Source: Thermotogaceae bacterium
Lineage (GTDB): Bacteria > Thermotogota > Thermotogae > MWEM01
DNA length: 36,384 bases
Direction of reading: 5' to 3'
NCBI GenBank assembly: GCA_030445775.1
Contig: JASUTC010000016.1
Coordinates: forward strand, 1-36,384
Shown here: positions 1-36,384 of the stretch, piece after piece
Position numbering within the stretch: the stretch's first letter is position 1
Layout: each line of letters begins with the position of its first letter
Translations under genes and position numbers: made by a program
The notes under the pieces: generated by a model
Told to the model about the DNA's origin: nothing
The model's database searches: none
Seen by the model: the letters and a program-made list of their open reading frames with translations, nothing else

Positions 1-1
1 G

Positions 2-1381
2 AAGCAACTTCGCGAGTTGACCGAACAGACCCTGCTGCGTCAGATTGTCCAACTGGGTGCCTTGGTCAATGCGCAGGGAGATATTCTCTACTTGTATGGC
101 CAAACCGGCAAATACCTGGAGCCCACCACCGGTGAGAGCGGGATCAACAACATCCTGAAGATGGCCAGAGAAGGGCTGAGCAGCAACCTTGCCATCGCAT
201 TGCACGAAGTTACCAGGACACAGGAAACAGTGTATCGTCCGGGATTGACAGTTAAAACCAATGGTGACTTCACTACCGTCAACCTGATTGTCAAGTTGGT
301 CACCTCAACCTCTGAAATCTCAACCGAACCACCCTTATACCTTGTGATGCTGGAGCAATCTACTGCCCCACGGGTCAATGAAAGTGAGGCAGACTCTGAA
401 TCAAACGATCATACTCACATATTGGAACTGAAGCAGGAACTGCGAATCAAGGAGGAGTATCTCCAATCCACTGTCGAGGAGTTGAATTCCTCCAATGAAG
501 AGTTGCAATCGTCTAATGAGGAGTTGCAATCGGTGAATGAGGAACTGCAATCCACCAATGAGGAACTGGAAACCTCCAAGGAGGAGTTACAATCGGTGAA
601 TGAGGAACTGACCACGGTTAACTCCGAGTTACAGACCAAAGTGGCTGATTTGTCACAAGCCAACAACGACATGAACAACTTGTTGGCCGGTACGGGCATT
701 GCTACCATTTTTGTGGATCATCAGTTACGTATCCTGCGATTCACGCCAACAGCCACCAAAATTATCAACCTGATTAAGAGCGACATTGGACGCTCCGTGG
801 GGCATATTGTCAATAACTTATCCGGATACACCACACTGGTTGCTGACATACAGGAGGTGCTCGACACCCTGATTTCCAAGGAAATCGAAGTCCAGACAAC
901 TGATGGACAGTGGTATACCATGCGCATACTGCCCTATCGTACCATAGATAATATCATTGAAGGTGCTGTACTCACCTTTGTGGAGATTACGGAGGCACAT
1001 GAACTTCGTGAATCACTGAGGATGAGCGCTGAGCGGATGCGAGTCGCCCTCAGTATAGTTCCTCTTTCTGTTTTTAATCAGGACAGGGATCTTCGCTACA
1101 CATGGTTTCGCAGCTCCGATCCTGCATTTTCTATCCAACAGATTATTGGCAAAACGGATACTGACCTTCTGCAGGAACAAGAAGCTGTCGCGTTGAACGC
1201 ACTCAAGAAGCAGGTACTGGAAAGCGGAAAAGCTGTGAGAAAAAACATCCAAGCTACTATTGAGGATAAAAAGTTTGTATTTGACCTGTTAATTGAACCG
1301 TTGCGAGATGCCACCGGAGCCGTAGTCGGGATCACTTGCGCTTCGATTGATATCACCAGGCAACATGATAATAAGCAATAA
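2..1381 (+). CDS. PAS-containing C-terminal part of a CheR/CheB-type sensor protein (5' truncated by window edge)
   Basis: Frame is open to the window start (KQLREL-TEQTLLRQ...). Heptad linker SNEELQSSNEELQSVNEELQSTNEELETSKEELQSVNEELTTVN is typical of CheB-CheR-PAS fusions, followed by PAS domains. Confidence 0.75.
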   Translation, partial: KQLRELTEQTLLRQIVQLGALVNAQGDILYLYGQTGKYLEPTTGESGINNILKMAREGLSSNLAIALHEVTRTQETVYRPGLTVKTNGDFTTVNLIVKLVTSTSEISTEPPLYLVMLEQSTAPRVNESEADSESNDHTHILELKQELRIKEEYLQSTVEELNSSNEELQSSNEELQSVNEELQSTNEELETSKEELQSVNEELTTVNSELQTKVADLSQANNDMNNLLAGTGIATIFVDHQLRILRFTPTATKIINLIKSDIGRSVGHIVNNLSGYTTLVADIQEVLDTLISKEIEVQTTDGQWYTMRILPYRTIDNIIEGAVLTFVEITEAHELRESLRMSAERMRVALSIVPLSVFNQDRDLRYTWFRSSDPAFSIQQIIGKTDTDLLQEQEAVALNALKKQVLESGKAVRKNIQATIEDKKFVFDLLIEPLRDATGAVVGITCASIDITRQHDNKQ

Positions 1382-2281
1382 AGAGGAGGGAAAGCAATGA
1401 ACGATGGAAAGCGCAATTCCAGGCAGACGCCCAATGACGCAGAGGTGCTGCGAAAACGGGCTGAGGAGAAGGTCAAAACTATGGAACCAGACTCTTTGAC
1501 TGCACAGACTCCCGAAGCGATCCGGCATATGGTCCATGAACTCCAGGTACACCAAATCGAACTGGAGATGCAGAACGAGGAGCTACGTACGGCCCAAAAC
1601 CAGATAGAAGCCGCGCGGTTGCGCTATTTCGACCTCTATGATCTTGCCCCTGTGGGATACTGTACAATAAGTGAAAAGGGCATTACTCTCGAGACAAACT
1701 TAACCTTCGCAACCATGTTGGATAAGGATAGGCGCGCCATGATAAAGCGACCTTTTTCAGCTTTTATTCAAAGAGAAGATCAGGACATATATTACATGTT
1801 CCTAAAACAACTCTTAAATACCAATAACCCGCAAATATGTGAACTTCGCATGGTAAAAAACGATAAAACTACATTCTGGAGCTCTCTACATGCCGCAGTG
1901 CAAAAAGATGAAGACAGTACGAAGTGTTTACGAGTGACAATATCTGATATCACACAACAAAAAAAACTTGAGATAGAGCTGAACAGGGAAAAAGATGCCC
2001 TTGAAAAGAGCACGAACATGCTTCAATCCATCCTCAAAGCCTTACCCGGTATGCTCCTGGTGATTGATCAGCAACATAATATCCTTTTGACAAACACCAA
2101 CAGGATTCGGGCGGGAAAAGTGAACGGCGACACAATCGAACAAGTCATAGGCAGGAAGTGTTATCAGGCGTTTATGAATAGAGAGAGCCCATGTCCATGG
2201 TGTAAGATGGAACAAGTGATGGAGACCGGTGGGACTTTTTCGGAAACAACGACACCTGAAGATCCCCGTACAAATGTCAAG

Positions 2282-3109
2282 TTAAGCATGTACACTTTTG
2301 ATGAGATAAGGATGTACAAAAAACCGACCCTCAAAACACGAGACAGCCTTACCCAAAACAAAGCTTACTTTTAAACGATAAGAATCACCTAGAATGGTAA
2401 TGACATGTGAATGATGAAGCAAACGGTCAAGGATAGCATTGGTGATTCTCGGATCTTCAAATAATTCATCCCAATCTGAAAATTGCACATTGGAAGTGAT
2501 GATGGTACTTCTGGTTTCATAGCGTTGGTCTAATAATTGGAACAGTAAGCGATCATCTCCTTTCGTAATGGGTAAAAATCCCAGCTCGTCTATGATTAAC
2601 ACACGATAGCGTTTGTAAGTTTTCAGCATGTGACTCAAACGGTTTTCAGATTGCGCCTTTCTCAATTTGACAAACAGATCATTGGCTTTAATAAAATAAG
2701 CGGAGTGTCCATGTTTAGCCGCTTCAATTCCCAATGCTATGGCCAGGTGAGTTTTGCCAACACCACAACTCCCTAAAAGAGCGATGTTCTCACAGTTTTC
2801 AAGAAAATTCAAGGTGGCCAAATCATACAACTGCGCTTTGTCAATGCCAGGTTGAAACTCAAAGTCAAAGTCTTTGAGTTCTTTCAAGTGGGGAAATCCC
2901 GCCATTTTGATGGTGTAATTAATCGAATTGATCTTTTTCCTTTCCACCTCTTGATCGGTTAACAGTTTTAAAGCCTCAATAAAGGCGAGTTCCTTTTTGT
3001 GGAGTTTGTCAAGGATGGCATCCAGCTGTTCTTTCATTTTGGTTAATTTCAAATAGTCCAGGTTCTCCTGTAACTGATTATATTGACTATTTAACGTTTT
3101 TGGCTGCAT
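2282..3109 (-). CDS. istB: IS21-type transposition helper ATPase IstB
   Basis: Walker A GSCGVGKTHLA, Walker B LIIDELGF, STIITSN. C-terminal ~25 aa appear to run past the repeat-defined element end. Confidence 0.9.
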   Translation of the reverse strand: MQPKTLNSQYNQLQENLDYLKLTKMKEQLDAILDKLHKKELAFIEALKLLTDQEVERKKINSINYTIKMAGFPHLKELKDFDFEFQPGIDKAQLYDLATLNFLENCENIALLGSCGVGKTHLAIALGIEAAKHGHSAYFIKANDLFVKLRKAQSENRLSHMLKTYKRYRVLIIDELGFLPITKGDDRLLFQLLDQRYETRSTIITSNVQFSDWDELFEDPRITNAILDRLLHHSHVITILGDSYRLKVSFVLGKAVSCFEGRFFVHPYLIKSVHA

Positions 3110-4476
3110 GGAAATACCCTCCGATCTTCTTTAGATTTTTTTGTGCAAACTCACGGATGTTGTCTTTGTAAGGCATGACTTCCTTTAAATGTTCTTCGTA
3201 ATGTTCCGGAAGGTAATTCAATTTCTGATCTTTAATGGCATGAATGGCAATGAGTTTTGTGGTATCATAAATGTATAGTTTTTCCTCAATGACTTCAAGA
3301 AACAGCGATTGTTTCTTATAGCCCAGTGGGACGGAATACTGTTTGCTCTTATATGAAATCATGTTGAGGGCATTGACTTTGGCCTGCTGTTGTGGGATTT
3401 TATACTGGGTTCTTATTCGTTGGCCGGGAAGCGCGAGTAAGAACTCTTTTTCTTGTTCAAATAGGTTGAGGGGAATTTTTCCCGTTCCCTGATGAACCGT
3501 CATGTTTTTACGAAGGTTGATCTTTTTGACTTGTTCGTGCAAACCGCTATAGGTTAATTGGCCCTGATAGGCATCGATCTCATCCAGGATTTTCATCTGA
3601 GTTTCAACTTTGCCCTTGGTTTGGGGCCTTTTTGCTATGCATGTACGCACTTTAAATCCCATGTCTTTGCTGAATTGATAGAATTTGTTATTCACGATGC
3701 CTTTTTTATATTGGGTCCGTGAATCGTCCATGATGGTTTTCATGTTATCCCCGAGTAAAACTCTGGGTACCCCGCCAATGATTTCAAAGAATTGTGTTAA
3801 GCAGGAGATGAGGACGCTTTGTATCTTATTTTGGGTAAGCGCATAGAGTTCGAATCTTGAATAGGCTAATACCATGACCAGGACATTGACTTTGATATGG
3901 TTGCCTTCGGATGTCAGATAGTCGATATTTTCTTTCCAATCAACCTGCGCTTGTTCTCCCGGGTCTGTTTCAAATCGGATACTGGCTTTGGTTTTCGTTT
4001 TTTTGTTTGAGCGTTGGTCAAAATAATCCTGGAATTCTTCACGCCGACTGATATAGCCTCGAAAGGTTGATTCGGCACAATTGAGCCCGTGATTATCCTT
4101 CAGATATCTCCAAAGAATGCTTTTATAATGGAATACTTGTGGTGTTTCTTCACTTAGAAGTTCTTTGATGACATCATAATATGCATCCACCGGAGAGGGT
4201 CTTTTGCGTTTCCCGGTCGGGATTTCTCCGTCGTAGTATTTCTTTGCTGTTCGTCGATCACAGTTTAATTGCTTTGCAATCTTAGTAAAATTAGGGTTCA
4301 TACCTACTGCCTCCATGATTTCTTTGAGTTTGGGCAGCTCTTCCAGTCTTTTGAGCTCATATTTCACGATAAATGTTATGGGTTTATTCACATGATCACC
4401 TCTCGGTGATTATGCTTCATTTCACCCTTTTTTTGTACATCTTATCTCATCGTTTCTGTACATTCTTATCTTATCA
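2299..4476 (-). mobile_element. IS21-family insertion sequence
   Basis: Adjacent istB and istA ORFs. Imperfect terminal inverted repeats TGATGAGATAAGGATGTACA (left) and TGATAAGATAAGAATGTACA (reverse complement of right end), with a second internal copy CGATGAGATAAGATGTACA at the right end. Boundaries inferred from the repeats. Confidence 0.8.
3087..4391 (-). CDS. istA: IS21-type transposase IstA
   Basis: N-terminal HTH, integrase core with QVDWKE, LLGDNMKT, KGKVETQMK; overlaps istB start. Confidence 0.9.
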   Translation of the reverse strand: MNKPITFIVKYELKRLEELPKLKEIMEAVGMNPNFTKIAKQLNCDRRTAKKYYDGEIPTGKRKRPSPVDAYYDVIKELLSEETPQVFHYKSILWRYLKDNHGLNCAESTFRGYISRREEFQDYFDQRSNKKTKTKASIRFETDPGEQAQVDWKENIDYLTSEGNHIKVNVLVMVLAYSRFELYALTQNKIQSVLISCLTQFFEIIGGVPRVLLGDNMKTIMDDSRTQYKKGIVNNKFYQFSKDMGFKVRTCIAKRPQTKGKVETQMKILDEIDAYQGQLTYSGLHEQVKKINLRKNMTVHQGTGKIPLNLFEQEKEFLLALPGQRIRTQYKIPQQQAKVNALNMISYKSKQYSVPLGYKKQSLFLEVIEEKLYIYDTTKLIAIHAIKDQKLNYLPEHYEEHLKEVMPYKDNIREFAQKNLKKIGGYFHAAKNVK

Positions 4477-5728
4477 TTTATAAGGCGAAAATGTCATTGG
4501 CGTGGTGGAATACAGCTTGGATATTACGGAACTGAGAAATGCCAAGGTCAAGGCACAGAATGCGAATAGGGCTAAGAGCGAATTTCTCGCCAATATGAGC
4601 CATGAGTTGCGGACGCCATTGAATGGTATCATCGGATTCAGTGATATCCTTCGAAATACAGCTTTGGATAAGGAGCAAAGTGAATATGCTGATATTGTAT
4701 ACATCTCAGGTAAGCATTTGGCAGATATCATCACCGATATCCTTGATTTCTCCCGTATAGAAGCCGGGAAATTCGAGCTGTATCCCGAAAAAACGAATTT
4801 AAGGGAGCTCGTTGAAAAAACACTCTCTATTGTCCAACACAAAGCCAGAATAAAAAAAATAACTCTCACGGCCAACATTGAACACACCGTGCCTCAAACC
4901 GTTGAAGTGGATGGATCGAAACTGAGGCAGGTCCTGATAAATTTGCTTTCAAATGCTGTGAAATTTACAGATGAGGGTTCTGTAGAGCTGTTCGTAAACC
5001 TTCAGGAAATACAAAATGACAAGGTCCGCCTTCTGTTCAAGGTAACCGACACTGGCATAGGTATAAAAGAAAAGGAACAGAAATGGATTTTCGACCCCTT
5101 CCATCAGGCTGATATGTCCATCTCTAAAAAAGCCGAAGGTACCGGTCTGGGACTTACCATTAGCAGAGAAATGTTGGCGAAGATGGGTAGTGCTTTAGAG
5201 TTCAGGAGCACATACTCTAAAGGTAGTACCTTTTCTTTTGAATTGTTGTTGCCCTATGAGGGAGAGCAAGCAACAGAGTCAGACAAAGAGGCTTCTGAGA
5301 ACATGCCTGAAAATTCAGATTTTGCAAACAAAAAGATTCTCGTTGCCGAGGACAATGCCATCAATATGCACTATGCCCAAACTGCAATTTCTAAGTTTTC
5401 CAACGATATCCAGATCCTCAAAGCCAAAAACGGTAAAGAGGCGTATCAGCAGTATAGGGAACACAAACCCGACCTCATTCTCATGGACATCGTCATGCCT
5501 GATATTAACGGCTATCAGGCTACGGCCATGATACGAAGTCAGGACCAGTAGACCCCAATCATAGCCATGACAGCCAAAGCCTTGACCGAAGACAAAGAAG
5601 ATTGCCTGGCCGCCGGAATGAATGAATACATTTCGAAACCGATTTCTTTGGAGATGTTAAAGCTAATCCTTAAGAAATATTTAGGGGCTGCTGAATAACT
5701 AAAAATTCTCAAATCCTAAACGCCACAA

Positions 5729-5756
5729 AAAATGACGCCTTTTCAGGCGTCATTTT
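5729..5756. terminator. Bidirectional Rho-independent terminator
   Basis: Perfect 12-bp stem AAAATGACGCCT/AGGCGTCATTTT with TTTC loop, A/T tracts on both sides, between convergent rnfB and the kinase pseudogene. Confidence 0.85.
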
Positions 5757-5760
5757 AAGC

Positions 5761-6036
5761 TTATTCACTCATAATTTCTTTTATCTTCTCCGGTACTCCT
5801 TGACGTTTACCAGGAATGCAGCCGTCTTTGGGGGCTTCTCCCTTGATGACGGCCTTTGCAAAGGCCTCACAACCGGGATAGCCGCATGCGCCACAGTTGA
5901 CACCAGGCAGGGCTTCCATGATTTTTGTTAGCCGGGGATCTTCTTTGACTTCGAATTTTTTTGCCGCAAAAGCTAGGAATGTGCCAAAGACCAGTCCCAA
6001 TGCGCCTAATAATAAGATGCTATTGATAAAAATCAT
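5761..6036 (-). CDS. rnfB: RnfB, short form (N-terminal TM + single [4Fe-4S] domain only)
   Basis: LPGVNCGACGYPGCEAFAKAVIKGEAPKDGC; ends at 91 aa in KIKEIMSE without the usual ferredoxin-type cluster domains. Confidence 0.85.
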   Translation of the reverse strand: MIFINSILLLGALGLVFGTFLAFAAKKFEVKEDPRLTKIMEALPGVNCGACGYPGCEAFAKAVIKGEAPKDGCIPGKRQGVPEKIKEIMSE

Positions 6037-6048
6037 TCAATCACCGCC

Positions 6049-6624
6049 TTAAAGTTTTATCATGCCGCTGAATCCAACGAATGCCATGGATAATATCCCT
6101 GCGGTTATCAAGGTTCCCGCAAGGCCTTTAAAGGGTTTGGGGATGTCTGCAAATTCCATCTGTTCCCGGATACCGGCGAACAGAATCAATGCCAACCCAA
6201 ATCCGAATCCGGCACCCAATGCGTTGAATATGGTTTCAAGCAGGCCGTAATTGTTTTGGATGTTCAGCAGTGCCAATCCAAGGATGGCGCAGTTTGTTGT
6301 GATGAGCGGTAAAAAGATACCCAATGCTTCGTATAATCCCGGAGACACTTTTTTTAAAAAGATTTCAACAAACTGTACGAGAGAGGCGATAACCAAAATA
6401 AAGACGATGGTTTTCAAAAAGCCCAGACCCATGATGACTAACAATCCGTTCAGCAGCCAGGTGATCACACTGGCTAAAACCATGACGAAAATAACGGCCA
6501 ATGACATGCCAACTGCAGTGTCGATCTTTTTTGATACACCCAAAAACGGACAGATTCCCAGAAATCGTTGCAGAACGAAGTTGTTGACTAATATTGCAGA
6601 CATGAAAATCAAGAATACATTCAT
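6049..6624 (-). CDS. rnfA: Electron transport complex subunit RnfA
   Basis: NNFVLQRFLGICPFLGVSKKIDTAVGMSLAV, TTNCAILG; cluster position. Confidence 0.95.
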   Translation of the reverse strand: MNVFLIFMSAILVNNFVLQRFLGICPFLGVSKKIDTAVGMSLAVIFVMVLASVITWLLNGLLVIMGLGFLKTIVFILVIASLVQFVEIFLKKVSPGLYEALGIFLPLITTNCAILGLALLNIQNNYGLLETIFNALGAGFGFGLALILFAGIREQMEFADIPKPFKGLAGTLITAGILSMAFVGFSGMIKL

Positions 6625-7265
6625 GCGGTTTCACCTGCCTTCTTTGCCGCTTTTGCTTTTTTCTTCTTTTTCTCTTCCCGTGAAATACCCATCCAGTTGA
6701 ACATGGCTGCCAGGAGTCCGAGGGTGATAAAGGCTCCCGGAGGAAGAATCATGATGAATACGTTGAAGGCATCTCCCCAAAGGGTTAGTCCAAACCAGGT
6801 ACCTGCACCCAGGATTTCTCTGACGGAACCCAACAGGATGAGGCCGCCGGCAAAACCCAAGCCCATGCCCAATGCATCAAGGATGGATTTAAAGACCGAA
6901 TTTTGGCTGGCATAAGCTTCCGCTCGTCCAAGGATAAGGCAGTTGACAACAATCAACGGGATAAACAAACCCAGTGTTTTCCAAAGATCGTACAAGAAAC
7001 CGTGCATCAAAAGATCAATCATGGTAACAAATCCGGCGATGATGATGATGTATACAGGTATTCTGATCTTACTCGGGACAAGTTTTCTGATCAGTGATAT
7101 CACGATATTTGACATGATTAAAACAGCCAGGGTTGCCATTCCCATTCCCAAACCGTTGGTAGCGCTGGTGGTGGTCGCCAGAGTAGGACACATACCCAAA
7201 GCCTGGACGAAAATGGGGTTGTTGGAGAACATGCCGTTGGTTAGTTCAGATTGTTTTTTTGCCAT
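6621..7265 (-). CDS. rnfE: Electron transport complex subunit RnfE
   Basis: NNPIFVQALGMCPTLATTTSATNGLGMG, PLIVVNCLILGRAEAYA. Confidence 0.95.
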   Translation of the reverse strand: MAKKQSELTNGMFSNNPIFVQALGMCPTLATTTSATNGLGMGMATLAVLIMSNIVISLIRKLVPSKIRIPVYIIIIAGFVTMIDLLMHGFLYDLWKTLGLFIPLIVVNCLILGRAEAYASQNSVFKSILDALGMGLGFAGGLILLGSVREILGAGTWFGLTLWGDAFNVFIMILPPGAFITLGLLAAMFNWMGISREEKKKKKAKAAKKAGETA

Positions 7266-7984
7266 TATTCATCACCCCCCGTAGTTTGTTCCAGGTATTC
7301 ATTCATGATATTAATGGCATTTGCAACACCTCTTGGTGTGATGGTTGCACCTGTCATGAGATCGCTGACACTGATGATACCTTCCTTTTTAAGCGCTGCT
7401 TCCTCTTCATTGGTTTTAGCCGGACTCTTGCCGGAATCCTTGTCCACTTTGACACCTTTTTCAAGGCCTTGCTCAGGAATGTTGAAAAAGCGCTCTTTGA
7501 CAGGTTCTTCAGCGATTCTGGCTCCCAGTCCCGGTGTTTCCTGTGAATAATCCAGGACTTCCAGGCGCATCATTTCCATTGAATCCCCATCGCTGATAAA
7601 TGAGCACATGATGGTGACATATCCACCGTATCCTACAGATGCTCCGCTGAGGATGTAAGCGGTTCGCCCGTCTTTTAAAGTGAATTCATAAGCCGGTGAG
7701 GCGCAGTAACCGTTGTAGGTCTTGCTTTCATAAAGCGTTTCATCATCGCTTTCTTTCCATATCTTATCATTCAATTTCTCCTGAGACTCTGGAATGTCCT
7801 TTTCATCAATTAACAGCTCCCCGTTGACAGGATCTGTCAGAACGGTTTTAATGGATTCCAGTTTTACGTTTAATTCTGCCATGGCAATAGGTTCTTCCGT
7901 GATCGTGTAGACGGCGGCCAGTAATACGGCTACCACAATGGCAAAAGCCATGAGCGTCAGTCCGATTTTTAAATAATTACCCAT
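7265..7984 (-). CDS. rnfG: Electron transport complex subunit RnfG (FMN-binding)
   Basis: One N-terminal TM; SVGYGGYVTIM; ETPGLGARI; covalent-FMN type motif DLMTGATITPRGV. Confidence 0.93.
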   Translation of the reverse strand: MGNYLKIGLTLMAFAIVVAVLLAAVYTITEEPIAMAELNVKLESIKTVLTDPVNGELLIDEKDIPESQEKLNDKIWKESDDETLYESKTYNGYCASPAYEFTLKDGRTAYILSGASVGYGGYVTIMCSFISDGDSMEMMRLEVLDYSQETPGLGARIAEEPVKERFFNIPEQGLEKGVKVDKDSGKSPAKTNEEEAALKKEGIISVSDLMTGATITPRGVANAINIMNEYLEQTTGGDE

Positions 7985-7985
7985 A

Positions 7986-8878
7986 TCATCTCGCCCCCTT
8001 CTTTAAAGCGCCAAAGGGTCTTCTTCTGGTCCATTTATCGATTAACGGTTTAACGGCGTTCATGATGAGGATGGAGAAAGCAACCCCTTCCGGTAGAGCC
8101 CCTGCGATTCGAATCAGCATGGTGATAACACCGCATCCCATACCGAAGATCAGGGAACCTTTTATCGTTGAAGGGCTGGTGACCATATCCGTAGCCATGA
8201 AAAGCGCACCAAGCATTAATCCGCCACCCAGTAAATGATATAGGGGAGTTCCGTATTGTTCGGGACTGATCAGATAAAATACGGAAGAAATAACCAAAAC
8301 TGTGCCGATATAGGCTACGGGAATATGCCAGGAGACGTGCTTTCGAATGAGAAGGTAGATAAACCCGATAATCAGGGCCAATGCACTGACTTCACCCAGA
8401 CTTCCACCAATGTTGCCCAGGAACATATCCATGTAGGAATAATTTTCCAAAGCCGTTTGAATTCCGCTTTCTTTTAAAAGACCCATGGGAGTTGCACCAG
8501 TTATTATGGCTGAGAGGGGTTGGACCCTAAACCCCCGTAAACGTGTTTGCCCAGGCCGATGGCGATGACGATGCCGATGATAAACAAATACCAAGGGAAC
8601 CCTGCAGGCAGGTTCATGGCCAGCAGCAAACCGGTAACCGCTGCGCTGCCGTCCGGTGTGAAATCCTTCTTCTTACGTAGCACCTTCATGATAAACAGTT
8701 CCAATGCCTCGGCAACAACCACACCCATCAGGCAAAGAACCAAGGCAGACCATCCAAAGACGATGACTGAAACAATGACTGCCGGGATGAGTGCAATGAT
8801 CACATCCAGCATGATCTTAGAAACTGAATCCGTTGTTCTTATATGGGGAGCGGATGCAGATGGGAAAATCTGTGCCAT
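7986..8878 (-). pseudogene. rnfD: RnfD, split by an internal deletion/frameshift
   Basis: N-terminal part 8504-8878 ends ...GKHVYGGLGSNPSQP*. C-terminal part in another frame (7986-~8530) resumes ...AIITGATPMGLLKESG. The conserved NPFNPALxGRxFLL...TSW segment is absent. Confidence 0.85.
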
Positions 8879-8879
8879 A

Positions 8880-10199
8880 TCATTTACCCCCCTTCAAGGC
8901 CTTGTACACTCGTTTTGTTAATTGGAATGTCTTGATATGATCAATTCTCGCGGGACAGATATAAGCACATGCTCCGCATTCTATACATGATAAAAGGTTC
9001 ATATCCACGGCATCATCGTATTTTTTTGCTTCGCATAACTTCACCAGGAAGTTGGGTTCCAGAGCCATGGGACAAACCTCTACGCATTGATTACAGTTGA
9101 TACAGGGTTTGGTAGGACGAGGCTGTTTATCCGGTTTTGGCAACACCAATATGCCGGAAGTGCCCTTCATAATCGGAGTTTCGGTTGTTGTCAACGCCGG
9201 GCCTGTCATGGGGCCTCCTGCAACCACCTTTCCCGGTTCACCTTTATAGCCGCCGGCGAAATGAATGAGTTCGGAAACCGGTGTGCCAATTCTAACCAAA
9301 ACATTTTTCGGTTGATTAATCCCCTCTCCTGTTATGGTGACTCCGCGCTCTATAAGTGGGATCCCCTTTGAAACAGCTTCAGAAACGGCAACTGCCGTTC
9401 CCACGTTGTTCATGACGACGCCAATATCAATGGGCAATCCGCCTGCGGGAACCTTTCTTCTTGTGGTGGTATAAATCAACTGTTTTTCAGCCCCTTGCGG
9501 GTATTTGGTCTTAACCCCCACTACATCGATATTGCCATCGTGAGAGGCCATTTTTCTCATATTTTCTATGGCATCGGGTTTGTTTGTTTCAATACCGATA
9601 ATGCCTTTTTTAGCACCCGCGATCTTCATGAGAATCCTCAATCCATTTAGCAATTCTTCACCCTTTTCAAGCATGAAGCGGTGATCGATGGTCAGATAGG
9701 GTTCACATTCGGCACCGTTGATGATGATTAAATCTGCAGGCTTTACCATGGTTGATGTGTATTTCACATGGGTGGGAAATGAAGCTCCTCCAAGCCCTAC
9801 AATGCCGGCATCCAGAATCCTTTGATACAGTTCATCCTGCCCAGCTGTCGTGAAGTCTATGGGATCCATGAGCTGCCAATCATCTTCACCGGTTCGCTCA
9901 ATCACAACCACGTCAAGCTTTTTTTTCTGGACGGGATGCATCATCTTGATGATTTCTTTGACTTCTCCCGTTACAGGTGAGTGCAACGGAACGGATACCT
10001 TACCCGAAGGTTCGGCGATGATCTGCCCTGTTTTTACCATGTCTCCCGGTTCACACACAATTTTTGGTGGAGCGCCAAGGTTTTGATGCACAAAACAATA
10101 CGCCGTCTTTGGCAAAGGCATCCTTTCCAAAGAGGCGTTTTGAGATAACTCTTTCATTTCCGGAGGGTGTATTCCACCGGGGAAAGTCAATACCGCCAT
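8880..10199 (-). CDS. rnfC: Electron transport complex subunit RnfC
   Basis: GLGGASFPTHVK, NGAECEPYLT, two ferredoxin cluster motifs CINCNQCVEVCP and CIECGACAYICP. Confidence 0.95.
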   Translation of the reverse strand: MAVLTFPGGIHPPEMKELSQNASLERMPLPKTAYCFVHQNLGAPPKIVCEPGDMVKTGQIIAEPSGKVSVPLHSPVTGEVKEIIKMMHPVQKKKLDVVVIERTGEDDWQLMDPIDFTTAGQDELYQRILDAGIVGLGGASFPTHVKYTSTMVKPADLIIINGAECEPYLTIDHRFMLEKGEELLNGLRILMKIAGAKKGIIGIETNKPDAIENMRKMASHDGNIDVVGVKTKYPQGAEKQLIYTTTRRKVPAGGLPIDIGVVMNNVGTAVAVSEAVSKGIPLIERGVTITGEGINQPKNVLVRIGTPVSELIHFAGGYKGEPGKVVAGGPMTGPALTTTETPIMKGTSGILVLPKPDKQPRPTKPCINCNQCVEVCPMALEPNFLVKLCEAKKYDDAVDMNLLSCIECGACAYICPARIDHIKTFQLTKRVYKALKGGK

Positions 10200-10217
10200 T
10201 TTGTTCTGTTCCTCCCT

Positions 10218-11258
10218 TCAATCTATTTTAATCTTTTTTTCAACCAATTGGATCTTCAACCACTTTTTCATGGCTATCAGTCTGGCGTGGTTTCTGTTCA
10301 TAAATGCCTGGTTGCTTTGTTCAAAATCAATTTCCTTCAGTTTTGAAAAGGCGTAGGCGATCTCTGAAATGGATTTGTCTTTAAAATACGCCTGATAACC
10401 CTCCATATCGGAAAAATAGGATCGCATCTTGAATGTGTCTGAGCATAAAAAAGGAATACCAAAATGAGATGCGATGATTGCCCCGTGAAGTCTCTCCGAA
10501 ATGATTAGCGAACAGGTGGATGCCTGATCGGTGATCTCATTAACCTCTCCAACTTTTACAGTCGTTTCAAAGTATTCTCCAAATCTCTTTGAGGACAGTT
10601 CAGACGCCTCAAGATCCTGCTCGGGACAAGCTACAAAAAAATGGATTTCATTATAACCTTCATCTTTGAAAGGCTCGATGAAATCCTCAGGATTCAGCCA
10701 AGGATGTTTGAGAAAAACACCGATCCTTGAAGGGGTATTTTTAGTCACTGTTCGGTTTTGTAAGAAGTAATAACCCAGATCGGTTCCCCTTTTGTGTTTT
10801 TTATTGCAAGTTCTTGCATAACGATAGGAAATCGTATCACGAAAATAACCACGGCATAATTCGTTACTTAAAATCTTTCTTAAGCGTGTGTAGTTCTTTT
10901 TGGAATTAATCTTGCCAATGCCATGTCCTAATAAAAAGACCGGCTTTTTGTAGAAAAGCGCACTGGAAACAAGCCATTTATAGTAAAGAAAACTCCTGTT
11001 ACTGGTTTCATCCTGAAAGATGTTTCCACCACCACCGATGATAACATCTGACTGTTTTAAAGCTCTTAGAATCTTTAAAGGGGAATTTCGGGGGATGTGC
11101 CTGATCATGATCCCGCCGATCTTTCTGGAGCCGGATTTTGGAAAAAGCAAATACAGGTCTTCTATACCCACTTCTTTAAGAAGCTTTATTGTACTTCTAA
11201 AAAGCATTTCATCGCCGTAATTGTTCATTCCATAATATCCAAACAAGAATATTCTAAT
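10218..11258 (-). CDS. csaB: CsaB-like polysaccharide pyruvyl transferase family protein
   Basis: FGYYGMNNYGDEMLF, DVIIGGGGNIFQDETS, LLGHGIGKI, SERLHGAIIASHFGIPFL. Annotated ORF starts at TTG 11246; an ATT at 11256-11258 would give the expected MRIFLFGYYG N-terminus. Confidence 0.8.
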   Translation of the reverse strand: MRIFLFGYYGMNNYGDEMLFRSTIKLLKEVGIEDLYLLFPKSGSRKIGGIMIRHIPRNSPLKILRALKQSDVIIGGGGNIFQDETSNRSFLYYKWLVSSALFYKKPVFLLGHGIGKINSKKNYTRLRKILSNELCRGYFRDTISYRYARTCNKKHKRGTDLGYYFLQNRTVTKNTPSRIGVFLKHPWLNPEDFIEPFKDEGYNEIHFFVACPEQDLEASELSSKRFGEYFETTVKVGEVNEITDQASTCSLIISERLHGAIIASHFGIPFLCSDTFKMRSYFSDMEGYQAYFKDKSISEIAYAFSKLKEIDFEQSNQAFMNRNHARLIAMKKWLKIQLVEKKIKID

Positions 11259-11373
11259 GATTATCCCCCTGATACCCTCTTTCCCTCATTCGAATTAAGA
11301 CCGGAGGGTGTTAAATTTAATCAACCAAAGAATTATAACACGCAACAAATGAGAATCGAAAAAGAAGGCTAAA

Positions 11374-11402
11374 TTGACACACAAAGCACTACAATTTATT
11401 AA
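11374..11402 (+). promoter_or_regulatory. sigma70-type promoter candidate
   Basis: TTGACA (11374-11379), 17-nt spacer, TATTAA (11397-11402). Confidence 0.5.
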
Positions 11403-11414
11403 GATTTGTTAAGC

Positions 11415-11430
11415 CTCGAGTGCACTTGAG
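11415..11430. promoter_or_regulatory. Operator-like imperfect palindrome CTCGAGTGCACTTGAG
   Basis: 16-bp near-perfect dyad just downstream of the promoter candidate at 11374-11402. Confidence 0.35.
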
Positions 11431-11560
11431 ATATCCTTGTTTTTTTACAAAAAGTTAATTTTTGGGGCTATTGACGTGGACTTGAGTTGAGATAGTACAC
11501 TATTGTCGAAGATGGTTGAGAGGTATTTAAAGAACACAAAAATCCGGGAGGTGTAGTAAT

Positions 11561-11680
11561 ATGAGAAAAAACATCAGCAGAATCGAAAGAATCAGAAAGA
11601 ACGCCAGCATTCAGCCAAATTTTGACCGATTGATGGAATTAAACAGCCTCAAGGTTTACGACATGGTCAATAGATTCTAA
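11561..11680 (+). CDS. Small ORF, 39 aa, unknown function
   Basis: MRKNISRIERIRKNASIQPNFDRLMELNSLKVYDMVNRF*; upstream GGGAGG SD-like sequence; followed by a strong terminator; not in the supplied ORF track (below size cutoff). Confidence 0.6.
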   Translation: MRKNISRIERIRKNASIQPNFDRLMELNSLKVYDMVNRF

Positions 11681-11743
11681 GAAAAGCAGCAGAGAAACAG
11701 AGAGACAACGACGAACAACACTTCACATAGATTGCACTCCTTT

Positions 11744-11769
11744 AACCCTCCGTATTGGAGGGTTTTTTG
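11744..11769 (+). terminator. Rho-independent terminator
   Basis: AACCCTCC-GTATT-GGAGGGTT followed by TTTT. Confidence 0.85.
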
Positions 11770-11920
11770 TTGGTGGAATCATGAAATGTTTAAAGGGATT
11801 TTTGTGTTACACTAATGGTTGTAGAGGGAATTGACGTTTAACCAGGAAAGCTAATCCGCTAAATTTCTAAAAAGATATTTACGTCTTGTATTATATATAT
11901 AACTTTATTAAAGGAGGAAA

Positions 11921-12841
11921 ATGATGAGAAAAAGATTTACTGTTATAGTGATTGCCATTGTAATGATGTCAATGGCTGTTGCAAGTGTGAATGTATTGTC
12001 GCCGGTGGGTCCTACCATCGTTTCTTTGGTGGGCATACTGGAAGACAAGGTGGAGACCGAGTCCGAGGTCAATATTGAGTTTTGGAGTTCCTTTGATCAG
12101 ATTACCGCACAGCTGGTGACCAAGGATGTAGATATTGTGATTACACCGGTTGCTTTGGGAGAGTTGCTTTATGACAAGGGAATGGATGTGCAATTGACAG
12201 CGGTCACCTTATGGAAAACATTTTATCTCGTTACAAAAGACATAGATGTGGAAAGTTTGGAGGACTTGGCCGATATTGAGATATACACGCCCCAAGGACA
12301 AGGACAGACGGGAGATGTTTTGATGCGATACGAGTTTAACCGCCTTGGGATAGAAGACTTTTCCATCAAATATGCCACACCGCCGGAGATTATCGGGTTA
12401 ATGGCTACGGGGAAGGTCAAGGCAGCCGTTTTACCGGAGCCTTTCGTTTCTTTGGCGTTGACAAAGGTCAAGGGAAGCAAAATTTCCTTGGATATGCAGG
12501 AAATTTGGGGTAATGCAACGGGTGTTTACCGAGTCCCCATCACAGGTGTTTTGGTGAGGAAAGAAGCCTTGCAGGAAAGGCCACTTGAAATTGTATCCAC
12601 CTTAAATGCCATCAAAGAATCCATCCATTACGCCATGAACAACGTTGATGAAGCGGTGGCATTAACGACAAAATACTTTAGTGGCATGCCCGCTCCTATT
12701 ATGAAGCAGTCACTTTCACGATCAGTATACGGTTATTCAACCGTACTGAGTGTCAAGGATGAAGTCCAGGACTTTATGGAAACCGTCAATGCCGTTGATC
12801 CTTCCATTCCGGTGCCTGATGAAGGATTCTACGCTAAATAG
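11921..12841 (+). CDS. NMT1/THI5/SsuA-like ABC transporter substrate-binding protein
   Basis: Signal peptide without an obvious lipobox cysteine; periplasmic binding fold motifs; co-directional permease and ATPase follow; RBS AAAGGAGG. Confidence 0.8.
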   Translation: MMRKRFTVIVIAIVMMSMAVASVNVLSPVGPTIVSLVGILEDKVETESEVNIEFWSSFDQITAQLVTKDVDIVITPVALGELLYDKGMDVQLTAVTLWKTFYLVTKDIDVESLEDLADIEIYTPQGQGQTGDVLMRYEFNRLGIEDFSIKYATPPEIIGLMATGKVKAAVLPEPFVSLALTKVKGSKISLDMQEIWGNATGVYRVPITGVLVRKEALQERPLEIVSTLNAIKESIHYAMNNVDEAVALTTKYFSGMPAPIMKQSLSRSVYGYSTVLSVKDEVQDFMETVNAVDPSIPVPDEGFYAK

Positions 12842-13610
12842 TAAAAGCTCTTCAATGAAAAGGCGCATTCCCGACTGGATTGTCGGGGTGTGCCTTTTGT
12901 TTTTATTCTGGTGGATCCTTTCGCTGATTATCAACCAATCTTTGATCGTTCCCTCTCCTTATGAGGTTTTTGTCAAGATTGTGGAAGAAATCCAACGGGG
13001 AAAGTTGTTACCGGCCTTGGCCATGACCTTTTTAAAATCTATCGAAGGGTTGGGGATTGCCCTTTTAATCGGAACACCTATTGGTATCATCATGGGGATT
13101 TCCAGGCGTTTTGAAGAGTGGATCAGGCCCTCCACTATGGTATTGCGATCCATGCCCGTTGTTTCCTGGCTGTCCAGTGTCATCGTTATCTGGGGGATGG
13201 GCTGGCAAGCACCCATTTTCATCATCGTTACCACCCTTTTGCCGCTTATTATTTACAACATCGCCCAGGGAGTAAAGAGTATTGATGTGAAGTTGATTGA
13301 AATGGCCCATGTCTATCAGGTACCCAACGCCAGAATTTTTAAACAAATTTATTTAGGGTCGATCGTTCCATTTTTGCTTTCCTCAGTTCGGGTGAGTCTT
13401 GGTACCATGTGGAAGGTAGCCATTGTTGCGGAATTTATGGCTGGAGACTCCGGGTTGGGAATCGAGATATCCTGGGCAAAATTTTATCTTGAAACCCCTA
13501 CCGTATTTGCCTTTACTTCAGTTGCCGTTTTGTCCGGGTTTCTCCTGGAATTCCTTTTTGATCAATTCATCTCTCTCATGTACAAGAAAGGATACGGCAT
13601 ATGGACTTAG
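12819..13610 (+). CDS. SsuC/TauC-like ABC transporter permease
   Basis: Multiple TMs, IGTPIGIIMGISRRFEEWIRP, EFMAGDSGLGIEI; ATG at 12819 overlaps the upstream gene. Confidence 0.85.
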   Translation: MKDSTLNSKSSSMKRRIPDWIVGVCLLFLFWWILSLIINQSLIVPSPYEVFVKIVEEIQRGKLLPALAMTFLKSIEGLGIALLIGTPIGIIMGISRRFEEWIRPSTMVLRSMPVVSWLSSVIVIWGMGWQAPIFIIVTTLLPLIIYNIAQGVKSIDVKLIEMAHVYQVPNARIFKQIYLGSIVPFLLSSVRVSLGTMWKVAIVAEFMAGDSGLGIEISWAKFYLETPTVFAFTSVAVLSGFLLEFLFDQFISLMYKKGYGIWT

Positions 13611-14287
13611 CAGTTAAAACTCATTCATTGAGTAAAAGTTTTGGTGATTTACTGGTTATCCGGGAGTTGAATATTGATATCAAAAGATCTGAACGTGTAG
13701 CGTTTTTGGGTCCTTCAGGTTGCGGAAAAACCACACTGTTAAGGTGTTTATCAGGATTGCTAACCGATTATTCAGGGGAAATCCAACGACGGTATTCAAA
13801 GGCCGGATTTGTCTTTCAGGAACCGAGATTGATTCCCTGGAGCAGCTTATATAATAACTTGACATTCGTAACACAAGATGAAAAAAAGATCCAACGATCC
13901 CTTGAATTGGTTGAACTGGATGCTTTTGGAAACCATCATCCCTCCAAACTGAGTGGGGGGATGCAACAACGGGCAAATCTGGCCAGGGCTTTGATCGTTG
14001 AACCGGATATCATCTTTTTTGATGAACCCTTTCAAAACCTTGATTTAAAGTCCAACATTAAGCTCATGGAGGCGGTAAAACGGATTCAGAAACAGCAAAA
14101 ATGGACGGCAGTTCTAGTGACTCACGGTATTCGGGAAGCGGTGGTGTTTGCCCAAAGAATCTTTATCCTGTCAAAAAAACCTAGCCACATCATCAAGGAA
14201 ATAGATATGACACAGGAGAAAGAAACTGATTTTTTCTCCACTAAGACGGCAGAATACGAAAAAATGATTTTGGAGTATTATGAGTAA
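13601..14287 (+). CDS. SsuB/TauB-like ABC transporter ATP-binding protein
   Basis: Walker A LGPSGCGKTTLL, LSGGMQQRANLARAL, IIFFDEPFQNLD, THGIREAV. Confidence 0.9.
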   Translation: MDLAVKTHSLSKSFGDLLVIRELNIDIKRSERVAFLGPSGCGKTTLLRCLSGLLTDYSGEIQRRYSKAGFVFQEPRLIPWSSLYNNLTFVTQDEKKIQRSLELVELDAFGNHHPSKLSGGMQQRANLARALIVEPDIIFFDEPFQNLDLKSNIKLMEAVKRIQKQQKWTAVLVTHGIREAVVFAQRIFILSKKPSHIIKEIDMTQEKETDFFSTKTAEYEKMILEYYE

Positions 14288-14366
14288 TATTCTAATATGC
14301 CTACCTGTCTCCTACTCGCAAATGAAGGAGCATTGATCTTTTCTAACATGCACAAAAGGAGGAAAT

Positions 14367-15434
14367 ATGGAAACAGTACAAATAGTCACAACTGATCCAA
14401 AACTGCCTTTGGAAGAGCTTTATCATAAAGGCAATGATTTATTAAGAGAGTCCTTGACCCAGTATACTCACCTCTTCAAAAAGGGAGATCACGTATTGGT
14501 TAAGCCCAATTTGCTTAGTGCCAGGGATATCGATATGGGTGTAACGACACATCCGAAGACACTGGATGTGGTTTTGAAATTTCTGCTGGAATTGGAAACG
14601 GTTCCATTTGTTGGAGACAGTCCACCCGACGGGAATGGGTACGCAGTCGCCAAAAAAACTGGCCTGATAGAGGTATGTGAAAAATATAACGTGAATTTTG
14701 TTGAATTGGACGAACCCGTGAAAGTGAAACATTCCGGCGAGTACGATTTCAGTATATCCAAAAAGGTCCTTGACGCGGATAAGATTGTGAGCCTGGCAAA
14801 ACTAAAAACCCATTCATTGACCATTTTGACGTTGGCTGTTAAAAACACTTTCGGATGTATTCCGGGAAAAGAAAAGGCTTCCTGGCATTTCAAGGCACTC
14901 AACAACAATAATTTTGCAAAACTGATGGTGGAGATCTGCTCGGTGGTTAACCCCACCTTGAATATCGTGGACGGTCTTGTTGCCCATGAGGGGAATGGCC
15001 CTTCCAATGGAAAACCAAAGCGTCAGGGGGTTATCTTTCTCTCTGAAAATCCCTTTGCCTTAGACGATGCCATCGCCTCGTGCCTCGGGGTGCCGCGAAA
15101 GAAATATCCAATCCTGATTGAAGCCGGTAAAAAGAAACTCATTCCCCAATACCAAACCACAGGTGAATGGTCCGGCTCCATGGCCTTACCCAAAACCAGC
15201 CTGGTTTTCTCAGGTTTAAACTTTATCAGCAATCGTTTTAACGTCTTCAAAAAGAAACCCTCTATTGACAAAGAACGCTGCATCAAATGTCGCAAATGCG
15301 AAAGAAATTGCCCGGTACAGGCCATTGATATTGACAGCTTTAACATTGATTATTCCAAGTGTATCCGATGTTACGTTTGCCATGAGGTCTGTCCTGAAGA
15401 TGCTATCAAACTTGTTGGTACGCTTTTTAAATAG
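14367..15434 (+). CDS. DUF362 domain protein with C-terminal 2[4Fe-4S] ferredoxin domain
   Basis: VLVKPNLLSARD, VGDSPPDGNGY, KLKTHSLTILTLAVKNTFGCIPGKEK; CIKCRKCERNCP and CIRCYVCHEVCP. Confidence 0.88.
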   Translation: METVQIVTTDPKLPLEELYHKGNDLLRESLTQYTHLFKKGDHVLVKPNLLSARDIDMGVTTHPKTLDVVLKFLLELETVPFVGDSPPDGNGYAVAKKTGLIEVCEKYNVNFVELDEPVKVKHSGEYDFSISKKVLDADKIVSLAKLKTHSLTILTLAVKNTFGCIPGKEKASWHFKALNNNNFAKLMVEICSVVNPTLNIVDGLVAHEGNGPSNGKPKRQGVIFLSENPFALDDAIASCLGVPRKKYPILIEAGKKKLIPQYQTTGEWSGSMALPKTSLVFSGLNFISNRFNVFKKKPSIDKERCIKCRKCERNCPVQAIDIDSFNIDYSKCIRCYVCHEVCPEDAIKLVGTLFK

Positions 15435-15564
15435 AAGTAATTAGCTATTCCGCAAACTGAAAAACTCTCTCAGATTTCTCAAAAGCATGGATTTTTAATG
15501 ATTTTAAAGTATAATCAACCTACACGGGAAAAAAGTGTTAAATTCAAAATTTTAGGAAGATCAC

Positions 15565-16635
15565 ATTGGGATAAAAAAAGAATCATTTTTCAAGAAACAA
15601 CTGATAAGAATTAAAAAATCATATTTCATGGTAAACAAGTTTTACCTTTGGTTGTTCTTTTTCGTTTTATTGGGACTAAACACTGTTTTAGCCTTTGCCG
15701 GAGTGGTTATTGTTTTTATTATCTTTTTGTTTACCAGGCGAGTGCCGTTGGAACCCAAGGGGCAGTTTCACTCCGACAGTTATGTTTATAAACAATCCGG
15801 TAATCTGATGCTCAAGTTGGACTGCAGGTATCCAGAGGAAAGACGCGAAAAATATCCGGTCGTTTTTTTTGCACATGGTGGGGGATGGATTTCAGGATTC
15901 AGGAATCAGCCCAATAACGTTTCTTGGAGTAAATACCTGGCATCTAAGGGGTTTGCTGTGGTTTCAATTGACTATCGTTATGGGATCAACAACAGTATGG
16001 AGGATATCCTGGAAGATTACTCGGATGCCCTTGAATTTGTTCGGGAAAAGTCCCAAATGCTGAGATTGGATACTTCAAAAATGGCTTTGATGGGTTTGTC
16101 TGCGGGGGGGCATCTGGCTTTGTTGTATGCGGCTTATTATACTTCCCCTCAGGCTAAAGTAACAAGAAAAGAACGTGTTTACAGGATGAAGGGAATCAAA
16201 GCCGTTGTGGCCTTTTATGCCCCATCTGATCTGAAAGACATTTTTGTAAAAGATAACAAGTCTTTGTTTGCCCGGTTTGCCACACGCACAACTTTAAAGG
16301 GGTTTCCCGATGAAAGTGATGATGTTTACCGACGTTATTCACCCATTTATTGGGTGAGTTCCTGTATGCCCCCGGTATTTTTGGCCCATGGGAAAGATGA
16401 TACGGTTGTTCCGTGTAATTCATCCATAAAACTGGCTAAAAAAATGAAGGCCTGTTCCGTTGATTATAAATTTTACGTCCATAAAAGAGGGAATCACGCT
16501 TTTGAATTTGTTTTAAAGGATTTTAAAACCATCAAAATCCTGGAAACGACGATTAATTTTTTGAAAGCGAAATTATCCAAAAGTGTTCAATCCAACTCTG
16601 ATTTTAAAGAGAAAGGAGAGCATCATGCGTGTTGA
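15565..16635 (+). CDS. Membrane-anchored alpha/beta hydrolase (esterase/lipase-like)
   Basis: N-terminal TM; FAHGGGWISG; GLSAGGHLALLYA; AHGKDDTVVP. Supplied ORF begins at ATG 15628; the upstream in-frame ATT 15565 has a better SD. Confidence 0.8.
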   Translation: MGIKKESFFKKQLIRIKKSYFMVNKFYLWLFFFVLLGLNTVLAFAGVVIVFIIFLFTRRVPLEPKGQFHSDSYVYKQSGNLMLKLDCRYPEERREKYPVVFFAHGGGWISGFRNQPNNVSWSKYLASKGFAVVSIDYRYGINNSMEDILEDYSDALEFVREKSQMLRLDTSKMALMGLSAGGHLALLYAAYYTSPQAKVTRKERVYRMKGIKAVVAFYAPSDLKDIFVKDNKSLFARFATRTTLKGFPDESDDVYRRYSPIYWVSSCMPPVFLAHGKDDTVVPCNSSIKLAKKMKACSVDYKFYVHKRGNHAFEFVLKDFKTIKILETTINFLKAKLSKSVQSNSDFKEKGEHHAC

Positions 16636-17668
16636 TTTTGAATTTGAAAAGGGTAAAATCGATTATCTTTCTGGATATATTTTTAAAGGCAAAAACTATC
16701 GCTGTAATTATTTGAGATACGATACCAGATATAAAAAAGCCGCAAAAGGAACCCAAGAGGTGGAGGTGTACAATTTTCAACCCAAAGGGGATGTGAGGGC
16801 ATCAGCCATCATTATGCAGGGTTTGGGGAGCAGAAATGTGAAATTTCTGTTGTGGATGGCTACCCATCTTTCTTCAGCCGGAATTAGTTCTTCAGTGATT
16901 ATCCCCCCCGGGAATTACACTCGGGTGGAAGACAAATCGGTCAGCGGGAAAAACTACCTGTGGCCGGATTTGAATCTCATGGTACCCACTTGGGAAAATG
17001 CCGTTGTGGATGTAATGACGACAATTGACTTACTGCAACAAGAGGGGTTGTGGTTGGAAAACAACTGTCTGGTGGGATACTGCCTGGGAGGGATGATCTC
17101 ATGTATTGTGTCCGCCATTGAAAAGCGGATTAATGAAACTATTTTGGTGGCCACCGGTGGACATATGGGTATGATCATGCATGAATCCAGAACCACAAAA
17201 TTCGCCAGGAAGCTGATGAAAAATGGATACGGTGATGATTATTATTTGAACGATAAAGAAAAAATATACGCCACTTATGAAGAACAAATGCCTCGGATTA
17301 ACAGGATGACGTTGAAGGAAATCATCGAAAATGAAGACATCCACCCTTTGTTGAAAATCGATCCCTTGGCATATGCCCATTTGTTAAGTCAGTCCAGAAC
17401 AACCATCATCGATGCCTATTTTGACGAAACTCTTCCAAAACCGACTCGAAAATTACTGTTTGAGCAATTGGAAGATGCCAAAAAATATGTAACGCCATTC
17501 AGTCACGGTTCTTGGCTGCCCTTTGAGTACCTACTCTCTCTTTACATCCTACATCGCATGAAAGTTAACGACAGAAGAACAAAAAAGATGCTCTTGCGAA
17601 GTGAAAAGCCAGAGGATTTAACCGGAGAAGATTTTCTAAGCAAGGTTTTTCGGAAAATAGGGTTTTAA
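16625..17668 (+). CDS. Alpha/beta hydrolase-like protein with GYCLGG nucleophile elbow
   Basis: Start ATG 16625 after AAAGGAGAG; NNCLVGYCLGGMIS; C-terminal FSHGSW. Confidence 0.65.
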   Translation: MRVDFEFEKGKIDYLSGYIFKGKNYRCNYLRYDTRYKKAAKGTQEVEVYNFQPKGDVRASAIIMQGLGSRNVKFLLWMATHLSSAGISSSVIIPPGNYTRVEDKSVSGKNYLWPDLNLMVPTWENAVVDVMTTIDLLQQEGLWLENNCLVGYCLGGMISCIVSAIEKRINETILVATGGHMGMIMHESRTTKFARKLMKNGYGDDYYLNDKEKIYATYEEQMPRINRMTLKEIIENEDIHPLLKIDPLAYAHLLSQSRTTIIDAYFDETLPKPTRKLLFEQLEDAKKYVTPFSHGSWLPFEYLLSLYILHRMKVNDRRTKKMLLRSEKPEDLTGEDFLSKVFRKIGF

Positions 17669-17724
17669 AAAGAAGGCCATCATGAAAACACTAATAAAGG
17701 CTAGCTTTTTTGGAGGGATAAGGT

Positions 17725-18711
17725 ATGGAGAAGGGTTCAAAGAAAATAGAAATTTTATGTGCCGGAGAGGTTCTCTTCGATTTAATTTCAGTTGACAGGG
17801 GTAAAGGTATCGGCGAGAGTTTGACTTTCAAGAAACGAATGGGGGGTTCCCCCTTTAACGTTTGTTGCGGTTTGTCAGCTTTGGGTGAAAGTTGCTCTTT
17901 TTTTACACAGTTGGGAGACGACAGTTTTGGGAAAGCCATATATAAGTATCTTGAAACCCGTGGTATTGATACGCAATACGCATTTGTCAAAAAGAGGGCA
18001 AAAACCTCTCTGGCTTTTGCCGGTGTTGATGAGTCCGGTAAAGCTGACTATGAATTTTACAGGGAAAACACGGCCGATGTTTCCATCAATGAGGAGACAG
18101 TGGAGCAAGTCAATTTTGACAATATATCCCTATTCCACTTTGGCTCCCTGGCCATTATTGATAAACCTGGAGCGAAAACCTATTTAAAGCTATTCGAGAA
18201 GGCAAAAAACAAATATGTTTTAACTGCGTTTGATCCCAATATTAGACCCTTTTGTATTCACGATAAAGAGAAATACATAGCTTTGGCGATGCGGATTATT
18301 CAGACAGTGGATGTGTTGAAATGTTCAGATGAAGATCTGTATTACATCACAGGTGAAAGCAAACCGGAAAAGGCACTGAAATTATTACCTCAAAATCCAA
18401 ATCGAATGGATTTTGTCACACTGGGAAAAGAAGGATGCCTTATTCACTTTGAAGGAAACTTAAAAGTCATCAATGGCTACAAAGTGGATGTTGCGGATAC
18501 CGTTGGGTGTGGAGACTCCTTCATGTCCGGCATTTTGAAAGTGATCAGAAACAGTTTTTTAAGCGATGAAACAGATCGATTTGCTCTAATGGAAGAGGCT
18601 GCCAATTTCGCCGTGGCTTGTGCAGCCATCGTCGCATCTCGTGAAGGAGCAGCTGACGCCATGCCGGGGGAAAAAGAAGTTTATCAGTTTATAGCGGACA
18701 GGGCAAATTAA
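17725..18711 (+). CDS. PfkB-family carbohydrate kinase (fructokinase-like)
   Basis: GGSPFNVCCGLSALG, DPNIRP, VADTVGCGDSFMSGIL. Confidence 0.9.
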   Translation: MEKGSKKIEILCAGEVLFDLISVDRGKGIGESLTFKKRMGGSPFNVCCGLSALGESCSFFTQLGDDSFGKAIYKYLETRGIDTQYAFVKKRAKTSLAFAGVDESGKADYEFYRENTADVSINEETVEQVNFDNISLFHFGSLAIIDKPGAKTYLKLFEKAKNKYVLTAFDPNIRPFCIHDKEKYIALAMRIIQTVDVLKCSDEDLYYITGESKPEKALKLLPQNPNRMDFVTLGKEGCLIHFEGNLKVINGYKVDVADTVGCGDSFMSGILKVIRNSFLSDETDRFALMEEAANFAVACAAIVASREGAADAMPGEKEVYQFIADRAN

Positions 18712-18799
18712 TAAAAAACCAACTTTCTATAATCAAATCAAAAACCATTTTTTTCAAGAGAACATTCTCCCTTTGATCCCGGGACGTTTTCTCCCGATA

Positions 18800-18808
18800 T
18801 GGTATAAT
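18800..18808 (+). promoter_or_regulatory. Extended -10 promoter element TGGTATAAT
   Basis: TG-N-TATAAT upstream of the histidine kinase gene. Confidence 0.5.
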
Positions 18809-18833
18809 TAAGGGGTATATTGGGGAGGTTTTT

Positions 18834-20324
18834 ATGGAAGAAACGTCTAATTCGATCAACAGATTTTTAATCACCATTGCGTCTTTTGCCAGAGAATTGA
18901 ACACGGCAAAAAACACAGTTGATATCTCGAAGGCAATCGAAAAGGTGATGGGACGGTTTTTTTCCATAGAATCCAGTTTGACCGCTATGTATAAAGATGA
19001 TGAGTGGCAGGTTATCAGGCTTGATGACGGCTTTCCCATTAGCGAAACCGATATGGAAAATTATTATTCCCTTGCCCTTGAAAGAAAATCCCCCAGTTTT
19101 TTTCCATTGAATGATTCGGACTATTTGGTCATCCTTCCTTCGGTAAAATCGGGAAGACTGCTGTCTACTTTTTTTGGTTACGTTGGAGAAAACGAAAAGG
19201 GATTTACTCAAGAATTTGAGACCATGTTTGGTTTCTTTAGCTTCTATTCAGGCATTGTTTTAGAAAACTTGGATTTGTTGAATGAAGTGAAGGATGCTGC
19301 TAAGGTTCAAGAGCAATTACGAGTCTATTTCGAAATGATGCTAAACTCGTTGGATGAGGGTATCTGTGTGTTGGATTCATCCGGTGAATTTGTCTTTAAG
19401 AATAAAAAATACCGGGAAATCGATCCGGGTGATGCGGTTGTAGAACAGATAAAGAGAATTTCGGCGGAAACTTTTGCTCAAAATACCGGCCAAGCGGTTG
19501 AAATGGAATTTGACGGGGTCTTTTACTCCTTTAATTCAGTCATTTTGACGGATGATGATCAGGTTTTACTCAGGCTTGAAGACATTACCAACACCAAAGA
19601 ACTTGAACGAATGAAGAAGATCGATCAGATGAAGACGGAGTTTATTGCCAATATTTCTCATGAGCTTCGAACACCTCTATCTGCGATAAAAGCCTATTCC
19701 GAGACGATTAACGATTCGGTTGAATCATTGGATCCCGCAACATTAAAGGAATTTATGGGAACTATCATCGATCAAAGTGATCATTTGACCTTTTTACTGG
19801 ATCAACTCCTTGATTTCTCAAGAATGGAGAGAAAGGACCTTAACTTAGAAAAGTCGAATTTCAACATTATCGAACTGATAAAAAAAGCAAAAGAGAGCAA
19901 TAAGGAGAAATATGAACAGCATTCGGTAGAAATCGAGTTGAAGTTGCCAGAAGAAGCCGTCATGGTTAATGCCGATGAAAAGAGAATCAAACAGGTTTTA
20001 ATCAATCTCATTTCAAATGCTGTTAAATATTCAAATAAAGAAATGGATGAAAAAAAGGTCGTTGTTTCATTGGAAACTGAGGGAGATGAAGTGACCATCG
20101 CCGTTAAAGATAACGGTTTGGGAATTGAAGAATCCGAGCTTGATAAGATCTTTAACAAATTTTACAGAATTGACAGTTCTTTGACTTATGAAGTGGAAGG
20201 GACAGGGCTTGGATTGGCTATTTGTCGAGAGATTATTCATGAACACGGTAAAGAGATCACCGTAGAAAGCTCACCGGGTGAAGGGTCTGTATTCAGCTTT
20301 AAACTGGACAAAGCGGGGGATTAG
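18834..20324 (+). CDS. Soluble sensor histidine kinase (GAF/PAS-like sensor + HisKA + HATPase)
   Basis: [57 protein letters not shown]; no predicted TM segment. Confidence 0.92.
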   Translation: MEETSNSINRFLITIASFARELNTAKNTVDISKAIEKVMGRFFSIESSLTAMYKDDEWQVIRLDDGFPISETDMENYYSLALERKSPSFFPLNDSDYLVILPSVKSGRLLSTFFGYVGENEKGFTQEFETMFGFFSFYSGIVLENLDLLNEVKDAAKVQEQLRVYFEMMLNSLDEGICVLDSSGEFVFKNKKYREIDPGDAVVEQIKRISAETFAQNTGQAVEMEFDGVFYSFNSVILTDDDQVLLRLEDITNTKELERMKKIDQMKTEFIANISHELRTPLSAIKAYSETINDSVESLDPATLKEFMGTIIDQSDHLTFLLDQLLDFSRMERKDLNLEKSNFNIIELIKKAKESNKEKYEQHSVEIELKLPEEAVMVNADEKRIKQVLINLISNAVKYSNKEMDEKKVVVSLETEGDEVTIAVKDNGLGIEESELDKIFNKFYRIDSSLTYEVEGTGLGLAICREIIHEHGKEITVESSPGEGSVFSFKLDKAGD

Positions 20325-20330
20325 GGTATT

Positions 20331-21176
20331 ATGGACTTAAAAAAAACCATTCAAGAAATCGAAACCCTGCCTTCACCGGATTTCATTTTACAAAAGATCG
20401 TCGATACTGCCAACAACCCAGCGGCCTCAGCAAAGGATTTAAACGAGGTGGCCTCTAAAGACCCCGGTTTTGTGGCAAAGATTTTAAAACTCGCAAATTC
20501 CGCTTATTATGGTTTACCCCGTAATGTCACAAAATTAACCGAAGCCATCATGATATTGGGATTTAAAACGGTTAGAAACATGGCCATGAGTATTTTTACC
20601 AGTAAAGAATTTTTCAGCTTTGAGCCAGAAAACCTGGATATGAAGGAATTTTGGAAACATTCAGTGGTCGTTGCCACGGTTGGAGAGTTAACCGCAGAGA
20701 TTATCGGCTATTCCAACAAAGAAGAGTTGTTTATGTGCGGGTTGCTGCACGATATCGGTAAATCCGTGCAGGGTGTACTGTTCCCCAATCTGTTTGATTC
20801 CATCATTAGTGTGGCGAGAGTTAAGAAGATCAGCTATTATCAAACTGAACAACAGTTGGAAATCCCTACTCATGAGATATTTGCAGAGTTGTTGCTTGAA
20901 AAGTGGAATTTCCCGGAACTTGTGATGATAACCGCTTCAAGGCATCATCGACCCCAAAGCATTCAAAATTCAATCTATTCAGACCCTGTGAATATCATTA
21001 CCCTGTCTACTTTTATTGCCGAAAGAATGAGAATGGGTGATAATGGGGCGGGTAGACCGATAGAGTTACCGAAATACTGTTGGGATGAATTAGGATTAAC
21101 ACCCGTCATTTTTGACGAGTTGTTGAGTTCTGTGGAAAAGAAAGTGGAAAAAATAGATGAATTTATGAATATATAA
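20331..21176 (+). CDS. HDOD domain protein
   Basis: LPSPDFILQKIVDTANNPAASAKDLNEVASKDPGFVAKILKLANSAYYGLPRNVTKLTEAIMILGFKTVRNMAMS; CGLLHDIGK. Confidence 0.9.
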   Translation: MDLKKTIQEIETLPSPDFILQKIVDTANNPAASAKDLNEVASKDPGFVAKILKLANSAYYGLPRNVTKLTEAIMILGFKTVRNMAMSIFTSKEFFSFEPENLDMKEFWKHSVVVATVGELTAEIIGYSNKEELFMCGLLHDIGKSVQGVLFPNLFDSIISVARVKKISYYQTEQQLEIPTHEIFAELLLEKWNFPELVMITASRHHRPQSIQNSIYSDPVNIITLSTFIAERMRMGDNGAGRPIELPKYCWDELGLTPVIFDELLSSVEKKVEKIDEFMNI

Positions 21177-21187
21177 GGAGGAATAAC

Positions 21188-22210
21188 ATGAGAATTGGAA
21201 TTTTAACTGGTGGTGGAGATTGCCCCGGATTGAACGCAGTTGTAAGGGGGATTGTTTCTTCAAAGCGTTCGGATATGGAGATATTTGGATTTATGAGAGG
21301 CTGGAATGGTCCGCTTGAAGCTGATTACATACCACTTAATACAGAAGATGTAGAAGGTATTCATATTCTTGGGGGTACCATACTGGGAACCTCCAGGACC
21401 AATCCCTTTAAGAAAGAAGAGGATACTAAAAAGTTATTTGAGAACCTTGAAAAGTTAAAGATTGATGCCATCATTGCCATTGGTGGTGACGACACGTTGA
21501 GTGTGGCTGCCAAGCTTTCATCTTTCCATTTTCCGGTAGTGGGTGTTCCAAAGACGATAGACAACGATGTTTCCAACACCGATTATACCTTTGGTTTCCA
21601 TACAGCTGTTAACGTAGGGGCCGATGCCATTGACCGATTGCATTCTACAGCCAAATCCCATAACAGAGTGTTTTATGTGGAGATCATGGGTAGAGAAGCC
21701 GGCTGGATAGCCCTTGAAGCCGGTTTGGCATCAGGAGCTCATTTGGTACTTATTCCCGAATATCCCATGACACTGGATGAAATCATGTCAGTCGTTGACA
21801 AGCGAATGGAGCGAGGCGGCTACTGTATCGTAGCCGTTGCAGAGGGGTTTAAACCTACAGAATTTGAAGATGAGATAAACAAACACAAAGCGGTGGATGC
21901 ATTCGGACATGTTCAATTAGGTGGAATAGCCGAACTTTTAACAGAGATTACCAAAGAAAGGCGCTCTTATGAGACGCGTTCGGTCGTACTGGGTCATCTT
22001 TTGAGAGGGGGCACGCCGACGGCTTTTGACAGGAATCTGGGAACCAGATACGGTGTTCATGCCATGGAACTGATCAAAAAGCAGGATTACGGCCGCATGG
22101 TAGCCCTTTCGGGAAACGACATTGTATCTGTTCCAATTGAATACGGTGTGGCAACTAAGAAACTGGTTCCATATGATTACTACAAACTGTGTACACTTTT
22201 CTTCGGATAA
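21188..22210 (+). CDS. 6-phosphofructokinase, PPi-dependent type predicted
   Basis: MRIGILTGGGDCPGLNAV; IGGDDTLS and VPKTIDNDVSNTD (Asp/Lys signature of PPi-PFKs); IMGREAGW. Confidence 0.9.
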   Translation: MRIGILTGGGDCPGLNAVVRGIVSSKRSDMEIFGFMRGWNGPLEADYIPLNTEDVEGIHILGGTILGTSRTNPFKKEEDTKKLFENLEKLKIDAIIAIGGDDTLSVAAKLSSFHFPVVGVPKTIDNDVSNTDYTFGFHTAVNVGADAIDRLHSTAKSHNRVFYVEIMGREAGWIALEAGLASGAHLVLIPEYPMTLDEIMSVVDKRMERGGYCIVAVAEGFKPTEFEDEINKHKAVDAFGHVQLGGIAELLTEITKERRSYETRSVVLGHLLRGGTPTAFDRNLGTRYGVHAMELIKKQDYGRMVALSGNDIVSVPIEYGVATKKLVPYDYYKLCTLFFG

Positions 22211-22222
22211 GGAGGCGATAAT

Positions 22223-22744
22223 TTGAAGGGAAATCATGCTTACGTCCTATGGGCGATTGAAGTTATTGAGAATTATATCTTAAACGGCAAGGTGATTGAT
22301 ATTCCCGAATATATCCCCCATCAGCTAATTGAGACACAGGCGGGTGCTTTTGTCACTTTGCATAATGACGATCAGAGTCTTCGTGGTTGTATTGGTACGT
22401 TTATGCCTACTCAGAAAAACCTGGCGTTGGAAATACGGGAAAACGCTATAGCAGCTGCCACACGAGACCCCCGGTTTAACGCAGTCTCTCCGGAAGAGTT
22501 GGATCATATCATCGTGTCCGTAGATGTTTTATCGCAACCGGTTGAGTGCAAGAACTTGGAAGAGTTGGATCCGAAAGTCTACGGAGTGATCGTGGAAAGC
22601 GGGTACAAAAGGGGTTTGTTACTGCCGGATCTTGACGGGGTTGATACAGTCCAAAAGCAGCTTGAAATCGCCAAAAGGAAAGCCGGTATCGGTAATCACG
22701 AAGCGGTCAAAGTTTACAAATTTGAAGTGAATAGGTACCATTAA
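22223..22744 (+). CDS. AMMECR1-domain protein (AmmeMemoRadiSam system protein A)
   Basis: AGAFVTLHNDDQSLRGCIGTFMPTQKNLALEIRENAIAAATRDPRFNAVSPEEL. Confidence 0.9.
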   Translation: MKGNHAYVLWAIEVIENYILNGKVIDIPEYIPHQLIETQAGAFVTLHNDDQSLRGCIGTFMPTQKNLALEIRENAIAAATRDPRFNAVSPEELDHIIVSVDVLSQPVECKNLEELDPKVYGVIVESGYKRGLLLPDLDGVDTVQKQLEIAKRKAGIGNHEAVKVYKFEVNRYH

Positions 22745-22756
22745 GGAGGAATTACT

Positions 22757-23743
22757 ATGAGAGAAGCCCTCTTTTACGAAGAAATTGGAGGGTCTAAGGT
22801 AAGATGCAATCTTTGTCCCCATCATTGTGAAATAGAAGATGGTCATTCGGGTACATGCCGGGTAAGAATCAACAAAGGTGGGGTCCTGTATACATTAACA
22901 TATGGAACACTTTCATCCATATCAAATGATCCCATTGAAAAAAAGCCTCTTTATCATTTTCACCCCGGTACGGTGATACTGTCGGTGGGTTCTTGGGGCT
23001 GCAACATGACATGTCCATGGTGCCAAAATTGGGAAATCGCCCATGAAAAACCACAAGTCCAGCGAGTCAACCCTGACAGACTGATTGATCTGACACTTGA
23101 CAGAGAACTTGAGGGGATTGCCTATACCTACAACGAACCGATTGTGTCTTTTGAGTTTGTTTTGGACACATCCAGAATGGCGAGTGCTGATGGGCTTTAC
23201 AATGTGATGGTCACCAACGGGTACATCGAAGAAGCGCCTCTCAAACTCTTGTTGCAGACGATACAAGCCATGAACATAGATCTAAAGGGCTTTAATCCCA
23301 AGTTTTACAAAAAGAGGACATCCGGTGATCTTGAGACAATCAAAAAGAACATTAAAACCATCAGCGATGAAGGTCTCCATTTGGAATTAACCACCCTTGT
23401 AATTCCGGGGGAAAATGATTCCGAAGAGGAAATGGAAGAACAAGCGGCATGGATCGCATCGGTCAACGATAAAATCCCCTTGCATTTATCCAAATACTAT
23501 CCGGCGTATAAATTCAACAAACCGCCCACACCTGATGAGACATTGTTAAAATTGTACGCAATCGCCAAAAAGCACTTAAAATACGTTTACTTGGGCAATA
23601 CGAATTTAAACCAGGGAAGGGATACCCATTGTCCGGTTTGCGATAACCTTTTAATCAAACGAAGAGGTTTCAACGTAGAAATCGTCGGTATACAGGATAA
23701 AAAATGCTCGAAATGTCAAACGGATCTCAACATCAAACTATGA
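22757..23743 (+). CDS. AmmeMemoRadiSam system radical SAM enzyme
   Basis: CNLCPHHCEIEDGHSGTCRVR; radical SAM motif CNMTCPWCQNWEIA; C-terminal CPVC...CSKC. Confidence 0.9.
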   Translation: MREALFYEEIGGSKVRCNLCPHHCEIEDGHSGTCRVRINKGGVLYTLTYGTLSSISNDPIEKKPLYHFHPGTVILSVGSWGCNMTCPWCQNWEIAHEKPQVQRVNPDRLIDLTLDRELEGIAYTYNEPIVSFEFVLDTSRMASADGLYNVMVTNGYIEEAPLKLLLQTIQAMNIDLKGFNPKFYKKRTSGDLETIKKNIKTISDEGLHLELTTLVIPGENDSEEEMEEQAAWIASVNDKIPLHLSKYYPAYKFNKPPTPDETLLKLYAIAKKHLKYVYLGNTNLNQGRDTHCPVCDNLLIKRRGFNVEIVGIQDKKCSKCQTDLNIKL

Positions 23744-24759
23744 AGCTATCGAAAAACAGTTGGATATTAATTCTCATATTCATCATTCTTCTACTGTTTT
23801 TTTCGATCCTGTTTTTTTTTAGAAGTAAGCCGGAATACGTTTCAAAAGTAGATATAGCCCTTGGAACAACGGTTAAAGTGGTTGTATCATCGGATAAAGA
23901 TCCCGGATTGATCATAGAGGCTATTCTTCGGGAATTTCACAGAATCGACAGGAAGTTTTCAGTTACCGATCCCAAAAGCGTGATATCACAGATCAATAAA
24001 AGTGAAAATCCCGTTGAAGTAGATGAAGAAACGGCCTTCGTGATTGAACGCTCTATCGCACTTGCCAGGGCAACGGAAGGGGCGTTTGATCCGGCTCTTG
24101 GGAATCTGATCACTCTTTGGGGATTTGACAGGATAAATGACAGTGCCTTTAAACCCACTATCCCATCGGATTCACAAATTGAAGAAGCATTGGAAAAATC
24201 CGGTTATGAAAACATCTTGTTGGAAAACGATGTGGTGATCCTTAACAATTCCGTAAAACTGGATCTTGGTGGTATCGTCAAAGGCTATGCCATTGACAGG
24301 GGGCTATCCATTGCAAAAGAAATGGATCCCGAGGCTACGGGATATATTGATGCAGGAAGGGATATAGGAATCATTGGACCAAAGTTTGGTGGTGAGTATT
24401 GGGCCATAGCCGTTCAAGATCCAAGAGGTGACAGTGGGGAGTATATCGATCTCGTTTATCTGAAAAAGGGAGCCATTGTTACTTCCGGTGATTACGAGCG
24501 CTTTTTTATGATGGATGGTGTCAGATATCATCATATCCTAAATCCTAAGACAGGATACCCGATACGAGAAACCATTTCCACCACGGTTATCTCGCCGGAT
24601 GCCATGGATGCTGATGCCTTTTCAACGGCGGCGTTTGTGCTTGGATCCGAATTTTCAGCGGTTCTGTTACCTGTTTTGGGAGGACAGGGGTTGTTTGTGG
24701 ATGCTCAAAACAAAGCGACATATACAGAAGGCTGGTCATTTTTCAAGGAAAAGCATTAA
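23740..24759 (+). CDS. apbE: FAD:protein FMN transferase ApbE
   Basis: GTTVKVVV; TEGAFDPALGNLITLWGF; LDLGGIVKGYAIDR; YHHILNPKTGYP; MDADAFSTAAFVLG; ATGA overlap with the upstream gene. Confidence 0.92.
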   Translation: MKLSKNSWILILIFIILLLFFSILFFFRSKPEYVSKVDIALGTTVKVVVSSDKDPGLIIEAILREFHRIDRKFSVTDPKSVISQINKSENPVEVDEETAFVIERSIALARATEGAFDPALGNLITLWGFDRINDSAFKPTIPSDSQIEEALEKSGYENILLENDVVILNNSVKLDLGGIVKGYAIDRGLSIAKEMDPEATGYIDAGRDIGIIGPKFGGEYWAIAVQDPRGDSGEYIDLVYLKKGAIVTSGDYERFFMMDGVRYHHILNPKTGYPIRETISTTVISPDAMDADAFSTAAFVLGSEFSAVLLPVLGGQGLFVDAQNKATYTEGWSFFKEKH

Positions 24760-25175
24760 TGCGCCAATTTCAATCACGGGTTAAAGAAAATAATTACACA
24801 TTGTTTCAAAAACGTGATCTCTATCTGTATACGATACTCATTTTTTTTGTTATTACAGCCGTGTACTTCGGGTTCGCTTTTTCAAAAGGAAGTGTTGTAG
24901 AAGTTAGAATCAACGGTACCGTTCAATATCGCTTTTCACTTGAGGAGGAAGGGCAAAAGTCTATCCAGAGTAACGGGAAAAGGCTGATGGATTTGTTGAT
25001 CGACCAGGGAGATATTCGAATCATCAATTCTCAATGCCCTCTGCATTTATGTGAAAGAGGCAGTTTGAAACAATCCGGTGTTTTAGTTTGCGTTCCTCAA
25101 AAGGTGATTATCAGCATTGTCAGAGATGAAGAACCGGTTAAAGACACAGATGGAATAGATTTGATTACAGGATAG
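24759..25175 (+). CDS. NusG domain II-containing membrane protein
   Basis: One N-terminal TM, short beta-rich domain with CPLHLCERGSLKQSGVLVCVPQKVII. Confidence 0.75.
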   Translation: MRQFQSRVKENNYTLFQKRDLYLYTILIFFVITAVYFGFAFSKGSVVEVRINGTVQYRFSLEEEGQKSIQSNGKRLMDLLIDQGDIRIINSQCPLHLCERGSLKQSGVLVCVPQKVIISIVRDEEPVKDTDGIDLITG

Positions 25176-25182
25176 AAGGAGA

Positions 25183-25716
25183 ATGAATATTAAGCGAGGA
25201 GAAAAGCCGTTTTCATCGGTGAGGTTGACATATTTATCCGTTTTAACAGCCGTTGCCATTATTATTGGTATACTGGAAACCGTTATTCCACCACCCGTCC
25301 CTTTGGTGGGGTTTAAGTGGGGTTTTTCAAACAGTATCATCTTGATGGTATTGATGCTCATGGGTCAAAAAGAAGGGTTTATTGTTGCAACCTTGAAGGT
25401 CATCATCGCCAACTTGTTAACCGGAAGGTTTTTGGGACCATCGTTTTTTTTGGGACTTGGGGGATCGCTGAGTTCTGTTTATATGATGTCAACACTGATG
25501 AAAAGTAAATTTGGTTTAATAGCAGTGAGTATATTTGGTTCGTTTGTGAGTAACTTGGTACAATTGTTTTTAGCAGCTACGCTTTTTATTGGATCCGGAA
25601 AGGTTTTTTATTTATCCGGATACATCATTGGAATTGGTGCTTTTACCGGATTTCTAAATGCCATCATCGCTTATGGGGGGATAAAATGGATGAAACAAAT
25701 CGATATACTGTCATAA
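25183..25716 (+). CDS. Gx transporter family / HepT-component-I-like membrane protein
   Basis: LETVIPPPVPLVGFKWGFSNSIILMVL; five to six TMs; conserved position after apbE-NusG_II. Confidence 0.75.
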   Translation: MNIKRGEKPFSSVRLTYLSVLTAVAIIIGILETVIPPPVPLVGFKWGFSNSIILMVLMLMGQKEGFIVATLKVIIANLLTGRFLGPSFFLGLGGSLSSVYMMSTLMKSKFGLIAVSIFGSFVSNLVQLFLAATLFIGSGKVFYLSGYIIGIGAFTGFLNAIIAYGGIKWMKQIDILS

Positions 25717-26300
25717 TGGCTTCTGGGTCACCAAGGCGGAAAGAATTGATGAAAAGGTTTCCTATAGAGGTGATTTACAAATCTCACAGGTTAGACGATG
25801 AGAAAGCGGATGAGGTTGAAAGTAAATATGAACAGGAAATTGTGGTGGATATCGCCTTAAAAAAACTCAAATCCATGTACGATCTCTTTAAAAAGCCTCA
25901 AACAGTAATTATTGCCGCAGACACCATGGTATTTTACAAAGGCAAGGTTTTGGGGAAACCCAAGTCCATAGAAGATGCCGAAGAAATGTTGCATATGCTC
26001 TCCGGACAATGGCACGAGGTTTACACCGGATGTGCGCTTTCCATTACAGAAGAAACGGGCGAAGATCATGAAATAAAATTTTGGGAGAAAACCAGGGTCA
26101 AATTCAGAAAGGTTCCCACGGCGTTCATAAAACGTTATTGTGCCACTGAAAAACCCCTTGATAAAGCGGGTTCTTATGGTATTCAAGATGAAGGGGCTTT
26201 TCTGGTTGAAAAGATTGCCGGGGATTATTACAATGTGATGGGTTTGCCTATCGGAAGACTTTGGGAATTACTGTTGGATTTTGAGGTTATCCATCTATGA
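25686..26300 (+). CDS. maf: Maf-family nucleoside triphosphate pyrophosphatase
   Basis: MASGSPRRKELM, IIAADTMVFYKGKVLGKP, DKAGSYGIQDEGAFLVEKIAGDYYNVMGLPI. Confidence 0.93.
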   Translation: MDETNRYTVIMASGSPRRKELMKRFPIEVIYKSHRLDDEKADEVESKYEQEIVVDIALKKLKSMYDLFKKPQTVIIAADTMVFYKGKVLGKPKSIEDAEEMLHMLSGQWHEVYTGCALSITEETGEDHEIKFWEKTRVKFRKVPTAFIKRYCATEKPLDKAGSYGIQDEGAFLVEKIAGDYYNVMGLPIGRLWELLLDFEVIHL

Positions 26301-27010
26301 TCATGCCCCGGGAAAAACTACTGAAATATGGTTCCGGGAGTTTAACTGCAGATGAATTGATTGCCATTCTTTTAAGAACAGGTACGCCACAAATGAATGT
26401 GTTAAAGGTTTCAGAACAGTTGTATTCAAGTATGGATCATTCGCTGTATAAGTTACAACAAGCCCCCCTTGAAAAGATTAAAAGAATCAAGGGAATGGGT
26501 CAAGTCAAGGCAATCACGTTGAAAGCCTCTTTGGAACTGGGAGTGAGATTATACAAGGAACTGGTGTTGGAAAAGCGAAAGATCAAAAAACCCTCGGATA
26601 TTTTTAAAATGTGTCTGGATATGTCTTTTTTTAATCAGGAAACCGTGAGGATTATTTCAGTGGATTCCAAATCAAACGTAATATCCGTTGAGGATATCAC
26701 AAGGGGAACAGCTAATGCCTCACTCATACATCCAAGGGAAGTATTCAAACCGGTAATTTCCAACTCAGCTGTCAGCTTTGCCGTGGTTCACAACCATCCC
26801 TCAGGTGATCCCACACCGAGTGAGGCAGATAGGGATATTACAGAACGTCTGAAAGACTGTTCAAAGATAATGGGAATTGATATAATTGATCATATTATCA
26901 TTGGTAAAGGTAGATTTTACAGCTTTACTTTGAAAAAAGAGCTACATGGAGGTGCAAATGAGGATGCCGGACAACAACAATCAGGGCTTAGACAAATTGC
27001 AGAAGCTTAA
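26297..27010 (+). CDS. radC: RadC-like JAB/MPN domain protein
   Basis: PREKLLKYGSGSLTADELIAILLRTG; VHNHPSGDPTPSEADRDIT. Confidence 0.92.
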   Translation: MIMPREKLLKYGSGSLTADELIAILLRTGTPQMNVLKVSEQLYSSMDHSLYKLQQAPLEKIKRIKGMGQVKAITLKASLELGVRLYKELVLEKRKIKKPSDIFKMCLDMSFFNQETVRIISVDSKSNVISVEDITRGTANASLIHPREVFKPVISNSAVSFAVVHNHPSGDPTPSEADRDITERLKDCSKIMGIDIIDHIIIGKGRFYSFTLKKELHGGANEDAGQQQSGLRQIAEA

Positions 27011-28244
27011 AATGGAAATAGAAAAAGACCTGGAGAAGAAAACTGGGAAAAAGAGACAAAGTAGCGAAAAAAGAAAGAAAATTTCCCTTTCAGATGATTT
27101 GAGAAAACGCTTAACCACAAGCAAATCTTCCAATGTAGCAGTTGATGAAATCAGGACGCCTATCGATATTGAACGATATTTGACTGATCTTTCTTTAACC
27201 GATTTAAAGGGAGTTTTAAGGAATTGCACAGAAAAAGATCGAAACATAGGGATACAAGAAAATTTTAAGGGTTTATTGGATATACTGAACAAAAATCTTA
27301 AGAATGCAGATGAAAAATTTACCGCTTTAGTCCAAAACGTAAAAAAGGACTACACTTTTTTCAATTTCTTTTTGACGAAAGTTCTTATGGGTAAAGACAT
27401 TAACAAGGAAATGAAAGCGTTTTACAAAAATTATCAGGATTCCATTTACCCCTTTTTGTTAATCATCTTTTATACCGTGTTTCAAACAGGTTCTTATGCT
27501 TCCTTAAAAAATATTCTGCGTGTTGTTGAAAAAAACGATCAAGATTTACTGCCGGAATTGATAACTGCTATGATCAAACACGATTATATGGGTGTTTCAA
27601 AATCAATCGGTGCAATTTACAGGCAGAATCAGTTTAGAGATTATCAAAACATCGCCAGTGCTTTACCCTATCTTTTAAATTCAGATGATGAGTCTCATAT
27701 ACGAGTGGTGAATACATTGGAGAAGAAAAAACATCATCGATGTTCAAAGATATACCGAGAGTATTTGACAAAAGAGGAGATTAATACAGACAAAACGCTC
27801 TCTGAGTGTCCCATGGGTATGTTTATCCTTGCAAAAAAACTGTTAAGAAATGGTCAATTACAAGAGGCAAAAGATATCTCAAAAGAATTAGTCAGAATGA
27901 AAGATCCCCATGGTATATTGTTACAATCCAGTATGATATACGCCTCAAAGGATGAGGCAACGGCTTTCAAGGTCTGGTATGAATCCCTTAAGCCGTATAA
28001 AACCATCATGTTAGGCTGGGAATCAGAGTCTCAAACGCAATTTAAAGGGTTGGGACTTGACAGGGGAACTAGAAGTATCCGATTGGAAGAGTTCCAGATA
28101 CCGGATAATATAGCAACATTTAAAGCGCAAATTGGTAAAAGGCTTAATCAACACACGGATTTTGAAATATTCTTATATCCATATGAAGAATTAAGGGCAC
28201 TATTTTCCCCTTATTGTTGTCAGCTTTATTACAGTATAAATTAA
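26958..28244 (+). CDS. Uncharacterised, highly charged and mostly helical protein
   Basis: Long ORF with ATG at 26958 overlapping the radC end; no recognised motif. Confidence 0.75.
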   Translation: MRMPDNNNQGLDKLQKLKMEIEKDLEKKTGKKRQSSEKRKKISLSDDLRKRLTTSKSSNVAVDEIRTPIDIERYLTDLSLTDLKGVLRNCTEKDRNIGIQENFKGLLDILNKNLKNADEKFTALVQNVKKDYTFFNFFLTKVLMGKDINKEMKAFYKNYQDSIYPFLLIIFYTVFQTGSYASLKNILRVVEKNDQDLLPELITAMIKHDYMGVSKSIGAIYRQNQFRDYQNIASALPYLLNSDDESHIRVVNTLEKKKHHRCSKIYREYLTKEEINTDKTLSECPMGMFILAKKLLRNGQLQEAKDISKELVRMKDPHGILLQSSMIYASKDEATAFKVWYESLKPYKTIMLGWESESQTQFKGLGLDRGTRSIRLEEFQIPDNIATFKAQIGKRLNQHTDFEIFLYPYEELRALFSPYCCQLYYSIN

Positions 28245-28253
28245 TGGAAGGCG

Positions 28254-29078
28254 GTGCTGAAAGTGGGCATACTGCAACCAATGGAATCAATGATTCAGGA
28301 CATGGATGAATGGGAATTAACGATCAAAAACCAAGCACCTATCGTCTTTTCGGGTCTTTCTTTTTTGGAAGATTGTTCACAGGATCTCGATCTTGATATG
28401 ACCACCGCTTATACCCCAGGCGATTTTTTGGTCAACGAAACGGAAATCTTGAAAATGAAAGGTTTTTTGAGTTCCATCATTGTTTTTCGTGAGGAATTGC
28501 TAAATCAATGGTCCAATTTATTGAATATATGTACCGTATTGTATCGTATGAAAATGGCTGTGGGGAAAAATTCACTCGGTATGAAGATCGTGGTTCGCAA
28601 TTTGCCGGATATGATCTATAATACGGAGTATTTAAACGAAACAATTGAAGATGCCGGTTGTATCTTTTGGCCAATGTCTGTCACGGATGGGATCATACAT
28701 AAACTCATTTGGAAGCGATACGTAGATATTAAACAGGCCATCGATTCCTATAAAAAAAGATTGTATCCCGGTATGAAGATTTTGCTGGAATGTGATAATA
28801 TATCGGACAGTATCGAGGCCATGAAAAACGGAGCGGATGGCATTATTCTCAGGAACATGAGGGAAGATATCGTTGCGGAGATTGCCAAGACCATCAGGGA
28901 GCGGTTTAAAAAAGTTTATCTTGAATACAGGGGAGATGTTCGTCTTTCCAACATAGAAGGGTATGGAAAGAGCGGAATCGATGCCATCGGCATCGATGAC
29001 ATGACATATTTCTTTGGAAGTTCCAATTTGAAAATGGAAATCAATCGTATCAGCAATCTTAATCATGAGGAACAATGA
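28254..29078 (+). CDS. Divergent NadC/ModD-like (quinolinate phosphoribosyltransferase fold) protein
   Basis: MKILLECDNISDSIEAMKNGADGIILRNMREDIVAEIAK...VYLEYRGDVRLSNIEGYGKSGIDAIGID resembles the NadC C-terminal barrel (EVDNLEEALEAxxAGADxIxLDNM...LEASGGI...GVDxISVG). Confidence 0.55.
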   Translation: MLKVGILQPMESMIQDMDEWELTIKNQAPIVFSGLSFLEDCSQDLDLDMTTAYTPGDFLVNETEILKMKGFLSSIIVFREELLNQWSNLLNICTVLYRMKMAVGKNSLGMKIVVRNLPDMIYNTEYLNETIEDAGCIFWPMSVTDGIIHKLIWKRYVDIKQAIDSYKKRLYPGMKILLECDNISDSIEAMKNGADGIILRNMREDIVAEIAKTIRERFKKVYLEYRGDVRLSNIEGYGKSGIDAIGIDDMTYFFGSSNLKMEINRISNLNHEEQ

Positions 29079-29770
29079 CGAACAATAATAAATACCAAAA
29101 ACGGCTTGGCTTATTTTTAGATGCCGCAACGCCTTTATTTTATATAGCCGTAAAGGATTTGGAAAACGAGACAATTGTTGAAAGGTATTACAACCATCAT
29201 GAATTAAAGGGAGAAGCCCTCACATCAGTTGTTAAGGAGATATTTGATGAAAACCACTTTAATGTTCATGAGTTGGCTTTTCTATGCACCACAAAAGGGC
29301 CCGGTTCATTGACGGGATTAAGAATCGCCATGAGTCTACTAAAAACCATGGCACAGATTTTGAAGGTGCCCATCGTCTGTATTCCAACCCTTTATGCTTT
29401 GGAGAATTCTTTTACAACCAATGAATCTACTGAAAACAAGAAAAAAATAATCACTTGTTTGATGGCCCGAAAAAATTGTTATTTCGTTCGATTCTTCGGT
29501 AATAAAGATGATGCTTTTAAACAAATATCCACAAAAATGCTCTGTGAAAAGGCAAAAGATGTTAATATATTACTGTGGCCATCAGGATCAGTAGTTGTGG
29601 ATGACTGTGATAAACAGCGGGTGAATTCCGTCATAGTTAAGCTGAGTCCTGAGGTTATTTTTAAACTAAGTGAGCTTAAATGCGAGGAAAAAGAATACGT
29701 TAATTACATAGAATGTCAACCGGAATACGCAGGAAAATCGGTTGCTGAAAAGAATTTTGAAAACAAGTGA
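29075..29770 (+). CDS. tsaB: TsaB-like protein (tRNA t6A biosynthesis family)
   Basis: LFLDAATPLFYIAV; GPGSLTGLRIAMSLLKTMAQILKVPIVCIPTLYAL. Confidence 0.75.
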   Translation: MTNNNKYQKRLGLFLDAATPLFYIAVKDLENETIVERYYNHHELKGEALTSVVKEIFDENHFNVHELAFLCTTKGPGSLTGLRIAMSLLKTMAQILKVPIVCIPTLYALENSFTTNESTENKKKIITCLMARKNCYFVRFFGNKDDAFKQISTKMLCEKAKDVNILLWPSGSVVVDDCDKQRVNSVIVKLSPEVIFKLSELKCEEKEYVNYIECQPEYAGKSVAEKNFENK

Positions 29771-29782
29771 AAAAGTAGAATG

Positions 29783-29791
29783 TGATATAAT
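29783..29791 (+). promoter_or_regulatory. Extended -10 promoter element TGATATAAT
   Basis: TG-N-TATAAT just upstream of the asp23-like gene. Confidence 0.45.
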
Positions 29792-29838
29792 TTTTTATCT
29801 TGGAAAAGCAAATCATTTAACCGAGAGGGAGGGTCTAA

Positions 29839-30171
29839 ATGAAAATAGTAAATCCCCTGGGAGAAATTACTGTACATATAAACGTTTTGAAACACCTTGT
29901 CTATCAGTCTCTACTCGAAAGTTACGGGTTGGTTAGGATGGATGATGTCAATATCATCTCGAAATACCTTGGTGGGGAAGAAAAGGGGATTCACATCAGA
30001 GATGATGAAGACGGCATATTCATAGATGTTTATCCGGTTATCTCCTATGGAATGAAAATTGATCAGGTTGCATTGAATGTACAGGAATATGTGAATTACA
30101 AATTTGAAGAGATGCTGGGGATGAAACCGGTGGAGATCAACATTCACATATTGGGGATAAAACTCGATTAG
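29839..30171 (+). CDS. Asp23/Gls24 family (YloU-like) protein
   Basis: GEITVHINVLKHLVYQSLLESYGLVRM; DGIFIDVYPVISYGMKIDQVALNVQEYVNYKFEEMLGMKPVEINIHILGI; adjacent to a DAK2 protein. Confidence 0.85.
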   Translation: MKIVNPLGEITVHINVLKHLVYQSLLESYGLVRMDDVNIISKYLGGEEKGIHIRDDEDGIFIDVYPVISYGMKIDQVALNVQEYVNYKFEEMLGMKPVEINIHILGIKLD

Positions 30172-30204
30172 ATTGAATTTTCCTTGGAGAAAGAGGTGTT
30201 AAAA

Positions 30205-31926
30205 TTGGATAATAAGCCTTCGAAGGTCGATGCAATATTCTTAAAGAACGGATTTAAAAAAGCCTCCGAAGTTTTAGTGGCCCACAGGGATGAATTAAAC
30301 GCCTTAAACGTCTTCCCCGTACCTGATGGAGATACAGGGCATAATATGTCAGCTTGTGTATTGGAAGCTTGCAAGGAGTTGGATAAGATAAAATACGATT
30401 CCATTAAAACCGTTTCTAATGCTATTAAAAACGGGACTTTAATGGGAGCACGCGGGAATTCAGGAGTTATCCTATCCCAAATCTTTAGTGGTTTTTTTGA
30501 AGTTGTTCTGAAAAACGATAGAATTGATATTCCAATCTTTGTAAAAGCCATGAAACGTGCTAATGAGGTTGCCACAGGTGCGGTGATGAAACCCGTTAAG
30601 GGTACCATATTAACGTTGATAGAAGATCTCGCCAATTATTCATCCAAACACCAGGAAGATTTCCCTGATTACAAACACTTACTGGATATGTTGACAAAAA
30701 GGGCTTTTAAGGTAGTGGAAAAAACCAGAGAAATGATGCCGAAGCTAAAGCAGGCGGGCGTTGTAGATGCCGGTGCGAAGGGTTTGGCTTATATTGTTGA
30801 AGGATACTACAAATACGCTTCAGGAGACACGAAAATTATCATTGAAAAGAAAGGTGAAGTCCCACAATTAAAATCAGAAGCCGAAATTGTTGCGGAGGAA
30901 TTAACCTATCAATATTGTACGGAATTTATGGCCAGACTTTTTTCCGGAGTGGAGGCAGCAGATGTTGATTCTCTTAAGAATAATCTGAATCGAATGGGTG
31001 ATTCCTTGGTATTGGTACACAATTCAGATATCTTGAAAGGCCACATTCATACAGACCATCCGGGAAGAGTTTTTGAGTATGCATTGAAGTATGGGGAGCT
31101 CATGAAGGTCAAAGTGGATAATATGAAGGAACAACACAAGGAAGTTTTGATACACAGCCAGAAAGGAAAACAAACAGAAAAATCAGAAATAACGCAAAAT
31201 GAAGATTCTAAATTAATCCCTGAAGAAAGTGGCTATTCCATAGAACCAACCGCCAATAAAAGGCAATATGCCTTTGTAGCCGTCTCACCCGGAGAAGGGA
31301 TTTCCAGAATATTGCACGAGATGAATGTAGACAACATCGTATTTGGCGGACAAACAATGAACCCCTCAACAGCGGATATTGCCAATGCCATCGAAAAGAT
31401 AGATGCGGAGAATATTTTTATACTTCCCAACAACACAAATATCATCATGGCCGCTGAAAGCGCTGCGAAGATGAAAGAGAGTGACACGAAGCATATCGAA
31501 GTGCTACCAACCAAATCCGTCCAGGAAGGATTGGCATGTATCATCGCCTTTGTGGAAAGTGCATCACTTGAGGAAAATTTGGAGTCCATGGAACTTGCCT
31601 TGAAAGAAGTACTTTCGATTTCAGTAACTCATGCGGTAAGGGATTCAGAGATCAACAGTGAGAAGATCAAAGAGGGAGAATTCCTTTTTTTTGCAGGTAA
31701 AGATTTACTGGCTCATACCGAAACTTTGGAGGAAGCGGTTTATAAAGGTATGGAACAAATTGATTTAGAGGACTATGAGATCATGACCATTTTTTACGGT
31801 GAAGATGTTCAAGAAGAATTCGTCAACAGGCTGAGTGAAACTTTGCAAGAAAAATATGAGGACCTTGAAATAAGCATATACAATGGAGGACAAGCGCATT
31901 ATCCGTTTTACATTTCCCTTGAATGA
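30205..31926 (+). CDS. fakA: DhaL/DAK2 domain fatty acid kinase-like protein (FakA/YloV)
   Basis: LNVFPVPDGDTGHNMS, GARGNSGVILSQIFSGF; TTG start at 30205 with GAGGTG SD. Confidence 0.88.
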   Translation: MDNKPSKVDAIFLKNGFKKASEVLVAHRDELNALNVFPVPDGDTGHNMSACVLEACKELDKIKYDSIKTVSNAIKNGTLMGARGNSGVILSQIFSGFFEVVLKNDRIDIPIFVKAMKRANEVATGAVMKPVKGTILTLIEDLANYSSKHQEDFPDYKHLLDMLTKRAFKVVEKTREMMPKLKQAGVVDAGAKGLAYIVEGYYKYASGDTKIIIEKKGEVPQLKSEAEIVAEELTYQYCTEFMARLFSGVEAADVDSLKNNLNRMGDSLVLVHNSDILKGHIHTDHPGRVFEYALKYGELMKVKVDNMKEQHKEVLIHSQKGKQTEKSEITQNEDSKLIPEESGYSIEPTANKRQYAFVAVSPGEGISRILHEMNVDNIVFGGQTMNPSTADIANAIEKIDAENIFILPNNTNIIMAAESAAKMKESDTKHIEVLPTKSVQEGLACIIAFVESASLEENLESMELALKEVLSISVTHAVRDSEINSEKIKEGEFLFFAGKDLLAHTETLEEAVYKGMEQIDLEDYEIMTIFYGEDVQEEFVNRLSETLQEKYEDLEISIYNGGQAHYPFYISLE

Positions 31927-31937
31927 GGTCTTGATGA

Positions 31938-32522
31938 ATGAACAGAAAAGAAAAACTGGTTTTAATTGCGTTGGCTTGTGTGTTTGTTTTGGGCGTGGTA
32001 TTCAGTATCAAGGATTTGAATGTCTCGGTTATGAATACAGAGGAAAGAGCAGCGTATGACCAACAGACCGAAGTACTGAGAACCGGTTTGATTGACGTTA
32101 ACACAGCCAATGCTATGGAATTGCAACTTTTAAAGGGAATTGGCACTACAAAAGCAGATGCAATTGTGAAATATAGAGAAACAAACGGGTCATTTTCAAA
32201 AAAAGAAGATATCATGAATGTACCCGGTATCGGTCCGGCAACCTATGAAAAGATTAAGGACAGGCTACAAATTACTGAAAAGTCAATGGATGAATCAAAA
32301 CAAGAGCAACATCACAGTGAGGAAGAACGAATCAACATCAATCGTGCATCACAGTTACAATTGGAAAAACTGCCCGGGATAGGACCTGTTAAGGCGAGAA
32401 GCATTGTTGAATATCGAGAATTAAACGGAGATTTTAATGATTTACCTGACTTAATCCTTGTTAAGGGAATTGGAGAAAAGACCTTTGAACAAATTAAACC
32501 AATGATTACCATCAGTCATTAA
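31938..32522 (+). CDS. ComEA-like protein with two tandem helix-hairpin-helix domains
   Basis: IDVNTANAMELQLLKGIGTTKADAIVKYRETNGSFSKKEDIMNVPGIGPATYEKIK and ININRASQLQLEKLPGIGPVKARSIVEYRELNGDFNDLPDLILVKGIGEKTFEQIK. Confidence 0.88.
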   Translation: MNRKEKLVLIALACVFVLGVVFSIKDLNVSVMNTEERAAYDQQTEVLRTGLIDVNTANAMELQLLKGIGTTKADAIVKYRETNGSFSKKEDIMNVPGIGPATYEKIKDRLQITEKSMDESKQEQHHSEEERININRASQLQLEKLPGIGPVKARSIVEYRELNGDFNDLPDLILVKGIGEKTFEQIKPMITISH

Positions 32523-32554
32523 AAAAGAAGAAATCATCTTTAGGAGGGCTATAA

Positions 32555-33058
32555 ATGAAAAAAAGAACCATTATCACGACTTTTTTGACAATGTTTTTAC
32601 TTACGGCGATCCTTAGTGCAGGGACACCATTTTCCGCAAGTTCCAGACAGCCTGTTATGGGTTTCATCGATTTTGATATCGCCGGACAGCAATTTTTGGA
32701 ATCAAAGAACTTAATGGAAGAATATCAGGCGGATGCCGAATATTACAACAGTCTTTTGAAGCCGCTGGAAGATGAAATTATTAGAATGAGGAATGCAGGA
32801 GAAGAGAATTCCAAATCCTATCAGTTAAAGGTCAACGAGTATTCCCTTCAAAAGGACAAATTTACCACACAGTTACAGGAAAAATACACGTCCCAGTTTG
32901 AAAAGGTTAACGAAAAACTCCTGACATTGGCAGAAGAATACGCAAAGATCAACAACATCGATATGCTAATAACAAATAAAGTGGCCGTTTATATTGCCAA
33001 TGATTTCGATTTGACGCAAGACTTTATCAACTTTGCAAATTCACGGGCGGAATTTTAA
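32555..33058 (+). CDS. OmpH/Skp-like secreted coiled-coil protein
   Basis: Sec signal peptide, MGFIDFDIAGQQFLESKNLMEEYQADAEYYNSLLKPLEDEI..., C-terminal AEEYAKINNIDMLITNKVAVYIANDFDLTQDFI. Confidence 0.7.
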   Translation: MKKRTIITTFLTMFLLTAILSAGTPFSASSRQPVMGFIDFDIAGQQFLESKNLMEEYQADAEYYNSLLKPLEDEIIRMRNAGEENSKSYQLKVNEYSLQKDKFTTQLQEKYTSQFEKVNEKLLTLAEEYAKINNIDMLITNKVAVYIANDFDLTQDFINFANSRAEF

Positions 33059-33064
33059 TAACAA

Positions 33065-33778
33065 TTGAAAAATCAACTCACCTGTAACCAATTGGAAAAA
33101 AAATACGGTAGAAGAAAAGTGGTGAAAGGGGCGTCTTTGGAAGTCAATTCCAATGAAATAGTTGGTTTGCTTGGCCCCAACGGGGCTGGGAAAACCACCA
33201 TCTTTCGAATGATGCTCGGTATTGTTATACCCACAAAGGGAACCATCCATTTAAATGATGAGGACATTACCCACATACCCATACATCTGAGGGCAAAGCG
33301 GGGGATTACCTATTTGCCACAGGAAGTTTCTGTGTTTACCGGATTAACTGTCAGAAAAAATGTTTCAGTTATCTTTGAAAACATGAAAATGCCAAAGAAA
33401 GAAATCAGAGAAAGAACACAACAGCTTCTTGAAGATTTCGGAATATCACATTTGGAAACTCAAAAGGCTTCCAATCTTTCCGGTGGCGAAAAAAGGCGCC
33501 TTGAGTTGGCAAGAATGATGACCCTTGAACCGAAATTTATACTGCTCGATGAACCTTTCAGCGGCATCGATCCCATGACCGTCAAGGATATTCAGCGTAT
33601 GAGTATTCGATTGAAAGAAATGGGCATCGGTGTGATTGTTACAGACCACAACGTTGACGATATCAGGCGAATCGTTGATCGACTTTACGTGATTCACAAG
33701 GGAACCATATTGGCTGAAGGGGATCCTGAATCTGTTTTCAGTGACAGAAAAGTTATAGAAAACTATCTTGGAGAATAA
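33065..33778 (+). CDS. LptB-like ABC transporter ATP-binding protein
   Basis: GPNGAGKTTIF, YLPQEVSVFTGLTVRKNV, LSGGEKRRLELARMM, LLDEPFSGIDPMTVKDIQ, GVIVTDHNVDD (ITDHNV-type H-loop typical of LptB); TTG start. Confidence 0.8.
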   Translation: MKNQLTCNQLEKKYGRRKVVKGASLEVNSNEIVGLLGPNGAGKTTIFRMMLGIVIPTKGTIHLNDEDITHIPIHLRAKRGITYLPQEVSVFTGLTVRKNVSVIFENMKMPKKEIRERTQQLLEDFGISHLETQKASNLSGGEKRRLELARMMTLEPKFILLDEPFSGIDPMTVKDIQRMSIRLKEMGIGVIVTDHNVDDIRRIVDRLYVIHKGTILAEGDPESVFSDRKVIENYLGE

Positions 33779-33779
33779 T

Positions 33780-34304
33780 ATGAATATATGTGTAATAGGT
33801 TATTCAGGGAAGATCAACAAAACCCCTATCAAGGAACTTTATGATTTTACGTACCGATTAGGTTATACCATCGCTGTTCGCGGACATACCCTTTGGTCGG
33901 GAGGCAGAGACGGTATCATGGATATTGTATCAAAAGGCGCTCATGAAGGCAGCGGAGAAATTGTGGGGGTTTTACCCTGGGACAAGGGAAACTCAATGTC
34001 CAAACCTTCGGATTATATCCAAAACGTTGTCTTTACCGGACTGGATTTCACCATGAGAAGCTGTATTCTGGTGAATAATGCCGATCTGGTGATCTCTGTT
34101 GGAGGCGGTTCAGGTACTGCAACAGAAATCTTTGCCGCCTATTCTTATGGCAAACCCATTTTATTATGCTCAAAAAGCGGCGGTTGGACCCAAAAGATCG
34201 CAGAAACCTTCAAAGATAAATCAAACCCAGTATTCCTGGACGCCAGAGAAACAGCACCGGTCTTTCTTGTCAACACCATCGACGATATAGAACGGCATTT
34301 GTAA
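33780..34304 (+). CDS. TIGR00725/LOG-like Rossmann-fold protein
   Basis: ICVIGYSGKI; WSGGRDGIMDIVSKGAHEGSGEIVGVLP; NADLVISVGGGSGTATEIFAAYSYGKPILL. Confidence 0.8.
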   Translation: MNICVIGYSGKINKTPIKELYDFTYRLGYTIAVRGHTLWSGGRDGIMDIVSKGAHEGSGEIVGVLPWDKGNSMSKPSDYIQNVVFTGLDFTMRSCILVNNADLVISVGGGSGTATEIFAAYSYGKPILLCSKSGGWTQKIAETFKDKSNPVFLDARETAPVFLVNTIDDIERHL

Positions 34305-34356
34305 AACGACTAAACTTCACACTATTTATTGAAAACCCCGACATCCATCGCTGCTA

Positions 34357-34380
34357 CCACTCCAAGGAGTGGATTTATCT
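34357..34380 (+). terminator. Possible Rho-independent terminator
   Basis: CCACTC-CAAG-GAGTGG stem followed by ATTTATCTTTT. Confidence 0.5.
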
Positions 34381-34495
34381 TTTACGAATTATAACATTTT
34401 CCTTTACTATCCCAGGGATGTGTTAATTAAGTTTTATAAGAAAGTTATGTATGCTACAAATATTCATTTGAACCCTACAAAAGGAGTGGTTAGAG

Positions 34496-34529
34496 ATGAA
34501 TAGGAAGATTTTGTTAGTTTTGGTTTTAT
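34496..34529 (+). pseudogene. 5' remnant of a signal-peptide ORF interrupted by the IS1634-like element
   Basis: AAAGGAGTGGTTAGAG-ATG AAT AGG AAG ATT TTG TTA GTT TTG GTT TTA TCC (MNRKILLVLVLS), then the IS end begins. Confidence 0.6.
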
Positions 34530-34545
34530 CCTACATTCGCAAAAT

Positions 34546-36153
34546 CTATAAAGAGGGAGGCTCCACCCCCAAATCCCGGAAAAGCTGCTCCTGCTTTTTG
34601 GCCATCTCACCAAGAATTCTTCCATGTCCAGGCGCCTCAAAGAGCTCAATTGAATCCAATTCATCCAATAGACCCTGCAGTGTCCATTTTTCAAACAGCT
34701 TGGCCTCTTGCATCTTCTTTTTCACATAAGACAGGTAAATTAATGCAATAAACTCCACAAAAAGCTTCCCGTTCAATGACAATTCAGAAGAAACCTGCAT
34801 TCTTCTGAAGTTCAACCGGTCCTTCAAATTACCAAATGCCTTTTCGACAATATCCTTACTCCGGTAAAGGGATAGGGCGACAAAAGGATCTTTGATCTCG
34901 TTGGACAGCAAGGCAAAGTACCCGAAATTCTTCGCTGCTTCTCGTATGGCCTCTTCCTTGGGTTCAACTTTACGTCCCCGATTGAGGGTTTCACTCACGG
35001 TAAAGTATTTGTCGTATTCGTTGGCATCATACTCCCAGCGTTTCCCGGATAACAAATCGTTTTGAAGCTGTGTCAGATGATCGTTCATGGCCACCTGATC
35101 TTTGGCCGCCTTTTCGGGATTGTAAAACACGAACAGATACGCCCGTCTTTTTTCTTTCACAACATCGCCCTTATAGGGACGCTCTTGTTCATAGTCCCAC
35201 TCAATGGGTCGACAAATGCCATTGGTGTGAAATGGTCCCTGCAAGTGGGTCCACAATTTCAAGTTCTCCCGTTCTTCATCCAGGATCGTTTTCACGTATT
35301 TCAGATTGAGTTTCGTCCCAACGATGAATTTCTGGTGATGCTGGTACAGGGCATTGATGTTCTTTTGAGAGTAAAACCCGCGATCCAGTACGAGTTTGAT
35401 CTTTTTATAGCCCATCACATCGAATTCTTCCACCAGCTCCCGGATGGTGGACACATCGGTAATATTCCCCGGGAGTTTGCGATAGTAAAAGGGCAATCCG
35501 GATGCTTCTCCAAATAACAAGGCCAGATTCAGTTGCGGGAGGCGATCGTGTTCTTTGTTTTTGCCTCGCTTGACCTGCTTGAGGACGTCTGAATAACTGG
35601 AGATGGAAGTGGTATCAAAGACCCAATATTCTTTTTCCAACCGTCTTTTCCCCTGTTTCTGGAAGAACCTCATCCGGCTGGCCTCATCGATGGATTGAAA
35701 CAGATCACTACTTCTTTGTGAGGGGAGGTCTTCTCCATACGGATGGCTATGTGTTTTCTGCCAATGGGAAAATCGACTCAACGGGTTGTTCTCTTCCAGA
35801 ATCAGGTAATAGGCTACCGAGAGTATTTGTTTGTACATCTCAGGAAAACAGCTCTTTAAATCCGCTGTGAGGCCAATCGTTTCTCCGATTTGGTCAAATA
35901 GATAGATAGCCCCGAAAAAGCTTCGTTTAATGGTTGTGATCGGTAGGGGGCCTTGTTTGGCTGGCGGAATCTTCATGTGTTCCGATTGTTTCTTATAGGG
36001 TCTTGTGGGGATAATTTCCCCGGTTTCTGGATCGACTTTCCCGATGAGTTTCCGTCTGGCTCTGGATTGTTGTTTGTCTTTGTCCCAATATGCCTCATTT
36101 TCATACGCATAGGTGATACCCGTTTGTTTGTTTTTCTGGTAAATAATACCCAT
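34546..36153 (-). CDS. IS1634/IS4-superfamily DDE transposase
   Basis: MGIIYQKNKQTGITYAYENEAYWDKDKQQSRARRKLIGKVDPETGEIIPTRP; WVFDTTSISSYS; KKIKLVLDRGFYSQKNIN; YRSKDIVEKAFGNLKDRLNFRRMQV. ATG at 36153. Confidence 0.92.
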   Translation of the reverse strand: MGIIYQKNKQTGITYAYENEAYWDKDKQQSRARRKLIGKVDPETGEIIPTRPYKKQSEHMKIPPAKQGPLPITTIKRSFFGAIYLFDQIGETIGLTADLKSCFPEMYKQILSVAYYLILEENNPLSRFSHWQKTHSHPYGEDLPSQRSSDLFQSIDEASRMRFFQKQGKRRLEKEYWVFDTTSISSYSDVLKQVKRGKNKEHDRLPQLNLALLFGEASGLPFYYRKLPGNITDVSTIRELVEEFDVMGYKKIKLVLDRGFYSQKNINALYQHHQKFIVGTKLNLKYVKTILDEERENLKLWTHLQGPFHTNGICRPIEWDYEQERPYKGDVVKEKRRAYLFVFYNPEKAAKDQVAMNDHLTQLQNDLLSGKRWEYDANEYDKYFTVSETLNRGRKVEPKEEAIREAAKNFGYFALLSNEIKDPFVALSLYRSKDIVEKAFGNLKDRLNFRRMQVSSELSLNGKLFVEFIALIYLSYVKKKMQEAKLFEKWTLQGLLDELDSIELFEAPGHGRILGEMAKKQEQLFRDLGVEPPSL

Positions 36154-36164
36154 ACACTCATCTC

Positions 36165-36194
36165 CCTCGTTATATATTATAATATATAACGAGG
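36165..36194. repeat. 30-bp perfect palindrome CCTCGTTATATATTATAATATATAACGAGG
   Basis: Exact self-complementarity read from sequence; sits between the transposase promoter and start codon. Confidence 0.95.
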
Positions 36195-36204
36195 TAAAAG
36201 TCAA
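36176..36204 (-). promoter_or_regulatory. Transposase promoter (minus strand)
   Basis: Minus strand TTGACT (36204-36199), 17-nt spacer, TATAAT (36181-36176). Confidence 0.7.
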
Positions 36205-36384
36205 TGGCTTTTCTTTGTGTTATTTTTTAATCGCTCTTATAGCCCGTTGGTATCGTTACACTTTTTGGGAATGTAGGTTAGGAGTTTCATTGAAAATCCT
36301 AAGGAATTTACTTCTCAAATTCCACGTATCAACGGGACTGTCTCCCGGAAGTTAAATATATATTTCAAATTTCTTTATTATTCA

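Follow-up and report, generated by a model that had tools for sequence, protein, structure and literature searches.

Near one end of a 36,384-nt stretch of a Thermotogaceae genome (the window), the -10 promoter element of an insertion sequence (IS) transposase gene lies within a long perfect palindrome, one arm of which runs into the Shine-Dalgarno (SD) sequence of the same gene. We asked what such a palindrome is for, and whether it acts on the transcript, on the DNA or on both.

The palindrome, promoter and SD sequence

The palindrome (CCTCGTTATATATTA/TAATATATAACGAGG; 36165-36194, unstranded) is perfect over 30 bp, with 15-bp arms and no loop, and comprises two inverted half-sites TATAACGAGG around the -10 element. 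Its length is far beyond chance: the other perfect palindromes of the window reach 16 bp at most, and those in 60 first-order Markov windows did not exceed 20 bp. The promoter, TTGACT-N17-TATAAT, is located on the minus strand at 36204-36176 (-35, 36204-36199; -10, 36181-36176; spacer of 17 bp), and was the top match, with 11 of 12 positions, in a sigma-70 scan of 34400-36384, a region in which promoter-like matches overall are no more frequent than in shuffles. The SD sequence, GAGGGAG (36168-36162, minus strand), is followed by the transposase ATG at 36153-36151 on the same strand. The coordinates and sequences given by an initial annotation for palindrome, promoter and SD were all confirmed on the letters, including the sharing of the first four SD bases, GAGG, with the palindrome arm; the -10, which it had placed at the centre, is offset from the dyad by one base. 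The putative transcription start, at about 36168-36170, falls within the right arm, so that the predicted native leader is only ~15-18 nt long. Rfam and tRNA scans of the whole window gave no match.

The transposase and the ends of the element

The gene (34546-36153, minus strand) encodes a 535-residue transposase with an intact DDE frame, which matches the IS1634 family model NF033559 with 317.8 bits (cut-off 100) and also matches DDE_Tnp_1. As delimited by its ends, the element spans 34530-36277, and the genome assembly contains it only once. Both ends carry CCTACATT, in agreement with the C-----YT end form of the IS1634 family. The left terminal inverted repeat (TIR), CCTACATTCCC...TGTAACGATA (36251-36277, minus strand), contains the internal half-site TGTAACGATA at 36260-36251, a motif in common with the palindrome. 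In the right TIR, CCTACATTCGC...TATAAAGAGG (34530-34556, plus strand), this half-site is degenerate: relatives have TATAACGAGG, and the TATAAAGAGG of the window copy has lost the invariant C. A target duplication, expected to be 5-6 bp for IS1634, was not visible around the window copy; 6-bp duplications are clear in many relatives, and we take the apparent absence here to reflect decay or recombination of the window copy rather than a place outside the IS1634 family. Since its right half-site is degenerate and its target duplication not visible, the window copy may be immobile.

The C-terminus of the transposase extends into the right end, in the window and in relatives alike. An AlphaFold model of the full protein was poor (mean pLDDT 64), and a fold search of the PDB with this model returned no meaningful match; an N-terminal three-strand β-sheet is tentatively assigned.

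Occurrence of the palindrome among relatives

Relatives were collected from 26 loci on genome contigs, supplemented by whole-genome searches and plasmids, giving 103 non-redundant upstream regions, 74 of which belong to the clade of the window element and form 50 clusters. A search of viral contigs and phage records yielded none. Nearly all clade members have an inverted repeat centred on the -10 (median offset 0, s.d. 2.8; 50 clusters), and the promoter palindrome is conserved in ~45 non-redundant clusters. The half-sites are mismatched in L134, L106, L148 and L090, and in the distant members L091/L175 the end-derived palindrome (CCGACTAAAA, TGTGACTAAA) is located downstream of the -10 and ends before the SD. 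In the IS1634 subgroup comprising L059, L067 and L092, no such operator was seen. Among cluster representatives, the gap between half-sites is bimodal, falling either at 5-10, where 6 and 9 predominate, or at 14-18, where 14 and 16 do, with overall peaks at 6, 14 and 16; the modes of 6 and 16 differ by close to one helical turn, an argument from helical phase that is suggestive only.

The palindrome half-site recurs in the element ends

In each relative, the ~8-10 bp palindrome half-site recurs just inside the TIR, behind the conserved tip CCTGnATTCCCG; it is seen in the left TIR of every relative, and in the right TIR where visible. The types common to palindrome and ends are TAACGA, TACCAA (the L022 type), TACCTA, TAACCTAC, TAACTA and TAACGTGT, joined by GCCCATACAA (L161) and the L091/L175 pair given above in more distant elements. 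Across lineages the half-site takes the forms TAACGAGG/TAACGATG, TACCAAGG, TACCTATG, TAACCTAC, TAACTATG, TAACTAGG and TAACGTGT, and the ends change alongside; in the distant L091 it is TTCCGACTAAAA.

The best 10-mer match of an arm scored 8.73 of 10 against the TIR of its own element, compared with 7.58 against the TIRs of other elements and 6.72 for a shuffled arm, and the value for the own TIR was reached in 0 of 100,000 permutations. At the variable positions +2, +4 and +5, the two arms pair with each other in every one of the 44 clusters and match their own TIR in 95, 90 and 90% of cases, respectively, as against 72, 47 and 75% across elements. Because permutations ignore descent, the co-change test was repeated on a transposase tree, which was built without the N-terminus. 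TIR and palindrome changed to the same base on the same branch 14 times, compared with a null of 3.4 ± 1.7 (maximum 10 in 5,000). The site over the promoter has its sequence in common with the terminal recognition site, as expected of a transposase-autorepressed promoter of the IS1 or P element kind.

The transposase as candidate reader of the half-site

A copy of the TIR that co-varies with the ends points to the transposase, the TIRs being its sites by definition. Transposase residue 30 (KQQ-S30-R-A) and half-site base +4 correspond in 59 of 62 cases across the clade, the best result among the N-terminal columns scanned; the residue sits in the predicted N-terminal β-sheet. Its context is SRAK in TAACG elements, with P, A or T in the others. 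The association involves only ~4-5 independent changes, for which an independent-pairs test is underpowered and cannot reach significance, and residue 30 is a candidate specificity residue at a suggestive level only.

A proposed operator for the transposase

We consider it probable, and the best explanation, that the palindrome serves the element's own transposase as an operator for autorepression. In the proposed mechanism, the operator is formed by an inverted pair of the inner (recognition) segments of the TIR, each lacking the conserved outer tip CCTGnATTCCCG, and its dyad falls on the transposase -10. The transposase, presumably dimeric and using its N-terminal domain, would bind this site, and the bound protein would block RNA polymerase at the promoter. 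By blocking its own promoter, the transposase would make its expression self-limiting, falling as copies accumulate, and as the tip is absent from the operator, binding without cutting would be expected. Since one arm reaches into the SD, an external transcript would carry both arms and fold the SD away, and in several lineages the arms have grown longer than the end-derived half-site and surround the whole SD. From sequence, we infer all three elements of this scheme, namely the transposase as the binder, binding as repression and the lowering of translation by the hairpins.

Predicted RNA folds and a possible read-through guard

The initial annotation had explained the palindrome as a guard against read-through, proposing that an SD-masking hairpin forms in transcripts reading in from outside, whereas those started internally leave the SD free. 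Both folds are borne out by prediction. The read-through RNA of the window (-24.8 kcal/mol, z -5.2) has the SD within the stem and the native-start RNA has it open, with predicted SD opening costs of 11.1 and 0.5 kcal/mol, respectively. Predicted burial recurs in most relatives: over 47 clusters, the mean opening cost is 2.9 kcal/mol for the native RNA, 11.3 for the read-through RNA and 5.8 with the left arm scrambled, and the read-through value exceeds the native one by at least 3 kcal/mol in 43 of the 47. Much of this RNA fold is forced, as a by-product of any perfect DNA palindrome.

The covariation check suggested in the annotation gave a divided answer, as the arms do co-vary beyond the half-site but the half-site itself follows the TIR. 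In the zone from +8 to +11, past the half-site, pairing is 1.86 of 4 positions compared with 1.25 (0 of 20,000), and 14 compensatory same-branch co-changes were found against 3.8 expected; this zone has no resemblance to the TIR. Pairing there is evidence of selection for pairing as such. The arms of L010, L137, L144 and L160 enclose the entire SD. Strongly extended arms were seen in no more than ~8 of 57 rows, and the arms of the window element stop at the half-site. Hairpins resembling intrinsic terminators occur on the sense strand between left end and promoter in 6 of the 47 clusters (L089, an element of a Carnobacterium plasmid, L095, L019, L148, L151 and L015), with 0.1 expected and 1 found on the opposite strand, which fits selection against read-through. 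An RNA-level guard was probably also selected in the lineages with lengthened arms; judged by the predicted folds, a guard of this kind is a plausible second layer for the window element, and the case for it is stronger where the arms are long.

A different arrangement was observed in a sister IS1634 subgroup (L064, L078, L040, L062, L073, L074 and L083), in which a stem, CTTGATTTCATAATA / TATTATGAAATCAAG, abuts the SD upstream of tnp. Its 24-nt loop contains the -10, and it has no TIR similarity. Where the stems of L062 and L078 differ, A has been replaced by G opposite a T, giving a G-U pair, which an RNA guard predicts.

Alternative explanations

The strongest alternative is a dual function from the outset, in which DNA operator and RNA guard were selected equally throughout the family. 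It differs from the operator-first reading solely in the family-wide extent of guard selection, and our confidences in the two overlap and are not additive. With a read-through opening cost that is higher by the above margin in 43 of 47 clusters, and co-variation both within and beyond the half-site, this account has some probability but is less likely than not, given how few rows have strongly extended arms, that the window arms end at the half-site, and that much of the RNA fold is unavoidable in a perfect DNA palindrome.

We consider it unlikely that the palindrome was selected for the guard only, that is, because external transcripts hide the SD and an internal start leaves it free. Such a guard does not predict that the arm is the internal TIR motif and changes together with it, a relationship that the initial annotation had overlooked. 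In the core, at +6/+7, hardly any asymmetry is a G-U pair (2%, compared with 8-10% across elements), and the palindrome is kept even where more than half of the SD is outside the arm, as in 24 of 47 clusters (at least half is inside in the other 23); in L091/L175 it is placed downstream of the -10 and does not reach the SD. What the guard does account for is the predicted folds and SD opening energies, the pairing of the arms beyond the end-derived half-site with the SD wholly enclosed in four lineages, and the SD-abutting stem around the -10 of the sister group (L064, L078), which lacks TIR similarity. Because the half-site co-varies with the ends, the core asymmetries are not G-U and the palindrome persists with the SD outside, autorepression appears to be the better primary explanation.

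Palindromes covering the -10 are typical of repressor binding, and the element might use a host repressor to stay silent; we rejected this reading as very improbable, as the half-site varies by element and tracks the element's own ends rather than the host, a pattern that a host protein would not produce. Least probable of all is a product of chance or decay, or a bidirectional promoter. A perfect AT-rich palindrome centred on ATTATAAT does write a -10 on the opposite strand too, but chance was rejected on the conservation over ~45 clusters, and a divergent promoter on the better -35 match of the sense strand (3.91 versus 3.15 of 6; 5 versus 3 in the window).

Relation to known systems

Two components of the proposed scheme have precedents, in IS1 InsA autorepression and in the combination of a terminator with an SD-occluding hairpin (IS200). 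In IS1, the promoter P-IS1 overlaps IRL and is repressed by InsA (PMC12428005). The likeness is that a TIR-binding protein represses the element's own promoter, as we propose here from sequence. In IS1, however, the left end doubles as the operator and a separate truncated product acts as repressor, whereas the window promoter is located ~75-100 bp inside the element, with its own tip-less pair of inverted half-sites and one full-length protein only. In IS200, stem-loops stop transcription that enters from outside and mask the ribosome-binding site (PMC3196728). Comparable features here are the predicted SD-hiding hairpin and the terminator-like hairpins of 6 of 47 relatives. The IS200 hairpin is not known to include a promoter or an end-derived operator, unlike the window palindrome, which contains the -10 together with end-derived half-sites.

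In IS10 and IS50, only the external transcript contains the inverted repeat that sequesters the signals for translation start. The same division is predicted here, with the SD-sequestering repeat carried by external transcripts only; the IS10/IS50 repeat lies at the element's end, whereas promoter, operator and hairpin would here be one palindrome. In the Drosophila P element, a transposase site overlaps the core promoter (TATA box) and represses it, much as proposed for the present site. That element differs in being eukaryotic, in having a single site rather than a palindromic pair, and in having no known RNA guard.

The IS1634 family, which is related to IS4, has the end consensus C-----YT (De Palmenaer 2008, PMC2266710), and the elements studied here have in common with it the transposase family, the C-----YT ends and, in relatives, duplications of 5-6 bp. 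Neither a promoter palindrome nor an end-derived operator is described in the passages of that survey consulted, nor does the word 'promoter' appear in its text. A merged end-derived palindrome is likewise not described in the open literature searched.

Implications for the IS clade

More broadly, and as a tentative proposal that we hold a little short of an even judgement, a whole IS clade may carry a three-in-one palindrome that serves as -10, as operator of two tip-less end sites and as SD-hiding hairpin, with a single evolving half-site, read by the N-terminal domain of the transposase, directing cutting as well as self-silencing. An apparent RNA curiosity thereby becomes a testable control circuit common to a widespread IS clade. 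If the proposal is true, each element would gauge its own transposase by means of an uncuttable copy of its own ends, and element type, operator and ends would evolve together as a single orthogonal code. The variety of half-sites found in nature would then offer ready-made orthogonal transposase/operator pairs, and a route to the residues that read the site.
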